Part shown: piece by piece, positions 1 to 64,000 of the stretch
Numbering within the stretch: position 1 is the stretch's first letter
How the letters are laid out: each line of letters opens with the position of its first letter
DNA from: Mediterraneibacter glycyrrhizinilyticus
Lineage (GTDB): Bacteria > Bacillota > Clostridia > Lachnospirales > Lachnospiraceae
DNA: 64,000 bases
NCBI RefSeq assembly: GCF_015560805.1
Contig: NZ_JADMSO010000005.1
Location: 1 to 64,000 of the forward strand
Direction of reading: 5' to 3'
Made by a program: the position numbers and the translations under genes
Notes under the pieces: generated by a model
Database searches by the model: none
What the model was told of the DNA's origin: nothing
What the model saw: the letters and a program-made list of their open reading frames with translations, nothing else

Positions 1-90
1 AAGGCCTCCTTATGATAAAATATTTTACCATAGAAGACCTTCTAAAACATTATTTACAGAAAAAGTTTCACATTCTCGTATTTTAAGATT

Positions 91-447
91 TTACTCCAAA
101 ATTTTACCGTCCAGCGAAAGGGTAACGATCTGCCAGGGAATGAATTTTCCGCTTGCCTGCAATGCTTTTTTGGCAGCCGATTCTAATCCGCCGCAGCAGG
201 GAACTTCCATGCGCACAACCGTTACACTTTGAATATTGTTGTTTTGAATGATCTGGGTCAGCTTTTCGCTGTAATCTATGCTGTCGAGTTTTGGACAACC
301 GATTATCGTAATTTTTCCATGCATAAAATCTTCATGCATTCTGGCGTAGGCATATGCGCTGCAGTCAGCCGCAATCAACAATTTTGCTCCGTCAAAATAC
401 GGTGCATTGGTCGGTACCAGCTTGATTTGACAGGGCCATTGCTCCAA
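91..447 (-). CDS. C-terminal half of an interrupted 4Fe-4S ferredoxin-family protein
   Basis: This 118-residue frame is the second half of a protein whose first half lies at 505-801. Both are in the same reading frame, separated by one TAG (505-507) and 19 sense codons. The half contains the segment QWPCQIKLVPTNAPYFDGA and a later VPCCGG cysteine motif, as I recall from full-length clostridial homologues of about 250 residues. The listed start is a TTG without a convincing ribosome binding site, so independent translation is doubtful. Its role is inferred from the family: a redox/iron-sulfur protein often found beside Fnr-type regulators. I regard the two parts as one gene broken by a nonsense mutation, unless the stop is a sequence error or is read through. 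Confidence 0.6.
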   Translation of the reverse strand: MEQWPCQIKLVPTNAPYFDGAKLLIAADCSAYAYARMHEDFMHGKITIIGCPKLDSIDYSEKLTQIIQNNNIQSVTVVRMEVPCCGGLESAAKKALQASGKFIPWQIVTLSLDGKILE

Positions 448-504
448 CCGGGATTCTGCCTGCGCCTGAGCAGAACGGGGGATTTCCTGTGAATGCTGAA
501 TATG

Positions 505-801
505 CTACATCTGACTGCCGGGACAGCCTGTGTGGGAAACAGCAGCATGATCATTTCTCATTTTTTTTCTCATATTTTCCTGTGCAGATTTCTCGTCATA
601 GGCGGCAGCTTCTCGTTCTACAAAGGAAATTGCACCTGTCGGACAGGTTGGAAGACAATCTCCCAAACCATCACAATAATCATCTCGCAGAAGTTTGGCT
701 TTTCCGTTTACCATGCCGATCGCGCCCTCGTGACAGGCTGCGGCACAAGCGCCGCATCCGTTACATTTTTCTTCGTTTATTTGGATAATTTTCCGAATCA
801 T
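505..801 (-). CDS. N-terminal half of 4Fe-4S dicluster ferredoxin-like protein, ends at in-frame TAG
   Basis: The protein starts MIRKIIQINEEKCNGCG and has a classic cluster motif C-x2-C-x2-C-x3-C near residues 11-21. A second cysteine set follows in DDYCDGLGDCLPTCPTGA. This is the pattern of a two-cluster electron-transfer ferredoxin domain. I chose the ATG at 801 because homologues begin at MIRK; the frame is open back to 852 but the extra residues are not typical. The reading frame stops at TAG 505-507 after GCPGSQM and continues in the same frame into the 91-447 segment. It is divergent from the Crp/Fnr gene at 894, with a perfect palindrome between them, so it is probably controlled by that regulator. 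Confidence 0.75.
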   Translation of the reverse strand: MIRKIIQINEEKCNGCGACAAACHEGAIGMVNGKAKLLRDDYCDGLGDCLPTCPTGAISFVEREAAAYDEKSAQENMRKKMRNDHAAVSHTGCPGSQM

Positions 802-863
802 TTTCACTTCATCTTTTCTCTTGTCTTTCTTGACAGAGTATATTACAATCAAAAACGAAAGTC

Positions 864-879
864 CGTTGTCATAACAACG
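864..879. promoter_or_regulatory. Perfect dyad operator candidate between ferredoxin and Crp/Fnr genes
   Basis: The sequence CGTTGT-CATA-ACAACG is a perfect 6-bp dyad with a 4-bp spacer, and contains TTG-N6-CAA. It lies in the short divergent gap directly ahead of the ribosome binding site (881-890) of the Crp/Fnr gene. Spacing and symmetry suit a Crp/Fnr-family dimer, so autoregulation plus control of the ferredoxin is a reasonable inference. Binding is not shown. Confidence 0.5.
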
Positions 880-893
880 AAAAGGGAGGAAAT

Positions 894-1541
894 ATGAAAT
901 TATCTGATATGCAGCTATTCCGTGGATTGAAAGAAGAGGAGATCGCCTCGCTTTTAAGCTGTTTGAGTAGTTTAAAGCGCAATTATAAAAAAGGAGAAGT
1001 AATTCTTTCAGAAGGGAGCATTACAGAGAATATAGGGATTGTGTTGTCCGGTATGGCGATGATATCCTGTAACGATATCTGGGGGAATACAAGTATTTTA
1101 GGAAATGTTGCGCCGGGCTCTGTATTTGCCGAGGTATATGCCTGTATTCCGGGACAGCCGATGTTGGTTACAGTGTCTGCTGCGGAAGATACCTCGGTGT
1201 TGTTTATGAATGTAGGCCGTGTCCTGACTGCCTGCACAAATGCCTGCCCTTTTCATACAAATCTTGCGCGAAATTTACTGACAGTCTGTGCTTACAAAAG
1301 TCTGCAGCTTTCGCAAAAAATCTTGCATACCGGTTCCAAATCCATACGGGGACGATTGATGTCTTATTTTTCGGAATGTGCAAAACATGCTGGAAGCAAA
1401 TCTTTTCGGATCCCATATAATCGTCAGCAGCTAGCAGATTATTTGAATGTTGATCGCAGTAGTATGTGCAACGAGCTTTCTAAAATGCGGAAAGATGGCA
1501 TAATTGAATACAAAAAAAATTGTATTTTGCTCAAGAACTAA
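894..1541 (+). CDS. Crp/Fnr family transcriptional regulator
   Basis: This is a 215-residue protein with the usual Crp/Fnr layout. An N-terminal cyclic-nucleotide-type beta-roll spans about residues 1-120, a dimer helix follows, and a C-terminal winged helix-turn-helix contains NRQQLADYLNVDRSSMCNEL (about 175-195). The AGGGAGGA ribosome binding site sits 4 bases ahead of the ATG. There is no N-terminal cysteine cluster like that of enterobacterial Fnr, so the effector is unknown. Being divergent from an iron-sulfur protein suggests a redox or nitrosative-stress role like the HcpR branch, but this is inference from context. The gene is followed by a long inverted repeat that separates it from a convergent gene. 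Confidence 0.85.
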   Translation: MKLSDMQLFRGLKEEEIASLLSCLSSLKRNYKKGEVILSEGSITENIGIVLSGMAMISCNDIWGNTSILGNVAPGSVFAEVYACIPGQPMLVTVSAAEDTSVLFMNVGRVLTACTNACPFHTNLARNLLTVCAYKSLQLSQKILHTGSKSIRGRLMSYFSECAKHAGSKSFRIPYNRQQLADYLNVDRSSMCNELSKMRKDGIIEYKKNCILLKN

Positions 1542-1542
1542 G

Positions 1543-1591
1543 ATAAGCGTCAATGTACAAGGCGTATTTCCTATTGTACATTGACGCTTAT
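1543..1591. terminator. 18-bp perfect inverted repeat between convergent genes
   Basis: The arms 1543-1560 and 1574-1591 are perfect complements (ATAAGCGTCAATGTACAA and its reverse) around a 13-base loop. The element begins one base after the Crp/Fnr stop codon and ends 17 bases before the stop of the convergent gene. A bidirectional terminator is the simplest reading, although the T-run is poor. A small mobile palindrome is the alternative. Confidence 0.55.
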
Positions 1592-1608
1592 GTTAGAATA
1601 GAGATTTC

Positions 1609-2067
1609 TTATTTTTCTTTGTTCTCTTTTTCCTTTTTGAATCTTGCAAAGAAACCTTTCTTTTTCTGAGGTGTCTCGAGCGGTCCGCGCACACCTTTGA
1701 CTCCGGTTATGTAAATGCCGCTTACGACAGCCTTTACTTCTTTTTTGACCGGGATCAGCGGGAATACTTTTTCGTCGCACATCAGTGTCATGATCTTTGG
1801 TCCGACTTTGGCTTTGACAACTGCGACTTTCGTTCTGCGCAGATACTTCGGTGTGTTCTCGACAACAACAGATGGAAGACCAGCTTCTTTTAATTTCATA
1901 CGCTTCTTATCAATGATCAGCATGTTCATCGTCTGAGCCATCGCATCCATCTGTGCTTTCTGCTCAGCCTGTTTCTTTTCCGTCTTCTTCCCGAAAAAAT
2001 AAAGCGCGACAAGCGCTGCAATCAGGATGATCAGGACGACAATTAATACAATTGTTCCAGTACTCAC
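1609..2067 (-). CDS. Small membrane-anchored protein of unknown function
   Basis: This is a 152-residue protein with one N-terminal membrane helix (about residues 5-25, rich in I/V/L and ending FFGKK). A charged, partly coiled segment follows (KKTEKKQAEQKAQMDAMAQT), then a compact region of about 80 residues and a very lysine-rich tail. I do not recognise a domain; proteins of this shape occur in Lachnospiraceae. The start is GTG at 2067, supported by TTAGGAGGATTTACC directly upstream. The gene has its own sigma-A promoter and is convergent with the Crp/Fnr gene. A role in envelope tethering is possible but unsupported. Confidence 0.7.
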   Translation of the reverse strand: MSTGTIVLIVVLIILIAALVALYFFGKKTEKKQAEQKAQMDAMAQTMNMLIIDKKRMKLKEAGLPSVVVENTPKYLRRTKVAVVKAKVGPKIMTLMCDEKVFPLIPVKKEVKAVVSGIYITGVKGVRGPLETPQKKKGFFARFKKEKENKEK

Positions 2068-2114
2068 GGTAAATCCTCCTAAAATCCTCTAAATTCCGCA
2101 ATTAAGCTTCTAGT

Positions 2115-2143
2115 ATTGTATCATTGTTTTTGGGGAAGTGCAA
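2115..2143 (-). promoter_or_regulatory. Sigma-A promoter of the 1609-2067 gene
   Basis: On the minus strand TTGCAC (2143-2138), a 17-base spacer and TACAAT (2120-2115) match the housekeeping consensus. They lie about 50 bases upstream of the GTG start. Confidence 0.6.
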
Positions 2144-2162
2144 GAGATTTGAGATTTTAGGG

Positions 2163-2191
2163 TTACTTTTCCGAATGAAACCGAGTATACT
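2163..2191 (+). promoter_or_regulatory. Probable sigma-A promoter of cardiolipin synthase
   Basis: TTACTT (2163-2168), 17 bases, then TATACT (2186-2191), about 60 bases before the ATG at 2253. If correct, the open frame upstream of 2253 is leader, not coding sequence. Confidence 0.45.
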
Positions 2192-2252
2192 ATATCTACA
2201 ATGGATCCGGCAAAAACTGTCGGAATGTCACATGAGAGAGAAAGGAAGTTAT

Positions 2253-3728
2253 ATGGCGGAAACGATTTGGAATACACTTGTAGAAATTTATGATTTCTTG
2301 ATGAACAATCTGGTTGTGATCAATATTATACTTGCGTTGGCGATCATTTTCTTTCAGAGAAGATCCCCGCAGACCGTCTGGACATGGCTTCTGCTTTTGT
2401 ATTTTATTCCGATTTTAGGATTTATTTTATATCTGGTGATCGGACAGGATTTCCATAAAAGCAGGATGTTCAAGGCGAAAGAAATCGAGGGCGATCTTAA
2501 GTATGCGGTCCGCAGGCAGGAGGAAAATATATATCGGAAGCGGCTGCGGCTGGCGAATCCTGAGATGGCAAGATTTAAAGATCTGATCCTTTACAATCTG
2601 GAAGCCGGACAGGCAGTCCTGACGGACAATAACGACGTCCGGATTTATAAGGACGGGCGCGAGAAATTTCAGGCTCTTCTTACGGAAATGGAGCAGGCGA
2701 AACGTTACATTCATATGCAGTATTACATTATCAAAAACGATGAACTTTGGCAGGCGATCGAACCGGTGCTGAAACGGAAAGTCAAGGAGGGCGTTGCGGT
2801 CCGTATTTTATTTGACAGTATGGGATGCCGTACGATGAAGAACCGGGATTGGGAGCGTCTGGAAAGGGCAGGAATCGAGGTCGCGGAATTCTTTCCGGCG
2901 CTGCTTGGAAATCTTCAGCTGCGTATCAATTATCGGAATCATCGTAAAATCGTAGTGATCGACGGCAGAATCGGATTTGTCGGAGGGTTTAATGTCGGGC
3001 GCGAATATATCGGATTGGATGAGAAATTCGGATATTGGCGCGATACACATCTTTGCATAGAGGGGGCGGCGGTCACATCTTTGGCGGTGCGGTTCGTATT
3101 GGACTGGAATTATGCGGCAAAAGAAAATCTGTTTTTGGACGACCAGCTGTTTGAAATACCCCACTATGTACGGAACGGGCATGATCCGGTACAGATCATT
3201 TCCAGTGGACCGGACTCACAGATCAAGATGATCCATGATAACTATCTGCATTTGATACACAGTGCAAAACATCATGTGTACATACAGACGCCGTATTTTA
3301 TTCCGGATGATTCGATTTTGGATGCGCTGAAAATCGCGAGCCGCTCGGGAATTGATGTGCGGATCATGGTGCCTTGCAAACCCGATCACCCATTTGTTTA
3401 TTGGGCGACATATTCTTATATCGGAGAAATGGTCGAGGCAGGTGCGAAGTGTTATGTTTATGACAATGGATTTCTGCATGCGAAGACATTGAGCGTAGAC
3501 GGAATGGTGGCGTGTGTCGGAACTGCTAATATGGATATCAGAAGTTTTGGATTGAACTTTGAGGTAAATGCGGTCATTTACAGCGAACGGACCGTACAGC
3601 GGCTGGAGCGTGCTTTTGAAAATGATATGACGAAATGTACACATGTGACCCGGAAAGTGTACGATCAACGAGGACTTGTGATCAAAGCCAAAGAACAGTT
3701 TTCACGATTACTCTCCCCGCTGCTGTAA
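2253..3728 (+). CDS. cls: Cardiolipin synthase
   Basis: The protein joins phosphatidylglycerol molecules (or transfers phosphatidyl groups) to make cardiolipin at the cytoplasmic membrane. It has 491 residues, the usual family length. Two N-terminal membrane helices come first (around VVINIILALAIIFF and WLLLLYFIPILGFILYLVIG). Two phospholipase-D HKD motifs follow, HRKIVVIDGRIGFVGG and HAKTLSVDGMVACVGTANMD. The frame is open to 2124, but the ATG at 2253 has a good AAAGGAAG site and begins right before the first membrane helix, as in homologues. The gene appears monocistronic. The family assignment is secure; the precise paralogue (ClsA type) is inferred from the two membrane segments. Confidence 0.93.
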   Translation: MAETIWNTLVEIYDFLMNNLVVINIILALAIIFFQRRSPQTVWTWLLLLYFIPILGFILYLVIGQDFHKSRMFKAKEIEGDLKYAVRRQEENIYRKRLRLANPEMARFKDLILYNLEAGQAVLTDNNDVRIYKDGREKFQALLTEMEQAKRYIHMQYYIIKNDELWQAIEPVLKRKVKEGVAVRILFDSMGCRTMKNRDWERLERAGIEVAEFFPALLGNLQLRINYRNHRKIVVIDGRIGFVGGFNVGREYIGLDEKFGYWRDTHLCIEGAAVTSLAVRFVLDWNYAAKENLFLDDQLFEIPHYVRNGHDPVQIISSGPDSQIKMIHDNYLHLIHSAKHHVYIQTPYFIPDDSILDALKIASRSGIDVRIMVPCKPDHPFVYWATYSYIGEMVEAGAKCYVYDNGFLHAKTLSVDGMVACVGTANMDIRSFGLNFEVNAVIYSERTVQRLERAFENDMTKCTHVTRKVYDQRGLVIKAKEQFSRLLSPLL

Positions 3729-4005
3729 CGGAAAATCATTATTTTTGAAATTTTATGAAATAACCGTGAATTTTCCCCAATCCCTTTTTTTCCACAGTTA
3801 TATAAGGTATAATGTGCGGAAAGGGCAGAGCCGAGCTGCCACTATCAGAACAGCAATTCGGCAAGCTTGCTTGCCAGAGAGCTGTTCTGATAGTGGCGAT
3901 TCGGCGAGCGAAGCGAGCCGAGGAAAATGCGAAGCATTTAGCGAGGCTGCGGCAAAGCGGGCAGTTTCAGGAAAAGAAAGACAGGAAAGAATAGGAGAAA
4001 AAGAA
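3729..4005. repeat. Palindromic repeat cluster in the leader of the PPIase lipoprotein gene
   Basis: A 60-base nested hairpin lies at 3838-3897. Its 17-bp perfect arms (3838-3854 and 3881-3897) enclose a second hairpin (GGCAAGC, 3860-3866, with GCTTGCC, 3869-3875). Further short palindromes with GAA loops follow at 3901-3921 and 3925-3939 (AAATGC-GAA-GCATTT). A TATAAT hexamer at 3808-3813 suggests the whole array is transcribed as the leader of the 4006 gene. It is open in frame but its repetitive, self-complementary make-up argues against coding. It resembles dispersed extragenic palindromes I have seen described in Lachnospiraceae genomes; copy number cannot be judged here. Confidence 0.65.
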
Positions 4006-5079
4006 ATGAGAAAGAAATGGATTGCAGCAGGAATTGGAATGATCATGGCAGTGTCCCTGACGGGATGCAGCGGAAAATTATCCAATGACTATGTGACGAT
4101 CAATCAGTATAAAGGATTGGAAGTATCGAAAGTAGAAAAGACAGAAGTTACCGATGAGATGGTAGAGAACACGATCAACAGTTATCTCACAGCGGATCAG
4201 ACAAAGACAGAGATCGCCGATAGGGCGGCGGAACTTGGCGATACGGTTGATATTGACTATACAGGTACGATGGACGGAACGGCATTTGACGGCGGAAGCG
4301 ATACCGGGGCAATGTTGGAACTGGGATCAGGTTCTTTTATCGGGGCAACGGATTCATATAAAGGATTTGAAGAGCAGATCGTAGGACACAATCCGGGAGA
4401 GACATTTACGATCACGGTACAGTTCCCATCTGATTATCAGAATGCAGATTTTTCAGATAAGGTGGCGGATTTTGAGATCAAACTGAATAAGATTTATGAA
4501 GTGAAGACGCCGGAGCTTACGGATGAGTGGGTACAGACGATGAGCGAAGAATCGAAAACCGTGGAAGAGTTCAAAAAAGAGATCCGTGAGAAAATGGAGA
4601 AAAATATCCAGGCAAGTGCTGACGGACAGCTCCAGCAGGCGGTTATGGAGGCATTTTTAGAGCAGACTGAGGTAAAGAAACTTCCGCAGGATCAGGTGGA
4701 CGAGCAGTATAAGAGCATCGAGGGAACTTATCAGAAAATGGCGGAAGCTTATGGTGTAGAGTTTGCGGAATTTTTATCCGGTTATATGAACATGACGGAA
4801 GAGCAGTTCAAAGAACAGGCGCAGGAAGTGGCAGAGACTGCAGTGAAACGTGATCTTGCATGCAAACTTTTAGCAGAGAAAAAGAATCTGGAACCGTCGG
4901 ATAAAGAATACGAAGAGATGGCAGAGACTTATGCAAAACAGTCTAATTACGAGGACGTGGAAAGCTTTAAAAAAGAAGTCGGAGAAGATGTGGTCAAAAG
5001 CGCGGTATTACAGCAGAAAGTAGTAGAATATCTGGCGGACAACTGCGTGCAGGTAGAGCCGAGCGATTCTGAAAAATAA
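4006..5079 (+). CDS. FKBP-type peptidyl-prolyl isomerase lipoprotein, trigger-factor-like
   Basis: This is a 357-residue secreted folding factor. Residues 1-21 form a lipoprotein signal ending in the lipobox LTGC, so the mature protein should be lipid-anchored outside the membrane. An FKBP domain follows, with GDTVDIDYTGTMDGTAFDGG and FEEQIVGHNPGETFTITVQFP (about 75-165). A trigger-factor-type C-terminal helical domain makes up the rest. The ATG at 4006 is preceded by AATAGGAGAAAAAG and gives a perfect signal peptide. The open frame back to 3745 crosses the palindromic repeat and is rejected. The likely role is prolyl isomerisation or chaperoning of exported proteins. It is followed closely by the aldose-epimerase-like gene. 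Confidence 0.88.
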   Translation: MRKKWIAAGIGMIMAVSLTGCSGKLSNDYVTINQYKGLEVSKVEKTEVTDEMVENTINSYLTADQTKTEIADRAAELGDTVDIDYTGTMDGTAFDGGSDTGAMLELGSGSFIGATDSYKGFEEQIVGHNPGETFTITVQFPSDYQNADFSDKVADFEIKLNKIYEVKTPELTDEWVQTMSEESKTVEEFKKEIREKMEKNIQASADGQLQQAVMEAFLEQTEVKKLPQDQVDEQYKSIEGTYQKMAEAYGVEFAEFLSGYMNMTEEQFKEQAQEVAETAVKRDLACKLLAEKKNLEPSDKEYEEMAETYAKQSNYEDVESFKKEVGEDVVKSAVLQQKVVEYLADNCVQVEPSDSEK

Positions 5080-5113
5080 TATGAGGATAAATCGTCACAG
5101 GGGAGGAAAAGCC

Positions 5114-5980
5114 ATGAAACTGGAAAATGAGTTTTTGTATGCGGAGATTTCGGAGATGGGTGCGGAAGTTATCCGTATTTATGACAAAGAAAATCAGCGT
5201 GATATTTTGTGGGAGGGAGATCCGAAGTATTGGAAACGTCACTCTCCGGTGTTGTTTCCGAACGTAGGAAAAACCTATCGAAATACCGTACGGATTGGAG
5301 GAATCCAGTATCCGACAAGTCAGCATGGATTTGCAAGAGATACGATGTTTATATGCATCAAATCATCCAAGGACAATGCTTCGTTTATGATCCTGTCCAA
5401 CGAAGAAATGAAAGAAGTCTATCCGTATGATTTTGAACTTCATATCAGTTATCAATTGCGTGGGAAAGAGCTGGAAGTCGAGTGGCAAGTCAAGAACCGG
5501 ACGGCAGAGACGATGTATTTTACGATCGGCGGGCATCCGGCATTTCGGTTTGCCGAAGCAGGCGAAAAAAAAGAAGATTATTTTCTGAAATTTCCGGGCA
5601 AAACGGAATTGAATTATATTCTCGTGGATCCGGCAAGCGGAACCGGTGTGCCGGATCAGAGTTATCCGTTGGAATTAGAGCAGGAAATGTATCCGGTATC
5701 TGAGGAAATGTTTGAGAAAGATGCGTTGATCTTTGACGGGCAGCTGGAAGAAGTATGGCTGTGCCGAAAAGACAGAACTCCATATGTGGGACTTCGGTGT
5801 AAAGGATTTCCGAATTTCGGGATCTGGTCCGTAAAGGATGCTCCGTTCGTATGTCTGGAGCCGTGGGTCGGACGTTGTGATAACGTAGGGTTCGAGGGAG
5901 ATATTTCCGAGAAACCGGGGATCACACAGTTGGAAGCCGGAGAAAAATTTGTAAAAGCTTATCAGATCATAGTTGCGTAG
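5114..5980 (+). CDS. Aldose 1-epimerase family protein (LacX-like)
   Basis: The 288-residue protein spans a full galactose-mutarotase-like beta-sandwich. Conserved stretches include the HGFARD motif (around residue 74), IGGHPAF (about 140) and a late EPWVGRCDN segment. The histidines in HGFARD and GGHPAF correspond to the family's catalytic region. It probably interconverts anomers of a hexose or acts as the LacX-type relative of unknown substrate. The ATG at 5114 has an excellent GGGGAGGAAAAGCC site; the in-frame ATG at 5081 lacks one. It lies 34 bases after the PPIase gene with no terminator between, and a strong terminator follows, so the two may be cotranscribed. Confidence 0.85.
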   Translation: MKLENEFLYAEISEMGAEVIRIYDKENQRDILWEGDPKYWKRHSPVLFPNVGKTYRNTVRIGGIQYPTSQHGFARDTMFICIKSSKDNASFMILSNEEMKEVYPYDFELHISYQLRGKELEVEWQVKNRTAETMYFTIGGHPAFRFAEAGEKKEDYFLKFPGKTELNYILVDPASGTGVPDQSYPLELEQEMYPVSEEMFEKDALIFDGQLEEVWLCRKDRTPYVGLRCKGFPNFGIWSVKDAPFVCLEPWVGRCDNVGFEGDISEKPGITQLEAGEKFVKAYQIIVA

Positions 5981-6011
5981 AGCACTTACAGAGAAAAATC
6001 AGTATAGAAAG

Positions 6012-6070
6012 AAAAAGTTCAGCAAAGGACAGTGGCGATGTGTGCCAGTCTGTCCGGCTGAACTTTTTTT
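6012..6070. terminator. Strong terminator hairpin, probably bidirectional
   Basis: AAAAGTTCAGC pairs with GCTGAACTTTT, and inner GGACA/TGTCC-type pairs extend the stem. It ends in a run of eight T. It sits between the convergent epimerase-like and M20 peptidase genes. Confidence 0.85.
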
Positions 6071-6108
6071 TATGATCTGCTTCTAAATCAGTGTGCTGTT
6101 CCGGCGTT

Positions 6109-7269
6109 TCAAAAGATAAGATCTGCCAGCCGTTTGTATACCGTTTCACAGCGCAGAATGTCTTCGATTGCGACCCATTCGTCCGGCTGGTGCGCACATT
6201 CGAGATTGCCGGGACCGTAGGACATGCAGTTTGTGTTGTGCAGAGTTCCGGCGATGACCGCGGTGTCGGTATAGCCCGGAAAGCAGCTCACGATCGTTTC
6301 GACGCCGGTCGTCCGGCAGCAGATTTTATGCAAATGTCTTAATAATGGAGAATGTTCGTCTTTTTCCACATAGGGGCGGTTTCCGGTGATCTTGTAGGAA
6401 GCATGGATTCCGGGTACAGTGGTTTGTGCGTTTTCGATCGCCTGTTGGACGATCCGGTTGGTCTGTTCGGTACAAAGTGGCGGAACAAGGCGCATATCGA
6501 TCCACAACTTGCATTGATCCGGAACGACATACGGGCGATAACCGCCCTCAATCTGTCCAAATGTGACCGTAGACTGACCGAGATCCGGATGTGTCGGCGC
6601 GTTTTGGATCGCGGTACGGATCTCATGAATGATCTCCGCCATGGCGGCAACGGCGTCTGCCCCTTTCCATGGCGTACTGGCATGAGCCGTGTGCCCGGTG
6701 ACTGTGATCTCGTACCAGGTCCGTCCTTTGTGGGCAACCTGGATCTGCCCGTTGGTTGGTTCGGCATCCAGAATCCAGTCTTCTTTTGTGACCCAGCCGG
6801 ATTGGATACAGCGTTCGCTTCCGCGCATAAAATCTTCTTCGTCTACGGTACAGATCAGTTTTAATGTGCGCCGCGGCGGGGTGCTTATTGATTTTTGTGC
6901 TGCATAAGAAAAAGCAGACAGACAGCAGGCAAGACCGGATTTCATATCACAAGCTCCTCTGCCGTAAATTTTGCCGTCACGTTCCAAAGCAGAAAAAGGT
7001 GGAACAGTCCAGCCGTTTCCGACAACGACCGTATCCATATGGCAGATCCAGACAAGAGCCGGAAGACCCGGATCCGTTCCCGGAAGTTCTGCCATCAGAT
7101 TGAATCGGTTGGGAAGCACTTCGTCCTGATAAAGGCGGACATCAGCGTGTAAAGCCGAGATCAGCCAGCTACAGATCCAGTCTTTGATCGTCAGCTCATA
7201 AGTTCCCGGATCGGTGCTTTCGATTTGGATGAGCTGACGGGTCAGCTCTGTGGCAAGTGAATGTTCCAT
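6109..7269 (-). CDS. M20 family metallopeptidase (ArgE/DapE/CPG2-like)
   Basis: This is a 386-residue zinc-dependent amidohydrolase or peptidase. Metal-binding and catalytic landmarks appear in order: WICHMDTVVVGNGW (ligand His and catalytic Asp), YGRGACDMKSGLAC (bridging Asp), and VDEEDFMRGSE (catalytic Glu and ligand). A dimerisation-lid stretch contains VTGHTAHASTPWKGADAV, and a late ligand His lies near CMSYGPGNLECAHQPDEW. The ATG at 7269 has a GAGGAGGGA ribosome binding site; upstream in-frame codons are rejected. N-acetylornithine deacetylase, succinyl-diaminopimelate desuccinylase or a dipeptidase are all possible, and the substrate cannot be decided from sequence alone. The gene stands alone with its own probable promoter. 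Confidence 0.87.
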   Translation of the reverse strand: MEHSLATELTRQLIQIESTDPGTYELTIKDWICSWLISALHADVRLYQDEVLPNRFNLMAELPGTDPGLPALVWICHMDTVVVGNGWTVPPFSALERDGKIYGRGACDMKSGLACCLSAFSYAAQKSISTPPRRTLKLICTVDEEDFMRGSERCIQSGWVTKEDWILDAEPTNGQIQVAHKGRTWYEITVTGHTAHASTPWKGADAVAAMAEIIHEIRTAIQNAPTHPDLGQSTVTFGQIEGGYRPYVVPDQCKLWIDMRLVPPLCTEQTNRIVQQAIENAQTTVPGIHASYKITGNRPYVEKDEHSPLLRHLHKICCRTTGVETIVSCFPGYTDTAVIAGTLHNTNCMSYGPGNLECAHQPDEWVAIEDILRCETVYKRLADLIF

Positions 7270-7300
7270 AAAAAATCCCTCCTCAGATAAAAAGTTGAAA

Positions 7301-7329
7301 ATCATATAGAGCAGGCTGCAAAGAAACAA
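7301..7329 (-). promoter_or_regulatory. Probable promoter of the M20 peptidase gene
   Basis: Minus-strand TTGTTT (7329-7324), 17 bases, TATGAT (7306-7301), about 30 bases ahead of the ATG. The -35 box abuts the T-tract of the terminator of the upstream unit. Confidence 0.4.
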
Positions 7330-7365
7330 AAAGTGTACGCCCGGAAAGAACAGGGCGTACACTTT
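7330..7365 (-). terminator. Terminator of the yccF unit
   Basis: AAGTGTACGCCC (7331-7342) pairs perfectly with GGGCGTACACTT around a 10-base loop. On the minus strand it is followed by TTTTTGTTTCTTT, typical of an intrinsic terminator. Confidence 0.85.
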
Positions 7366-7379
7366 GAAATGGGCTGCTG

Positions 7380-7739
7380 TCAGTAGACTTCTGCACCGAA
7401 CGGCATCAGTGCCAGTTTGGCAATCTTAAAATGCTGCAGACCAAATGGTATTCCGACGATCGTAATGCACATCAGTATGCCGAACAGGGCGGATTCCAGA
7501 GCCAGCGGAATTCCGGAGATGATCATCCATAAAATATTTAATAAAAGAGATCCCGCTCCTCCGCCGTAGGTCACTTCTTTTCCAAATGGAAAGAAGCTGA
7601 GCGCGGCAAATTTGAAACACTGCATTCCGATCGGAATCCCAACGATCGTGATGCACCAGAGACAGCCGCTTAAGCACCAGCTGAGACCGCTTAAAAATCC
7701 GCCGCAGATAAACCATAACACATTTCCGAGACATCCCAT
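7380..7739 (-). CDS. yccF: YccF domain-containing inner membrane protein
   Basis: This is a 119-residue membrane protein with two internally similar halves. Each has a CITIVGIPxGxQxFK signature (CITIVGIPIGMQCFKFAAL and CITIVGIPFGLQHFKIAKL) followed by a PFG motif. This duplicated YccF domain is diagnostic; the family's function is unknown. The ATG at 7739 is well placed behind AAAGGAG; a TTG two codons upstream is too close to the site. It begins 2 bases after the stop of the preceding gene, so the two are almost certainly translated from one mRNA, and both sit downstream of a yybP-ykoY riboswitch. This suggests a link to manganese or membrane cation homeostasis, which is an inference from context only. 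Confidence 0.88.
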   Translation of the reverse strand: MGCLGNVLWFICGGFLSGLSWCLSGCLWCITIVGIPIGMQCFKFAALSFFPFGKEVTYGGGAGSLLLNILWMIISGIPLALESALFGILMCITIVGIPFGLQHFKIAKLALMPFGAEVY

Positions 7740-7741
7740 GA

Positions 7742-8203
7742 TCAATACGCTCCTTTCTCAAGCATATACTGTTTTTCATAATTTTGCAAATCCGTGATCG
7801 TTGTAGATACATAATAAATGGCATTGTCGATCTCTTCTCTTGCCTCTTTTAATCTGGACTGCACGAGCCAGTCGGCGATGAGTCCGTCAAAGAAGAAATC
7901 GGCGAATGTCAGGAAACCGTCGACGCGGATATGGATTTCATATGGGAGCACCACGTCGCTGAGTTCCTGCTGGAAAACCTGTATGTGCTGTTTGGCGGAT
8001 TCCAGTTTTTGGGAGGCGTCCTCCAGTTTGGAATGTTTGATCATATTGATAAAAAATCCTCCGCCGACCAGATCGGCAATCCCCCAGTCCGAAGCGCATT
8101 TTAAACTTTGCCTTGCCTCTTTGAGCGCGGAAAGCGCGCGCTTCCCGGCGATGATCGCCTCGTTGATCTCTACTACTGTTTCTTTCTCATTCTCTTTACA
8201 CAT
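7742..8203 (-). CDS. Conserved protein of unknown function under riboswitch control
   Basis: This 153-residue soluble, mainly alpha-helical protein has no signal peptide. Features are an N-terminal helix (EINEAIIAGKRALSALKEAR), a central glycine-rich turn (ADLVGGGFFINMIKHSKLE) and a C-terminal helix with KEAREEIDNAIYYVSTTITD. Leu/Ala heptad character suggests a helical bundle or coiled coil. I do not recognise a named family. It is the first gene after the manganese riboswitch and is followed with almost no gap by yccF, so the pair probably works together. The start ATG at 8203 follows an AAAGGAG site. A membrane-associated partner of YccF is one idea, without direct support. Confidence 0.7.
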   Translation of the reverse strand: MCKENEKETVVEINEAIIAGKRALSALKEARQSLKCASDWGIADLVGGGFFINMIKHSKLEDASQKLESAKQHIQVFQQELSDVVLPYEIHIRVDGFLTFADFFFDGLIADWLVQSRLKEAREEIDNAIYYVSTTITDLQNYEKQYMLEKGAY

Positions 8204-8282
8204 AAATAACTCCTTTCTGTTTGCTGCGGCAAGCTGTTCCTGCAGCAGATGTGAGAAGTATTTGTGCTGTCAGAAAAGAATA

Positions 8283-8413
8283 TAAAAAAAGACTCCTATC
8301 CATGACACATCTGCCACAATAAAAGTCTTGCACATCTCATTTGATACGGGTATCTCTCGATACCGGGTGACGATTTCAAATCCACCGTAAGGTGTTCGGC
8401 TACTCCCTTTTAT
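8283..8413 (-). promoter_or_regulatory. yybP-ykoY (manganese) riboswitch with expression-platform terminator
   Basis: Read on the minus strand, the aptamer begins AUAAAAGGGAGUAG (8413 downward) and closes with GCAAGACUUUUAU (ending near 8319). AUAAAAG and CUUUUAU form P1, and the GGGAGUAG and GCAAGAC internal-loop sequences are hallmarks of the yybP-ykoY class. Between them are small hairpins (CACC-UUAC-GGUG; GGUAUC-GAGA-GAUACC). The 3' P1 strand overlaps a terminator stem (AAGACU... with AGUCUU at 8294-8289) followed by seven U. Ligand binding that stabilises P1 would prevent termination, so this is an ON switch for the 7742-8203 gene and yccF. The class is known to sense Mn2+; the target genes here are unusual. 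Confidence 0.85.
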
Positions 8414-8425
8414 TTGCCTGACATC

Positions 8426-8454
8426 AAAATAGCACATATGCGGAAATGTGTCAA
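8426..8454 (-). promoter_or_regulatory. Sigma-A promoter of the riboswitch transcript
   Basis: A perfect TTGACA (8454-8449), 17-base spacer and TATTTT (8431-8426) on the minus strand place the start point around 8419. That is just ahead of P1 of the riboswitch. Confidence 0.75.
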
Positions 8455-8611
8455 GAGGCGGGAACAATATTTGCATTGTATAAATAAAGAAATATTTGTA
8501 CCAGACATGCTGTTTGATATCGGAGTATATTTTGCCGGAATTCTTTATAGTATAGTAAATTTGAAACAGACCCGGCAGGGAAGAGAAAGAAAAAGGAAAG
8601 GATCAAACAGG

Positions 8612-10387
8612 ATGAAAAAAAGACATATTTTAGGTCTTTTTGCGGCGGCTCTGATCGGTTTATCGTCAGTGGCACAGCCGACGGCGCTGACTGTGAATGC
8701 ACAGGAGCTTGTTCCGCCGACCGCAAACGAGACGGGGATTTCTATTCTGGAATTTACCAGTCAGGAATTAAAAATCCCACGACTGGGAGAACCCGTAACG
8801 GAGAACTTTACGGTTTCTTCCAAAGACGGAAAGACGCGCGTGGATCATGCGCAGGATGTTTTTTTTAGCTGGAGGAAAAAACAGAAAGACGGTTCCTGGG
8901 GATACGCGTCGAATGACCGGGTATTTACGGAGGGGGAGTACCGGCTCAGATTTGATATTCAGGGCTTGGAAACTGCGGACGGTTATATGTTTTTAGAAAA
9001 TACACAGCCGGCGATCAGAGTGAATGGAAATGACTTCTCCGTCGTAACCAATGATGGGATCATAGATTCGTATTGGGTGCGGGAGAATGAGCATAGCGGA
9101 ACATTTGCGGTGTATTCCGAGGTGTACAGGGTGAATGCGGCAGGTCAGCCGGATGCGGCTCAAAATGTGACGCTTAGATTTATACAAACAGATGTGTTAA
9201 ATATGGGATTTGTTGGATCTTATACCGGCGAATTTCAGGTTGCCAAGGATAAGACGCTGGCAGAACAGGGCATCAGCTTTCCGCGTGTCGGAAACGAACT
9301 GACGGCAGGTCAGGGATATAAACCGGTGTTCAAATATAAAGGCGCGGTGATCACAGATCTGAACTTCAAAATTGACGCAGATGCAGAAATCAGAGTGGAA
9401 GCGGTCAAGGAGGGGACGACAGATCCGGATGAAGTCTATTATGCATTCTATGAATTTGAAAGTATGACAAAAGGGAAAAATCTGCCACAGGAGGTGGTAG
9501 AGACGCTTCCGGAAGATGACACGGAATATCAAAACGGCGACGTTGTTCATGCGATCCTGCCGAATTCGACAGAAGTGGCAGTGGCGGATGGCACATGGGT
9601 ATTTAAAGGGTATGATGTCACGCCGTATATGGTGCATGTGGATGATGTTACGTTCCGTGGAAAATGGGTATTTACAACGAAAGCTGCCACGATCAATCAG
9701 GCGCCGACTATCAAGGCAGGTAACCGGGTGCTGACGGTGGGAGATGCGTTTGATCCATTAGAGGGAGTCACGGCAGAAGACGCGGAAGAGGGGACGATCC
9801 CGATGACGGAAAAGAATATCAAAGAACAGAATGTTGACCGAACAACGGTGGGGGAGTATTTTGCGATTTTTGTCGTATCCGATAAACAGGGCGCGATGAC
9901 GGAAAAGAGAATTGAGGTAACCGTGAAAGAGAAAGAGGACGCGGGTCAGGAGAATACGAAGCCAAATGACCCTCCGGCAGAGAACCCGAAACCGAATGAC
10001 CCTCCGGCAGAGAACCTGAAGCCGAATGATCATCCGGCAGAGAATCCGAAGCCGAATGACCCACCGGCAGAAAATCCGAAGCCGAATAAACCATCAGAAG
10101 AGAAGCCGATGCCGGGCAGACCGCAGGCAGAGAAACCGAACAATTCTCAGATGAACCAGCCGTCTCAGAATGGAACTTCAAAACAGGAATCACAGGCAGG
10201 TAAGACGGAGAAGAATGAAGTGCGGAAGCAGGAGCAGGTGAAACAAGACAGTGCATCATCTGCGGTAAAGACACCGAAAACCGGAGACCGGACGCCGATC
10301 GGTCTGTTGGCAGGGGCGGCAATTATTTCACTCATAAGCCTGACAGTAATTTTGGTGAGAAAGAGCGTAAAAAATAAATCAAAATAA
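8612..10387 (+). CDS. Sortase-anchored surface protein with SHIRT and Ig-like domains and proline-rich repeats
   Basis: This is a 591-residue exported protein. A signal peptide covers about residues 1-30. An unassigned domain (about 35-240) is followed by a SHIRT-like domain (ending GTWVFKGYDVTP...FRGKWVF, about 255-350). A DUF5011-type Ig-like domain begins NQAPTIKAGNRVL. About five imperfect PNDPPAENPK decapeptide repeats follow (nucleotides about 9960-10110), then a low-complexity linker. The end is a TPKTGD sortase motif, a membrane helix and a lysine-rich tail. It is therefore likely covalently attached to peptidoglycan, with the repeats acting as a wall-spanning stalk. The ATG at 8612 has an AAGGAAAGGA site and begins the signal peptide. 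No sortase gene is in the window. Adhesion is a plausible but unproven role. Confidence 0.85.
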   Translation: MKKRHILGLFAAALIGLSSVAQPTALTVNAQELVPPTANETGISILEFTSQELKIPRLGEPVTENFTVSSKDGKTRVDHAQDVFFSWRKKQKDGSWGYASNDRVFTEGEYRLRFDIQGLETADGYMFLENTQPAIRVNGNDFSVVTNDGIIDSYWVRENEHSGTFAVYSEVYRVNAAGQPDAAQNVTLRFIQTDVLNMGFVGSYTGEFQVAKDKTLAEQGISFPRVGNELTAGQGYKPVFKYKGAVITDLNFKIDADAEIRVEAVKEGTTDPDEVYYAFYEFESMTKGKNLPQEVVETLPEDDTEYQNGDVVHAILPNSTEVAVADGTWVFKGYDVTPYMVHVDDVTFRGKWVFTTKAATINQAPTIKAGNRVLTVGDAFDPLEGVTAEDAEEGTIPMTEKNIKEQNVDRTTVGEYFAIFVVSDKQGAMTEKRIEVTVKEKEDAGQENTKPNDPPAENPKPNDPPAENLKPNDHPAENPKPNDPPAENPKPNKPSEEKPMPGRPQAEKPNNSQMNQPSQNGTSKQESQAGKTEKNEVRKQEQVKQDSASSAVKTPKTGDRTPIGLLAGAAIISLISLTVILVRKSVKNKSK

Positions 10388-10420
10388 TATGAGCAAAAGA
10401 GGCGCACAGTGGGAAAAGAG

Positions 10421-10465
10421 AAGTATCACACACCGGAAACGGAAGTGTGGTGCTTTTCTTTTTTT
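10421..10465 (+). terminator. Terminator after the surface-protein gene
   Basis: AAGTATCACAC pairs with GTGTGGTGCTT (two G-U pairs) around a short loop and is followed by TTTTCTTTTTTT. Confidence 0.75.
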
Positions 10466-10589
10466 GAACCGACATATGTGATATACTTGTAATATTGAGA
10501 CCACCTTGTACAAGAGATGGACGAAGTGATCGATAAGCCATTTGGATATTACGGCGGGAAAATGTTTTGGCGAAAAAGGGAGGGTAAAA

Positions 10590-12743
10590 ATGGACAGAAA
10601 AGATGTGAGAAAAAGAGCACGAAAACAGGCGGAAGAATTGGTGGATCAGATGACTTTGATGGAGAAAGCGAGCCAGCTGCGTTATGATGCACCGGCGATC
10701 CCAAGGCTCCATATACCGGCATATAATTGGTGGAACGAGTCGCTTCACGGCGTTGCAAGAGGCGGCACTGCAACGGTATTTCCGCAGGCGATCGGGCTGG
10801 CAGCCTCATTTGACCGGGAAATGCTGGAAGAGATCGGGGAAGCGATCGCGCTGGAGGGACGCGCAAAATATAATGCGGCGGTGAAACTGGATGACCGGGA
10901 TATTTATAAAGGGCTGACATTCTGGGCGCCGAATGTGAATATTTTCCGGGATCCGAGATGGGGGCGCGGACATGAAACATACGGGGAAGATCCGTATCTG
11001 TCGTCACGTCTCGGCGTTTCTTATATCCGTGGTCTGCAGGGAGACGGCGAGACGATGAAAGCGGCTGCGTGCGCGAAACATTTCGCGGTGCATTCGGGAC
11101 CGGAAGCACTGCGTCATGAATTTGACGCGGAAGTTTCTGAAAAAGATCTGCGGGAGACGTATCTTCCGGCATTTCAGGCATGCGTGCAGGAGGGACATGT
11201 GGAGGCGGTGATGGGCGCGTACAATTGCGTGAACGGGGAACCGTGCTGCGGAAGTAAGACACTGCTGAAAAAAATCCTGCGGGAAGAATGGGGATTTGAC
11301 GGGCATGTTGTATCGGACTGCTGGGCGATCAAAGATTTCCATGAAAATCATCTGGTAACGGGAACTCCGGTCCAGTCGGCGGCACTGGCGATGGAAGCCG
11401 GATGTGATCTGAACTGCGGCGTGACGTATCTGCATTTGGTGCATGCCTGTCAGGAGGGACTTGTGACGGAAGCGCAGATCACGGAAGCGGCGGTACGGCT
11501 GTTTACAACAAGATTCCTGCTTGGGATGTTTGACGGAAGCGAGTATGATTCCGTTCCCTATACGGTTGTGGAGTGTAAAGAACATCGCGATCTTTCAGAA
11601 CGGGCGGCAAGAGAGTCTATTGTACTTTTGAAAAATAACGGCATACTTCCGCTTGACAGGGAGAAACTAAAAACGATCGGTATCATCGGTCCGAATGCGG
11701 ACAGCCGAAAGGCGCTGATCGGAAATTATCACGGCACATCCTCGGAATATATTACTGTGCTTGAGGGAGTGCGCAGATCGGTTGGGGATGAAGTTCGTAT
11801 CCTATATTCGGACGGATGCCATTTGTATGAAAATAAAACGGAAAATCTGGCAAGAGAACAGGATCGATTGTCTGAGGCAAGGATCGTGGCGCGGGAAAGC
11901 GACGTTGTGATTCTGTGTCTGGGACTGGATGAGACATTGGAGGGAGAAGAGGGAGATACCGGAAACAGCTACGCTTCTGGTGATAAGGTGGATCTCCGGC
12001 TTCCAAAATCCCAGCGTATGTTGATGGAAGCAGTGGCAATGGAAAAGAAACCGACCGTTCTCTGTTTGATGGCAGGCAGCGACATCGATCTTTCTTTTGC
12101 CGAGGAACATTTTGATGCGATCGTGGATCTGTGGTATCCGGGGGCGTACGGCGGCGCGGCGGCAGCAGACATTCTGTTCGGCAAATACTCCCCGTCCGGA
12201 AAACTTCCGATCACATTTTATGAATCGTTGGAAGAACTTCCGGCCTTTGAAGATTACTCGATGAAAGGCAGGACATATCGGTATCTGGAGCAGAATGCAC
12301 AGTATCCGTTTGGCTACGGATTGACGTATACGAAAATGAAGATACGGAATGTATGGCTGGAAACGGCAGACAGAGAGATGGAAAATGGGGAATCGGAAAG
12401 CGAAGATTTGAAAGCGGAAGTGCTTGTCTGTGCCGAGGTTGAGAACTGCGGAAATATGGACAGTCAGGAAGTCTTGCAGATTTATGTTCGCGATACGAAG
12501 TCGGAGTATGAAACGCCGCATCCGCATCTGGCTGGATTTGAACGGATCTTTGTAGAAAAAGGGGCGAAGAGGGATATGAGAATCCCTGTGAGTAAGTCGG
12601 CATTCACCGTTGTAAATGAATCGGGAAGACGGTTCACGGACAGTGGGAAGTATGAAATTTTTGTCGGATTTTCTCAGGCCGATCCAAGGAGTGTGGAACT
12701 GATGGGAGAGAGCCCGGTGAGAGTGGAGTATGAGGTGCGTTGA
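10590..12743 (+). CDS. Glycoside hydrolase family 3 (beta-glucosidase / beta-xylosidase)
   Basis: This is a 717-residue cytoplasmic GH3 enzyme with no signal peptide. The N-terminal TIM-barrel domain carries NWWNESLHGVAR, FWAPNVNIFRDPRWGRGHET, AACAKHFAVHSG and the nucleophile motif HVVSDCWAI, in which Asp is the catalytic base. The C-terminal alpha/beta sandwich follows from about residue 350 (GIIGPNADSRKALIGNYHG), then a fibronectin-type tail. The wording around NWWNE is typical of the xylosidase-like branch. It likely releases glucose or xylose from imported oligosaccharides. The ATG at 10590 has an AGGGAGGG site. The stop TGA is created where the frame runs into the truncated AlbA/ATPase gene, so a few original C-terminal residues and the original terminator may be lost. 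Confidence 0.9.
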   Translation: MDRKDVRKRARKQAEELVDQMTLMEKASQLRYDAPAIPRLHIPAYNWWNESLHGVARGGTATVFPQAIGLAASFDREMLEEIGEAIALEGRAKYNAAVKLDDRDIYKGLTFWAPNVNIFRDPRWGRGHETYGEDPYLSSRLGVSYIRGLQGDGETMKAAACAKHFAVHSGPEALRHEFDAEVSEKDLRETYLPAFQACVQEGHVEAVMGAYNCVNGEPCCGSKTLLKKILREEWGFDGHVVSDCWAIKDFHENHLVTGTPVQSAALAMEAGCDLNCGVTYLHLVHACQEGLVTEAQITEAAVRLFTTRFLLGMFDGSEYDSVPYTVVECKEHRDLSERAARESIVLLKNNGILPLDREKLKTIGIIGPNADSRKALIGNYHGTSSEYITVLEGVRRSVGDEVRILYSDGCHLYENKTENLAREQDRLSEARIVARESDVVILCLGLDETLEGEEGDTGNSYASGDKVDLRLPKSQRMLMEAVAMEKKPTVLCLMAGSDIDLSFAEEHFDAIVDLWYPGAYGGAAAADILFGKYSPSGKLPITFYESLEELPAFEDYSMKGRTYRYLEQNAQYPFGYGLTYTKMKIRNVWLETADREMENGESESEDLKAEVLVCAEVENCGNMDSQEVLQIYVRDTKSEYETPHPHLAGFERIFVEKGAKRDMRIPVSKSAFTVVNESGRRFTDSGKYEIFVGFSQADPRSVELMGESPVRVEYEVR

Positions 12744-14092
12744 TTTTTGGCGTATCGAATGATGAGAGGCTCATAGGACTTCAAAATGTACAGGATACAT
12801 CTGAAAAAATTAGTGAAATTATAAAAACAAAAATGGATCCAATTCCACAAGTGGTTTTAGATAATCATATAGAGGATGGGAAAGCTTTTATTATTTTGAG
12901 GGTTTTGCCTGGTCAGGAAACACCGTATTATTATGCTGCTGACGGAAATCATATTGCTTATGTACATGTTGGAAATGAAAGTGCTCCGGCAGATGCGATT
13001 GCTTTGAAAAGATTGGTTCTTCGTGGAACCAATATGACATATGACAGTATTGTGTCGTCTTACAGATTTCAAGAGTTCTCCTTTACAAAGTTAAGTTCTG
13101 TTTATCGTAATAGAACAGGAATGGAATTATCGGATTCATATTTTATCTCTTTTGAATTAGCAGCTGAAAATGGAAAATTGACAAATGCAGGTGTGTTATT
13201 GGCAGATGAATCACCGTTGAAACATTCCCGTTTATTTTGTACTCGATGGTATGGATTAGATAAAGTGTCTGGAGTAATGGAGGCATTAGATGACAAAGAA
13301 TATAGCGGATCTCTTGTGTCATTATTGCAAAATGGTATGGAATTTGTCAAAAACAATTCCAAAAAACGTTGGAAGAAGACTGGAACAGGAAGAGTGGAAA
13401 TGCCGGAATATCCAGAACAGGCTGTGCATGAGGCTTTAGTAAATGCACTGATTCATCGTGATTATATGGAAGTTGGAAGTGAAGTGCATATGGATATTTT
13501 TGATGATAGGATGGAGATCTATTCTCCGGGAGGAATGCCGGATGGATCCATTGTGCAGAACCTCGATACTGATCATGTAGTATCTAAGCGCCGCAATCCT
13601 GTAATCGCAGATATTTTCAGCCGCATGCATTTTATGGAGAGACGTGGCAGTGGTTTCAAAAAAATTAAAGAGGATTATCACCGTGCTGTAAATTACCGCA
13701 GTGAAGTTGAACCATTGTTTCAATCGACAGCCAGCGCTTTTTTTGTTACTCTCTATAATTTAAATTATCATGTACCGATTGCTGAGGTGTTAATTGATTC
13801 TGAAAAGGTTGCATTTGATAATGAGAAGATGTTAATTGACAGAGAAAAGCTTTTAATTCAAAAGGCTATCGATGAGTTAAAAGTTACTAAGAGAACAAAG
13901 GTAAAAGCGAAAATGTTGTTTACAGAAATGGGAATGGAAAGGATTTTTGGACGGAGGGAGATTATGCAAATGATGAATATTTCAATTACTGCTGCTGGTA
14001 ATCTTTTAAATAATTTGAAGAATGGGGGCTTAATTGAAGATGTTAAGGGATTCGGAAAGGGAAAATATAAGTTTATTAAGCTGTCAAAATAA
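12740..14092 (+). CDS. 5'-truncated AlbA-type ATP-binding (Schlafen-like) protein, probable gene remnant
   Basis: The frame begins inside the AlbA_2 domain, at (L)IFGVSNDERLIGLQN. Full-length relatives have roughly 45-55 further residues before this point, ending in an AFAN..GG stretch, and those are absent here. The rest looks intact: PGQETPYYYAADG and VRVGNES-like segments, an ATPase region with EQAVHEALVNALIHRDY, DRMEIYSPGG and RRGSGFKKI, and a C-terminal winged-helix stretch. The only start is the TTG at 12740, overlapping the GH3 stop, with no clear ribosome binding site. Its sequence is visibly more AT-rich than both neighbours, suggesting foreign origin. Intact relatives are putative transcriptional regulators; function here is doubtful. 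Confidence 0.75.
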   Translation: MIFGVSNDERLIGLQNVQDTSEKISEIIKTKMDPIPQVVLDNHIEDGKAFIILRVLPGQETPYYYAADGNHIAYVHVGNESAPADAIALKRLVLRGTNMTYDSIVSSYRFQEFSFTKLSSVYRNRTGMELSDSYFISFELAAENGKLTNAGVLLADESPLKHSRLFCTRWYGLDKVSGVMEALDDKEYSGSLVSLLQNGMEFVKNNSKKRWKKTGTGRVEMPEYPEQAVHEALVNALIHRDYMEVGSEVHMDIFDDRMEIYSPGGMPDGSIVQNLDTDHVVSKRRNPVIADIFSRMHFMERRGSGFKKIKEDYHRAVNYRSEVEPLFQSTASAFFVTLYNLNYHVPIAEVLIDSEKVAFDNEKMLIDREKLLIQKAIDELKVTKRTKVKAKMLFTEMGMERIFGRREIMQMMNISITAAGNLLNNLKNGGLIEDVKGFGKGKYKFIKLSK

Positions 14093-15605
14093 ATGCTATA
14101 TCGCCATTGATCTTAAATCTTTTTATGCCTCGGTCGAGTGTATCGAGCGGGGCTTAAATCCGATGACGACCAATCTCGTTGTGGCGGACAAAAGCCGGAC
14201 GGAAAAGACGATCTGTCTTGCCGTGTCTCCGGCATTGAAATCTTACGGGATCCCGGGGCGGGCACGTCTGTTTGAAGTGATCCAAAAAGTGAATCTGGTA
14301 AATGCGAAGCGCAAAAGGGAAGCGCCGGGAGGAACATTTGCGGGGAAATCGGCGGATGACACGGTGCTTCGCAGTTCACCGGAGTATGCGGTGGATTATC
14401 TTGTCGCTCCGCCGCGGATGGCGAAATATATGGAGATCAGCACACAGATTTATCAGGTTTATCTGAAATATATCGCGCCGGAAGATATTCATGTGTATTC
14501 GATTGATGAAGTGATGATCGACGCAACGTCTTATCTCCACACCTATCAGATGAATGCCAAGGAACTTGCGCGGGCAATGATCAAGGATGTATATGATACG
14601 ACCGGGATCACTGCGACAGCCGGAATCGGAAATAATCTGTATCTCTGCAAGGTAGCAATGGATATTGTGGCAAAGCATATCGATCCGGATGAAAACGGTG
14701 TGCGGGTCGCCGTTCTGGATGAGATGTCCTATCGGCGGCTATTGTGGGGGCACCGGCCGCTGACGGATTTCTGGAGAGTCGGAACGGGATATGCGAAGAA
14801 ATTAGAAGAAGTCGGACTCTATACGATGGGGGATGTGGCGAGGTGTTCGCTGGGCGGTCCCGACGCATATTACAATGAAGAGCTTCTTTATAAAATGTTC
14901 GGCATCAATGCGGAGCTCCTGATCGACCACGCATGGGGCTGGGAGCCTTGCCGGATATCTGATATCAAAGCCTATAAACCGAGCACGAACAGTCTCGGCG
15001 CGGGGCAGGTTTTTCAATGTCCGTATACTTATGAAAAGGCGCGGGTTGTTGTGCGGGAGATGGCGGATGCTTTGGCGTTGGATCTGGTGGAAAAATGTCT
15101 TGTCACAGATCAGCTTGTGCTGACTGTCGGATATGATATTGAAAATCTGACGGACAGTGAACGACGGAAGCATTATCGTGGAGAAATAAAGAGAGACCGC
15201 TATGGGCGGGATATTCCGAAGCATGCGCATGGCACGGAAAATCTGGATGTGCAGACTTCTTCTTCGGCAATGCTTGTAGATGCTGTCACCCGTTTGTATG
15301 ACCGGATCGTCGATGATGGGATGTTGATCCGGCGCGTCAATCTGTCGGCAAACCGTGTGACAGATGAAAGTCAGGCGGGGAAGAAAATGGAATTTGAGCA
15401 GATGGATCTTTTTACAGATTATCAGGCGTTGGAGCAGGAACGGGAAGAAGAGAAAGCAGCCAGAGAACGGGAACGCAGGATACAGGAAGCCATGTTGGAT
15501 ATCAAGAAAAAATATGGAAAGAACGCGATCTTAAAAGGATTGAGCTATCAGGAGGGGGCAACGGGAAAAGAGAGAAACCGACAGATCGGGGGACATAAAG
15601 CATAA
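14040..15605 (+). CDS. Y-family DNA polymerase (UmuC / DinB-like)
   Basis: The translesion polymerase core begins YIAIDLKSFYASVEC, where the Asp of AIDLKSFYA is a metal ligand. HVYSIDEVMIDATSYL supplies the second acidic pair, and a helix-hairpin region and little-finger domain follow. It is about 521 residues. From CYIAID onward it matches the clostridial UmuC-type family. The residues before that (MLRDSERENISLLSCQNK) are out-of-frame translation of the 3' end of the AlbA/ATPase gene, so the native start has been lost or replaced. ATG 14040 (or TTG 14034) is the best surviving start and lacks a strong ribosome binding site. Expression may therefore be weak or depend on coupling. It bypasses DNA lesions if produced. 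Confidence 0.85.
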   Translation: MLRDSERENISLLSCQNKCYIAIDLKSFYASVECIERGLNPMTTNLVVADKSRTEKTICLAVSPALKSYGIPGRARLFEVIQKVNLVNAKRKREAPGGTFAGKSADDTVLRSSPEYAVDYLVAPPRMAKYMEISTQIYQVYLKYIAPEDIHVYSIDEVMIDATSYLHTYQMNAKELARAMIKDVYDTTGITATAGIGNNLYLCKVAMDIVAKHIDPDENGVRVAVLDEMSYRRLLWGHRPLTDFWRVGTGYAKKLEEVGLYTMGDVARCSLGGPDAYYNEELLYKMFGINAELLIDHAWGWEPCRISDIKAYKPSTNSLGAGQVFQCPYTYEKARVVVREMADALALDLVEKCLVTDQLVLTVGYDIENLTDSERRKHYRGEIKRDRYGRDIPKHAHGTENLDVQTSSSAMLVDAVTRLYDRIVDDGMLIRRVNLSANRVTDESQAGKKMEFEQMDLFTDYQALEQEREEEKAARERERRIQEAMLDIKKKYGKNAILKGLSYQEGATGKERNRQIGGHKA

Positions 15606-15635
15606 ATGTGACAGCAGATCGGGAGGAAAAATAAG

Positions 15636-16100
15636 ATGGCGGAAAAGATGCAGATCACAAATCGGTATGATGACATTATCTCACTGCCGCATCACCAGTC
15701 GAAAACGAGACCACATATGCCGCTCATAGACCGGGCGGCACAGTTTTCGCCGTTTGCAGCGCTTACCGGATACGATGATGCGGTCAAAGAGACAGCAAGG
15801 CAGACGGAACGAAAGGCAGAACTTTCAGAAGAAATGCAGGCATGTCTGCAGGAAAAGCTGCAGATTTTACAGGCGCAGATCCCGACGAAACCGGAAGCGA
15901 TACTGACTTATTTTGAAGCCGATGAAAAGAAAGCAGGAGGCACATACCGGACAGTACGAGGAGAGATCAAGCGGATCGATGAATACAGACGGGTGATCGT
16001 TTTGCTGGAAGAGGAAAGCGAGCGGAGAAACGATGTTCCGGAGATAGAAAGGCGAAAAGAGATCTCGCTGGAAGATTTATACGGGATCGAGATTTTGTGA
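15636..16100 (+). CDS. Conserved protein accompanying the Y-family polymerase, possibly YolD-like
   Basis: This 154-residue soluble, charged protein contains RAAQFSPFAALTGYDDAV near residues 33-50, then a coiled-coil segment (RQTERKAELSEEMQACLQEKLQ) and a basic, acidic-patterned tail. It is 30 bases downstream of the polymerase gene with its own GGGAGGAAAAATAAG site, so the two are cotranscribed. In Firmicutes a small YolD-type protein often follows a UmuC-like polymerase. The FAAL-x-GYD block is reminiscent of that family, but the match is by eye only. A polymerase partner or regulator is the likely role. Confidence 0.65.
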   Translation: MAEKMQITNRYDDIISLPHHQSKTRPHMPLIDRAAQFSPFAALTGYDDAVKETARQTERKAELSEEMQACLQEKLQILQAQIPTKPEAILTYFEADEKKAGGTYRTVRGEIKRIDEYRRVIVLLEEESERRNDVPEIERRKEISLEDLYGIEIL

Positions 16101-16167
16101 GCGGTTATTGTGCACAATTTACAAAAATGAGTATATACTCCTATGTAATACTAACAAATCAGATAAA

Positions 16168-16213
16168 GAGGGTGTCGCAAAATCATCAAATTAGATGATT
16201 GAGCGATACCCTC
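16168..16213. terminator. Compound inverted repeat between convergent units
   Basis: GAGGGTGTCGC (16168-16178) pairs with GCGATACCCTC (16203-16213) with one G-U pair, and an inner AATCATC/GATGATT stem lies between. On the minus strand a TTTATCTGATTTG tract follows, so it may end the csrA unit. The GGGTGTCGC ends also resemble insertion-sequence termini; no transposase is present. The rest of 16101-16288 holds no gene that I can support. Confidence 0.5.
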
Positions 16214-16288
16214 GATCTATATGTGTAAAAACCGGAAAGAAGTGATTTGGCATCTGATGTTCTGTGAGAGTATTTGTCCCATCTTTTC

Positions 16289-16516
16289 TTAGATTTTCGG
16301 ATCGTCTAATAATTGGCTGAGTATTTGTAACGGAATGGTTTTGGCGGCGGCTTTATTCTCTTCAGCGGCTTCCACAAGCTCAGACCGGAGAATGAGGACG
16401 TCCTTTGGGGCGTTGATCGCAAGTTTTACGGAGTCGGAACTGATTTCGGAGATCGTAATCGTCACTTCATTACCGATAGTCAATGATTGCCCTTTTTTAC
16501 GTTGTAATATAAGCAT
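16289..16516 (-). CDS. csrA: Carbon storage regulator CsrA, translational repressor of flagellin
   Basis: This is a 75-residue RNA-binding dimer. MLILQRKKGQSLTIGNEVTI matches the CsrA N-terminus (RKKG-S-IG), and APKDVLILRSEL holds the conserved RNA-contacting arginine. It binds GGA motifs in hairpin loops and near ribosome binding sites. The gene follows fliW with a 5-base gap at the end of the flgM-to-csrA unit, the same fliW-csrA pairing known from Bacillus, where CsrA represses hag translation. The three flagellin leaders in this window each contain a hairpin with an AGGA loop, a likely target. Confidence 0.95.
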   Translation of the reverse strand: MLILQRKKGQSLTIGNEVTITISEISSDSVKLAINAPKDVLILRSELVEAAEENKAAAKTIPLQILSQLLDDPKI

Positions 16517-16521
16517 AGTAT

Positions 16522-16959
16522 TTACTCCCTCCCGTTTGCAGGTATTGCGTGTTTAAAGCTGTAAGCAGGTTCGTCCAGAATAATCTGTTTTCCGGTTCGG
16601 TTCCGGACGTTTACCGCCAAAGGAGCTTTCAGATTAACCGTAGAGTCAGTTAAAGATTCATTCAGCACACAGATCACATAGTAAGAAATATCGTCCTCAC
16701 ATGTAAGATTCAAGTCTTTTTTGTCCTTTTCGGATAACACCGGGGAATAGTCGGGGAAAAAGCGAAAAGGATTCATCAAAATGAAAGAAAGCGTCTCATC
16801 ATCTGTGCTCTGGAAAGAAAGAAGAGAATCGGTTGTCTCGTGGAAAGGGAGCGGAAGAAAATTCTTATAGGATTCAAATCCAAACAATCCATCCGGTAAG
16901 TAGATAAGATCTTCTGGATCATAAGACAGCGAACCGAAATATTTTGCATTTATTTTCAT
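16522..16959 (-). CDS. fliW: Flagellar assembly factor FliW
   Basis: The 145-residue protein starts MKINAKYFGSLSYDPEDLIYLPDGLFGFE. The LPDGLFGFE motif and the later LNLTCEDDISYYVICVLN and NLKAPLAVNVRNR segments are typical of FliW. FliW binds both flagellin and CsrA, so that accumulating flagellin frees CsrA to block flagellin translation. Length and C-terminal acid-rich end fit the family. It sits between the DUF6470 gene and csrA. With multiple flagellins encoded here, FliW would be a common sensor for whichever is being made, which is an inference. Confidence 0.95.
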   Translation of the reverse strand: MKINAKYFGSLSYDPEDLIYLPDGLFGFESYKNFLPLPFHETTDSLLSFQSTDDETLSFILMNPFRFFPDYSPVLSEKDKKDLNLTCEDDISYYVICVLNESLTDSTVNLKAPLAVNVRNRTGKQIILDEPAYSFKHAIPANGRE

Positions 16960-16992
16960 CTTTATACCTCCGTAGAAAGAAACGTAAGGGCA

Positions 16993-17598
16993 TTAAGCCC
17001 TTACGTCTAATGGTTTGTAATTTGGAGCGGCGCTTGGGGGGACATAAAGCGGATCCCCGACATATTCGATACGCACATCCGGATGCTGCGTGATCGACAT
17101 TTCGATATTTCCGGGGATAAATTGGAAATCTCCCTGTGCAACTTTTAAATCGAATGTTAATTTATCCATTTCATAGTTTAATGTCAGATCAGGTTCCTGA
17201 TAGGTAATATTTACAGGAGCAGACGGGATAAATCCCAACTGAAATTCTCCGGTAGGCATTTGTGTCCGCTGTCTGAAAATCTGCCCGAGCAGTTCGCCTC
17301 CATCTCCAGGTTTTAGCAATTGTTGTCCCTCCTGCGCATATTGTGCGGTTGCCTGTTGTGCCGCTTGCAATCCTTTTTGGGCAGTCTGTGAAATACTGCG
17401 TTTTAAGGTTGGTACAACAGAATTTCTGGCTTCATAAGTGTCCAGATTCAGTTTTGCCGGACGACTCTTGATCGAAAATTCGCCAGGAGTTCTGTCCATA
17501 TCCAAAGAGGCAGTAGAGTTGGAGTATTCTAAACGGGCATTCTGGATTTTTAATTGATATTCCAAAGGAATGGTTGTGATTTTGAGTAATTGTTCCAT
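16993..17598 (-). CDS. DUF6470 (YviE-like) flagellar-locus protein
   Basis: This 201-residue protein starts MEQLLKITTIPLEYQLKIQN. It has a beta-rich N-terminal part, a Gln/Ala-rich helical middle (QKGLQAAQQATAQYAQEGQQ) and a beta-rich C-terminal part. Proteins of this type lie between flgL and fliW in many Firmicutes (YviE in Bacillus) and carry the DUF6470 name. Their exact job is unknown, but the position suggests a role in late flagellar assembly. The ATG at 17598 has an AGGGGG site 6 bases upstream; the in-frame start six codons further up is poorer. Confidence 0.85.
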   Translation of the reverse strand: MEQLLKITTIPLEYQLKIQNARLEYSNSTASLDMDRTPGEFSIKSRPAKLNLDTYEARNSVVPTLKRSISQTAQKGLQAAQQATAQYAQEGQQLLKPGDGGELLGQIFRQRTQMPTGEFQLGFIPSAPVNITYQEPDLTLNYEMDKLTFDLKVAQGDFQFIPGNIEMSITQHPDVRIEYVGDPLYVPPSAAPNYKPLDVRA

Positions 17599-17646
17599 AC
17601 AGAACCCCCTTGTCATAAATGATTTATATACATGAATGTATATGTA

Positions 17647-18684
17647 CTATTTCATAAAATCAATAAAGGATGGGGACAAAATACTGGTTCCGACTTTCAG
17701 TGCGGCATTATAAGCGTATTGAGCCCAGGAATACTGAGTGATCGCGTCCGCCATGTCGATATTAACTACATTGTCTAATTGTGTTGCCAGATTCAGCTTA
17801 TCGGTCTCCAACCGGTCTTTTGTTGCGGTAAGGAATTGGGATTTTGTTCCCAATGTTGTCACTTGTTCCAGAACGTTATTGCGTCCGTCATCAAAAGCGT
17901 TCAGAAGCTTTTCAAATTCAGCCTGATCGAAAGGTTCTTTTTCAAGGGTATCGGCGATCTGACCTGCAAGGAGAACCATATTCTTTGTTGTGCCGTCGGC
18001 TGTTTTTCCATATCCGGCAACATTGATACCAGGCAGGCTTGTATTAAAAGCGCTGGACGGATCGATCTCGCCGGTCTTGTCATTGACAGTAAGACCAAAT
18101 CCCAGATCAAGATACACACTTTCTTCCGAGAGTTGCTTTAAAGTATCCATTGTTTTCTGATAATCCGGATCATTCGGGGCCGGGTCTACATTGACGCCGC
18201 GATAAGTCAGGATCTGTTTGCCATTGGCATCCGTCGTCAGGGAAAACGGCGGAGTTGCCGCATCGGCTCCGCCAAAAGCATAACGTCCCTCATAGGAGGC
18301 ATTCAGGCTCAGGAGCAGGCTTTCCTGTGTGCCTCTCCATGCGTCCGCATATGTTTTTCGTGTCTCGGCGTCGGCATTGGTGCCATTTAATGCTTCCAGA
18401 CCATATTGCTTGCTTAAAGTCAGGGCAAGATCGCTGATCTGCATAGCGGCGTCTTCCTGCGAATCCAAAAAGGATTGTGTATTCTGAGCCGTAGAAATAT
18501 AATCAAGATTCTTTACATATTTTCGTTCCAGTGTAGCGGCGCGAAGCGCACTTCCGGGATTCTCCGCAGAAGAAACAAACTGACGTCCGGTCATGACTTT
18601 GTTCCGGGCAGTGTTCAGATTCGCCATGGAAGTTCCAAGATTGGAACGATAATTACGCAGGATAGCATTCGTAGTAATTCGCAT
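17647..18684 (-). CDS. flgL: Flagellar hook-associated protein 3, FlgL
   Basis: The 345-residue protein starts MRITTNAILRNYRSNLGTS and has a flagellin-like N-terminal coiled coil (NLNTARNKVMTGRQFVSSAENPGSA) and a matching C-terminal helix. FlgL forms the second ring of the junction joining hook to filament. It follows flgK by about 20 bases, as in most flagellates. The middle domain (about 150-260) is variable. The frame is intact, of normal length, and has an AAGGAGGAATC site. Confidence 0.95.
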   Translation of the reverse strand: MRITTNAILRNYRSNLGTSMANLNTARNKVMTGRQFVSSAENPGSALRAATLERKYVKNLDYISTAQNTQSFLDSQEDAAMQISDLALTLSKQYGLEALNGTNADAETRKTYADAWRGTQESLLLSLNASYEGRYAFGGADAATPPFSLTTDANGKQILTYRGVNVDPAPNDPDYQKTMDTLKQLSEESVYLDLGFGLTVNDKTGEIDPSSAFNTSLPGINVAGYGKTADGTTKNMVLLAGQIADTLEKEPFDQAEFEKLLNAFDDGRNNVLEQVTTLGTKSQFLTATKDRLETDKLNLATQLDNVVNIDMADAITQYSWAQYAYNAALKVGTSILSPSFIDFMK

Positions 18685-18704
18685 GATTTTTTGATTCCTC
18701 CTTA

Positions 18705-20300
18705 TTATCTTCCGACAATGCCGGTCTTATTGATCAAAGTATCCAGCGCTTCATCCAGCGTGGTCATCAGTCGGGCCGCGGCAGTATAAGACTGGTTATA
18801 ATGCATCAGATCCATACCCTCTTCATCCAACTGGACGCCGGAAACGCCGTCTCTTGTACTTGCCGTCTGGTTTAATACAGAAATCTGATTCTGCAATGTA
18901 GTGTTGGCAGATTTTAAATCAATAGCCAGTGTATTTTCCAGACTGGCAAAGCAGTCATAAAAGCTGCCGGTGAAAAAGGACACGCCGTTGCTTTCAAATT
19001 TCTGCGGATCTTTTAAGGCATTGATCATATTTAGAATGTTACTTGTATCGGTAGAACCGATCTCGCCGTTTACCACTTTCTTGGAAATCGTAATCCCATA
19101 ATCGCCGCGCATCCAGCCGTCTGCGATCTTGATGTTGGAAGCACTGAAATCGGCATTAGGGTCAATCTTTTCAAATAGTGGACACATCTTAGCCGGATCA
19201 TCCTCAAGGATCGGATCGCCATTCTTATCGACCATGTAATTTCCATTCTGATCTTTCTTAACAGGTACGTTCAAAGCATTGAATGTCTCTGCAAATGTTT
19301 TGACGAGGGAATCCAAAGCTGTTTGATAATATCCGAGTCCGTTCACAGAGGAACCGCCCTTGTCGAAGGCACCGGAATCATTCAGGATATCTAACGTCCC
19401 CTTGAGCGTACCGGACGGGATCGTATCGGTAATGTCGGCAGTGCCGCTTCCGTTGGCGCCGGTGATCGAGAGACGGACCGGATGTCCGGAAATGTCGGCG
19501 CTCAGAGATCCGCAGTCTGTATCGCTTACCAAGGTGAAAGTCTGTCCGTCGGTTCCGGTATAGTAAACGTTCGGAACTTCCAGAAACTGACCGGGAGCGA
19601 TCTCACGGGATTCATATTTTACAGAGATCGGGAGATAACTTGCAAGCTGATCCAGAAGATCATTTCTCTGATCCTGAAGTTCAAGAGCCGGATTTCCGAG
19701 CACCTGACTGTTTTTAATGTTTTTATTGAGCTCTGCGATATTTTCCAGCATCTGATTGACGTCGGCAACATCATTGGACTGGAAGCCATTTGTCATCTCA
19801 TCCGTGATATCCTGTAACCGCTTTGCGTTATCATGGAAAAGATTCAGAAGAATCTGCATATTAGAACGAACGGTTGTGTCGATCTCTTTTGCGTTCGGCT
19901 CTTCCGAATATTTCTGCAGTGCGGAAGAAATATCGCGAAGTGCGGCGCGGACGCCGTCCAGACTTGCCTCGTCAAAAATACTGGTAAGCTGTTCATATCC
20001 TGCAGCCAGTGCGTCGGTCGTACCGAGTTTACTCATCTGGTTGCGGTACTGAATGTCCAAAAACGGATCCCTAAGCTGGGAAATCCCGGTAACTTCAACA
20101 CCATATCCGACTTTTGCGCCGTTTTTTGAACTATAAAAGCTTGCGCCGCTGTTATTCAGACTGCTGATCTCCAAACGCTGTTTGGAATAACCGCGGGTAT
20201 TGATATTGGCAATATTCTGACCGGAAACATCCAGCGCACGCTGACTGGCAGACATGGCCAATTGTGCAGTTGTAAAACCGGCAAATGTAGAACGTATCAT
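18705..20300 (-). CDS. flgK: Flagellar hook-associated protein 1, FlgK
   Basis: The 531-residue protein begins MIRSTFAGFTTAQLAMSASQRALDVSGQNIANINTRGYS, containing the SGQNIANINTRGYS rod/hook/HAP motif. The C-terminal part (SGVQLDEEGMDLMHYNQSYTAAARLMTTLDEAL) is the matching flg_bbr_C region. FlgK is the first hook-filament junction protein. The middle carries a normal-sized variable region. An AGGAGG site precedes the ATG. It lies between flgN, its export chaperone, and flgL. Confidence 0.96.
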   Translation of the reverse strand: MIRSTFAGFTTAQLAMSASQRALDVSGQNIANINTRGYSKQRLEISSLNNSGASFYSSKNGAKVGYGVEVTGISQLRDPFLDIQYRNQMSKLGTTDALAAGYEQLTSIFDEASLDGVRAALRDISSALQKYSEEPNAKEIDTTVRSNMQILLNLFHDNAKRLQDITDEMTNGFQSNDVADVNQMLENIAELNKNIKNSQVLGNPALELQDQRNDLLDQLASYLPISVKYESREIAPGQFLEVPNVYYTGTDGQTFTLVSDTDCGSLSADISGHPVRLSITGANGSGTADITDTIPSGTLKGTLDILNDSGAFDKGGSSVNGLGYYQTALDSLVKTFAETFNALNVPVKKDQNGNYMVDKNGDPILEDDPAKMCPLFEKIDPNADFSASNIKIADGWMRGDYGITISKKVVNGEIGSTDTSNILNMINALKDPQKFESNGVSFFTGSFYDCFASLENTLAIDLKSANTTLQNQISVLNQTASTRDGVSGVQLDEEGMDLMHYNQSYTAAARLMTTLDEALDTLINKTGIVGR

Positions 20301-20327
20301 ACGAACAAAATCCTCCTTAAACTATTG

Positions 20328-20792
20328 TTAAACAAAACGATTCGTGAAATGTGTTTCATCTGGTTTGTTTGTACCGGATGCGGAATATACGCCGGCATCC
20401 GGCTGACCGGAATTTAAAACAGACTGGATCTTGTGTAAATTTACAGAGATCGCATCCTGTGCGCTTGCATTGATCGATTGGAATATACGCACTTTTTCGG
20501 AAAGTTCCTGAAATAAAGGAGTGAGTTCTTCTTTTACTTCATCCGGAACTCTGGATAAGATCTCTCTGAACTTTAAATCCTTCATCTTCAACTTTCTCTG
20601 AAGGGTATCACGCTGCTGCTCCAGTCCGCGCAGACGGAGCACAAATGCCTGTTCCTTTTTCATACAATCTTCCAGGATGGAAAGATCGTTTGCTACCGCT
20701 GCATCGAGCTTCTGCTGTTCCACCGTGGTCAGCGATCGGAACAGATCGATAAAATCATGTATCAGAGAGATGAATTCTGTGTAATGATCCAT
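20328..20792 (-). CDS. flgN: FlgN-family export chaperone
   Basis: This is a 154-residue all-helical protein (IDLFRSLTTVEQQKLDAAVANDLSILEDCMKKEQAFVLRLRGLE as two long amphipathic helices) followed by a flexible tail. Length, helix pattern and location between flgM and flgK fit FlgN, which keeps FlgK and FlgL soluble for export. Its ATG overlaps the flgM stop by one base (TAATG), so translation is coupled. Sequence conservation in this family is low, so context carries much of the weight. Confidence 0.85.
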   Translation of the reverse strand: MDHYTEFISLIHDFIDLFRSLTTVEQQKLDAAVANDLSILEDCMKKEQAFVLRLRGLEQQRDTLQRKLKMKDLKFREILSRVPDEVKEELTPLFQELSEKVRIFQSINASAQDAISVNLHKIQSVLNSGQPDAGVYSASGTNKPDETHFTNRFV

Positions 20793-21109
20793 TATTCAAC
20801 CGCCTCCTTGCACAGAAGCATCCGTGATGCGATCGCAGAAGCATCAATCTTGTAAGTATGGGAAGAAATCTGCTCCTTTAGTTCGTTCAGTCTGGCGTCC
20901 GAAACCGGGATCCGAACGTCGGATGCCAGTTCTTTGGAGATCGCGGCGGCAAATGTCCGCTCGGCAATCTGTCTCGGTTCAGACTGGATCGAAATCGCAT
21001 CAAAAGATTTCTCGTCGTTTTTAGGAAGCGAAGAGCTTGAGAGCCCTTTTGTGCGGATACTAAGACCGGCATAGCCAGGCGTTAGATTATTAGCATTTGA
21101 AATTTTCAT
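20792..21109 (-). CDS. flgM: Anti-sigma-28 factor FlgM
   Basis: The 105-residue protein has a disordered, Ser-rich N-terminal half. The C-terminal sigma-binding helices come next (SDARLNELKEQISSHTYKIDASAIASRMLL), with the usual VRIPVSDARLNELK entry into the helix. FlgM holds sigma-28 inactive until the hook is complete and is then exported. The sigma-28 gene is in the same window at 60075. It heads the unit flgM-flgN-flgK-flgL-DUF6470-fliW-csrA. A CCGATAT element upstream could make it sigma-28 dependent. Confidence 0.92.
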   Translation of the reverse strand: MKISNANNLTPGYAGLSIRTKGLSSSSLPKNDEKSFDAISIQSEPRQIAERTFAAAISKELASDVRIPVSDARLNELKEQISSHTYKIDASAIASRMLLCKEAVE

Positions 21110-21173
21110 ACAGGACTCCTTTCTATGTCAGACCATAAAGAAAACAATCGCAATAAATTACTAACTATATCAA

Positions 21174-21181
21174 ATATCGGT
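21174..21181 (-). promoter_or_regulatory. Possible sigma-28 -10 element before flgM
   Basis: ACCGATAT on the minus strand matches the GCCGATAT box in 7 of 8 positions, about 65 bases before flgM. The expected -35 TAAA region is replaced by a T-rich tract, so the promoter is only tentative. Confidence 0.35.
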
Positions 21182-21205
21182 TAAAACGGAAAAAAAATAA
21201 TAATA

Positions 21206-22273
21206 TCAGGATGATTTTTTTAAATGATTTAGCAATACGGACGGGATCTGTTCGCAGCCTGCCTGGATAGATACCGCTCCGATATTGTAGGCAACCATCG
21301 GCATTCCGTAGACCACGCAGGAGGCTTTGTCCTGCCCGATCGTGAACGCTCCCTTTTTGCGCATTTCCAATAATCCCTCCGCTCCGTCTTTTCCCATACC
21401 GGTCATGATGATCCCGATCTTGTTGCCGACTACATTTTTGGCAACGGAACGGAATAAAACGTCCACAGACGGCATATGACCGCTGACCTTTTGTCCGGAA
21501 AAACAACGGACGGCATAACCGCCGTTTGCAGAGCGAACGACTTCCATTTGCTGGGAACCGGGCGCGATCAGCACAAGTCCGGGGCGGATCTGGTCGCCGT
21601 TTTTCGCTTCACGAACCTCCATCTGGCACAGTTTATTGAGGCGCTGTGCATACATGGCGGTAAATCCCTCGGGCATATGCTGTGTGATGACCATGCCGGG
21701 AATATCGGCAGGAAGCTGTTTTAAAACTGCAAGAGTCGCTTCCGTACCTCCGGTAGATGCGCCAAGCGCAATGACCGTGGACCGGAATGAAAGCTGTTTG
21801 CCGGCGAACAGAGGCTTTTTTGGCGCGGTAGTGGTAGAAGCGGCAGTTGATGTGGTCCGTTTACGGGAAGCACATCTTACTTTTGCAAATGAAGCGATGT
21901 GGATTTTGGAATTTAAAGCGGAGAAAAATTGTTCTTTGGAAACAATATTCATATCCGGTTTCCTTACAAAATCAACGGCGCCGGCTGAAAGTACATCGAA
22001 TACGTTCAGATTCAGAGAAGATACCAGAACAACCGGGATCGGATGCAGAGGCAGAAAATCTTTTAAGAAGTCGATTCCGTTCAATCCGGGCATTTCCACG
22101 TCCATTGTGATCACATCGGGTTTTAAGAGCGGGATCTTTTTTCGGGCGTCATACGCGTTGAACGCGTATCCGACTACCTGGATATCCGGACAGGACGACA
22201 AATAGTCGATGATCATTTTACGAAATAAAGAAGAATCGTCGACGACGAATACTTTGATTGTTTTTGATGGCAT
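21206..22273 (-). CDS. cheB: Chemotaxis response regulator / protein-glutamate methylesterase CheB
   Basis: This is a 355-residue two-domain enzyme. The receiver (1-120) has VVDDSSLFRKM and the phospho-acceptor Asp58 in ITMDVEMPG. After a Thr/Ala-rich linker, the methylesterase domain shows the catalytic triad elements IALGASTGGTEA (Ser), ITQHMPEGFTAMYA (His) and MTGMGKDGAEG (Asp). It removes methyl groups from chemoreceptors. It is the last gene after cheA-cheW-cheR, but a large hairpin separates it from cheR, so its transcript level may be set separately. Confidence 0.95.
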   Translation of the reverse strand: MPSKTIKVFVVDDSSLFRKMIIDYLSSCPDIQVVGYAFNAYDARKKIPLLKPDVITMDVEMPGLNGIDFLKDFLPLHPIPVVLVSSLNLNVFDVLSAGAVDFVRKPDMNIVSKEQFFSALNSKIHIASFAKVRCASRKRTTSTAASTTTAPKKPLFAGKQLSFRSTVIALGASTGGTEATLAVLKQLPADIPGMVITQHMPEGFTAMYAQRLNKLCQMEVREAKNGDQIRPGLVLIAPGSQQMEVVRSANGGYAVRCFSGQKVSGHMPSVDVLFRSVAKNVVGNKIGIIMTGMGKDGAEGLLEMRKKGAFTIGQDKASCVVYGMPMVAYNIGAVSIQAGCEQIPSVLLNHLKKSS

Positions 22274-22323
22274 AGTATCATTCCTTTCTTTACAAGTTGA
22301 TCAATCTAAATAAGAAAAGAGAA

Positions 22324-22363
22324 TGCCACACTTTCTCTGAAAGTTCAGAAAGACAGTGTGGCA
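22324..22363 (-). terminator. Hairpin between cheR and cheB
   Basis: TGCCACACT pairs perfectly with AGTGTGGCA, and the inner TTTCT/AGAAA bases extend the stem. On the minus strand TTCTCTTTTCTTATTT follows. It looks like an intrinsic terminator or attenuator inside the che unit. Confidence 0.55.
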
Positions 22364-22385
22364 ACTACTGACAGGATTTTTTGGA

Positions 22386-23198
22386 TTACTCTTTCCGGTA
22401 AGTTGCAGGTCGGAGATATTTGTAAGGCGTACTTTCTTTGTTCAGGCTTTCCGAATGACCGATCAATAAATATCCTCCCGGATTCGTAGCGTTGTAGAAA
22501 CGGTTCACAAGGGAATTTTTTGTTTCCTGGTCAAAGTAGATCATCACATTCCTGCAAAAAATAACGTCAAATTTTAGACGAAAACGAATCGGATCCATAA
22601 GATTAAAAGTACGGAATATCACGTTAGATTTAATTTCCGGCGATACTGTGTAAAGTCCCGGCGAACCTGCGGAACGGAAATATTTACTTTTCCATCCGGC
22701 AGGCAGATTTCTTAAGGATGTCTCGTCATATACCGCGTTGGCTGCGGCTTTCAATGCATTCTGGGAAATATCGGTCGCAAGGACGCGGGTATCCCACATG
22801 GATGCTTTTGATCCGAGATATTCTTTTAAAATCATTGAAATGGTATATGGTTCTTCTCCGGAAGCACAACCGGCGCTCCAGATACTAAGCACACGGTCTT
22901 TTTTCGTCCGGAGCAGATAAGGCAGTATCACATCTGTAAAAAACTCAAAATGAGATTCCTCACGCATGAAGTAAGTGTAGTTTGTCGTAAGCTTGTTCAA
23001 CATCAGTTCCAGATCTTCCGGTTTCTGGTTGCGGATCAGATGATCCACATATGCCTGAAACGACGGAAAACCCATGGATAAAATCGTGTTTGATAATCGT
23101 CCGAGAATCAACTGCTTCTTCTTTGACAGATCGATCCCATAATTCTGCTTGACAAATCGTACAAGGCGTTGAAAGTCAGTTTCGGTAATTGTTAGCAT
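22386..23198 (-). CDS. cheR: Chemotaxis protein methyltransferase CheR
   Basis: The 270-residue enzyme has an N-terminal helical domain (1-75) and a SAM-binding domain containing SIWSAGCASGEEPYTISMIL. RFKLKFDVIFCRNVMIYFD-type residues occur near 205-225 and GYLLIGHSESLN near the end. It methylates glutamates on chemoreceptors using S-adenosylmethionine and opposes CheB. Length is standard and no TPR extension is present. No chemoreceptor gene is in the window. Confidence 0.95.
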   Translation of the reverse strand: MLTITETDFQRLVRFVKQNYGIDLSKKKQLILGRLSNTILSMGFPSFQAYVDHLIRNQKPEDLELMLNKLTTNYTYFMREESHFEFFTDVILPYLLRTKKDRVLSIWSAGCASGEEPYTISMILKEYLGSKASMWDTRVLATDISQNALKAAANAVYDETSLRNLPAGWKSKYFRSAGSPGLYTVSPEIKSNVIFRTFNLMDPIRFRLKFDVIFCRNVMIYFDQETKNSLVNRFYNATNPGGYLLIGHSESLNKESTPYKYLRPATYRKE

Positions 23199-23237
23199 TG
23201 GTCGGACTCCTTTTTATGTATACTGAAGATATAAGGA

Positions 23238-23717
23238 TCAGTAAACCCGGGCAAGCTGTTCGTGATCAAGAAAAAGGAGCACGGAGCGTTCGCTCAGCGA
23301 GATCATCCCATTGATCAGTTCCTGATGATTTTCCGTCGGAATAGGAGAAATCTGAGCTTTGTCAATGTCGATGACTTGCTGTACCGAATCTACAATGATG
23401 CCAAGGTTGGTATCATCAATGTTCAGGACGATGATACAGGTTGTACTTGTATAGTCGATGGACGGTTTGCCCATGCGGAGACGGATATCAATGATCGGGA
23501 TGATCTGTCCCCGAAGATTGATGATTCCTTTTACATAATCCGGCACCAGTGGGATGATGGTGATCGTATGGTTGGTAATAATCTCTGTCACATAATTTGT
23601 GCTGACTCCAATGGTAAGACCATCGGACATAAATGTCAGAAACCGTTCTGTGGAAGTTGGAATATCCGTTACGGAATCCTCTGCGATGGAGTCAATTGCT
23701 GTATTTTCATTTGACAT
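23238..23717 (-). CDS. cheW: CheW chemotaxis coupling protein
   Basis: The 159-residue, single CheW-domain protein (SH3-like barrels) contains TIIPLVPDYVKGIINLRGQIIPIIDIR, the characteristic NLRG-IPIID block. It links chemoreceptors to CheA. I place the start at ATG 23717 because CGGAGG is seven bases upstream; the TTG two codons earlier is too close to it. It directly follows cheA. Confidence 0.93.
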   Translation of the reverse strand: MSNENTAIDSIAEDSVTDIPTSTERFLTFMSDGLTIGVSTNYVTEIITNHTITIIPLVPDYVKGIINLRGQIIPIIDIRLRMGKPSIDYTSTTCIIVLNIDDTNLGIIVDSVQQVIDIDKAQISPIPTENHQELINGMISLSERSVLLFLDHEQLARVY

Positions 23718-23741
23718 GGTCAATCCTCCGATTTCAGTAAT

Positions 23742-25826
23742 TTAGTATTGATTTTCTGAGACAAGGTAGAGATTCAGGACGTCCAGTATGATACTGATGT
23801 TGCCGTCGCCCAGGATCGTACAACCGCTGATCCCGGAATCTTTGATGTTGAAATTGTTCAAGTAAGCAGGAAGCGGTTTTACAACAACCTGTTGCTCTCC
23901 AAGCAGCTCATCTACGAACAGACAGTAAGATTTGTCGCTCGCCTCTACCCAGATCAGAATACCGTCTTCGATATTCGTGATGTCTGTTTCGATATTGTAT
24001 AAATCATGGATCCGGACGATCGGATAAAACTCATCCATACATTTGATGATCTCATTGCCGCTGGCGTCCAGAATGATGGATTCTTTCTCAGCTTTGAAAG
24101 ACTGCCGGATATTGGCGATCGGGATCGTGAAGATGGAATTTCCGACAGAAATCTCCATACCATCTACGATCGCGAGCGTAAGCGGAATCTTCAAAGTGGT
24201 ACAGCTTCCTTTTCCAAGTTCGCTGGTGATGGAAATGACGCCGCCGACCGATTCTACGTTCTTCTTCACAACATCCATGCCGACTCCACGACCGGAGAAC
24301 TCGGTAACTTCCTCGTTGGTAGAAAAACCGGGAACCATCAGAAGAGATAAGATCTCTTTCTGGGAATATTCGCTGGCAGGCTTTGTGAGAAGACCGTTGC
24401 GCTCTGCCTTTTCCAAAATCTTTACAGTATCCATACCGCGGCCATCGTCCCGCACGGAAATAATGACCTCGCTTCCGGTATGCATTGCGGAAAGGACGAT
24501 CTCTGCCTGCGCAGGCTTTCCGGCGGCGATCCGTTCTTCCGTAGTCGGTTCGATCCCGTGATCCATGGAATTACGCACAATGTGCATGATCGGATCGCTG
24601 ATACTGTCCACGATACTCTTATCGACCTCGGTGTTCTCCCCTTCGATCGTAAGCCGTACGTCTTTATTTAATTTCTTCTTCATGTCACGAACGATCCGGT
24701 TCATCTTCTGGAACGTACCGGAGACCGGAACCATTCTAAGAGACATCGCGATGTCCTGTAAGTCATCGGTAAGCTTGCGGAGCTGTCGGGTAGACTTCAG
24801 GAAACTGTCCAGTTTCAGATTCTGGATCTCGGGAGAAGAAGTCACCATAGATTCTGTGATCACGATCTCACCGACGATCGCCATGAGGCTGTCCAGCTTG
24901 GAAAGACTGACGCTGATCAAACTCTGCTTTGCAGGAGTTCCGGAAGAGGACGCAGCAGAGGAAGCGCTGCCTGACGCAGGGGCGGAAACGGCAGACGGAT
25001 GAGAAGCATTCACCTGTTCTTTTGGCTTTTCCGCTGTGTTTTCTGCCGGCGCAGACGCCGCAGCGTGATCAAGGACTTCAAAGGTAGAGACGCTGTTGAT
25101 CTCCTTGATGACATTGACGGCAACCTCTGTCAGTTCCCGGGATTCCGGGCAGACATAAAAGCCGTGTTCCTGTATAAAGTCGATCGTGTCTGAGTTGCTT
25201 TCCACATCAGCAGGATAAAACAGGAATGGAATATCCATCTCCTGAAGCGCTGTGATCACCATGAATGCGCGCAGGTTCTCCATGCCGCATCCTTCCTCGA
25301 ACATGATCTTGATATACTGCGGGTAAGTTCCCTCCGGAAGAAAATCAGGAGACAACGAACCGCTTTGCGCAGAAGAAGACTTCACGTCAGAAGCCGCTCC
25401 TCCGGTCTCTTTCGCGGAAGCGTTCTTCCCGCTGATTTTTTCTAAAAAACTATTAATATCTGTAATGACACTGTCGATATTAGTACTAAGGGGTTCATCG
25501 TTCTCCAGTTTTTCAACTTCGCCGCGCAGAGCGTCGGTTGACTGGAACATCAGATTGAACAGGTCATTTTTATGGGACTCGCTCATGGCATCAAGTCCAT
25601 TTTCGCGAATATAGAAGAACAAGTCCTCGATGTGATGTGCGATCTCCATCAAAGGAGAGAATTCCATCATAGCAGAGGAACCTTTGATCGTATGCATAAT
25701 GCGGAAGATTTCATTGACGTCGTTCGTTGTAAAATCTTCATTTTTTTCGGCTTCTATCAAAAGTTCATCCAATTGTTCTAATAAAGTGTTTGTTTCATAG
25801 AGATACATTTCAAGCATGTTATCCAT
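23742..25826 (-). CDS. cheA: Chemotaxis histidine kinase CheA
   Basis: This is a 694-residue kinase with the five CheA domains. P1 carries the phosphorylated His in IMHTIKGSSAMMEF (about residue 48). A P2-like domain (about 165-260) sits between low-complexity Ser/Ala linkers. The P3 dimer helices are around SKLDSLMAIVGEIVITESM. The ATPase has IVRNSMDHGIEP, VRDDGRGMD and FSGRGVGMDVVK. P5 is CheW-like. It phosphorylates CheY (52627) and CheB (21206). A sigma-28-like promoter lies just upstream, divergent from the YlqG-like gene. Confidence 0.97.
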   Translation of the reverse strand: MDNMLEMYLYETNTLLEQLDELLIEAEKNEDFTTNDVNEIFRIMHTIKGSSAMMEFSPLMEIAHHIEDLFFYIRENGLDAMSESHKNDLFNLMFQSTDALRGEVEKLENDEPLSTNIDSVITDINSFLEKISGKNASAKETGGAASDVKSSSAQSGSLSPDFLPEGTYPQYIKIMFEEGCGMENLRAFMVITALQEMDIPFLFYPADVESNSDTIDFIQEHGFYVCPESRELTEVAVNVIKEINSVSTFEVLDHAAASAPAENTAEKPKEQVNASHPSAVSAPASGSASSAASSSGTPAKQSLISVSLSKLDSLMAIVGEIVITESMVTSSPEIQNLKLDSFLKSTRQLRKLTDDLQDIAMSLRMVPVSGTFQKMNRIVRDMKKKLNKDVRLTIEGENTEVDKSIVDSISDPIMHIVRNSMDHGIEPTTEERIAAGKPAQAEIVLSAMHTGSEVIISVRDDGRGMDTVKILEKAERNGLLTKPASEYSQKEILSLLMVPGFSTNEEVTEFSGRGVGMDVVKKNVESVGGVISITSELGKGSCTTLKIPLTLAIVDGMEISVGNSIFTIPIANIRQSFKAEKESIILDASGNEIIKCMDEFYPIVRIHDLYNIETDITNIEDGILIWVEASDKSYCLFVDELLGEQQVVVKPLPAYLNNFNIKDSGISGCTILGDGNISIILDVLNLYLVSENQY

Positions 25827-25861
25827 AATATAAGCACCGCCTTATGTTTAATACATTTTTA

Positions 25862-25888
25862 ATATCGTCAGGCAAATGTGAAAAGATA
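25862..25888 (-). promoter_or_regulatory. Sigma-28 promoter candidate for cheA
   Basis: On the minus strand TATCTTTT (25888-25881), 11 bases, then GACGATAT (25869-25862). The -10 box matches GCCGATAT in 7 of 8 positions and the spacing is exact. It lies about 35 bases before the cheA ATG. Confidence 0.55.
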
Positions 25889-25915
25889 AGAGAAAATTAT
25901 AGAGTAGGTGAAAAA

Positions 25916-27334
25916 ATGTCAAATATTTTAAAAATTTCCACGCCAATCTCAGGGTATGAGAACAATGTGAGCAAACAGGATCCGCAGATGAAAAATGATG
26001 TCGGGATCAAAAATCCGGTGAATCCTGACAAGGTCGTGCGGGCCGACAGCCGTGCCGAATATGGGAATGAACGTGGCGTTCAGCAGGGACTTTCTTATGA
26101 ATCGAACTTTGGCAATTTTGTCCGTACATTGGCAAATATCCCGCGGGCAAGCGAGATCATGTCGAAAATGTTGTTCTCGGGAATGAGAAACGTGATCGAA
26201 GCAGGGATCGGAACCGGCATGGCGGAAGAGATCCATATGCTTTTGGGAATGCTGGAGATGGATCCGCAAAAGTTAAAAGAATTTTTAAAGAGCCAGATGA
26301 ATGGTTCCAATAAGATGAAAGGCTCTCTTTTTGAACTGCTGCGCGGCGTGATGAAAGAAGCGGGAAGTGTGGAACTCAAAGCGGGGATCCTTGACTTTTT
26401 GAAAAAATACAACGATATGTCTTCCGGAAAGCATATCATGACCAACATAAAAGGGGAATTAAAAGAGATTGAAAGCTATATGTTCCGAAATGAACGGGCA
26501 GGTCTGCAAAGACTGACGCAGCAGCTTCTGCCGCATAGTCAGGAGAACATGGAACAGAATATAAAGCTTTTGAAATCAGATATCATCCCATTTCTCGGAA
26601 ATTATATTTCGGAGACGAGGAATCTGGGCAAGATCCGGGATTTGATCAACTTGCTGACGTTTAATACTTCTCGTTATGAGAATGGCAATCTTGACGGCGT
26701 GGTAGACGCGTTCAAACGGCTGTCTGATTTTCCGGCGTTCCGCAGACATTTTGCAAGTATGGACAGAGCGGAGATCCGGGAGCTGTTCCGGAATATTGAT
26801 TTTGACCGCGCGGCAGGCAAGGAGGAATGGTCGGAGCAATTCCTTTCGTTACTCCGTATGGGAGCAGAGGGAAAAGCCGGGATTGAAAATAAAGAAGATT
26901 TTATGACGCTGCTCCATGGAATGTTGATCAATGAAAGCGTGTATATGCCGGTTCTGCATGTAACGCTTCCGTTTATCCTGGATGGAACTCCGGTGTTCTC
27001 GGAAATCTGGCTGGATCCGGATGATTCGTCGGGAGGTGGAGAGACGCCCGGAGAAAGCGGCGTGAAGTTACTTTTGAAATTTGACATGAAAGAAGTGGGA
27101 TTTTTTGATATTTTCTGTTATTATGAGGAGGGGAAAATGGATCTTCTTCTTCACTATCCGGAAAATCTGCTTCCAAAGGAAAAAGAGATCCGTGAGGGGA
27201 TCGCAGACATTTTGAAAAAGAATGGAATGGAGATCCGCTATCTGGCAGTAGAACAGGGAAAAGAATCCATTCCGGTGTCGGCTGCGTTCCCGCAGATTTA
27301 TGAAAGGAGAAATATGGTAAATGTCACAATATGA
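25916..27334 (+). CDS. FliK/YlqG-like flagellar-associated protein
   Basis: This is a 472-residue, mostly helical protein without a signal peptide. The final 120 residues (LPFILDGTPVFSEIWLDPDD, LLLKFDMKEVGFFDIFCYYEEG, EGIADILKKNGMEIRYLAVEQG) have the strand-helix pattern of the hook-length control C-terminal domain. The next gene overlaps it by 14 bases and encodes an FlhB C-domain protein. This mirrors the Bacillus ylqG-ylqH pair, so I call it YlqG-like, mainly on context. The true FliK is at 46066, so this is a second, divergent relative. The ATG at 25916 gives the most typical start. Function is unknown. Confidence 0.6.
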   Translation: MSNILKISTPISGYENNVSKQDPQMKNDVGIKNPVNPDKVVRADSRAEYGNERGVQQGLSYESNFGNFVRTLANIPRASEIMSKMLFSGMRNVIEAGIGTGMAEEIHMLLGMLEMDPQKLKEFLKSQMNGSNKMKGSLFELLRGVMKEAGSVELKAGILDFLKKYNDMSSGKHIMTNIKGELKEIESYMFRNERAGLQRLTQQLLPHSQENMEQNIKLLKSDIIPFLGNYISETRNLGKIRDLINLLTFNTSRYENGNLDGVVDAFKRLSDFPAFRRHFASMDRAEIRELFRNIDFDRAAGKEEWSEQFLSLLRMGAEGKAGIENKEDFMTLLHGMLINESVYMPVLHVTLPFILDGTPVFSEIWLDPDDSSGGGETPGESGVKLLLKFDMKEVGFFDIFCYYEEGKMDLLLHYPENLLPKEKEIREGIADILKKNGMEIRYLAVEQGKESIPVSAAFPQIYERRNMVNVTI

Positions 27335-27668
27335 TACACTGGAACAAAAGGCAGTTGCGTTGAAATATGATGAGACACAGAACTCTGCGCCGGTGATCGT
27401 TGCATCCGGTATGGGATATGTCGCTGAAAAGATCGTCGAGATCGCGAATGACAATGGCGTCCCGGTTTATGAGGATAATTCGCTGGCTACGGTACTGACA
27501 CAGATGAAGTTGGGGAAAGAGATCCCGCCGGAATTGTACCAGACGATCGTGGACATTTATGCTTATTTTTTAAGATATGTTCCGAAACATGCGGATGAGA
27601 CACAAGAAGCAATACGAGAAGAAGCAACTGAGGAAGAAGCGCATAGCGAGGAAGCTAAGAAAAAATAA
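27321..27668 (+). CDS. FlhB C-terminal domain homologue (YlqH/FhlX-like)
   Basis: The 115-residue protein matches only the cytoplasmic export-switch domain of FlhB. It contains AVALKYDETQNSAPVIVASGMGYVAEKIVEIANDNGVPVYEDNSLA, aligning with FlhB's AVALKYD...APILVAKGQDLIALKIVEIAEKNGV. It lacks the membrane part and the NPTH autocleavage motif, beginning just after where the cleavage would fall. Such free-standing domains (YlqH, FhlX) can act in export-apparatus switching. A Glu-rich tail closes the protein. It overlaps the YlqG-like gene and ends at a strong terminator. Confidence 0.88.
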   Translation: MSQYDTLEQKAVALKYDETQNSAPVIVASGMGYVAEKIVEIANDNGVPVYEDNSLATVLTQMKLGKEIPPELYQTIVDIYAYFLRYVPKHADETQEAIREEATEEEAHSEEAKKK

Positions 27669-27680
27669 CAGAATCAGGAT

Positions 27681-27736
27681 CAAAAAGAGGGACTGCCTTA
27701 TGCAAATACTGCGTCGGGCGAATGTCCCTCTTTTTC
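27681..27736. terminator. Bidirectional terminator between ylqH-like and PilZ genes
   Basis: AAAAAGAGGGAC pairs with GTCCCTCTTTTT. The A- and T-tracts flank the stem on both sides, suiting termination of both convergent genes. Confidence 0.8.
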
Positions 27737-27755
27737 TTATGTAGATTTACCGGAA

Positions 27756-28382
27756 TCACAGACGGCGGTGAGATTTACTCTGGATCAGATTTTCTTTAAA
27801 AATGAAACCGCGAAGAACAGATTCGGCTTGTTGGGCAAGATCCAGAAAACGGCATCCGTAACAGTAAACGCCGGGAGTTCTTGCAGGATATCTTTTCAAT
27901 ATGAGTGCGGTAATGAAAACCGGTTCAGCCCCTTTTGTAAATATAAAAGAAAAAGTCTTATCAACCTGAAACTCCTGGTCAGTAATAAATTTCAAACCGC
28001 CGACGCTGATGTCCACAACGGAAATCGTTGTATTTTTGGTGGTGCCTTGTGGAACGATGGTCAGAGGAAAAGAGAGGTCGATGCGGAATTCCGTACGGTA
28101 ATCCGGTAAGTCCAAAGTCTCTGTCTCTGTTAAATACCATGTCCGGTTAGTCTGGGGAACATAAAACTCGTTAAAGACACCGGTTGTCGTACAAAGGAAT
28201 GACGTATAGTCATTCGGGTCTTCACCGGGCATCAGATAGACTTGTTTCGGAAGTGGACTTTCCGGGAGGGAAGAAAAAATAAATGTATAGGAATCCAGAT
28301 TACGGGTGTACTTTATTTTCGCAAGAAAACGGGAATCTGTTGTGTAGAGCATCCCGATTTCGGCATTGATCAATGGGTTCAT
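27756..28382 (-). CDS. PilZ domain protein (YcgR-like c-di-GMP receptor)
   Basis: The 208-residue protein has an N-terminal YcgR-type barrel (1-95). A PilZ domain follows whose c-di-GMP motifs are visible: YRTEFRI (R-x3-R) followed by VDISVGGLKF (D/N-x-S-x-x-G). It probably slows or adjusts the flagellar motor when c-di-GMP rises, as YcgR does. A large GGDEF/EAL protein is encoded 6 kb away. It has its own sigma-A promoter and an AGGAGG site. Confidence 0.88.
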   Translation of the reverse strand: MNPLINAEIGMLYTTDSRFLAKIKYTRNLDSYTFIFSSLPESPLPKQVYLMPGEDPNDYTSFLCTTTGVFNEFYVPQTNRTWYLTETETLDLPDYRTEFRIDLSFPLTIVPQGTTKNTTISVVDISVGGLKFITDQEFQVDKTFSFIFTKGAEPVFITALILKRYPARTPGVYCYGCRFLDLAQQAESVLRGFIFKENLIQSKSHRRL

Positions 28383-28414
28383 ATAAGTGCCTCCTGAAAC
28401 TATGATATAAGCAT

Positions 28415-28443
28415 ATTATATCGAATATAAAAATAACGGTCAA
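28415..28443 (-). promoter_or_regulatory. Sigma-A promoter of the PilZ gene
   Basis: TTGACC (28443-28438), a 17-base spacer and a perfect TATAAT (28420-28415) on the minus strand, about 35 bases before the ATG. Confidence 0.75.
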
Positions 28444-28515
28444 CAGCTTTCGTATTATCTATATGAGAGGGATGAACGGTTTATGACAAAACATGGGGGA
28501 AATATCTGGAAAAGG

Positions 28516-28549
28516 AAAAAGACTTCCGGGGAATCCCCGAAAGTCTTTT
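28516..28549 (-). terminator. Terminator of flagellin 1
   Basis: AAGACTTTCGGGG pairs with CCCCGGAAGTCTT and is followed by TTTTT on the minus strand. Flagellin 2 and 3 have related hairpins in the same place. Confidence 0.85.
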
Positions 28550-28569
28550 GATAAAATAGGGTGTGTATA

Positions 28570-30051
28570 TTACTGTAATAACTGAAGAACTCCCTGCGGA
28601 AGCTGGTTTGCCTGTGCAAGCATAGCCTGAGAAGACTGAACAAGGATGTTGTTCTTCGTATAAGCCATCATCTCATTTGCCATGTCTACGTCACGGATCC
28701 GGCTTTCAGCAGCGGTCATGTTCTCAGCTGTTACACTCAGGTTGTTGATCGTGTGCTCCAGACGGTTCTGGATCGCACCCAGATCACCACGTGTAGAAGA
28801 TACAGAGTTGATCGCAGATTTGATCTTGTCAACCGCCGCTTTTGCTCCTGCCTGTGTGCTGATGTCAATATCAGCAATTCCGAGTGCATCTGCGTGCATA
28901 TCTCCAACAGCAACCGTCATCTGATTGAAGTCTGCGGAGGTATCTCCGATCTGAAGGGTCAGTCCGGCACCGTTCTTGGTTGCCGAGAAAACAATATCCT
29001 TATTGTTTTTCTCAAATTCGGCTTTGATTCCTGTGCCTTCTAACGCTTTATTTAAGTTAGCCAATGTTGCGTTGTTATCAACGCCGACAACAATAGCCGT
29101 TGCTCCTTTTGTAGTCGGATCGGTATTGGTATCTTTTACAAATTCATAGGTCTTTCCATTTAAAGTGATGGTGTCACCAGCTTGAATAGTTGTACCTGCA
29201 TTTTCTGTCTGAACTTTTGCGTTTTCACCATCCGTACGACCACCTTCATCAACGTTGCTATTTCCAGCAGTTGTCTTTACATCTGTAATAGATGCACCGT
29301 CTTTACCTGTTACCTTGGATGTAAATACAACTTTATCGCTGTCTAGCTTTATATCAAATACAGAGGATAATTCTGAATTTTTAGAAACGGCAGCAAAAAT
29401 ATTTTTGGCAACATCTTCTTTGGAAGTGGTAGCATTTGTATATTTAACTTCAACAGAATGAGATTTGCCATCCGCATCTTTATATTCGATAGTTAATGTT
29501 TGTTCATTTGTATCCGCACCTTGTCCAGTAGCACTAATTTCAGAAGTTGCACCAGTTGCTGCAATTTCTTTTACCGTAGTATTAGCACCGCCAAGTTTAC
29601 CTGCTGCTAAATCCAATTTTGTTGTTGACAAAGAACCATCCAGCAGGTTAATTCCGTTGAAGTTCGTGGAATCTGCGATACGGTTGATCTCAGATTTCAG
29701 AGACGCGATCTCTTTCTGCAGGTTTGCACGGTCAACCGGGTTATCGTATGTTCCGTTGGCGGACTGGTCAGCAAGTTCTACCATACGATTTAACATAGAA
29801 TGAACCTCTGTCAAAGCACCCTCTGCTGTCTGTACGAGAGACACACCGTCCTGTGCGTTCTTCTGTGCTGTATTCAGACCGGTGATCTGTGCACGCATCT
29901 TCTCGGAAATAGCAAGTCCCGCTGCGTCATCACCGGCACGGTTGATTCTGTAACCGGAAGACAGTTTCTCTAAGTTTTTGGAAACAGCACTGTTGTTTCC
30001 GGTTAAGTTTCTGTAAGAGTTTAAAGCTGCAATATTGTGTTGAATTCTCAT
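28570..30051 (-). CDS. Flagellin 1 (predicted to be the expressed flagellin in this orientation)
   Basis: The 493-residue filament subunit starts MRIQHNIAALNSYRNL and ends ANQLPQGVLQLLQ. The D0/D1 helices (about 1-160 and 400-493) are nearly identical to those of flagellins 2 and 3, including SSGYRINRAGDDAAGLAISE and the C-terminal NNLSVTAENMTAAESRIRD. The middle (about 165-400) diverges. A sigma-28 promoter at 30212-30238 and a leader of about 150 bases precede it. A 26-bp recombination site and a CsrA-type hairpin lie in the leader. The gene points away from the recombinase and mirrors flagellin 2. Confidence 0.97.
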   Translation of the reverse strand: MRIQHNIAALNSYRNLTGNNSAVSKNLEKLSSGYRINRAGDDAAGLAISEKMRAQITGLNTAQKNAQDGVSLVQTAEGALTEVHSMLNRMVELADQSANGTYDNPVDRANLQKEIASLKSEINRIADSTNFNGINLLDGSLSTTKLDLAAGKLGGANTTVKEIAATGATSEISATGQGADTNEQTLTIEYKDADGKSHSVEVKYTNATTSKEDVAKNIFAAVSKNSELSSVFDIKLDSDKVVFTSKVTGKDGASITDVKTTAGNSNVDEGGRTDGENAKVQTENAGTTIQAGDTITLNGKTYEFVKDTNTDPTTKGATAIVVGVDNNATLANLNKALEGTGIKAEFEKNNKDIVFSATKNGAGLTLQIGDTSADFNQMTVAVGDMHADALGIADIDISTQAGAKAAVDKIKSAINSVSSTRGDLGAIQNRLEHTINNLSVTAENMTAAESRIRDVDMANEMMAYTKNNILVQSSQAMLAQANQLPQGVLQLLQ

Positions 30052-30083
30052 TGTAAAATTCCTCCTTGAATTGAAAGTGTTGT

Positions 30084-30100
30084 CGGAAATCCTTTTCCGG
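30084..30100 (-). promoter_or_regulatory. CsrA-type hairpin in the flagellin 1 leader
   Basis: On the minus strand CGGAAA and TTTCCG flank an AGGA loop, followed about 15 bases later by the CAAGGAGG ribosome binding site. A GGA in the loop plus a second in the ribosome binding site is the arrangement CsrA uses on Bacillus hag mRNA. Confidence 0.55.
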
Positions 30101-30160
30101 CTTTGCTACTGTCAGTGATTGTTATAAAGTAAAGAGGAATACTCCAGACTGCCGGCAAGT

Positions 30161-30186
30161 GTCTTGATAAGTACACCTTTTTGGAC
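30161..30186 (-). repeat. Recombination site A (inverted), 12-2-12 layout with GT core
   Basis: On the minus strand: half-site GTCCAAAAAGGT, core GT (30174-30173), half-site ACTTATCAAGAC. The halves are imperfect inverted repeats (consensus GTCYNNAWARGY). Site B carries the identical inner half and core in the opposite orientation. Similarity continues outward through 30145 (GCCGGCAGTCTG). The geometry matches sites of Hin-type serine invertases. Confidence 0.7.
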
Positions 30187-30211
30187 TTCATAAAATCACT
30201 GTACACCTATA

Positions 30212-30238
30212 TTATCGTTAGGTAGATCAAAAACTTAA
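30212..30238 (-). promoter_or_regulatory. Sigma-28 promoter inside the invertible segment, facing flagellin 1
   Basis: TTAAGTTT (30238-30231), exactly 11 bases, AACGATAA (30219-30212). This matches TAAAGTTT-N11-GCCGATAA at 7/8 and 6/8 positions with correct spacing. It sits between the recombinase stop codon and site A. Comparable elements are absent at the site B end and before flagellin 3. Confidence 0.7.
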
Positions 30239-30267
30239 GTATATTTTTTAAGATTTATTTTTTTCTT

Positions 30268-30894
30268 TTAAAAGTTATGTATTTTGATACTTTGTTGTTT
30301 TTCATATTCTGAAATTTTTGTGTAGAGCGTACTTCTGCCTATATTACAAATCTCTGCAAATTCATGGATCGTTAGCTGCTTTTTTCGCCAACGCTGATAG
30401 AGTTCCGGGAAATTCTGCGGGAGTGCGCTTCGTGGTTTTCCAAATCTTACTCCGCGCATTTTTGCGGCGGCAATTCCTTCTGCCTGTCGCTGACGGATTG
30501 TTTCCCGCTCGTTTTGTGCTACAAAAGAAAGCAATTGTAATACGAGATCACTGATAAATGTACCTAATAAGTCCCTTGTTTTACTGGTATCTAAGAGGGG
30601 CATATCCTGGATCACAATATCCGCACCTTTTACTTTTGTGATGATCCTCCATTGTTCCATGATCTCTTCATAGTTTCGGCCAAGTCGGTCAATACTTTTC
30701 GTAACAATGATATCTCCGGATTTCAGTTTTTTTAACATGGACTTATATGCCGGACGATCAAAATTCTTTCCGCTTTGCCTGTCAATATAAATATGTTTTT
30801 CTGATATACCCGCATTTTTTAGAGCAATCAACTGTCGTTCGATATTCTGATCTTTTGATGAAACGCGGACATATCCATACGTAATGTTTTCCAT
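30268..30894 (-). CDS. Hin/Gin-type serine recombinase, predicted flagellin DNA invertase
   Basis: The 208-residue protein starts MENITYGYVRVSSKDQN. The nucleophile Ser12 lies in VRVSSKDQ, as in Hin's IRVSTNDQ. IVTKSIDRLGRN (about 60-72) holds the active-site arginines. A long E-helix (NERETIRQRQAEGIAAAKMRG) leads to a C-terminal helix-turn-helix (LTIHEFAEICNIGRSTLYTKI). The size is that of an invertase/resolvase, not a large serine integrase. It is enclosed by inverted sites A and B and lies between outward-facing flagellin genes, exactly where an invertase would act. Its ribosome binding site is AAGGGAG. A resolvase remnant of a transposon is the alternative, but no transposase is near. Confidence 0.92.
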   Translation of the reverse strand: MENITYGYVRVSSKDQNIERQLIALKNAGISEKHIYIDRQSGKNFDRPAYKSMLKKLKSGDIIVTKSIDRLGRNYEEIMEQWRIITKVKGADIVIQDMPLLDTSKTRDLLGTFISDLVLQLLSFVAQNERETIRQRQAEGIAAAKMRGVRFGKPRSALPQNFPELYQRWRKKQLTIHEFAEICNIGRSTLYTKISEYEKQQSIKIHNF

Positions 30895-30954
30895 ATCATT
30901 TCTCCCTTGAGTGTTCTTAAGTGTTTGCAGATGATTCTCTGCACCTTTTTAAAT

Positions 30955-30980
30955 GTCCAAAAAGGTGTGCCTAATCAGAC
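30955..30980 (+). repeat. Recombination site B, 12-2-12 layout with GT core
   Basis: Half-site GTCCAAAAAGGT, core GT (30967-30968), half-site GCCTAATCAGAC. The first 14 bases equal those of site A in inverted orientation. The outer half is partly diverged. The element GCCGGCAGTCTG follows at 30985-30996, as at the other two sites. Confidence 0.7.
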
Positions 30981-31040
30981 AAGTGCCGGCAGTCTGTGTT
31001 TCACTTTTTACTATATAAAACTCACTGGAACAAACAATTA

Positions 31041-31058
31041 CCGGAAAAGGATTTCCGG
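31041..31058 (+). promoter_or_regulatory. CsrA-type hairpin in the flagellin 2 leader
   Basis: CCGGAAA and TTTCCGG form a perfect 7-bp stem with an AGGA loop, about 15 bases before the CAAGGAGGA ribosome binding site. Confidence 0.55.
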
Positions 31059-31089
31059 ATAAGATTTTAATTCAAGGAGGAATTTTACA

Positions 31090-32565
31090 ATGAGAATTCA
31101 GCACAATATCGCAGCATTGAACTCTTACAGAAACTTAACAGGAAACAACAATGCAGTAGCAAAAAATTTAGAGAAATTATCTTCTGGTTACAGAATTAAC
31201 CGTGCCGGAGACGATGCAGCCGGACTTGCAATTTCCGAAAAAATGCGTGCACAGATCACAGGTTTGAACACAGCACAGAAAAACGCACAGGATGGCGTAT
31301 CTCTTGTTCAGACAGCAGAGGGAGCTTTGACAGAAGTTCACTCCATGCTGAACCGTATGGTAGAACTGGCTGACCAGTCTGCGAACGGAACATACGACAA
31401 CCCGGTTGACCGTGCAAATCTGCAGAAAGAAATCGCTTCTCTGAAAGACGAAATCGATCGTATCGCAGATTCCACAAACTTCAACGGAATCAACCTGTTA
31501 GACGGTTCTCTGTCTACAACAAAGTTAGACTTAGCAGCAGGAACACTTGGTGGTCAGGCTACTACTGTAAAAGAAATCCCAGCAACAGGAACAACCTCCG
31601 GAATCGCCGGACATGATAAGGCAGCAATTGGAGAGCATACATTGACTGTTGAATATGCAGACGAAAACGGAACTCTGCATAAAGTAGATGTAAAATACAA
31701 GATCGATACTGCTGATGATAAAGGAAAAGCAATCGACGCAATCTTAAAGGCAGTTTCTCAGAATGATACATTATCTTCTGTATTTAACATCACAAAAGAT
31801 GCCGATAGCGTTAATTTTGAATCCAAAGTTACAGGTTCTAAAGGTGCAAAAGTCGTAAACGTTTCTACTACAGATGCTACATCTAAAATGGATGCAGATA
31901 AAGCTATCGACGGAGAAAATGCAAAAGTTCAGACTCAGGGTGCAGGTGCTAAAATCGCTGAAGGCGATACCATCACTTTAAACGGAAAGACATATGAGTT
32001 TGTAAAAGATGCAAGCACTGAGCCTACTAAAAAGGGCGCAACTGCTGTTGTTGTCGGAGCTGATAACAACGCAACTCTCGGAAACCTGAACAAAGCGTTA
32101 GAAAGCGCTGGAATCAAAGCTGAATATAATACCAACGACATCGTATTCTCTGCAACAAAGAACGGCGCAGGTCTGACACTTCAGATCGGTGATACTTCCG
32201 CAGATTTCAACCAGATGACAGTTTCTGTTGGCGATATGCATACAGCCGCTCTTGGAATTGCTGATATTGACATCAGCACACAGGCTGGAGCGAAAGCAGC
32301 AGTTGACAAGATTAAATCTGCAATCAACTCCGTATCTTCTACCCGTGGTGATCTTGGTGCGATCCAGAACCGTCTGGAGCACACGATCAACAACCTGAGT
32401 GTAACAGCTGAGAACATGACCGCTGCTGAAAGCCGGATCCGTGACGTAGACATGGCAAATGAGATGATGGCTTATACAAAGAACAACATTCTTGTTCAGT
32501 CTTCTCAGGCAATGCTTGCACAGGCAAATCAGCTTCCGCAGGGAGTTCTTCAGTTATTACAGTAA
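31090..32565 (+). CDS. Flagellin 2 (predicted silent in this orientation)
   Basis: The 491-residue flagellin shares almost identical D0/D1 ends with flagellins 1 and 3 and differs in the middle (about 165-395), being closer to flagellin 1. Its leader holds site B, the GCCGGCAGTCTG element and the CsrA-type hairpin. I find no sigma-28 or convincing sigma-A promoter between the recombinase gene and its ATG, so it should depend on inversion to receive the promoter now facing flagellin 1. The reading frame is complete, so silence is regulatory, not decay. Confidence 0.97.
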   Translation: MRIQHNIAALNSYRNLTGNNNAVAKNLEKLSSGYRINRAGDDAAGLAISEKMRAQITGLNTAQKNAQDGVSLVQTAEGALTEVHSMLNRMVELADQSANGTYDNPVDRANLQKEIASLKDEIDRIADSTNFNGINLLDGSLSTTKLDLAAGTLGGQATTVKEIPATGTTSGIAGHDKAAIGEHTLTVEYADENGTLHKVDVKYKIDTADDKGKAIDAILKAVSQNDTLSSVFNITKDADSVNFESKVTGSKGAKVVNVSTTDATSKMDADKAIDGENAKVQTQGAGAKIAEGDTITLNGKTYEFVKDASTEPTKKGATAVVVGADNNATLGNLNKALESAGIKAEYNTNDIVFSATKNGAGLTLQIGDTSADFNQMTVSVGDMHTAALGIADIDISTQAGAKAAVDKIKSAINSVSSTRGDLGAIQNRLEHTINNLSVTAENMTAAESRIRDVDMANEMMAYTKNNILVQSSQAMLAQANQLPQGVLQLLQ

Positions 32566-32590
32566 TACATACACACACCCTATTTTATCA

Positions 32591-32624
32591 AAAAGGCTTC
32601 TGGGGATTTCTCAGAAGTCTTTTT
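32591..32624 (+). terminator. Terminator of flagellin 2
   Basis: AAGGCTTCTG pairs with CAGAAGTCTT and is followed by TTTT. It isolates flagellin 3 from read-through. The rest of the gap up to 32837 contains site C and the flagellin 3 leader, with no other gene seen. Confidence 0.75.
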
Positions 32625-32701
32625 CATGTATTCTTACATTTTTTATCTTATTATATGAAAACTCTTCGCATATACAGGATAGCTGCAATAACTTTCGGAT
32701 T

Positions 32702-32727
32702 CTCTAAATATCTGTACTTATCAAGAC
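32702..32727 (+). repeat. Recombination site C before flagellin 3
   Basis: Half-site CTCTAAATATCT, core GT (32714-32715), half-site ACTTATCAAGAC. The outer half and core are identical to site A; the inner half is diverged but keeps the TC-T--ATA--T pattern. It is direct with site B and inverted with respect to site A. Identity to the flagellin 1 leader continues through about 32757. Confidence 0.55.
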
Positions 32728-32788
32728 ACTTGCCGGCAGTCTGGAGTATTCCTCTTTGATTTTATAACGATCACTGACAGAAGCAAAG

Positions 32789-32806
32789 CCGGAAAAGGAT
32801 TTCCGG
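32789..32806 (+). promoter_or_regulatory. CsrA-type hairpin in the flagellin 3 leader
   Basis: Same CCGGAAA / TTTCCGG stem and AGGA loop as in flagellin 2, again just upstream of CAAGGAGGA. Confidence 0.55.
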
Positions 32807-32837
32807 ATAGAATTTTAATTCAAGGAGGAATTTTACA

Positions 32838-34304
32838 ATGAGAATTCAGCACAATATCGCAGCATTGAACTCTTACAGAAACTTAACAGGAAACAACAAT
32901 GCAGTAGCAAAAAATTTAGAGAAATTATCTTCTGGTTACAGAATCAACCGTGCCGGAGATGACGCCGCAGGACTGGCTATTTCTGAGAAAATGCGTGCAC
33001 AGATCACAGGTCTGAACACAGCACAGAAGAACGCACAGGATGGTGTATCTCTTGTACAGACAGCAGAGGGAGCTTTGACAGAAGTTCACTCCATGCTGAA
33101 CCGTATGGTAGAACTGGCTGACCAGTCCGCCAACGGAACATATGACAACGAAGTTGACCGTGCAAACCTGCAGAAAGAGATCGCTTCCCTGAAAGATGAG
33201 ATCGACCGTATCGCAGATTCTACCAACTTCAACGGAATCAACCTGTTAGACGGTTCTCTGTCTGCTACAAAACTTGACTTAAACAAAGCAAGTACACTTG
33301 GCGGAAATGGAATTACTGTTCAGGAAAATGCGGCAATTGCAGCGACATCAGAATTCACCGTAGGAGTGGGTGCGGATGGTCAAGAACATACACTGACTGT
33401 TGAATATGCAGATGAAAATGGTACATTGCACAGCGTTGATCTTAAATATACATCAGATACTAACGCAGCTACCAGTACGAAAAATATCAAAGATGCAATT
33501 GCAAAATCAGAACTTGCATCCGTTTTCGACGTTACTGAGAGTAATAACAAATTTACACTGACTTCCAAAGTTGCTGGTGAGGGTGGCGCAAAACTGACAG
33601 CAATTAAGACAACGGATCAGACTGGAACTGCTGTAAAAGCCGGAACGGTTACAGAGGGTAAGAATGCAACGGTAACAGCAAAAGGTCAGGGGGCTATTCA
33701 GGATGGCGATAAAATCACTCTGAATGGAAAAACCTATCAGTTCGTAAAAGATGCAGATACAGAAGTAGCAGATGGAGCAACCGCAGTTTTAATTGGTAAA
33801 ACCAGTGATGATACAATGGTGAACTTGAACAAGGCTCTGGAAAGTGCTGGAATTGAAGCTACTCTAGCGACAAATGATATTACATTTGCAGCATTAAACA
33901 ATGGAAAAGGTTTGACACTTCAGATTGGTGATACTTCTGAAGATTTCAACCAGATGACTGTTTCTGTTGGGGATATGCACACCGTAGCGCTTGGCATCGC
34001 TGATATTGACATCAGCACACAGGCAGGAGCGAAAGCAGCAGTTGACAAGATCAAGTCTGCAATCAACTCTGTATCTTCTACTCGTGGTGATCTTGGTGCG
34101 ATCCAGAACCGTCTGGAGCACACGATCAACAACCTGAGTGTAACAGCTGAGAACATGACCGCTGCTGAAAGCCGGATCCGTGACGTAGACATGGCAAATG
34201 AGATGATGGCTTATACAAAGAACAACATTCTTGTTCAGTCTTCTCAGGCAATGCTTGCACAGGCAAATCAGCTTCCGCAGGGAGTTCTTCAGTTATTACA
34301 GTAA
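32838..34304 (+). CDS. Flagellin 3
   Basis: The 488-residue flagellin has the same conserved ends (MRIQHNIAALNSYRNL; ANQLPQGVLQLLQ), but its middle (about 150-375) is the most divergent of the three. Flagellin 3 carries unique stretches such as NKASTLGGNGITVQENAAIA. Its leader is almost a copy of the flagellin 1 leader, including site C and the CsrA-type hairpin. No clear sigma-28 promoter is visible. It may be expressed after inversion between sites A and C, by a weak unrecognised promoter, or serve as a donor for gene conversion. Confidence 0.97.
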   Translation: MRIQHNIAALNSYRNLTGNNNAVAKNLEKLSSGYRINRAGDDAAGLAISEKMRAQITGLNTAQKNAQDGVSLVQTAEGALTEVHSMLNRMVELADQSANGTYDNEVDRANLQKEIASLKDEIDRIADSTNFNGINLLDGSLSATKLDLNKASTLGGNGITVQENAAIAATSEFTVGVGADGQEHTLTVEYADENGTLHSVDLKYTSDTNAATSTKNIKDAIAKSELASVFDVTESNNKFTLTSKVAGEGGAKLTAIKTTDQTGTAVKAGTVTEGKNATVTAKGQGAIQDGDKITLNGKTYQFVKDADTEVADGATAVLIGKTSDDTMVNLNKALESAGIEATLATNDITFAALNNGKGLTLQIGDTSEDFNQMTVSVGDMHTVALGIADIDISTQAGAKAAVDKIKSAINSVSSTRGDLGAIQNRLEHTINNLSVTAENMTAAESRIRDVDMANEMMAYTKNNILVQSSQAMLAQANQLPQGVLQLLQ

Positions 34305-34328
34305 TACATACACACACCCTATTTTATC

Positions 34329-34366
34329 AAAAAGGCTTTCGGGGATTTCCCGGAAGTCTTTTTTTC
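34329..34366 (+). terminator. Terminator of flagellin 3
   Basis: AAGGCTTTCGGGG pairs with CCCGGAAGTCTT and is followed by TTTTTTT. Confidence 0.85.
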
Positions 34367-34427
34367 AATTTTTATAAAAGAGTTGACACGAAGAAAACAC
34401 TGTCCGAAAGGGTGATTCTTTTTACAG

Positions 34428-34470
34428 GTGGAAAGTGGAACGGAGTTCCGTTTTTCCGCTTTTTTTATTT
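34428..34470 (+). terminator. Second terminator hairpin before the GGDEF/EAL gene
   Basis: GTGGAAA pairs with TTTCCGC and GGAAC pairs with GTTCC, then TTTTTTTATTT follows. Together with the first hairpin it insulates the downstream gene. A TTGACA box lies at 34383 without a good -10. Confidence 0.65.
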
Positions 34471-34552
34471 AAAGTTGGGTGGAATCTGGCTGTTGGTTGT
34501 GCTATCATAAATACAATAGTTGAGATTGTGGAAAAGCGGGTGGAGGATACAA

Positions 34553-37500
34553 ATGAAGCGAGAAGAGAGGAATGAGATGATAGATCATCGAGGAAATGAG
34601 ATTGAGCAATGTCTGAAGACGATAGAATTTCTGAGTGAAAGTACAGAGGACTATTTATTTTTATGGGACTTCCAGACGGGAAATCTCCATTTTTCAAATC
34701 CGGTCTACGAGAAATACAATCTGCCGAAACGGGAAGAGTACGTTTATCAGATTCAGGACTTAGAGAGGTGCGTGTATGCCAGAGACGTTGCCGCCGTGAA
34801 GAAAATGCTGCGGCAGGCAGAGCGCGGCGACATAGTCTCCTGCAATATTGAGTGCCGGCTTTTGAATAATCATGGAGAAAAAGTATGGATCAGTTGTCGG
34901 GGAAAGAGCAGGTGCAGCGACACAGGAAAACCGGAGCTTATGCTGGGGCGGATCTCGGATTCTGTGATGAGCCGGAAAGTAGATACGCTGACCGGGCTTC
35001 TGAATATGACCTGTCTGTTTGACGACCTGGAGAAAGAACTTCAAAGTGAGAAAAAAGGCTTCCTGATGCTTCTTGGAATCGACGATTTTAAAAATATCAA
35101 TATCAAACGAGGAAGAGGATACGGGAATTACATTTTGAAGATCGTGACAGAGATCATGGAAGAAGTGGTCGATCTGTCATTGAGTATTTACCGGGTGGAC
35201 GGCGACCGGTACGCGATCAATATGGAGGGACGTACAAAAGGGATGGTGCAGACGACGTATCTGCTGATCCAGGAAAAAGTATTGCCGTATTGTACGATGT
35301 CTGCCGGGGTGGTTCCCTATGGGGAAGAGATCATTGACGGCAGCGGCGTATTATATCAGTACGCAGAAAACGCGCTGGACCGGGCCAAGAAGAGGGGAAA
35401 GAACAATCTTGTGTTTTTCTCAGCCGATGATTATGAGAAGAATCTGAACCGGATTGATTTGCAGGAAGAATTGAGGGAAAGCGTGCGGAACGGATTTTCC
35501 GGATTTCATCTTTGTTATCAGCTGCAGGTGTCGGGGACGGACTACCATGTGCGCGGAGCGGAAGCGCTTCTCCGATATGAATCGCCGAGCAGGGGAAGAA
35601 TCAGCCCGGAAGAATTTATCCCGCTTTTGGAGCAGACGGAACTGATCGACCCGGTTGGCGACTGGGTTCTGGCGACAGCCCTGCATCAGTGCAAATGTTG
35701 GCGGAAATGGGTTCCGGATTTTCATATCAGCGTCAATATTTCTTACATCCAGTTAAGGAATGAGATGATTACACAAAAAGTGTTGGACGCGTTGAAGAAA
35801 GCAGAACTTTCGGGGGAAAGTCTTACCTTGGAAGTGACGGAGAGTATGCAGCTTCAGGAATATCAATATTTCAATCAGATTTTTTACTCGTGGAGAAGAT
35901 GTGGAATCCAGATTGCAATTGATGACTTCGGAACCGGATATTCCAGTTTGGGATATTTGAAAAGCATGGAAATCAACGAAGTAAAGATCGATCGTTGCTT
36001 TGTCAGCAGATTACAGCACAGTGTGTATAATTGCCGGTTGATCAGCAATATGATCGAACTGTCTCATAGTGAGCAGCTTCGTGTTTGCTGTGAGGGCGTG
36101 GAAACCGAAGAGGAACTGGCGGTTCTGCGGACGCTGCACCCGGATCTGCTGCAGGGATATTTGTTTTCAAAACCATACGAAGCAGAAACATTTGCCAGAT
36201 ATTACATCAGGGGAGACAGTGAAGAACACAGTCAATGGGAAGCATACAGAAAAAGACTGTATCAACTTTCCGGCGGAGAAAAAACGCAGGAGATGCCGGA
36301 ACGGGCATGTGAACAGGGCAATATTATAGAAGAAATGGACGAGATTGTGTTTGTCTGCGATCAGGATAGTTATGAGCTGTACTATATGAATACGGCGGGG
36401 CAGCTTCTGACAGGCGTTCACGATTATAAAGGGAGAAAGTGCTATAAAGTATTTCAGGGGAGAAACGATCCCTGTGAGTCTTGCAAAAATCACAAATTAA
36501 ATGCAGAGCGTTTTCTTGTGTGGGAAAAAGAGAATACGTTTTTGAACCGTCATTTTCTGCTGAAAGATAAATTGATCCCATGGAATGGAAAAATGGCACA
36601 TATGGAGATCGCGATCGATGTGACGGAAAAAGAACATGTCAGCAAAAGTATTCAGGAAAAACTGGACTTTGAGCAGAATATTGTGGAATGTACAAGAATG
36701 CTTGTGGAAGAGCCGGATACGGAACTTGCGATCCGGAAAGTTTTGCGGTCGATCGGCGCGTTTTATCAGGCAGATCGTTCGTATATATTTGAACGGGCGG
36801 CGCCAGGCGATTTTTGGATCAATACTCATGAGTGGTGTGAGAAAGGCGTGACGTCACAGCAGGACGAACTTCAAAATGTTCCGGGCAGCACGATACAGCG
36901 ATGGGTCGAAGCGTTTCAAAAAGGGGAATCGGTTGTGATCCGTAATTTGGAACATATAAAAAAGAGCGCACTGGAAGAATGGGAAATCCTGCATACACAG
37001 GGGATCCGGCGGCTGGTTGTTGCGCCGATCCGAAAAGCGCAGCGTGTGATCGGATTCCTTGGGGTAGATAATCCGAAACGCCATCATGGCGATGCGGCGC
37101 AGCTTCATACGATGTCCTGTTTCCTGACAGAGCGTCTGCACGACACTGCGGCAGGAAAACTGGTGCCGGAGATCGCGTGTGAAGAAGTGCTGGGAACGAC
37201 GAACCTTGGACTTTGGAAAATCATCCTGAACCGAAAGAACCGGACGGCAAAGATGTATGGGGACCGGACGATGAAACGGATCATGGGCGTGAACGAAGAA
37301 CAGATTCCGGAGGAAATGTACCAATACTGGAACAGCAGGATTGGTGAGCAGTATCGTTCTTATGTGGCGAAGTCTGTGGAGCGGATCGTGACATCCGGAG
37401 GACCGGCGCAACTGGAATATACATGGGTGCATCCGGAATTAGGGGAGTGTGTGGTACAATGTCTTGGTGTCCGAATGGGAGAAATCGGAGATAAGGTCTG

Positions 37501-38530
37501 CCTGACCGGATATCATCGTCTTGTCAGTGAGATGGAATTGCTGCAGTTTTCGACGGAATCAAAAGCAGAGGAAAAGAGGGCGCTTCAGGAGAATAAGTGG
37601 AATTTCCGGGAAAAATATATATGGAAAAGTGTATTTTACTATGCAATGCTTTCGGAAACGGTTGCGTTCGCAGAGGTAGAACTGGATAGCGGTGAACTTC
37701 GGACTGCCGGAGGACTGTGGAAGAGCTATATGGGGGAATGCAGGGAGAACAAGGAAAAATTTGCAGCGCTGCTGGAGCGGAAAGCCGAGGAAGAGGTGCA
37801 TCCGGAAGATATGGAAAGCGTCCAGAGATTTGTACAGGAAGAAATGTGTAGTTCCAGACATGCCAATGGAATTTTGACGAAAAAGTTGTGTTTCCGCAGA
37901 TGTGCGGACGATGCGTATCAATGGATGAAACTGACGATGCATATTTTCCGCGAACGATATACGGACCGGGTATATGCGCTGTTGTATCTGAAAAATATCG
38001 ATTCGGAGAAAAGAAAAGAGCTGGTGCTTCAGAAAGCGGCAAATCTGGATCCGTTGACAGGGGTTTATAACCGAGTTACATTTGAAAGAGAAGTAGAACG
38101 GTATATACTTCGGGATAATACGGTGGACGGAGGAGCGCTTGTGATTTTGGATCTGGATGACTTTAAGGGGATCAATGACCGCTATGGACATGCAAAAGGA
38201 GACGAGGCGTTAAAAACGTTGACCGGAGTTTTGAAAATGACATTCCGTCACGGAGATCTGATCGGACGGCTTGGCGGGGACGAATTTCTTGTGTTCATCA
38301 AAAATGTAGAGGTGCGTGAAATACTCAACCGCAGGATGAACGAGTTATTTGCCGTGATCCACAGTGCGTCGGAGATTCCGCTTCGGTGTAGCGTGGGGAT
38401 TACATTTGTCTCTAAAAGCAGATTTTCTTATGAAAGGAGTCTGGAGGAAGCCGATCAGGCTTTATATGAAAGTAAAAGATTGGGAAAAGACCGGTATTGT
38501 TATTATCGGGACATTAAGAAAGGAGAATGA
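34553..38530 (+). CDS. Large PAS-GGDEF(degenerate)-EAL-PAS-GAF-PAS-GGDEF c-di-GMP signalling protein
   Basis: This is a 1325-residue cytoplasmic protein with no membrane segment. In order: a PAS domain (about 15-125); a GGDEF fold with VDGDRYAI where GGDEF should be, probably inactive; and an EAL domain with EALLRY, LEVTES, IDDFGTGYSSLGYL, VKIDRCFV, CEGVETEEEL and QGYLFSKP, so phosphodiesterase residues are kept. A PAS-like region with two CxxC-type pairs (DPCESCKN) and a GAF domain with ADRSYIFERA follow. Then come further sensory sequence and a C-terminal GGDEF with GRLGGDEF and the inhibitory RHGD site. It may both make and break c-di-GMP. The ATG at 34553 follows TGGAGGATAC. It overlaps the receiver gene by 4 bases. 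Confidence 0.9.
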   Translation: MKREERNEMIDHRGNEIEQCLKTIEFLSESTEDYLFLWDFQTGNLHFSNPVYEKYNLPKREEYVYQIQDLERCVYARDVAAVKKMLRQAERGDIVSCNIECRLLNNHGEKVWISCRGKSRCSDTGKPELMLGRISDSVMSRKVDTLTGLLNMTCLFDDLEKELQSEKKGFLMLLGIDDFKNINIKRGRGYGNYILKIVTEIMEEVVDLSLSIYRVDGDRYAINMEGRTKGMVQTTYLLIQEKVLPYCTMSAGVVPYGEEIIDGSGVLYQYAENALDRAKKRGKNNLVFFSADDYEKNLNRIDLQEELRESVRNGFSGFHLCYQLQVSGTDYHVRGAEALLRYESPSRGRISPEEFIPLLEQTELIDPVGDWVLATALHQCKCWRKWVPDFHISVNISYIQLRNEMITQKVLDALKKAELSGESLTLEVTESMQLQEYQYFNQIFYSWRRCGIQIAIDDFGTGYSSLGYLKSMEINEVKIDRCFVSRLQHSVYNCRLISNMIELSHSEQLRVCCEGVETEEELAVLRTLHPDLLQGYLFSKPYEAETFARYYIRGDSEEHSQWEAYRKRLYQLSGGEKTQEMPERACEQGNIIEEMDEIVFVCDQDSYELYYMNTAGQLLTGVHDYKGRKCYKVFQGRNDPCESCKNHKLNAERFLVWEKENTFLNRHFLLKDKLIPWNGKMAHMEIAIDVTEKEHVSKSIQEKLDFEQNIVECTRMLVEEPDTELAIRKVLRSIGAFYQADRSYIFERAAPGDFWINTHEWCEKGVTSQQDELQNVPGSTIQRWVEAFQKGESVVIRNLEHIKKSALEEWEILHTQGIRRLVVAPIRKAQRVIGFLGVDNPKRHHGDAAQLHTMSCFLTERLHDTAAGKLVPEIACEEVLGTTNLGLWKIILNRKNRTAKMYGDRTMKRIMGVNEEQIPEEMYQYWNSRIGEQYRSYVAKSVERIVTSGGPAQLEYTWVHPELGECVVQCLGVRMGEIGDKVCLTGYHRLVSEMELLQFSTESKAEEKRALQENKWNFREKYIWKSVFYYAMLSETVAFAEVELDSGELRTAGGLWKSYMGECRENKEKFAALLERKAEEEVHPEDMESVQRFVQEEMCSSRHANGILTKKLCFRRCADDAYQWMKLTMHIFRERYTDRVYALLYLKNIDSEKRKELVLQKAANLDPLTGVYNRVTFEREVERYILRDNTVDGGALVILDLDDFKGINDRYGHAKGDEALKTLTGVLKMTFRHGDLIGRLGGDEFLVFIKNVEVREILNRRMNELFAVIHSASEIPLRCSVGITFVSKSRFSYERSLEEADQALYESKRLGKDRYCYYRDIKKGE

Positions 38531-39021
38531 GAAAGGTGGCAGGTTTAAGTGAAACAAACGGATTTGGAAAGAAGCGGATTATGATCGTGGATCACAATGA
38601 GGAAGAGCAGAAAACAGTGAAAAAGATGCTTGGGGAAGAATATGAAGTTTTGGTTGCGGAAACAGGTTTACAGGCATTGGGATATATGCAGGATAAGGAG
38701 ATTCCGCATTTGATCTTGCTTGATTTACTGATTCCGGAGACGCATGGAATGGATGCGTTAAAAACATTAAAGAGTACGCCGCGGCTGCGGCAGATCCCGG
38801 TTATTTTTCTGGCTAACATGGATGACATGAATTTGAGAGTCGAAGGACTTGGTAATGGTGGGGATGATTTTATTCAGAAACCTATTCACGAAGAACTGAT
38901 GAAATTGAAGATCAGACGACAGCTTTATATTGCACAGCTGGAACAGGAAAACCGGATTTTACAGTTGAAATTACAGTCACTTCGTAATCGGATCGACCGG
39001 GTCTTTGACGAGGTATTTTAA
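38527..39021 (+). CDS. Degenerate CheY-like receiver protein
   Basis: This is a 164-residue single receiver plus a C-terminal coiled coil (AQLEQENRILQLKLQSLRNRID). Asp66 (LILLDLLIP) and Lys118 (IQKP) are present. The usual Thr/Ser switch residue is Ala96 (VIFLANM), and the second acidic pocket residue is His23 (IVDHNEEE). Phosphorylation signalling may thus be altered or absent. Its ATG overlaps the stop of the c-di-GMP protein (ATGA), so the two are coupled and it is likely a partner or regulator of that enzyme. Output domain: none. Confidence 0.85.
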   Translation: MRKVAGLSETNGFGKKRIMIVDHNEEEQKTVKKMLGEEYEVLVAETGLQALGYMQDKEIPHLILLDLLIPETHGMDALKTLKSTPRLRQIPVIFLANMDDMNLRVEGLGNGGDDFIQKPIHEELMKLKIRRQLYIAQLEQENRILQLKLQSLRNRIDRVFDEVF

Positions 39022-39029
39022 ATAGGAAA

Positions 39030-39062
39030 ATGAGCGGGTACCAAAATGGTATCTGCTTTTTC
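39030..39062 (+). terminator. Terminator after the receiver gene
   Basis: AGCGGGTACC pairs with GGTATCTGCT and is followed by TTTTC. It separates the c-di-GMP unit from the fla/che operon. Confidence 0.7.
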
Positions 39063-39180
39063 TTTTGGAATTAGGCAAAATGAACAAAAGAAAGAAGCTG
39101 ACAAAGCGGCAGAAGTAGAAAAAGCAGAATTTTTCTGCGAAATCAATACAAAAAACAGCGAAAAAATATTGGAGTTGGAC

Positions 39181-39209
39181 TGGACATTAAAGGGAAGAGT
39201 GTTTATAAT
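39181..39209 (+). promoter_or_regulatory. Sigma-A promoter of the long fla/che operon
   Basis: TGGACA, 17 bases, and a perfect TATAAT (39204-39209). It is the only strong promoter I see before the 25-kb run of flagellar genes. The leader is about 65 bases. Confidence 0.75.
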
Positions 39210-39281
39210 AGAATAAAATATTGTAAAAATATGTAGAATCATGTAAATAAAGACTGGATTTTAGCGGAGAGGGAGATTGTG

Positions 39282-40019
39282 ATGGATTATATACTGCAGA
39301 ATATGCAGTACAGATATATGGAAAATGTCATACAACAGATCAATCGCGGCGCAGTGCAGAATGTGACGACGCCGTCCCTGTCCGGGACTGGATTTGCACA
39401 CATTTTTCAACAGACGCAGATGGCGGAAAGCGGGATCAGCGCAGGAGATTTGGATGCGATTTTTGAAGAGGCTTCCCGGACGTACGGCGTTCCGGCAGAT
39501 TTGCTGAAAGCGGTCGGAAAGATGGAATCGAATTTTGACCCTTATGCACAGTCGGGAGCGGGGGCGCAGGGCGTCATGCAGCTTATGCCGGCGACGGCGC
39601 AAAGTCTCGGCGTGACGGATCCGTTTGATGCGCGCAGCAATATCATGGGCGGCGCAAAGTATCTGTCAGATCTGCTTGCCAGATATGATGGAAATGTGGA
39701 TCTGGCGCTTGCGGCATATAATGCGGGAAGCGGTAATGTGGAAAAGTACGGTGGAGTTCCGCCGTTCCAGGAGACACAGAACTATATCAGCAGAGTGAAA
39801 GAATATATGGGTGATGCAGGGAATCTGTTGACCGGCGGATCCGGCAGCGTACGGAATGTGAGTGGGAAGACAGGAGTGAATCTCTGTCCGCTCTGCGGAG
39901 AGGGAAAGCAGGTTACGGATACATCGGGAGAGATGCTGACGCTCCTTTCGGAACTTTTTAAGGTTCAGATCCAGCGTCAGATGATCTCGTCAGATGATTT
40001 TACGGGCACATTTGTTTGA
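39282..40019 (+). CDS. Lytic transglycosylase heading the flagellar operon
   Basis: The 245-residue protein has an SLT domain (about 60-175): VGKMESNFDPYAQSGAG (catalytic Glu in MESNF), GVMQLMPATAQSLGV, and NAGSGNVEKYGG with a later ETQNYISRVKEY. It cleaves peptidoglycan, presumably to let the rod through. No signal peptide is visible, suggesting export through the flagellar apparatus, as for FlgJ-type muramidases; this is inference. A C-terminal tail has a CPLCGEG pair. I prefer the ATG at 39282 over the adjacent GTG at 39279. It is the first gene after the operon promoter. Confidence 0.88.
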   Translation: MDYILQNMQYRYMENVIQQINRGAVQNVTTPSLSGTGFAHIFQQTQMAESGISAGDLDAIFEEASRTYGVPADLLKAVGKMESNFDPYAQSGAGAQGVMQLMPATAQSLGVTDPFDARSNIMGGAKYLSDLLARYDGNVDLALAAYNAGSGNVEKYGGVPPFQETQNYISRVKEYMGDAGNLLTGGSGSVRNVSGKTGVNLCPLCGEGKQVTDTSGEMLTLLSELFKVQIQRQMISSDDFTGTFV

Positions 40020-40075
40020 TAAAAGCAGGACTTCGCAGAAAAATCGGTCAATGAAAAGGAAAGGGGAGCGACCGG

Positions 40076-40450
40076 ATGTTTGGCAATACGATCTCAATGA
40101 TGGAAAAATCCATGGACTATCTGTGGAAGAAGCAGGAAGTGACGGCAAATAACATTGCCAATGTAGATACACCGGGATACCGGAGGAAACGCGTTAATTT
40201 TGAAGAAACATTCAGAAGAAAACTGGAAGCAACCGCATTGACTGGGAAAAATGAGGATGTACGTCAGGCGATCCAAAGTTCAAAAAGCTATGTTGTGGAA
40301 GACGCGCACACAACGAGAGCAGATGGGAACGGCGTCAATGCCGATGTGGAATATACGGAACTTACAAGAACAGCACTGCAGTATCAGTATTTGACACAGT
40401 CGTTGAGCGGCGATATCGTCAGATACCGGTCAGCGATCAAAGGACAGTAG
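40076..40450 (+). CDS. flgB: Flagellar basal-body rod protein FlgB
   Basis: The 124-residue proximal rod subunit begins MFGNTISMMEKSMDYLWKKQ and has the NNIANVDTPGYRRKRVNFEE signature. Its usual partner flgC does not follow but lies about 12.6 kb downstream at 53007; fliE comes next instead. The AAAGGGGAGCG site supports the start. Confidence 0.95.
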   Translation: MFGNTISMMEKSMDYLWKKQEVTANNIANVDTPGYRRKRVNFEETFRRKLEATALTGKNEDVRQAIQSSKSYVVEDAHTTRADGNGVNADVEYTELTRTALQYQYLTQSLSGDIVRYRSAIKGQ

Positions 40451-40461
40451 GGGAGGTCTCT

Positions 40462-40782
40462 ATGGACGAATTATTTATACAGCCAATCCAGGTAAAAACG
40501 ATGGAGAGCGGCATCGAAAGTATCTCGGCAAATGGCGGACAAGTCAGCGGTAAGGGCGGCGCGGAAACATTCAAAAGCGTTTTCCGGGAAGCGATCGACA
40601 ACGTGACAAGTACAGAAAATGACCTGGTAAATAAACAGTATCTTTTAGCTACGGGACAACTGGAAGATGCACACTCTGTGATGGTGGCGTCTTCACAGGC
40701 ACAGCTCGCAGTGGACATGTTGGTGTCGCTGCGGAACAAAGCAATGGAATCTTATAATGAGTTAATGCGTATCAGCCTGTAA
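40462..40782 (+). CDS. fliE: Flagellar hook-basal body complex protein FliE
   Basis: This is a 106-residue MS ring-rod adapter. The C-terminal half contains LEDAHSVMVASSQAQLAVDMLVSLRNKAMESYNELMRI, the family hallmark. It begins 11 bases after flgB with a GGGGAGG site. Some 79 bases of non-coding sequence separate it from fliF. Length is standard. Confidence 0.93.
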   Translation: MDELFIQPIQVKTMESGIESISANGGQVSGKGGAETFKSVFREAIDNVTSTENDLVNKQYLLATGQLEDAHSVMVASSQAQLAVDMLVSLRNKAMESYNELMRISL

Positions 40783-40861
40783 AAAATACAAGGCTGATAT
40801 TCTTGCGTAATGAAACGTAAAAAATATGTTAAGAAAATGTTAAAAGGAAACTTTTGAGCTT

Positions 40862-42472
40862 ATGAAAGAGAAACTGGAACAGATAAAAGAATTTGTGGGA
40901 AAGTTAAGCAGCAAGACGAAAAAGCTGATCATAGCGGGAGCGGCGTTGCTGTTGATCGCTGCGGTCGCCGTTGCATTTATTCTGAATAACCAGCCGTATG
41001 AGGTGTTGTTTTCCGGATTGGGAACGGAAGAAGCACAGCAGATCGTTGGAAAGCTGCAGGAAAGCGGCATTGATTTTAAATATCAGGGAGAATCTACGAT
41101 CTTAGTGAAAAAGGATGTCCTGGATGTGACGAAAGCACAGCTCGTACAGGAGGGGTATCCAAAGAGCGGGTTTACATACGATACATTTATCAATAACGCG
41201 GGTATGATGACGACGGATTCCGACAAGCGGACGTACAAATTATATGAACTGCAGGACCGGATCAGTTCTACGATCCGGTTGTTTGAGAATGTCAAAGATG
41301 CGAAAGTAACGATCGCGTTAGGTGAAGAGAGTAAATATGCTTTGGATGACGAGGCAAAGCAGGATTCCAGCGCGACCGCAGTCGTGACGATGAAAGACGG
41401 CGGATCGCCGACAGAAGATCAGGCGGCGGCGATCCAGCGTCTGGTCGCGAAAAGTGTGCCGGGAATGGAACTGGATCAGGTTGCGGTATTTGACGGAAAT
41501 GGAAATGACGTTTCCGTTTCCGAAGAGTCGTCAAGCATGAACGGATCTGACGCGGAAGAGATCGCGGCAGTGATTGAAAACCAGATCGAAGAAAAAGTGC
41601 ATGATGTGCTCGGACCGGTTTACGGTAATCAGAACGTAAGGATTTCCGCAAGAGCAAAGGTCGATATGCAGCGGCTGATCACGGAGAGTACAACGTACAA
41701 TACACCGGAAAAAATCGATCAGAATGATAAAAGCGGAATCGTCAGTCATGAAGAAAGTATGACGGAGAACACGAAGAACGGGCAGGGAACCGCAGGTGGA
41801 GAGGTTGGTACCGAAACCAACGCGGACAATACCGAGTACGCTGCCGGCGGAGGCGGCAACAGCAGCGCAAGTTCTGAAAGCGAAAGTGTTTCCAAAGATT
41901 ATCTGGTCAATCAGATCAAAGAACAGGGGCAGATCGATCCGGGAGTCCTTACAGATCTGACAGTAGCGGTTGCAATTAATGGAGAGGGATATGGTGAATT
42001 GACGGAGAAGCAGATCCGGGATCTGGTAGGAAATGCAGCCGGAATCGCGGCGGAAGACAGAGAGGGAAAGATCTCTCTGGTAAGCGCACCGTTCTATAAG
42101 GCAAATACAGAGGAGGCGTCGGCAAAGGCGAATGCCATGGATACGAAGACCCTCCTGATTCTTGCGGGAATCGCAGCGGCTGTACTGCTGATATTGATCA
42201 TTATCATTCTGATCGTTGCAAAACGGCGCAAAAAGAAGAGAATGTTGGAAGAACAGGAACTTCTTGCGGCAGAGACGGAAGTAATGCCGGATCTGTATGC
42301 GGATAGCGACGAGGATATTGAAAGACTGAGTAAAGAGATGCAGGAACTTCGGAACGACCGAGGAATGGAATTGAAGAAACAGGTACGCGAGTTTGCGGAT
42401 CAGAATCCTGAGATTTCTGCCCAGTTGTTAAAATCATGGCTTAACGGAGGAGAGGATCATGGAGAACAATAG
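40862..42472 (+). CDS. fliF: Flagellar MS-ring protein FliF
   Basis: The 536-residue ring protein has two membrane helices (about residues 20-40 and 440-465: LLILAGIAAAVLLILIIIILIV). The periplasmic ring-building part between them contains LFSGLGTEEAQQIVGKLQ and VLDVTKAQLVQEGYPKSG. A long Ser/Asn/Gly-rich linker (about 300-350) precedes the second half. The C-terminal tail (LLKSWLNGG) binds FliG. It overlaps fliG by 14 bases, consistent with tight coupling. Confidence 0.96.
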   Translation: MKEKLEQIKEFVGKLSSKTKKLIIAGAALLLIAAVAVAFILNNQPYEVLFSGLGTEEAQQIVGKLQESGIDFKYQGESTILVKKDVLDVTKAQLVQEGYPKSGFTYDTFINNAGMMTTDSDKRTYKLYELQDRISSTIRLFENVKDAKVTIALGEESKYALDDEAKQDSSATAVVTMKDGGSPTEDQAAAIQRLVAKSVPGMELDQVAVFDGNGNDVSVSEESSSMNGSDAEEIAAVIENQIEEKVHDVLGPVYGNQNVRISARAKVDMQRLITESTTYNTPEKIDQNDKSGIVSHEESMTENTKNGQGTAGGEVGTETNADNTEYAAGGGGNSSASSESESVSKDYLVNQIKEQGQIDPGVLTDLTVAVAINGEGYGELTEKQIRDLVGNAAGIAAEDREGKISLVSAPFYKANTEEASAKANAMDTKTLLILAGIAAAVLLILIIIILIVAKRRKKKRMLEEQELLAAETEVMPDLYADSDEDIERLSKEMQELRNDRGMELKKQVREFADQNPEISAQLLKSWLNGGEDHGEQ

Positions 42473-43466
42473 TTTAACGCCGGAACAAAAAGCCGCGGCG
42501 GTTATTGTCTCTTTGGGAGCGGAAAAGGCATCGAAAGTTTACAAGCATCTGAGTGAAAGCGAAATTGAAAAGCTGACGATTGAAGTCGCGAAGCTGGGAC
42601 ATGTACCTCCTGAGCAGACCGAAGACGTGCTGGATGAATTTTATAAGACGTGTCTTACACAGAAAGTTGTGACCGACGGCGGAATGGAATATGCGCGGAG
42701 CGTGCTGGAAAAAGCGTTTGGAGAGGCAACGACGCAGGCATTGCTGGAAAAATTGTCGAAATCCTTAAAAATGCGGCCGTTTGAATTTATCCGAAAAAGT
42801 AGTGTGAAGAATCTGTTTTCTTTCTTACAGCATGAACGTCCGCAGACGATCGCACTGGTGCTTTCCTATGCGGATGCAGATCAGGCGGCGACCGTGATCA
42901 GCGAACTGCCCAAAGAGAAGCGGATCAAAGTGGTCGAGTGTGTGGCAAAGATGGAGAGCGCTTCTCCGGATGCGATCAAGATCGTGGAATCCACGTTGAA
43001 GAAACGGTTTGAAAACATTCTTACCACAGATTACACAACCATTGGCGGTATCGATTATATTGCAGACGTTATGAATCATATGGATCGTGGAAATGAGAAG
43101 TTCATCTTTGATGAATTAGGGAAAGACAACAGTGAACTGGCAGATACGATCCGCAAGAAGATGTTCGTATTCGAAGATATTGTATCGATGGACAACCGTT
43201 CGATCCAGCGGTTTATCCGTGAATGTGACGTTAAGGATATCGTATACGCATTGAAAGGCTCAGACGAGAAGATCAAAGAACTTATTTTTGCCAACGTCTC
43301 TACGCGTATGGCGGAAAGTATCCAGTCAGATCTTGAGATCACAGTCAATGTACGGCTTCGCGATGTAGAAGAGGCACAGCAGAGAATCGTAGCTGTGATC
43401 AGACGTCTGGAGGAAGCCGGAGAGGTGATCATTGTGAAGAGCGGAAAGGATGAGATCATTGCCTAG
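42459..43466 (+). CDS. fliG: Flagellar motor switch protein FliG
   Basis: The 335-residue rotor protein carries LTPEQKAAAVIVSLGAEKASKVYKHL at the start, the EHPQTIALVLSY-type armadillo segment (as HERPQTIALVLSYAD), and the C-terminal torque helix with VLDIxxxxDRSIQRFIRE-type residues (as EDIVSMDNRSIQRFIRECD). It transmits torque from MotA. It ends in TAG, showing TAG is a normal stop in this genome. Its 3' end overlaps fliH by 17 bases. Confidence 0.97.
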   Translation: MENNSLTPEQKAAAVIVSLGAEKASKVYKHLSESEIEKLTIEVAKLGHVPPEQTEDVLDEFYKTCLTQKVVTDGGMEYARSVLEKAFGEATTQALLEKLSKSLKMRPFEFIRKSSVKNLFSFLQHERPQTIALVLSYADADQAATVISELPKEKRIKVVECVAKMESASPDAIKIVESTLKKRFENILTTDYTTIGGIDYIADVMNHMDRGNEKFIFDELGKDNSELADTIRKKMFVFEDIVSMDNRSIQRFIRECDVKDIVYALKGSDEKIKELIFANVSTRMAESIQSDLEITVNVRLRDVEEAQQRIVAVIRRLEEAGEVIIVKSGKDEIIA

Positions 43467-44214
43467 TAGGAATATCGTAAAAGACGCCGAAGAGCGGGAT
43501 GTGCAGTCGTATGATTTTTTTGCGGGCTTTTTATTAAAAAAGGAAGAAGAAGTTCCGGAAGAAGAACGTATTCTGGAGGAGCCGGAAGCGGAAGAGATAG
43601 AATATGAGACTTTAAAGGAAGAGATTCTGGAAGAGGCAAGAGAACAGGCGAGACATATCGTGCAGGAGGCAAGACAGCAGGCAGAACTTCTCCGCGAGGA
43701 AGCCTTTGAAGAGGGAAAAAAGGCGGGGGAACAGGAGGGGATCCGCTCCGCATATGAAGAACATCGGAAGATGCTGAATAAGGAACTGCGTTCTTTCCAG
43801 CAGAATTTTGCAGATGTGATCCGGGACGTGAGTATCCAGAAAGACAAAATTCTGGAAAAGAATATTGACGATCTGAAGCAGATCTCCATCTCCATTGCGG
43901 AAAAAGTGATCCATACGAGCATACGTTCCAGTGAGGAGATCATCAAAAGGATGATCCTGGCAGCCACAGAAAAGCTGAAAAAGCGACAGTGGGCGAAGAT
44001 CTACATTACGAAATGCAATACGGATGTGAATATGGAAGTGGATGCAGAATTTCTGGAATCTCTGTCCCATCTGTCCGATAATCTGAAGATCATCACGATG
44101 AATGATGGGGAAGAGGGAACCTGCATTGTGGAGCTACCGGACGAGGTGATCGATGCAAGTGTGGGAACACAGTTGGAGAATATCAAAGATATTTTGAATA
44201 ATGTAAGAAGATAA
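43450..44214 (+). CDS. fliH: Flagellar assembly protein FliH
   Basis: This is a 254-residue ATPase regulator with a Glu-rich N-terminal region, a long coiled coil with EAREQARHIVQEARQQAELLREEAFEEG (AxxxG-like repeats), and a C-terminal domain. It restrains and delivers FliI to the export gate. It starts inside fliG (ATG 43450) and is followed directly by fliI. Length is typical for Firmicutes. Confidence 0.92.
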   Translation: MRSLPSRNIVKDAEERDVQSYDFFAGFLLKKEEEVPEEERILEEPEAEEIEYETLKEEILEEAREQARHIVQEARQQAELLREEAFEEGKKAGEQEGIRSAYEEHRKMLNKELRSFQQNFADVIRDVSIQKDKILEKNIDDLKQISISIAEKVIHTSIRSSEEIIKRMILAATEKLKKRQWAKIYITKCNTDVNMEVDAEFLESLSHLSDNLKIITMNDGEEGTCIVELPDEVIDASVGTQLENIKDILNNVRR

Positions 44215-44229
44215 GCGGAGTTGACAGCG

Positions 44230-45531
44230 ATGTTTAAGAAATTCCCGGAACTGATCGAGAATGCAGAGACGATCAGTTATATCGGTAAAATTGAGAATAT
44301 AGTAGGGATGTGTATGGAATCTTCCGGAAGCCGGGCAAGTATCGGAGATATCGCCATGATCTACAACGAAGAGACGCACAAACAGATCCCGGTGGAAGTG
44401 GTCGGGTTCAAAAACGACAAGATCCAGTTGATGGCGTATGACAATATCAGTGGTGTTTCCGTCGGAAGCTTTGTGAGAAATACCAAGCACAGACTAAAGA
44501 TTCCGGTAGGCGAGTTCCTCCGGGGAAGAATTATCGACGCAACGGGGAAGCCGATCGATTCGCTTGGCGCGTTTGAGTCCAGCAGACATTATTATGTAGA
44601 TAATACATATATCAATCCACTGGATCGTCCGCCGATCACCGATACGCTGGACTTCGGGGTGAAAGCGATCGACGGTCTGAATACGGTCGGAAAAGGACAA
44701 CGTATCGGGATTTTCGCCGGAAGCGGCGTTGGAAAGAGCACGCTGCTTGGGATGATCGCAAAAAATGTAAAAGCGGATATCAATGTGATCGCCCTTGTGG
44801 GCGAGCGAGGCAGGGAGGTCCGGGAGTTTGTCGAGAAAGATCTCGGGGAAGAGGGGCTGAAGCGGAGCGTCCTTGTGGTTGCGACATCGGATCAGCCGGC
44901 GATGCTACGGATGAAATGCCCGTTGGTTGCGACAACGATCGCGGAATATTTTAAAGATCAGGGCAAAGACGTTCTTCTTATGATGGATTCCCTCACCCGA
45001 TTTGCGATGGCGCAAAGGGAGATCGGACTTGCGATCGGAGAGCCGCCGGTTGCAAGAGGATATACCCCCTCGATTTATGCGGAATTTCCGAAATTGCTTG
45101 AGCGAAGCGGAAATTTCAAGGAGGGATCGATCACAGGCGTTTATACGGTTCTGGTAGAGGGAGACGATACCAACGAACCGGTTGCCGACACCGTGCGCGG
45201 TATTTTGGATGGACATATCGTGTTGAGCAGAAAGCTGGCGAATGAGAATCATTTTCCGGCGATCGATGTGAATGCGAGTATTTCGCGTCTGATGTCGAAC
45301 ATTGTGGATGAAGAGCATAAGGCGGCGGCATCCGCGCTGCGGGATATCTTGAGTATTTATGCGAAAAATGAAGATCTGATCTCGATCGGAGCCTATAAAG
45401 CGGGCTCGAATCCAAAGCTGGATTTTGCGATTTCCAAGATCGATCAGGTAAATGCATTTTTAATGCAGAAAGTGGACGAGCATTTTACAAAAGAAGAAAT
45501 TTTGGAAATGATGAAGCAGATTTTAGCATAA
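44230..45531 (+). CDS. fliI: Flagellum-specific ATPase FliI
   Basis: The 433-residue AAA/F1-type ATPase has Walker A GSGVGKSTLLGMIA (about residue 160-173) and Walker B VLLMMDSLTRFAMAQRE. ALVGERGREVREF and the YTPSIYAEFPKLLERSG export-ATPase signatures are present. It energises or primes type III flagellar export. I choose the ATG at 44230, with GCGGAG nine bases upstream, over the in-frame TTG at 44221. Confidence 0.97.
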   Translation: MFKKFPELIENAETISYIGKIENIVGMCMESSGSRASIGDIAMIYNEETHKQIPVEVVGFKNDKIQLMAYDNISGVSVGSFVRNTKHRLKIPVGEFLRGRIIDATGKPIDSLGAFESSRHYYVDNTYINPLDRPPITDTLDFGVKAIDGLNTVGKGQRIGIFAGSGVGKSTLLGMIAKNVKADINVIALVGERGREVREFVEKDLGEEGLKRSVLVVATSDQPAMLRMKCPLVATTIAEYFKDQGKDVLLMMDSLTRFAMAQREIGLAIGEPPVARGYTPSIYAEFPKLLERSGNFKEGSITGVYTVLVEGDDTNEPVADTVRGILDGHIVLSRKLANENHFPAIDVNASISRLMSNIVDEEHKAAASALRDILSIYAKNEDLISIGAYKAGSNPKLDFAISKIDQVNAFLMQKVDEHFTKEEILEMMKQILA

Positions 45532-45549
45532 AGAGGGTGTTGATAAGAC

Positions 45550-46002
45550 ATGAAAAAGTTTTTTTTCTCGTTAAATACAGTGTTGAATTATAAAGAACAG
45601 GTTTTGGAGAGTCTTCGCGGAGAACATGTGGCGGCGCTTTTGAAAGTCAGGGCATGTGAAAGAGAAATAGAAGATCTGGAAACTCAACACAAAGAGTGCA
45701 TGGAAGAATTTGAATGTCAAAAAAAGACCGGAATCGCAATTTCTAAAATGAAAACTTATGAGGGATATTTAGAAAGTCTGGGTGTTCGAATTCTGAGAAA
45801 ACAGGAGCATCTCGCAGACTTAAAAGAGGATGAGATAAAAAAACGTACCCGTATGATCGAGGCGAAGAAAGAATTTACTTCGATTCAGAAGCTGAAAGAA
45901 AAAAAACAGGAAGAGTACCGCAAGCAGGAACAGAAAGAAAACGAGACGTTAATTGAAGAATTTGTTTCATCCAGAACGGCAGTCGCCAAATTGAACGGGT
46001 AA
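45550..46002 (+). CDS. fliJ: Flagellar export protein FliJ
   Basis: This 150-residue, nearly continuous coiled coil (FFFSLNTVLNYKEQVLESLRGE at the start, then charged heptads to residue 140) is typical of FliJ, the central stalk-like partner of FliI. Identity rests on length, helix content, the N-terminal pattern and position after fliI. Confidence 0.9.
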   Translation: MKKFFFSLNTVLNYKEQVLESLRGEHVAALLKVRACEREIEDLETQHKECMEEFECQKKTGIAISKMKTYEGYLESLGVRILRKQEHLADLKEDEIKKRTRMIEAKKEFTSIQKLKEKKQEEYRKQEQKENETLIEEFVSSRTAVAKLNG

Positions 46003-46065
46003 TCCTGCATACAGCAGATTACTATATAAAAACAAAAATAACAGGGAAAGGAGGGGAAAGGGAAA

Positions 46066-47217
46066 ATGGAGGTTGTATCTTTTCAAAATGTGAATCATTT
46101 TGTCCCGAAACAGGCAGAGAAAGAGCAGAAGCAGTCCGCTGACAGAGAAAGCTTTCAAGATATCATGAAGAAAGCGCCGGAGCAGGCACAGACGGAAAAA
46201 GAGCAGGAAGACGTTTCCAAAAGCGAGAAGAAAGATCCGATCGTACAGAACGGGAATTTCGTACTGCAAAGCCAGTTATTGATCGTGCAGGCGCCGGTTC
46301 AGGAAGCTGTGCAGCAAGGGCAGGAAAATCCGATGACGGAAACTGTACCGGGAGAGTTGTCAGCAGGAACAGTACCAGAGAATGCAGAATGGACGGGATC
46401 TCAACAGGTCATGTCCGGTATCGAGACTGCGGAAAATGCGGGAATGCTTATCGACGATGCATCCCGGCAGGAGGCGCAACGACTTTCGGAAAAGACAGAG
46501 ATCACACCGGAAACACTGCAGACGACAGACAACGGGCAGACCACATCAAAGACAACGGTTTCCGAGACTTCGCAGACGGAAAACCAGAGCGGGGATCCGT
46601 TCAAAGCGGATCGGAAAGAAGAGTTGGAAAAATCTTCGAATCTGGATCGGCTCACGGAAACGCAGCCGGGAGAAAAGCCGGAAGAAAGTAATGTGGCGAC
46701 GATCGGAAGACAGGATGCTGCCGAACATACAAGCGGCGCTGCCAGAGAATCCGGAAAACGGGAACAGATTCAGGGATCGAGAGAGGTGCTTATGGTATCA
46801 AAGCCGGAAGAACTTCCGCAAGAGCTGACAAGACAGTTGTTAGTCAAAGCCTCGTCCGGCAGAAATGAATTTGAGATCCAGATCACGCCGAAACATCTTG
46901 GTGAGATCACCGTGCGGATCGCACAGGAAGACGGATGCAGTGTTGTGTCGATCATCTGCTCTGAGAAAAAAACGATGGAGCTGCTGGCACAGAGTGCAAA
47001 GGAAATCGGAAGTGTGATGGAACAGAATCTCGGAAAACCGACAGAGATCTATGTGGACGAGCAGAAGAGCGAGACGCTCTGGCAGGACGGACAGCAGGAT
47101 CAGGATCATTCCGGACGAGAATCTGAGCAGTATCGGCAGAAAGAAGAACAGGAAAAAATGCAGAAAGCAGAAAATACCCGGTTTCTCCAGGAACTGAGAC
47201 TGGGACTGATCGGATAG
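46066..47217 (+). CDS. fliK: Flagellar hook-length control protein FliK
   Basis: The 383-residue protein has a disordered N-terminal two-thirds rich in Glu, Gln, Thr and Ser, as expected for the molecular ruler. The C-terminal FliK domain is clear (LPQELTRQLLVKASSGRNEFEIQITPKHLGEITVRIAQED, about 245-330). It measures the hook and triggers the substrate switch in FlhB. An AGGAGGGGAAAGG site precedes the ATG. A divergent relative is at 25916. Confidence 0.93.
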   Translation: MEVVSFQNVNHFVPKQAEKEQKQSADRESFQDIMKKAPEQAQTEKEQEDVSKSEKKDPIVQNGNFVLQSQLLIVQAPVQEAVQQGQENPMTETVPGELSAGTVPENAEWTGSQQVMSGIETAENAGMLIDDASRQEAQRLSEKTEITPETLQTTDNGQTTSKTTVSETSQTENQSGDPFKADRKEELEKSSNLDRLTETQPGEKPEESNVATIGRQDAAEHTSGAARESGKREQIQGSREVLMVSKPEELPQELTRQLLVKASSGRNEFEIQITPKHLGEITVRIAQEDGCSVVSIICSEKKTMELLAQSAKEIGSVMEQNLGKPTEIYVDEQKSETLWQDGQQDQDHSGRESEQYRQKEEQEKMQKAENTRFLQELRLGLIG

Positions 47218-47232
47218 GAAAGGAGAGAAAAT

Positions 47233-47784
47233 ATGGCAGTCAGTAGCGTAATAGGAAACAGCAATGCATTCAACAATCAGTACGCGACACAGGGCGCAGC
47301 AGAGGCGAACAACAGCGAAATGTCCATGGATGATTTCTGGCAGCTTATGGCAGCGCAGCTTCAGTATCAGGATATGACAAATCCAATGAACAACAGCGAG
47401 ATGATGAATCAGATGACACAGATGGCAACAATGAATGCAATGACACAGGTGTCCAATGCGATCGCCAATTTTGGTGTCGTTACGAACAACTTGTCACAGG
47501 TCACATTGACATCTTATTCTACGGGAATGATCGGAAGAGAAGTAACGGTAGCGACGGTGGATGAAAGCGGAGAAGTAAATGGCGAGAAAAAGGGCGTTGT
47601 CACGGGGGTTGACCTGACAGGCGGACAGTATGTGTATATTGACGGTGAGAAGTACAGCTTGTCGCAGATCATGAGTGTGGGGGACGTTCCGAAGAATGGG
47701 GAAACGACGCCGCCGGAAACAGAGAAGCCGGAGACGGAAAATCCGGAAACAGAAAAAACGGAGACAGACGGAGAGAAGTGCTGA
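47233..47784 (+). CDS. flgD: Flagellar hook assembly scaffold FlgD
   Basis: This 183-residue hook cap contains SMDDFWQLMAAQLQYQDMTNPMNNSEMMNQMTQMATM, a textbook FlgD N-terminal motif. A small beta domain (TGMIGREVTVATVDESGEVNG...VDLTGGQYVYIDG) and a short PETEKPETENPETEK repeat tail follow. The tail is unusual and low in complexity. It is truncated relative to enteric FlgD, as is common in Firmicutes. Confidence 0.95.
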   Translation: MAVSSVIGNSNAFNNQYATQGAAEANNSEMSMDDFWQLMAAQLQYQDMTNPMNNSEMMNQMTQMATMNAMTQVSNAIANFGVVTNNLSQVTLTSYSTGMIGREVTVATVDESGEVNGEKKGVVTGVDLTGGQYVYIDGEKYSLSQIMSVGDVPKNGETTPPETEKPETENPETEKTETDGEKC

Positions 47785-47812
47785 GCGCCGCATACAGGCA
47801 GGGGGATAAAAC

Positions 47813-48187
47813 ATGAATCAGATCAATAAGCTTACAAATGTAAATGCATTGAAGCTCTCTCATGCGTCTGTGCAGACACAAAAGACAGATGAAAGCTTTT
47901 CCACATTGTTAAAAGAAGAGCTGGACCGCTCAGAGGGAGTCCGCTTTTCCAAACATGCGGCACAGAGAGTTGCGGAACGGGGGATCGAAGTTTCGGACCG
48001 GCTGATGTCGGATTTGAATCAGGCGGTAGAAAAGGCAAAAGCGAAAGGAGCCAGAGATGTTGTGATCATCGGAAAAGACGGCGCCTTTATCGTGAATGTT
48101 CCTCATAATCTGATCGTTACCACGATGAATGGTAACGAGATGAAAGAAAATATTTTTACAAACATAGACAGTGCTGTACTTTTATAG
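47813..48187 (+). CDS. TIGR02530-type flagellar operon protein
   Basis: The 124-residue protein's central block VRFSKHAAQRVAERGIEVSDRLMSDLNQAVEKAKAKGARDVVIIG followed by AFIVNVPHNLIVTTMN is the signature of a small protein found between flgD and flgE in many Firmicutes. Its role is unknown; the position suggests hook assembly. The first 35 residues are variable. Confidence 0.9.
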   Translation: MNQINKLTNVNALKLSHASVQTQKTDESFSTLLKEELDRSEGVRFSKHAAQRVAERGIEVSDRLMSDLNQAVEKAKAKGARDVVIIGKDGAFIVNVPHNLIVTTMNGNEMKENIFTNIDSAVLL

Positions 48188-48270
48188 GCCGGACCATTAT
48201 GGAGGTCTGATGTCTGTCCGAATGACAGGCACATGGGCAGCACAACGAAAGAAAAGGAGATAGAGAACAA

Positions 48271-49584
48271 ATGGTCAGATCAATGATTGCAGGAGTTGCA
48301 GGATTAAAGACACATCAGTCCAAATTGGATGTTATTGGTAACAATATTGCAAATGTAAATACATGGGGATTCAAGTCTTCCAGTTTTAACTTCGCAGATT
48401 CCATGTATTCTACTTCGATCAACGGATCGGCAGGAAACGATCTTGCAGGAGGAGCCGGAGGAAGAAATGCTTCCCAGGTCGGATATGGAGTTACAACCGG
48501 ATCGATCTCTACATCGTTTCAGGCAGGCGCTCCGGCGCCGTCCGCAAGTTCTCTCGATTGTATGATCGATGGAACCGGATTTTTCCTTGTAGGAAATATG
48601 ATCAACGGAAGCTTTACCAACGTGGAAGAGTCCGGACTGAATCTTTCCAGAATCGGTTCGTTCTCTGTGGATGGAAATGGGTATCTGGTAGACTCCATGG
48701 GAAGTTATGTATATGGATATTCACTGGTTGACGGAACCGGAATCCCGGAGAAACCGGCGACGGCAAGCGAATGGACGATCAAAAATGCAAACGTGACGAT
48801 CAATAAAAATGTAACGCCAAACACCATCTCGATCGGCGGTGTGCAGGTGCAGACAACGAAGACCGATTTTAAAGGACAGGTGCAGGACTGGATCGCACAG
48901 GTGACAAAGAAAGGTGGAGAATTTGAGGGATTTACGATCAATCTGGAGAACTACAATGACGGCGTAAATCCGCCGACAGTCAACCTGACGATCGAATCCA
49001 ACCAGAAAGGCGTTGTGCAAAACGGAACCGGCGACCCGGGAGATCCGGATAAGATTACGAATGCATGGGGAAATGGTAATAATACGACCGCACCGCAGGG
49101 TGGAACCGCGCAGGACAACTTCACACAAACCGTGATCGGCGCCAACCGTGTACCGGGCATCGCGGCAGAGTTCAGTGACGAACTTTCCACGATCCAGATC
49201 CCGACGGATCCGGATACCGGAATGGCATACAATATCCAGAGTTATACGATCAACGAAGACGGCTCTGTTGTCGGTGTGGACGAACAGGGACGCACCATTG
49301 CCATCGGACAGCTTGCTTTGATCACGGTAGAGAATCCAAACGGTTTGGAGAAAACAAGCGGTTACTACTATAATATCGGACCAAATGTGGGAACTATCGA
49401 ACATATCAAAGCGAACGGCGGAGCAGCCGGAAAGATCCGGGGAAATTATCTGGAGATGGCGAATGTGGATCTGGCAAACGAATTCTCACAGATGATCACA
49501 ACACAGCGTGGTTATCAGGCGAATTCAAAGATCATCACCGTTACAGACCAGATGCTCGAAGAACTTGTCAATATGAAACGATAA
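48271..49584 (+). CDS. flgE: Flagellar hook protein FlgE
   Basis: The 437-residue hook subunit has the N-terminal MVRSMIAGVAGLKTHQSKLDVIGNNIANVNTWGFKSS motif and the C-terminal DLANEFSQMITTQRGYQANSKIITVTDQMLEELVNMKR. The domain between (about 110-390) is the exposed part, with a Gly/Asn-rich stretch around 255-285. It polymerises into the hook on the rod. The trailing 90 bases hold no gene and lead to flbD. Confidence 0.96.
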   Translation: MVRSMIAGVAGLKTHQSKLDVIGNNIANVNTWGFKSSSFNFADSMYSTSINGSAGNDLAGGAGGRNASQVGYGVTTGSISTSFQAGAPAPSASSLDCMIDGTGFFLVGNMINGSFTNVEESGLNLSRIGSFSVDGNGYLVDSMGSYVYGYSLVDGTGIPEKPATASEWTIKNANVTINKNVTPNTISIGGVQVQTTKTDFKGQVQDWIAQVTKKGGEFEGFTINLENYNDGVNPPTVNLTIESNQKGVVQNGTGDPGDPDKITNAWGNGNNTTAPQGGTAQDNFTQTVIGANRVPGIAAEFSDELSTIQIPTDPDTGMAYNIQSYTINEDGSVVGVDEQGRTIAIGQLALITVENPNGLEKTSGYYYNIGPNVGTIEHIKANGGAAGKIRGNYLEMANVDLANEFSQMITTQRGYQANSKIITVTDQMLEELVNMKR

Positions 49585-49675
49585 AAAAGAACGATCCGGA
49601 AGGAGCGGGTAAATCTCCCCCGCTCCCCAGATAAAAAAGCCGGATGATCGATAAGAGAAAAGGGGAAACAATACT

Positions 49676-49870
49676 ATGATCATGCTTACAAAACTGAATG
49701 ACGAGAAAATTATTTTAAATTGTGAACAGGTAGAGGCAGTGGAATTTATACCGGAAGCAAAAGTGATTATGATGAATGGAAAGTTCTATATCGTGAAAGA
49801 AAGCGGAGAAGAGATAATTGAGAAAACAATCGAGTACAACGGAAAAATCCGGAGTTACGTTAATAAATAG
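49676..49870 (+). CDS. flbD: FlbD / SwrD-family flagellar protein
   Basis: The 64-residue protein starts MIMLTKLNDEKIILNCEQVEAVEFIPEAKVIMMNGKFYIVKES, matching the short FlbD (SwrD) family that follows flgE. In Bacillus SwrD increases motor power, presumably via the stators. Here it lies directly before motA, consistent with that role. Confidence 0.9.
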   Translation: MIMLTKLNDEKIILNCEQVEAVEFIPEAKVIMMNGKFYIVKESGEEIIEKTIEYNGKIRSYVNK

Positions 49871-49899
49871 AAGAAACAAATCATAGGGGAGGCAGCAGC

Positions 49900-50739
49900 A
49901 TGGATTTAACCAGTATTATAGGTGTGGTAATCGGTGTGGTCCTGATTGTCTTTGTGGGAATCGGACCTAAGGATCTGGGCAACTTTTGGGATCCCGCAAG
50001 TGTGGCGATCGTGCTGGGCGGTACGCTCGCATCTGTTGTGGCGAGTTACCCATTTAGCGTGTTGAAAGCCACAGCAAAACATATCAAGATTTTATTTCAG
50101 GGCAAACGCTACAATGTACAGGCGTTGATCGATACGCTGGTAGAAATGGCGCAGACTGCAAGAAAGAATGGTCTGCTCGCACTGGAAGAAAAGGCGAACG
50201 AACAGGATGATGCATTTTTCCGGCAGGGGATCATGATGATCGTGGATGCGACAGAACCGGAAGAGGTGCGCTCAATCATGGAAAACGAACTGGATATTAT
50301 GGATCAGCGCCATGAAGAGTCCTTAGGGATTTATGAGAAAGCGGCGAATTATGCGCCGGCATTCGGTATGATCGGAACACTTGTCGGTCTGGTAAACATG
50401 CTGAATGGAATGGATATAGACGCGGGAGCGTCTTCTGATATCGGACCGGCTATGGCGACGGCATTGATCACAACTTTTTATGGATGTGTGCTGGCACATT
50501 TATTCCTTTCTCCGATCGCCAAAAAACTACGCGTGCGGAATGAAGAAGAGCTTTTGTATAAGCAGATCATGATCGAGGGACTTCTGGCGATCCAGTCGGG
50601 AGATAATCCGAAGTTTCTGAAAGAAAAACTTTTGACATATTTGAGCTACAATGACAGAAGCAAGCTTCAGGACGGCGAAGAGGGCGACGGCGAGAAGAAA
50701 GCAGCTAAAAAATCAGGCGGTAAAAGAAAAAAGAAATAG
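49900..50739 (+). CDS. motA: Flagellar motor stator protein MotA
   Basis: The 279-residue protein has four membrane helices (first at about 3-20; last pair with YAPAFGMIGTLVGLVNML and DIGPAMATALITTFYGCVLAHLF) and a cytoplasmic loop containing the charged residues that contact FliG. With MotB it forms the ion channel driving rotation. The C-terminal lysine-rich tail (KKAAKKSGGKRKKK) is an extension of unclear use. It is 14 bases before motB. Confidence 0.96.
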   Translation: MDLTSIIGVVIGVVLIVFVGIGPKDLGNFWDPASVAIVLGGTLASVVASYPFSVLKATAKHIKILFQGKRYNVQALIDTLVEMAQTARKNGLLALEEKANEQDDAFFRQGIMMIVDATEPEEVRSIMENELDIMDQRHEESLGIYEKAANYAPAFGMIGTLVGLVNMLNGMDIDAGASSDIGPAMATALITTFYGCVLAHLFLSPIAKKLRVRNEEELLYKQIMIEGLLAIQSGDNPKFLKEKLLTYLSYNDRSKLQDGEEGDGEKKAAKKSGGKRKKK

Positions 50740-50753
50740 GGTGAGATAACAAG

Positions 50754-51518
50754 ATGAGAAAGAGGCGTAAAAAAAAGCCGGAGAATGGATCAAATTGGAT
50801 GGACACCTACGGAGATATGGTGACTCTATTGCTATGCTTTTTTGTGTTGCTGTATTCTATTTCTTCTGTGGATCAATCCAAGTGGATCAAGCTTGTAGAA
50901 AGTTTTAATCCGGATGCAAAAGAAGTCAGTCAGATTGTAACGGATACGGTAGCAGATGGAAATGACGAAGTTCCGGGCAATGCTGAGGCAACTGAGGAGG
51001 CTGTGTTCGACGAATTGTATGAACGGTTGAAGCTGGCGGTGGAAGACGCTGGGATCGAGACGGAAGTGGAATTGACCAAAGGCGATGGGTATACTTTTGT
51101 ACGGTTCCGGGACACGATGTTTTTTGATGGGGACAGTGCGGTGATCCGTCCGGAGGGAAAAGTTATACTGGACAGGTTTGCGGAGGCGATCGCTCCGGCA
51201 AGCGATGTAATTCAGGAAATTCAGGTTTTGGGACATACGACGCAGGCGCTTCCCAATCAGCAGAACGATGTGGTGAGCGACCGCGTTCTTTCATCGGAGA
51301 GAGCGGCAAATGTCACAGGATATCTGCAGCAGAAAAATCTGGTTTCTCCGGATAAGCTTGTATCGGTCGGATATGGGCAGTTCAGACCGGTCGCACCGTT
51401 TGACACGGAAGAGAACCGGTCAAAGAACCGAAGAGTTGAGATCATCATTACGAAAAATAATTCCATACAGCGAAGTCTGGATGAGTATTATGCAGAAGTG
51501 GATGGAAAAAATGAGTAA
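50754..51518 (+). CDS. motB: Flagellar motor stator protein MotB
   Basis: The 254-residue protein has a basic N-terminus (RKRRKKKPENGSNW) and one membrane helix starting YGDMVTLLLCFFVLLYSI, in which Asp21 is the ion-binding residue. The OmpA-like peptidoglycan-binding domain (about 120-240) has QVLGHTTQALPNQQNDVVSDRVLSSERAANV and SKNRRVEIIITK. It anchors the stator to the wall. The coupling ion (H+ or Na+) cannot be read reliably. Confidence 0.96.
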   Translation: MRKRRKKKPENGSNWMDTYGDMVTLLLCFFVLLYSISSVDQSKWIKLVESFNPDAKEVSQIVTDTVADGNDEVPGNAEATEEAVFDELYERLKLAVEDAGIETEVELTKGDGYTFVRFRDTMFFDGDSAVIRPEGKVILDRFAEAIAPASDVIQEIQVLGHTTQALPNQQNDVVSDRVLSSERAANVTGYLQQKNLVSPDKLVSVGYGQFRPVAPFDTEENRSKNRRVEIIITKNNSIQRSLDEYYAEVDGKNE

Positions 51519-51536
51519 AGGCAGGTGTTCATAAAG

Positions 51537-52550
51537 ATGGCAGATGTGCTTTCACAAAGTCAGATTGATGCGCTGCTGCATTCTATGCAGAATGCAGATG
51601 TGGAAGAAAGCAAAGTTACACAGCCGCAACCTACGAAAACATATCGAAAATATGATTTTTACAGTCCCAAAAAATACACAAAAGATAAGTTGAAAATGCT
51701 GAAAAGCATTTATGATAACTATGCTCGGATCGCAACTTCGCAGATCAACGGCTTGTTCCGGGTGGCGAGCGAGGTGGAAGTGATCGGCGTAGAAGAGCAG
51801 AGATATTATGAATTCGGGAATGCACTGAATGAGACAGATGTGATCACTCTTGCGAAAGCAGAATTACAGGATCATTCGAAAAATCCTCCGATGGTGTTTC
51901 ATATTTCTCCGATCCTGATGGGGTCGATGATCGACAGGTTGTTGGGCGGAACCGGAACAGATACGGAAGTAGACGGTTCCTATGTATATACAGATATTGA
52001 GATCGCTCTGTATGAGAGTGTGATCAAACATTTGATCGCAATCACAAAAGATGTGTGGTCTACTTATATCCACATGGATGTGGAATTTGGATGGGTAGAA
52101 GAAAATCCGAGTATGTTCCAGGGGATCAGTGTGGATGAGACAGTCGTGATCGTCATGCTGAGAATTTCACTGGGTGAGAATATCGAGGGAGCAATGAATA
52201 TCTGCCTGCCGGGTACATTGTTGTTTAATATCTTTGATATTATAGAGAAGACCAAACATCTGGCAGATAAGGATAACAGCCACATGCAGCGAGATAACCG
52301 GGAAGAGATTCTTGAGAGTATCAAAGAGTCTGAGATGGAAGTCATGGCGCAGCTTGGCGTTGCGCGGCTGAATCTGGACGATATTTACAATCTTCATGTG
52401 GGCGATGTGATCGATTTGAACAAGCCGCAGGATTCCGCAGTATCGGTACATGTTGCCGGTCAGCCGTGGTTCAAAGGAAAACTTGGCGTATACAATAAGA
52501 ACATCGCAGTAAAAATTGAAGAACGTGCAGAAGAAAAAAATGCAGGGTAG
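51537..52550 (+). CDS. fliM: Flagellar motor switch protein FliM
   Basis: The 337-residue C-ring protein has an N-terminal CheY-binding LSQSQIDALLHSM. The middle CheC-like domain has PMVFHISPILMGSMIDRLLGG, and the C-terminal SPOA domain ends VHVAGQPWFKGKLGVYNKNIAVKI. The ATG at 51537 gives MADVLSQSQID, as in homologues; the upstream GTG adds residues not seen in the family. cheY follows directly, so regulator and target are coexpressed. Confidence 0.96.
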   Translation: MADVLSQSQIDALLHSMQNADVEESKVTQPQPTKTYRKYDFYSPKKYTKDKLKMLKSIYDNYARIATSQINGLFRVASEVEVIGVEEQRYYEFGNALNETDVITLAKAELQDHSKNPPMVFHISPILMGSMIDRLLGGTGTDTEVDGSYVYTDIEIALYESVIKHLIAITKDVWSTYIHMDVEFGWVEENPSMFQGISVDETVVIVMLRISLGENIEGAMNICLPGTLLFNIFDIIEKTKHLADKDNSHMQRDNREEILESIKESEMEVMAQLGVARLNLDDIYNLHVGDVIDLNKPQDSAVSVHVAGQPWFKGKLGVYNKNIAVKIEERAEEKNAG

Positions 52551-52626
52551 AAAAGAGATGACGGAGAAATATCAAAGATTCTCTGTACATATAAAAAGAA
52601 ATATTTATGAAAAGAGGTAATGAAAA

Positions 52627-52986
52627 ATGGCAAAAATTTTATTGGTAGACGATGCAGCTTTTATGAGAATGATGTTAAAGACAACGTTAGGACAGGCTGG
52701 TTATACAGACGTGATCGAGGCGGCAGACGGTGCGCAGGCAGTGGAAATGTATCAGGCGGAGAAACCGGATCTGGTATTTATGGATATTACGATGCCGAAT
52801 AAAGACGGTTTGGAAGCACTGAAAGAGATCAAAGCATTAGATCCGGCGGCAACGGTTGTGATGTGCTCAGCAATGGGACAGGAAGCGATGGTTATGGATT
52901 CCATCAAGTCGGGAGCGAAAGACTTTATTGTAAAACCGTTCAAACCGGAACGTATTTTGTCAACGATCAAGAAAATTCTTGGATAA
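52627..52986 (+). CDS. cheY: Chemotaxis response regulator CheY
   Basis: This 119-residue single receiver has all key residues: Asp8-Asp9 (LLVDDAAF), phospho-acceptor Asp53 (VFMDITMP), Ser81 (MCSAMGQ) and Lys103 (IVKPFKP). CheA phosphorylates it, and it then binds FliM to set rotation. FliY and CheC, both encoded nearby with phosphatase motifs, would remove the phosphate. AAGAGGTAATG is the ribosome binding site. Confidence 0.97.
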   Translation: MAKILLVDDAAFMRMMLKTTLGQAGYTDVIEAADGAQAVEMYQAEKPDLVFMDITMPNKDGLEALKEIKALDPAATVVMCSAMGQEAMVMDSIKSGAKDFIVKPFKPERILSTIKKILG

Positions 52987-53006
52987 TCAGGGAGTGAGGA
53001 AGAAAA

Positions 53007-53450
53007 ATGTCTTTTTTGAATTCTTTTGATATTAGTGTTTCAGGATTGACTGCACAAAGGCAGAGGCTGGATACTGTCGCAGAAAATATAGCAAATGCAC
53101 AGACGACGAGAACCGCGGACGGAGGTCCATACCGACGTAAGATCGTTTCTTTTGAGGAGAAACCGGCGAGTTCTTTTCAGGAGGAGTTCAATAGCCGTCT
53201 TCGGCGCTCCGGAATGGAAAAAGGCGGCGTGCGTGTTTCACAGATTACAGAAGATCAAAGAGATCTGATTCCGGTATATGATCCGGATCATCCGGACGCA
53301 AACGAAGAGGGTTATGTTATGATGCCGAATGTAGATCTTGTAAAAGAGACCGTAGACGGAATGGCTGCGACAAGATCGTACGAGGCGAATATTACAGCGT
53401 TTAATGCGATCAAAATGATGTCGCAGAAAGCGTTGGAGATCGGGAAATAA
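53007..53450 (+). CDS. flgC: Flagellar basal-body rod protein FlgC, displaced from flgB
   Basis: The 147-residue rod protein starts MSFLNSFDISVSGLTAQRQRLDTVAENIANAQTTRTADGG and carries the VDLVKETVDGMAATRSYEANITAFNAIKMMSQKALEIGK C-terminal motif. This identifies FlgC rather than another rod protein. In most genomes flgC follows flgB and precedes fliE; here it lies between cheY and fliY. The frame and ribosome binding site look normal, so the gene is functional and relocated. Confidence 0.94.
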   Translation: MSFLNSFDISVSGLTAQRQRLDTVAENIANAQTTRTADGGPYRRKIVSFEEKPASSFQEEFNSRLRRSGMEKGGVRVSQITEDQRDLIPVYDPDHPDANEEGYVMMPNVDLVKETVDGMAATRSYEANITAFNAIKMMSQKALEIGK

Positions 53451-53477
53451 GTAATTGCATAGGAGGAAAAGGGCAGA

Positions 53478-54791
53478 ATGGGATCCAATTGTTTTAGCGC
53501 ATTGGAAATAGATGCCGTAGGCGAAATCCTGAATATCAGTTTGGGAGCTTCGGCAACTGCGGTTTCAACAATGCTGAATACCAGAGTAGATATTACCACT
53601 CCTGTTGTAAATGTTGTCCGCAAGGATGAGTTTAAAATGGACAGAGTGGAGCCGGCGATCGGAGTTGAGATTACTTATATATCTGGCTTGGAGGGAAGCA
53701 ATGTCATGTTGTTAAAAAGACATGACGTGCGGGTGATCGTGGAAATGCTGATGGGCATTCCGATGACGGATGAAGAGTTTGAATTAAACGAGATGAATAT
53801 CAGCGCGGTCTGTGAAGTGATGAACCAGATGATGGGGGCGTCTTCCACAGCGCTTTCCGAATTCCTTGGAAAAGTTGTAAATATTTCAACACCGATTTCC
53901 TTTGAAGTGGAAAATGAAAAAGCGTTCATCGATAAATATTTTTCCGACGACGATTACAGAGTCGTTGTAAAATTTGCACTGAAGATCGCAGACCAACTGG
54001 AAAGCGAATTCTTTAACGTAATGCCGATCAGTCTTGCAAAGAGCCTTGTGAAAGGATTTCTTCCGGACGATGTGATCGTCGATCCGGCAAATGTAAATGA
54101 GGAAACGAAAGACGTTCCGAATGAAGAAGCAGCGCCGTCTTCAGGAGGAAAGCAGACGCTCTCCCAGGAGGAAATCGAAAGTCTGTTAAATGCGGAGGGA
54201 AGTACACAGGCAATGTTTGAGCAGCCTGCAGAATCACAGCAGGATCAAATGAGCGCCGGTATGAACCAGCAGATGAACGCACAAATGAATCAGGATCCGC
54301 AAATGAATTTGAATCCGCAGACTATGGCGCAGCAGCCGATGATGTCGGGAATGGCAGATGCATCTATGATGCAGATGCAAATGCAGATGATGCAGCAGAT
54401 GATGCAGCAAATGCAGCAGATGCAGCAACAGCAGGAGGAAAAACAAAAAGCGGCAGAACCAAAACTGATCAACGTGCAGCCGATGGTGCGACAGGATCTG
54501 AATCAGGACCGCGGCGTGGTTCTTCAGGAAGAACAGGAAGAAAATATGGAACTGATCATGGGGGTTCCGCTTGAAATCTCCGTGGAGATCGGAAGAACAA
54601 AGAAACTGGTGAAAGATATTCTGGACTTCACCAAAGGATCTTTGGTTGTTCTGGATAAACTGGCGGGAGAACAGGTCGATCTGTTCGTCAACGGACAATG
54701 TATCGCAAAAGGCGACGTTGTGGTTGTAGAAGATAATTTTGGAATTCGTATTACAGAGATCACGAAGATCAACCTGGCAACATTAGAATAG
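53478..54791 (+). CDS. fliY: Flagellar motor switch phosphatase FliY (FliN-type)
   Basis: The 437-residue protein has an N-terminal CheC-like domain with two phosphatase sites (GEILNISLGASA, about 16-28; EVMNQMMGASS, about 115-125) and a C-terminal SPOA/FliN domain (VPLEISVEIGRTKKLVKDILDF...). Between them is a linker with an extreme Met/Gln run (about 255-320, nucleotides 54245-54440). It belongs to the C-ring and dephosphorylates CheY-P. It substitutes for FliN, which is not seen separately. Confidence 0.95.
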   Translation: MGSNCFSALEIDAVGEILNISLGASATAVSTMLNTRVDITTPVVNVVRKDEFKMDRVEPAIGVEITYISGLEGSNVMLLKRHDVRVIVEMLMGIPMTDEEFELNEMNISAVCEVMNQMMGASSTALSEFLGKVVNISTPISFEVENEKAFIDKYFSDDDYRVVVKFALKIADQLESEFFNVMPISLAKSLVKGFLPDDVIVDPANVNEETKDVPNEEAAPSSGGKQTLSQEEIESLLNAEGSTQAMFEQPAESQQDQMSAGMNQQMNAQMNQDPQMNLNPQTMAQQPMMSGMADASMMQMQMQMMQQMMQQMQQMQQQQEEKQKAAEPKLINVQPMVRQDLNQDRGVVLQEEQEENMELIMGVPLEISVEIGRTKKLVKDILDFTKGSLVVLDKLAGEQVDLFVNGQCIAKGDVVVVEDNFGIRITEITKINLATLE

Positions 54792-54802
54792 GAAGGACGA
54801 TT

Positions 54803-55159
54803 ATGGGGAGTGTGATTCTGACTTTTATAGCGGCTGTTTTTATCATTTATCTAAGCTATGTCGTCAGCAAATATGTAGGACGAGGAATGAATAAAAACGG
54901 CAATTCACATTATATGCGAGTGGTCGATCAGCTTATGGTCGGACAGGATCGATACGTTGCGGTTGTACAGGCAGGGGACAAATACTTGCTGATCGGGGTA
55001 ACTTCTCAGCAGATCAGCCTTTTGCAGGAACTGGATCCGGAGGATTTGATCCCGCTTGCGCCAATTCAGGGAAACAGTACACCTAAAGCACAGGAATTCA
55101 GAGAGCTCCTGAACAAATTTGGTAAAATGACCCAAAAAGGGGGAAAAGAAGATGTATGA
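54803..55159 (+). CDS. fliO: Flagellar biosynthetic protein FliO (FliZ-like)
   Basis: The 118-residue protein has one N-terminal membrane helix (ILTFIAAVFIIYLSYVVSKYVG) and a short cytoplasmic domain with VVDQLMVGQDRYVAVVQAGDKYLLIGVTSQQISLLQEL, the FliO pattern. It helps assemble the FliP ring. It overlaps fliP by 8 bases. Confidence 0.9.
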   Translation: MGSVILTFIAAVFIIYLSYVVSKYVGRGMNKNGNSHYMRVVDQLMVGQDRYVAVVQAGDKYLLIGVTSQQISLLQELDPEDLIPLAPIQGNSTPKAQEFRELLNKFGKMTQKGGKEDV

Positions 55160-55814
55160 TTCCTTAATTAATGTCAATGGCAATCAAGTCCCTACATTAG
55201 AAATCTTATTGCTTCTGACTATTGTGGCGCTGCTGCCGTCATTGATCATCATGATGACTTCTTTTTCCCGGACGGTCATTATCCTGTCATTTTTGCGAAA
55301 TGCGCTTGGAATCCAACAGACTCCGCCCAATATGGTGTTGGTCGGGATTTCCTTGTTTTTGACATTGTTCATTATGGATCCGGTGATCAAGGAAATCAAT
55401 ACGGAAGCATATGAACCATATAAAAATCAGCAGATCACGCAGGAAGAGGCGTTGGAGCGGGCACAGGTCCCGCTGAAAGAATTCATGTTAAAGCAGACGG
55501 AGAAAAGCAGTCTGAATTTATATATGGATATGGCGGATGTGCAGCTGGCGGAGGACGAGAGCCCGGAAGACCTTTCCATGACGGTCATTGTCCCGGCGTT
55601 TATGACCAGCGAACTCAAGAGAGCGTTTGTGGCAGGATTCTTATTATTTATTCCGTTTCTTCTGATCGACATTATCGTCTCCAGTACGTTGATGTCGATG
55701 GGAATGATCATGCTTCCGCCCGCGATGATCTCGCTGCCGTTCAAATTACTTCTTTTTATTACTGTGGACGGCTGGAACTTACTGTTCTCGACAATTGTAA
55801 AAAGTTTTCGATGA
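55152..55814 (+). CDS. fliP: Flagellar export gate protein FliP
   Basis: The 220-residue membrane protein carries TSFSRTVIILSFLRNALGIQQTPPN and PAFMTSELKRAFVAGFLLFIPFLLIDIIVSSTLMSMGMIMLPPAMISLPFKLLLFI, the two family signatures. Four membrane segments are visible. There is no long cleavable signal peptide, as in other Firmicutes. It builds the FliPQR channel. Confidence 0.96.
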   Translation: MYDSLINVNGNQVPTLEILLLLTIVALLPSLIIMMTSFSRTVIILSFLRNALGIQQTPPNMVLVGISLFLTLFIMDPVIKEINTEAYEPYKNQQITQEEALERAQVPLKEFMLKQTEKSSLNLYMDMADVQLAEDESPEDLSMTVIVPAFMTSELKRAFVAGFLLFIPFLLIDIIVSSTLMSMGMIMLPPAMISLPFKLLLFITVDGWNLLFSTIVKSFR

Positions 55815-55831
55815 AGGGAAGAGATTGTTAG

Positions 55832-56092
55832 ATGACAAACGGGGAAGTATTAGACTTAATGTATGAAGTGTTTGTACTGGCAGTTCAGCTTGGAGGACCG
55901 GTTCTGGTCATCAGTATGCTCGTTGGCGTATTAATCTCCATTATACAGGCGGCAACCCAGATCCATGAACAGACGATCACGTTTGTTCCCAAGCTGCTTG
56001 TGATCGGGATCATTTTGGTGTTTACGGGCGGGAACATGCTGGAGACGCTTCAGGATTTTACAGTACGGATCTTTCAGATGATACAGGGATGA
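55832..56092 (+). CDS. fliQ: Flagellar export gate protein FliQ
   Basis: The 86-residue protein has two membrane helices separated by the conserved AATQIHEQTITFVPKLL loop. It surrounds the FliP/FliR pore. Standard length; 22 bases before fliR. Confidence 0.95.
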   Translation: MTNGEVLDLMYEVFVLAVQLGGPVLVISMLVGVLISIIQAATQIHEQTITFVPKLLVIGIILVFTGGNMLETLQDFTVRIFQMIQG

Positions 56093-56114
56093 CGATTGGA
56101 GCAAGGAGAGAGAA

Positions 56115-56882
56115 ATGCTGTTCGATACTACTGCACAGATCACCCTGTTTTCACTGATATTAATGAGAATGTCAGGGTTTATATTATTGAATCCGATTTT
56201 AGGAAGAAGAAATATCCCGATGCAGGTAAAGGCTGGATTCATTTTTATTTTGACAGTTACGGTATATTCTTTTTCGACAGGTGATGCGTTTGATATTACA
56301 AATCCGCTGGAGTATGGACTGCTTCTATTTAAAGAGTTTGCGGCGGGGTATGCGATCGGATTTGTAACAGAATTATTTTTCTTTGTGATCACATTTGCAG
56401 GATATGTAATGGATTTTCAGATGGGAATGTCGATGTCAACGGTATATGATCCGCAGAGCAATGCGCAGGTGCCGATTACAGGCAGCCTTTTACAGGCGTT
56501 TTATGTATTGTTGTTCTTTGCGGTGGACGGACATCTGGCTTTGATGAAGATTTTGCTGACATCGGCGGAGATCGTGCCTTACGGCGGGATTCTTCTGACG
56601 CAGGGGCTTGCGTCCCGGATGGTCGAGTTGTTTTCCGAGTGCGTGGTACTCGGGATCAAGTTTGCATTTCCGGTTCTGGCGGCTGAATTTCTGGTAGAGA
56701 TCGGAGTTGGGATCCTCAATAAGATCGTACCGCAGATCAATGTATTTGTGATTAATATTCAATTGAAAGTAATCGTAGGTTTGGGGTTACTTGTATTGTT
56801 GATCTCCCCGATCGGGGAATATCTCTCCAATCTTGTTACTGTGATGGTGAAAGCAATACAGGAAATCCTTACGTTTTTATAA
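56115..56882 (+). CDS. fliR: Flagellar export gate protein FliR
   Basis: The 255-residue protein has about six hydrophobic segments. ILGRRNIPMQVKAGFIFILT and GYVMDFQMGMSMSTVYDPQSNAQVPITGSLLQ are characteristic of FliR. It completes the export gate with FliP and FliQ. A GGAGAGAG site precedes the ATG; flhB follows as a separate gene, not fused as in some clostridia. Confidence 0.95.
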   Translation: MLFDTTAQITLFSLILMRMSGFILLNPILGRRNIPMQVKAGFIFILTVTVYSFSTGDAFDITNPLEYGLLLFKEFAAGYAIGFVTELFFFVITFAGYVMDFQMGMSMSTVYDPQSNAQVPITGSLLQAFYVLLFFAVDGHLALMKILLTSAEIVPYGGILLTQGLASRMVELFSECVVLGIKFAFPVLAAEFLVEIGVGILNKIVPQINVFVINIQLKVIVGLGLLVLLISPIGEYLSNLVTVMVKAIQEILTFL

Positions 56883-56918
56883 AACAGAAATTCAGAAACG
56901 AAAGCGAAGTGAAGACAG

Positions 56919-57983
56919 ATGGCAGACGATTCCAAAACTGAAAAAGCCACGCCCAAGAAGCGGCGCGATGAGCGGAAAGAGGGTCATGTCTTTTCGAGTA
57001 AAGATGTAATTGTCGTCGTGTCGCTTCTTGGGACGTTCTATGGGTTACAGATCTTGTTTCCGACTATATACAAGACGATCCGTGAGAATCTGCTCTATTA
57101 TCTGAACAATGCGTTGTCGATTGAAGAGTTATCGATGGCGCAGTTGAGCGCTTTCGGGATAGACGCCATGCAAGTGCTGGCGATCTGCATTCTTCCACTT
57201 GGATTTATTTCGATCGCGCTGGCAGTTGTGGCAACGGGCGTTCAGACAAAATTTATTTTTACCGCAAAATCAGCGGCGTTCAAGTTGAGCAATCTGAGTA
57301 TTATCAAGGGAATTAAAAACTTGTTTTCCCTGCGGAATTTGATAGAGCTTTTAAAGGGGATCCTGAAGATCACGATCCTGTGCGTCGTGTTGTATCAGGC
57401 TTTGGAAGCGGATATGCGGAATATCATGCGCATGATGGATATGGACATTCAGGTATCTTCGGTGTATACATTGCAGCTTGTGATGGATATGGTCGTGAAG
57501 ATCGGGTTGATCTTCTGCGCGATCGCCGGTTTTGATTATTTTTATCAACGATGGGATTATGAGAAAAAGATCCGGATGTCCAAGCAGGAACTGAAAGAGG
57601 AGTTCAAGCAGACGGAGGGAAATCCTGAGATCAAAGGAAAAATCCGAAATCTGCAGAGAAGCCGGGCAAGGAACCGGATGATGCAGGCAGTTCCGGATGC
57701 GGATGTGATCATCCGTAACCCGACGCATTTTGCCGTCGCGCTAAAATATGATATCCATAAAAACAACGCGCCGATACTTGTCGCAAAAGGACAGGATCTG
57801 ATCGCTTTAAAGATCGTGGAAATCGCAGAGAAAAACGGCGTTACCGTTATTGAGAACCGGCCGCTGGCGCGGGGAATCTATGCGACGACGCCGTTGGACG
57901 GTGAAATACCGGCGGAATATTATGGAGTTGTGGCAGAGATTCTGGTACAGGTTTTCCGAAAGAATAAAAAAAGTCTGGAGTAA
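56919..57983 (+). CDS. flhB: Flagellar export switch protein FlhB
   Basis: The 354-residue protein has four membrane helices and a cytoplasmic domain with the self-cleaving NPTH motif (Asn267; IIRNPTHFAVALKYD) and APILVAKGQDLIALKIVEIAEKNGV. The N-terminus DDSKTEKATPKKRRDERKEGHV is typical. After autocleavage and with FliK it switches export from hook to filament proteins. A free C-domain homologue is at 27321. It ends 3 bases before flhA. Confidence 0.96.
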   Translation: MADDSKTEKATPKKRRDERKEGHVFSSKDVIVVVSLLGTFYGLQILFPTIYKTIRENLLYYLNNALSIEELSMAQLSAFGIDAMQVLAICILPLGFISIALAVVATGVQTKFIFTAKSAAFKLSNLSIIKGIKNLFSLRNLIELLKGILKITILCVVLYQALEADMRNIMRMMDMDIQVSSVYTLQLVMDMVVKIGLIFCAIAGFDYFYQRWDYEKKIRMSKQELKEEFKQTEGNPEIKGKIRNLQRSRARNRMMQAVPDADVIIRNPTHFAVALKYDIHKNNAPILVAKGQDLIALKIVEIAEKNGVTVIENRPLARGIYATTPLDGEIPAEYYGVVAEILVQVFRKNKKSLE

Positions 57984-57986
57984 AAG

Positions 57987-60056
57987 ATGAAGAAACTATT
58001 GAATAATGCAGTCGCTGTGATCGTTGTAATGATCGTACTGTTATTAATCATTCCATTGAATCCATTTGTATTGGATGTTTTTATAATTTTGAATATTTCC
58101 ATTTCATTGATCATCTTGCTGATCAGCATGAATATCAAAGAGCCGCTGGAGTTTTCGATTTTTCCATCCATGCTTTTGATCACGACGTTGTTCCGTATCG
58201 GGATCAATATCTCTTCCACGAGAAATATCCTTGGAAACTCGGGAACGGCGGGAGCTGTGATCAAGGCGATGGGAGATTTTGTATTACAGGGAAACGTTGT
58301 AGTTGGTTTCATTATCTTTATCATTATCGTATTGGTGCAGTTCCTTGTTATCACAAAAGGTGCGGAACGAGTTGCGGAGGTTGCGGCACGTTTTACATTG
58401 GATGCGATGCCGGGAAAACAGATGGCGATCGACGCAGACTTAAGTACCGGTCTGATCGACGAGCAGCAGGCCAAGGAGCGGCGGTATAAGATCCAAAAAG
58501 AAGCGGATTTTTATGGCGCCATGGACGGTGCTACGAAGATCGTAAAGGGAGATGCGGTCATGTCCCTGATCATTACCGCAGTCAATTTCTTCGGCGGTAT
58601 GATCATCGGAATGGTGCAGGGGGGAATGTCATTTTCAGAAGTCCTTTCGGTGTATTCGATCGCAACGGTCGGAGATGGTCTTGTATCTCAGATCCCTGCG
58701 CTTCTGATCTCCACGGCAACCGGTATGGTCGTGACCAGATCCGTTTCGGAGGGAAGTCTGAATGAGGATGCTTCCAAACAGTTTCTTGCCCAGCCGAAAG
58801 CGATCATGATCACCGGCGCGGCGCTGGCAGTGATGCTTGTGATCCCGGGAATGCCGAAGATCCAGTTTGGCGTAGTCTCACTTGGATTGATGCTTGGAGG
58901 TTATATGCTGACGAAGCGGATGGAGGAAGCAGCTTCCGCTTCACGAAAAGCAGAAGAGATGGAAGAAGCCATGTCGCAGCAACAGCAGATGGTTTCCGAG
59001 GAAGAGGCGTTTAAGGACATCAGCAATGTGTATGATCTGATACAGGTAGAGCCGATCGAGATGGAATTTGGATATAGTCTGATCCCGCTGGTAGATGAGG
59101 GCAGCGGTGGAAAAATGATCAACCGGATCGTGATCTTCCGGCGGCAGTACGCACAAGAAATGGGATTTGTAATTCCGTCAATCCGGTTAAGAGACAGTTC
59201 CAGTCTGAATACCAATCAATACGTGATCAAGATCCGCGGCGAAGAAGTCGCAAAGGGCGAGATACTTGTGGATTATTATCTTGCTTTAGAACCGCCGAAT
59301 CCGGAGAAAGAGATCGAGGGAATCGATACGATCGAACCGGCATACGGCATTCCGAGTAAATGGATCACTGTGGATAAGAAGGAGATGGCGGAGATTTATG
59401 GATATACGGTGATCGATCCGTTATCCGTGATGCTGACCCATTTATCGGAGACGATCAAACAACATTCTTACGAGCTTCTGAACCGACAGGAAGTTGTGAA
59501 GCTGGTGGACAATATGAAGAAGAAATCACCGGAACTGATCGAAGAACTGATTCCGACAACGATTTCTTATGGAAATTTCCAAAAAATATTGACGAATCTT
59601 TTGAAAGAGGGCATTCCGATCAAAGATATGGAGACGATCATGGAGACGATCATCGACGCGTCTATGGCGGTGAAAGATCTGGATTCTGTGACCGAACATA
59701 TCCGTATGGCGCTGAAGCGTACGATCACGAGAAAGTTCTGTGAGGGCGGCAGCATGAAAGTGATCACTCTGGATGCAGATCTGGAGAAGAACATCATCAC
59801 AAGCCTGACCGCAGGCGATCAGGGAATGTATCTGGCGCTCAGTCCGGATGTGATGCAGACCGTGATCACAAAACTGGGAGAGGAAATTAAAAAATTCAAC
59901 GGATTTTCACAGCCTCCGGTTGTTCTTACGAGCCAGGTCGTGCGCGTACATGTGCATCATCTGATCGAACAGTTTTATCCGAATGTTTATGTTCTTTCTT
60001 TTAATGAGATCAACAATAATATACAAATCCAGGCGGTAGGGAACATTGCCGTCTGA
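57987..60056 (+). CDS. flhA: Flagellar export apparatus protein FlhA
   Basis: The 689-residue protein has eight predicted membrane segments in the first 320 residues, with the FHIPEP-family stretch RFTLDAMPGKQMAIDADLSTGLI and FYGAMDGATKIVKGDAV. The large cytoplasmic domain (about 360-689) docks chaperone-substrate complexes. Length is standard. The genes flhF and flhG, usually next in Bacillus, are missing here, and the sigma factor gene follows instead. Confidence 0.97.
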   Translation: MKKLLNNAVAVIVVMIVLLLIIPLNPFVLDVFIILNISISLIILLISMNIKEPLEFSIFPSMLLITTLFRIGINISSTRNILGNSGTAGAVIKAMGDFVLQGNVVVGFIIFIIIVLVQFLVITKGAERVAEVAARFTLDAMPGKQMAIDADLSTGLIDEQQAKERRYKIQKEADFYGAMDGATKIVKGDAVMSLIITAVNFFGGMIIGMVQGGMSFSEVLSVYSIATVGDGLVSQIPALLISTATGMVVTRSVSEGSLNEDASKQFLAQPKAIMITGAALAVMLVIPGMPKIQFGVVSLGLMLGGYMLTKRMEEAASASRKAEEMEEAMSQQQQMVSEEEAFKDISNVYDLIQVEPIEMEFGYSLIPLVDEGSGGKMINRIVIFRRQYAQEMGFVIPSIRLRDSSSLNTNQYVIKIRGEEVAKGEILVDYYLALEPPNPEKEIEGIDTIEPAYGIPSKWITVDKKEMAEIYGYTVIDPLSVMLTHLSETIKQHSYELLNRQEVVKLVDNMKKKSPELIEELIPTTISYGNFQKILTNLLKEGIPIKDMETIMETIIDASMAVKDLDSVTEHIRMALKRTITRKFCEGGSMKVITLDADLEKNIITSLTAGDQGMYLALSPDVMQTVITKLGEEIKKFNGFSQPPVVLTSQVVRVHVHHLIEQFYPNVYVLSFNEINNNIQIQAVGNIAV

Positions 60057-60074
60057 CAGTTATGAGGGAAGAGT

Positions 60075-60884
60075 ATGAGTATACAGGAAGATTATACAGA
60101 AAAGTCGAATGAAGAACTTTTGCAGATGTATGGCTCTACCCATAGTCTGGAGATCAAACAGGAACTGGTGATGCGTTATCTCTATGTTGTAAAGAGTATT
60201 GCGCTGCAGATGCGCGATGTATATATCAGCTTTTCGCAGATGGAAGATATTGTCAACGAGGGCGTGCTTGTGATCATGAATGCGATCGAGAAGTTTGACG
60301 CAAAAAAACAGGTGAAATTCGAGACCTATATTTCCAAAAGGATCAAAGGCATGATCATCGATCTCGCGAGAAAACAAGACTGGGTCCCGAGGAGCGTAAG
60401 AAAAAGCGCAAGAGATATTGAAGATGCGGTTACCACATTATATAATAAAAACGGAACAGATCCGTCGCCGGAAGAGGTAGCGAAATATCTTGGGATCACG
60501 ATGGAGAAGTATCAGGAGATCTTAAGGAAAGCGACGTTGTTCCATGTACTTTCTCTGGATATGGTGCTGGCAGAGGCGCAGGAGAACAGTACGCATGTAC
60601 AGCTTCCGACCAGCGGGGAAGAAAAGCAGCCGGAATCCTGCCTGCTCAGGCAGGAGCTGACCGATGTGTTGGCGGAGGGGATCAGAACATTGAGGGAAAA
60701 AGAGCAGCTGGTCATTTCGCTTTATTATGTAGAGGAATTGAACATGAGGCAGATCGCGCAAGTGTTGGAGATCAGCGAGCCCCGTGTGTCTCAGATCCAT
60801 AGCAGCGGTATTAAAAAATTAAAAAAATATATGCAGAAATTTAATCAGGAAGGGGAAAAGAAGCATGTTTCAAGGATATTATAA
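60075..60884 (+). CDS. fliA: RNA polymerase sigma-28 factor (FliA/SigD)
   Basis: The 269-residue sigma-70-family factor has region 2 with QMEDIVNEGVLVIMNAIEKFD and FETYISKRIKGMIIDLARKQDWVPRSVR (the QDWVPRSVR motif is typical of flagellar sigma). Region 3 follows, and region 4 has MRQIAQVLEISEPRVSQIHSSGIKKLKK. It transcribes late genes such as flagellin and the che genes and is held by FlgM (20792). It overlaps the next gene by 20 bases. Confidence 0.95.
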   Translation: MSIQEDYTEKSNEELLQMYGSTHSLEIKQELVMRYLYVVKSIALQMRDVYISFSQMEDIVNEGVLVIMNAIEKFDAKKQVKFETYISKRIKGMIIDLARKQDWVPRSVRKSARDIEDAVTTLYNKNGTDPSPEEVAKYLGITMEKYQEILRKATLFHVLSLDMVLAEAQENSTHVQLPTSGEEKQPESCLLRQELTDVLAEGIRTLREKEQLVISLYYVEELNMRQIAQVLEISEPRVSQIHSSGIKKLKKYMQKFNQEGEKKHVSRIL

Positions 60885-61605
60885 TCTGGCGTCGAATTTG
60901 ATCGTGCAGAATCGAAATATGAATGTGATCAGTAACAATATGACGAATATCTCCACGCCCGGATTTAAAAGCGACCAATTAGTTCAGGGAACATTCCGGG
61001 ATGAGATTTTGTATCGGTTTGAGAGAGACGGAAGAACTCCGATCGGAACTACCTCAAGGATCAACACGGCGGAGGGCGTCGCAACAGACCAGACGCAGGG
61101 AACGCTTCGCGCCACGGAGCGGGCGCTGGATCTGGCTTTGAGCGGAAAAGGCTTCTTTGCGGTACAGAGCGGACAGGAAACCGTGTATACAAGAAATGGT
61201 TCTTTTAATGTGGATAATGAGGGGTATCTTGTACTTCAGGGGCTTGGAAGAGTTCAGGGACAGAATGGACCGATCCGGGTAAATACAGATGACATCCGTG
61301 TGACGGAGCAGGGATACGTCTTAAGTGCAGACGGAAGAGAAAATTACGGACGATTACAGGTTGTGGATTTTGCGGATTATGAACAACTGGAAAAAACGGC
61401 AAACGGAGCGTTTCGTTCCAATGCGCAGCCGCAGGGCGTAAATGGTACGGTGATCAAGCAGGGATATCTGGAAGACTCGAATGTGTCGATGGTGCAGGAG
61501 ATGACGAACATGATGAGCGGTCAGCGGTCGCTTCAGAGTTCGGCGCAGCTTTTGAAAATGTATGACCAGCTCAGCGGAAAAGCAATCCAACTTGGTTCGA
61601 TGTAA
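60865..61605 (+). CDS. flgF: Flagellar rod/hook-basal body protein FlgF-like (FlhO-type)
   Basis: The 246-residue protein begins with a rod motif (ASNLIVQNRNMNVISNNMTNISTPGFKS). The middle has LDLALSGKGFFAVQ and TRNGSFNVDNEGYLV, and the end has EDSNVSMVQEMTNMMSGQRSLQSSAQLLKMYD. It is one of two adjacent rod-type proteins corresponding to Bacillus FlhO/FlhP or FlgF/FlgG. Choosing between FlgF and FlgG is partly positional. Its start lies inside fliA, so translation is coupled. Confidence 0.88.
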   Translation: MFQGYYNLASNLIVQNRNMNVISNNMTNISTPGFKSDQLVQGTFRDEILYRFERDGRTPIGTTSRINTAEGVATDQTQGTLRATERALDLALSGKGFFAVQSGQETVYTRNGSFNVDNEGYLVLQGLGRVQGQNGPIRVNTDDIRVTEQGYVLSADGRENYGRLQVVDFADYEQLEKTANGAFRSNAQPQGVNGTVIKQGYLEDSNVSMVQEMTNMMSGQRSLQSSAQLLKMYDQLSGKAIQLGSM

Positions 61606-61621
61606 AGGAAAGGAGATCGTT

Positions 61622-62332
61622 ATGTATTCATCTTTTTATGCGGCTGCAAGAGGCGTGATCGCACAGCAGCAGAAACTGGATGTTACGGCAAATAATCTGG
61701 CGAACATCAATAACTATGGATATAAGAATAAAAGCGTTTCTTTCTCCAATCTGATGTATTACAATATGAACAATCAGTACGGACAGGATACGGCGATGAA
61801 AGCGGGAACCGGCGTAAAGGTGGAAATGACAAACACGGATTTTACACCGGAAGCATACACAGAGACCGACGGGGCTTATGATTTTGCGATCGGAGGAAAA
61901 GGATTTTTCAGACTGGTCAATCCGTCCAGCGACGCGGTGACTTATACGCGGAATGGACATTTCAGTCTATCCCAGCAGGGAAATCAGTTTTATCTGGTCA
62001 ATGACGCAGGCAACCGGGTGTGCGACCGGAACGGAAATCCGGTTATTGTGAACAACGGTACGTTCAGCGGTGAGATCGGGATATATCAGTTTAATATCAC
62101 GGATGGGATGCAAAGCGTCGGCGACAACGAGTTTGCACCGACGGCAAAGAACGGAACGCCGTTTTTGGTACAGGACGGAAAGCTGATCCGTCATGCTTTG
62201 GAAACTTCCGGAGTAGATATGGCAGAAGAGATGACAAAGGTGATCGAAAGTCAAAGAGCATACTCCTATGCACTGCGCATGGTGCAGACGTCTGATGAAA
62301 TCGTAAATACAGTCAATTCATTGAGACAGTGA
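61622..62332 (+). CDS. flgG: Flagellar rod/hook-basal body protein FlgG-like (FlhP-type)
   Basis: This 236-residue rod-family protein starts MYSSFYAAARGVIAQQQKLDVTANNLANINNYGYKNKS. It has FAIGGKGFFRL with VTYTRNGHFSLSQQGNQFYLV and ends SGVDMAEEMTKVIESQRAYSYALRMVQTSDEIVNTVN. The ATG at 61622 with AAAGGAGATCG is chosen over the open frame back to 61562. It is probably the distal rod component, though the FlgF/FlgG assignment of the pair could be swapped. Confidence 0.88.
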   Translation: MYSSFYAAARGVIAQQQKLDVTANNLANINNYGYKNKSVSFSNLMYYNMNNQYGQDTAMKAGTGVKVEMTNTDFTPEAYTETDGAYDFAIGGKGFFRLVNPSSDAVTYTRNGHFSLSQQGNQFYLVNDAGNRVCDRNGNPVIVNNGTFSGEIGIYQFNITDGMQSVGDNEFAPTAKNGTPFLVQDGKLIRHALETSGVDMAEEMTKVIESQRAYSYALRMVQTSDEIVNTVNSLRQ

Positions 62333-62348
62333 TAAGGAGAGGGAAGTT

Positions 62349-62969
62349 ATGGCGATTTATAGATATGAAGAACTGGGAGAAAACCAGATGGACGTATTCC
62401 GTGAGATCGGAAGTATCGGGAATGGAAACGCGATCACAGCGCTTTCCGGGATCTTGTCGGAAAAGATCAGTATGGAACTGCCGGAAGTCAATATTCTGGA
62501 ATTTAATATGGCGCAGAATAAGATCGGCGATGCGGAAGAGATCGTCGGCGCGGTTCTCGTGGAAATGTCCGGAGAGCTGTCAGGGCTGATGATGCTGATC
62601 TTAAAAAGAGATTTTATCAAAACAATGATCAAAAAAGTCCTTTCTTATGAGAAAGAGAACTTGCTTGATATGGAAGAAATGGAAGAATCTTTGCTGATCG
62701 AGGTTGGAAATATCATGCTTTCCTCCTATATCAGCGCACTCTCTTCCCTTACGAATATTCAGATCCATTTGTCCGTTCCGCAGTTTGCCGTCAATATGCT
62801 GGGAGGGATCTTAAGCATGCCTATGGCAATGATGGGAATTGAGTCTGATCAGATCATGATGATTACAGGGGCGTTTTCGATAGGAGGAGAGGAGATGGAC
62901 AGCAATATTCTATTGCTGCCGGACATCCGTTCATTGAATGTCCTGATGAAAAAATTAGGAGTGGAGTAG
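62349..62969 (+). CDS. cheC: CheY-P phosphatase CheC
   Basis: The 206-residue protein has two phosphatase centres, FREIGSIGNGNAITALS (about 18-34) and EESLLIEVGNIMLSSYISALS (about 115-135), each with the conserved Glu and Asn. It removes phosphate from CheY and binds CheD, which is encoded 3 bases downstream. The Bacillus-type cheC-cheD adaptation system is therefore present along with CheV and FliY. Confidence 0.95.
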   Translation: MAIYRYEELGENQMDVFREIGSIGNGNAITALSGILSEKISMELPEVNILEFNMAQNKIGDAEEIVGAVLVEMSGELSGLMMLILKRDFIKTMIKKVLSYEKENLLDMEEMEESLLIEVGNIMLSSYISALSSLTNIQIHLSVPQFAVNMLGGILSMPMAMMGIESDQIMMITGAFSIGGEEMDSNILLLPDIRSLNVLMKKLGVE

Positions 62970-62972
62970 CTT

Positions 62973-63455
62973 ATGCAGAAGAAGATATCTGTGGGAATTG
63001 CGGACATGAAGCTTACCAGACAGGAGGGAGTACTGATTACATATGCGCTGGGTTCATGTATCGGAATTACCTTTTATGATCCAATGATAAAGTTAGGGGC
63101 GCTGCTCCATATCATGCTCCCGGAAAAAACAAATTCGCAGGATTCCAATATTTTGAAATATGCGGACACAGGTATACAGGAAACACTTCGAAAGTTCTAT
63201 ACATTCGGCGGTCAGAAAGGACGGACAGTTTGTAAGATCGCAGGTGGCGCAAAAATGTTTGAAATGAAAGGAACAGGCGGTCTGGGCAATATCGGAGAGC
63301 GGAATATCATCAAAGTAAAAAGTATTTTGAAAGCGGAGGGGCTTCGGATCACCGGAGAAGATACCGGATCAAATTATGCACGAACGATGCTTCTGGATGT
63401 ATCGACCGGTCAGGTATCGATACGAACAGCGAGCCGTCAGGAGAAATATATCTAA
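62973..63455 (+). CDS. cheD: Chemoreceptor glutamine deamidase CheD
   Basis: The 160-residue protein has LITYALGSCIGITFYDPM (catalytic Cys in GSC) and GALLHIMLP (catalytic His), then GGAKMFEM and the substrate-site region RNIIKVKSILKAEGLRI. It deamidates receptor glutamines and activates CheC. Length and motifs are standard. Confidence 0.95.
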   Translation: MQKKISVGIADMKLTRQEGVLITYALGSCIGITFYDPMIKLGALLHIMLPEKTNSQDSNILKYADTGIQETLRKFYTFGGQKGRTVCKIAGGAKMFEMKGTGGLGNIGERNIIKVKSILKAEGLRITGEDTGSNYARTMLLDVSTGQVSIRTASRQEKYI

Positions 63456-63469
63456 GGAGGAGAGGGAAA

Positions 63470-64000
63470 ATGGCAGATACAGAGATATTATTGGAATCAG
63501 GGACAAATGAGATTGAGATCATGCAGTTCACAATCAATGACGAACTGTATGGCATCAATGTGGCAAAGGTTCGGGAGATCATGATGGCGGATAAGGTAAA
63601 ACCGATCCCGCATTCCCACAACGCTGTGGAGGGGATCTTTAAACCGAGGGAGATCCTGCTGACGGTTGTGGACTTGCCGAAATATCTCACGAAACAGGAA
63701 TGCGAAAAGCATCCGAGAGATTTATTTATCGTTACAAACTTCAATAAAATGCATATTGCATTTCGCGTTCACCGTGTTGTGGGGATCAGCAGAATCTCGT
63801 GGACAGATATTCAGAAACCGGATAATACGATCAGTCACGGGGAAGAGGGCGTGGCAACCGGAATCGCCCAGTGCGGAGACAATCTGGTGACGATCCTTGA
63901 CTTTGAAAAAATTGTGGCGGAGATCGCTCCGGAGACCGGAATCCAGGTGGAAGAGATCACAAAGATGGGAAAACGTTCCGAGCGGCAGGAAAAGATCGTT
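63470..64000 (+). CDS. cheV: CheV-like chemotaxis protein, cut by the window end
   Basis: The visible 177 residues form a CheW-type coupling domain: IMQFTINDELYGINVAKVREIM, IPHSHNAVEGIFKPREILLTVVDLPKYL, and LVTILDFEKIVAEIAPETGI. The frame is still open at 64000 beyond KMGKRSERQEKIV, where CheV proteins enter their receiver domain. So CheV is more likely than a second CheW. An AAGGAGGAGAGGG site supports ATG 63470. It would couple receptors to CheA with phosphorylation-dependent adaptation. Confidence 0.8.
   Translation, partial: MADTEILLESGTNEIEIMQFTINDELYGINVAKVREIMMADKVKPIPHSHNAVEGIFKPREILLTVVDLPKYLTKQECEKHPRDLFIVTNFNKMHIAFRVHRVVGISRISWTDIQKPDNTISHGEEGVATGIAQCGDNLVTILDFEKIVAEIAPETGIQVEEITKMGKRSERQEKIV

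Follow-up and report, generated by a model that had tools for sequence, protein, structure and literature searches.

In the Hin system of Salmonella, the recombinase gene lies inside the invertible segment and the recombination sites are 26 bp long. At the sap locus of Campylobacter fetus a single promoter can be inverted among several gene homologues that lack promoters of their own, and this inversion is RecA-dependent and takes place between gene homologies. Xer1 of Mycoplasma agalactiae is a tyrosine recombinase. As summarized in the source consulted for Salmonella, the segment between hixL and hixR flips and thereby turns the flagellin promoter, with fliC being controlled via the FljA repressor (PMC9368917). 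In M. agalactiae a unique promoter is described as being moved by inversion among the vpma surface-protein genes, with Xer1 as the recombinase, and the same summary mentions SLP variation in C. fetus (PMC5634654). DNA inversion is also described as controlling flagella in a clostridium, Clostridioides difficile, where it takes place upstream of the flgB operon and is carried out by RecV (PMC7446863).

Here we analyze a flagellin locus within a 64-kb window, meaning the whole stretch of DNA under study, which probably comes from a member of Lachnospiraceae or a neighboring family. By analogy, the locus appears to work in the manner of the Hin flagellin switch and of antigen loci with a single promoter, Vpma being one example. 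We consider it likely that the locus is a flagellin selector in which one promoter is moved by DNA inversion. That it is at least a two-way switch, between flagellins 1 and 2, seems to us very likely, and the promoter-moving selector is probably three-way.

Flagellin 1 (493 aa; 28570-30051, minus strand) lies downstream of the promoter in the sequenced orientation. No promoter was seen for flagellin 2 (491 aa; 31090-32565, plus strand) or for flagellin 3 (488 aa; 32838-34304, plus strand), the latter having an intact frame. The three proteins are 94-98% identical over their first 150 and last 125 residues and 49-61% identical in between, and with ends alike and middles divergent a choice among them would change the middle domain. 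A terminator-like hairpin follows flagellin 1 (28517-28549, minus strand), flagellin 2 (32590-32624, plus strand, between flagellins 2 and 3) and flagellin 3 (34329-34363, plus strand), and no frame of at least 80 aa in the flagellin's direction was found between any of the three genes and its hairpin. Since each leader has its own ribosome-binding site and each flagellin its own terminator-like hairpin, transcription should be confined to whichever gene the promoter adjoins.

The promoter is a sigma-28-type element, TTAAGTTT-N11-AACGATAA (equal to TTAAG-N16-CGATA), located on the minus strand at 30212-30238, where it points at flagellin 1 and is flanked by the stop codon of the recombinase gene on one side and the inverted repeat on the other; it was assigned by exact match, consensus score and leader comparison. 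The first-pass annotation had placed such an element within the invertible DNA, facing flagellin 1, and the minus strand from 30238 down to 30212 indeed reads TTAAGTTT TTGATCTACCT AACGATAA, exactly as described. A FliA/SigD-type sigma factor is encoded at 60165-60833 on the plus strand (TIGR02479, 223.6 bits against a curated cut-off of 189.6). The element scores 15/15 against its own consensus, a circular figure because the consensus is the element itself, and the next-best place in the window scores 12. Best same-direction scores in the leaders of flagellins 2 and 3 are 9 and 10, whereas the best score in 400 simulated 210-bp leaders averages 9.5 and never exceeds 13, and TTAA(G/C)-N16-CGATA is absent from both flagellin leaders, which bears out the earlier statement that these leaders hold no comparable element.

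Whole-genome motif counts were considered as proof of a promoter or site and dropped, since the promoter motifs and, in the window's own genome, the loose site pattern were no commoner than their controls. TNAAGTTT-N10-12-NNCGATAA has 2 matches in 3.0 Mb versus 2 for its backwards control, TWAAG-N16-CGATA has 13 genome matches versus 11, and the looser site pattern has 2 (sites L and S3, described below) versus 2. Eleven of the 13 TWAAG-N16-CGATA matches are enclosed by open frames of 60 aa or longer and one has neither an enclosing frame nor a frame start within 350 bp; only the promoter at 30212-30238 lies outside frames with a start no more than 350 bp downstream.

It could be argued that flagellins 2 and 3 have promoters of another type of their own, that all three genes are expressed, perhaps by condition, and that the flip does no more than boost one of them. 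The consensus scans covered sigma-70 and sigma-28 types only, which leaves such an arrangement some room, but the sigma-70 scan of 28400-34500 returned 9 promoter-like sites, fewer than the shuffles (mean 12.7), with zero plus-strand promoters in leaders 2 and 3, and these leaders are the same two that lack TTAA(G/C)-N16-CGATA. We regard separate promoters as quite unlikely. With a single mobile promoter, the preferred reading, flagellin 1 should be ON and flagellins 2 and 3 OFF in the sequenced orientation.

A 26-bp dyad centered on GT is found in the flagellin leaders of the window genome (G000) and four relatives, with GTCCAAATAAGT-GT-ACTTTATTGGAC as its most regular form (G007, G008). It is present in 14/14 main flagellin leaders of G000, G003, G005, G007 and G008, and the site table of 16 instances consists of these plus two at G004 contig ends. 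Because sites had to contain TGT and GCCGGCA to be collected, the GT shared across the table is in part a product of the search pattern; this requirement cost none of the main leaders of the five genomes. In the window, site L (GTCCAAAAAGGT GT ACTTATCAAGAC; 30161-30186, minus strand) is accompanied by two sites on the plus strand that are inverted relative to it, R (GTCCAAAAAGGT GT GCCTAATCAGAC; 30955-30980) and S3 (CTCTAAATATCT GT ACTTATCAAGAC; 32702-32727). L and R have identical left arms and differing right arms, with 7/12 arm positions symmetric in each, and S3 has a right half identical to that of L and a diverged left half, its left arm agreeing with L at 7/12 positions by eye. A crossover center of AT (L, S3) or AA (R), which would make L x R unproductive, was also considered and dropped, the dyad of the relatives being centered on GT.

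A matrix built from relatives only (13 sites, 10 of them distinct) puts L (28.2 bits) and R (24.0 bits) first among all places in the window. S3 reaches 14.5 bits, which lies within the one-strand null maxima from 40 simulations (mean 10.8, sd 2.2, highest 16.4) and close to the 13.6 bits of an unrelated place at 37619, so that S3 is not established by the matrix alone. As a candidate site it is supported by its position, by the right half identical to L and by a homology break at the site. The GT center lies 122, 122 and 123 bp from the start codons of flagellins 1, 2 and 3, and leader homology mostly begins at the dyad: downstream of the site the window leaders are identical at 80/97, 90/99 and 80/97 positions in their pairwise comparisons, and upstream they are at approximately the shuffled level. 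The corresponding downstream identities are 99/100 in G005 and 99/99 in G008. This homology break is not universal, because 4 of 15 within-genome leader pairs are also alike upstream of the site (G007 c-b, 49 versus 27 shuffled; G007 b-a, 34 versus 23; G003 C32-C11, 76/76; G004, 78/93). An IMG/VR scan for the right part common to L and S3 gave zero matches.

Inside the L-R segment lies a gene for a serine recombinase, here called rin (208 aa; 30268-30894, minus strand; PF00239, 2.5e-30). Its best PDB match is 2r0q (8.6e-30), an entry named Tn552 DNA-invertase bin3 that we take to be Sin, followed by the gamma-delta and Tn3 resolvases. Matches to 4m6f and 3uj3, both named "DNA-invertase", are 1.2e-17 and 3.8e-17, which leaves rin closer to resolvase-type entries than to those named only DNA-invertase; the NCBIfam Mpi model gives 58 bits against a cut-off of 272. 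A recombinase search of 145 genomes, the window's own included, identified five same-genus genomes (G003, G004, G005, G007, G008) with a recombinase 68-71% identical to rin. A quick tree with 111 rows groups these and the recombinase of G000 in one clade (support 99). The best recombinases of G001, G002, G006 and G009 are more distant (54-57%), and G010 had no match at 1e-40.

The observation that only one recognizable promoter accompanies the three flagellins has its non-circular support in comparison, as a one-promoter pattern recurs in relatives. TTAA(G/C)-N16-CGATA, a pattern that was widened to allow G or C once the leaders of G001, G002 and G009 had been viewed, is found in 7/28 flagellin leaders from 10 genomes. 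It occurs in exactly one examined leader each of G000, G001, G002, G005, G007, G008 and G009, and in no leader seen of G003 (three), G004 (two) or G010 (one). Five of the 33 flagellin matches fall outside this leader count, namely two partial genes in G001 and three relatives of 50-52% identity in G003, G007 and G008. In G005, G007 and G008 the recombinase gene lies among the flagellins, one leader carries TTAAG-N16-CGATA, and the remaining 1, 3 and 1 leaders have the site only. The distance from promoter start to the site's inner TGT is 63-64 bp in these three genomes and 62 bp in the window. All 7 promoterless sites on the promoter's contig (two in G000, one in G005, three in G007 that are not mutually independent, and one in G008) have, in the sequenced state, the opposite orientation to the site next to the promoter; this order fits what inversion would require, and after a flip some of them would be direct.

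The other genomes with sites are more fragmentary. The recombinase gene of G004 neighbors a site located where a contig ends, neither a flagellin nor a site was found on the 4.3-kb recombinase contig of G003, and G010 has one weaker site (16.4 bits). Both G004 sites, L200 (G004:C18:36-55) and L216 (G004:C58:21189-21208), have the appearance of an assembly broken at a repeated or mixed-orientation locus.

These comparisons bear on the idea that the locus is a relic, its leaders being duplicated copies among which inversion has ceased. The right arms of L and R do differ, and with one genome per species only the sequenced orientation has been observed. Against this, rin has an uninterrupted frame, and RVSS, RLGR and ER stretches near its N-terminus, to which we ascribe a catalytic role, align with solved resolvases; moreover, the spacing between promoter and site is kept across species whose recombinases are 68-71% identical to rin. 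In addition, one of the three site-bearing leaders of G003 and both sites of G004 are at contig ends, as mixed or repeated sequence would give. Of the alternatives weighed here we find a relic the least probable. For the active switch that we prefer, we infer from the sequence that inversion occurs, that rin catalyzes it and that GT is the point of exchange.

Recombination between L and R at the GT center would flip a segment of approximately 793 bp containing the promoter and rin, and would bring either flagellin 1 or flagellin 2 under that one promoter with an identical spacing (122 bp between site and start codon). Since L x R only alternates these two genes, it cannot deliver the promoter to flagellin 3, which sits behind the terminator-like hairpin of flagellin 2. 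Flagellin 3 would be reached by an inversion of approximately 2.5 kb between L and S3, which would place the promoter before it with a spacing of 123 bp and turn flagellin 2 over in the process. The first-pass annotation had taken the invertible segment as the switch, which holds for flagellins 1 and 2 and is incomplete in that the third site, before flagellin 3, was missed. Its description of the device as promoter-moving rather than gene-moving similarly suits the small L x R flip and does not suit L x S3, which would take flagellin 2 and the recombinase gene along as well. Because R and S3 have the same orientation, an exchange between these two sites would excise flagellin 2, and this multi-site geometry for a serine recombinase poses the question of how such a deletion is avoided.

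A simpler possibility is a plain two-phase switch, in which flagellins 1 and 2 take turns through L x R, S3 has decayed and flagellin 3 serves as a silent donor for gene conversion. The identical left arms of L and R, the diverged left arm and weak matrix score of S3, and the near identity of the flagellin ends among copies, as conversion would leave, are all in keeping with this. However, S3 retains the GT center, a right arm identical to that of L, a leader identical to that of flagellin 1 at 90/99 positions and the 123-bp spacing, and the frame of flagellin 3 is intact. The sole partner found for the promoter site is 6.5 kb away in G005 and 4.6 kb away in G008, which makes distant partners seem normal in this group, and the partner site of G008 has a diverged left arm just as S3 does. 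We hold the two-phase switch to be a serious but rather unlikely explanation, and for the three-way selector the balance tips slightly toward S3 being used, for flagellin 3.

The leaders contain further elements. GCCGGCA lies just outside the crossover-like site in 14/14 aligned leaders, a count to be read with the fact that the site-finding pattern required it; the window copies are at 30150-30156 (minus strand, flagellin 1), 30985-30991 and 32732-32738, and may represent an accessory binding site or a leader element. Just 5' of the ribosome-binding site is a leader hairpin with a GGA-containing loop (30084-30100, minus strand; others at 31041-31058 and 32789-32806). The window also encodes a FliW-like protein (frame 16522-16959; 3e-32, yet under the model cut-offs) and a frame at 16289-16516 that is presumably CsrA-like. 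CsrA could possibly control whichever flagellin joins the promoter. We treat this as only a lead because leaders 1 and 2 are not unusually stable overall (z of -0.21 and -0.58), with only leader 3 being so (-2.43). An Rfam scan of the window and of L150, L183, L184 and L186 returned zero RNA families at gathering score.

In the relatives the promoter may select more than a flagellin. Behind each of the five flagellins tested by Pfam (one in G005, two in G007 and both of those in G008), the next frame encodes a family-2 glycosyltransferase that also has TPR-type matches. Such flagellin-then-glycosyltransferase loci include L150 (3881-16844), L149 (1817-12632) and L151 (5606-13007). Co-transcription of the two genes is unsure because T-run hairpins, seen by eye in G008 and G005, lie between them. 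The two flagellin genes of G005 are identical at 812/816 nt (4 differences) and its two glycosyltransferases share 498/671 aligned residues. With near-identical flagellins and differing glycosyltransferases, the G005 switch might change the glycosylation of the filament and not its protein.

In two genomes of the genus, and presumably in a third, a comparable device appears to rely on a tyrosine recombinase. Flagellins of G002 and G009 are approximately 91% identical to the N-terminus of those in the window, and in their leader pairs the -10 part GATAATAGGTACATAAGCG is in both copies and the -35 part in one only, with homology beginning between the two parts. In both genomes a phage-integrase-family (tyrosine) recombinase of 303 aa is encoded within approximately 3 kb of one copy. 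G001 has one promoter-bearing leader of the same type and presumably belongs with them; the loci are L183 (G002:C3:106000-122500), L185 (G009:C11:189000-203000) and L191 (G001:C2:24000-33000). Other flagellins of G001, G002 and G009 share a leader motif like TTTCACCCGGTATCGCGAGCCGGTTGAAAT (leaders L184, L186, L187, L188, L189 and L192), and the two of these leaders that were scanned, L184 and L186, had no Rfam match. We offer, as a tentative proposal with the odds against it, that the device arose twice, with a serine recombinase in G000, G003, G004, G005, G007 and G008 and a tyrosine recombinase in G002, G009 and presumably G001, that the roving sigma-28 promoter reaches at least three gene cassettes, and that a switch of the G005 type changes filament glycosylation.

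Among the main targets of host immunity are the flagellins of gut clostridia. If a shared promoter picks one of several flagellins, filament type in such bacteria would be a heritable coin toss, and any statement on the flagellin displayed by a strain would hinge on whichever orientation the assembly had captured. Among the titles and abstract openings searched, which covered few subscription journals, none described an invertible promoter that selects among flagellins in Lachnospiraceae or related bacteria.

Among the described systems, C. difficile shares flagellar DNA inversion with this locus and differs in that RecV inverts DNA upstream of the flgB operon, with no choice of flagellin. The C. 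fetus sap locus shares an invertible promoter and promoterless homologues, but its products are S-layer proteins and its inversion is RecA-dependent. The resemblance to Hin extends to a serine recombinase gene inside the segment (rin, 30268-30894, between L and R), to inverted 26-bp dyad sites with a 2-bp GT center (L and R, by sequence alone) and to an outward flagellin promoter inside the segment (30212-30238). Unlike Hin, one promoter would here be common to the three flagellins around it, and no FljA-like repressor gene was seen between any flagellin and its hairpin, as judged from the flagellin-adjoining frames. With respect to Vpma, the genes here encode flagellins instead of lipoproteins and the recombinase is of the serine type, tyrosine recombinases having been seen only beside the other device in G002 and G009. 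What the locus appears to share with Vpma is its architecture, a single promoter and several intact homologues without a recognized promoter, each with a site (one promoter, three flagellins and three sites), and loci of the same kind occur in G005, G007 and G008.
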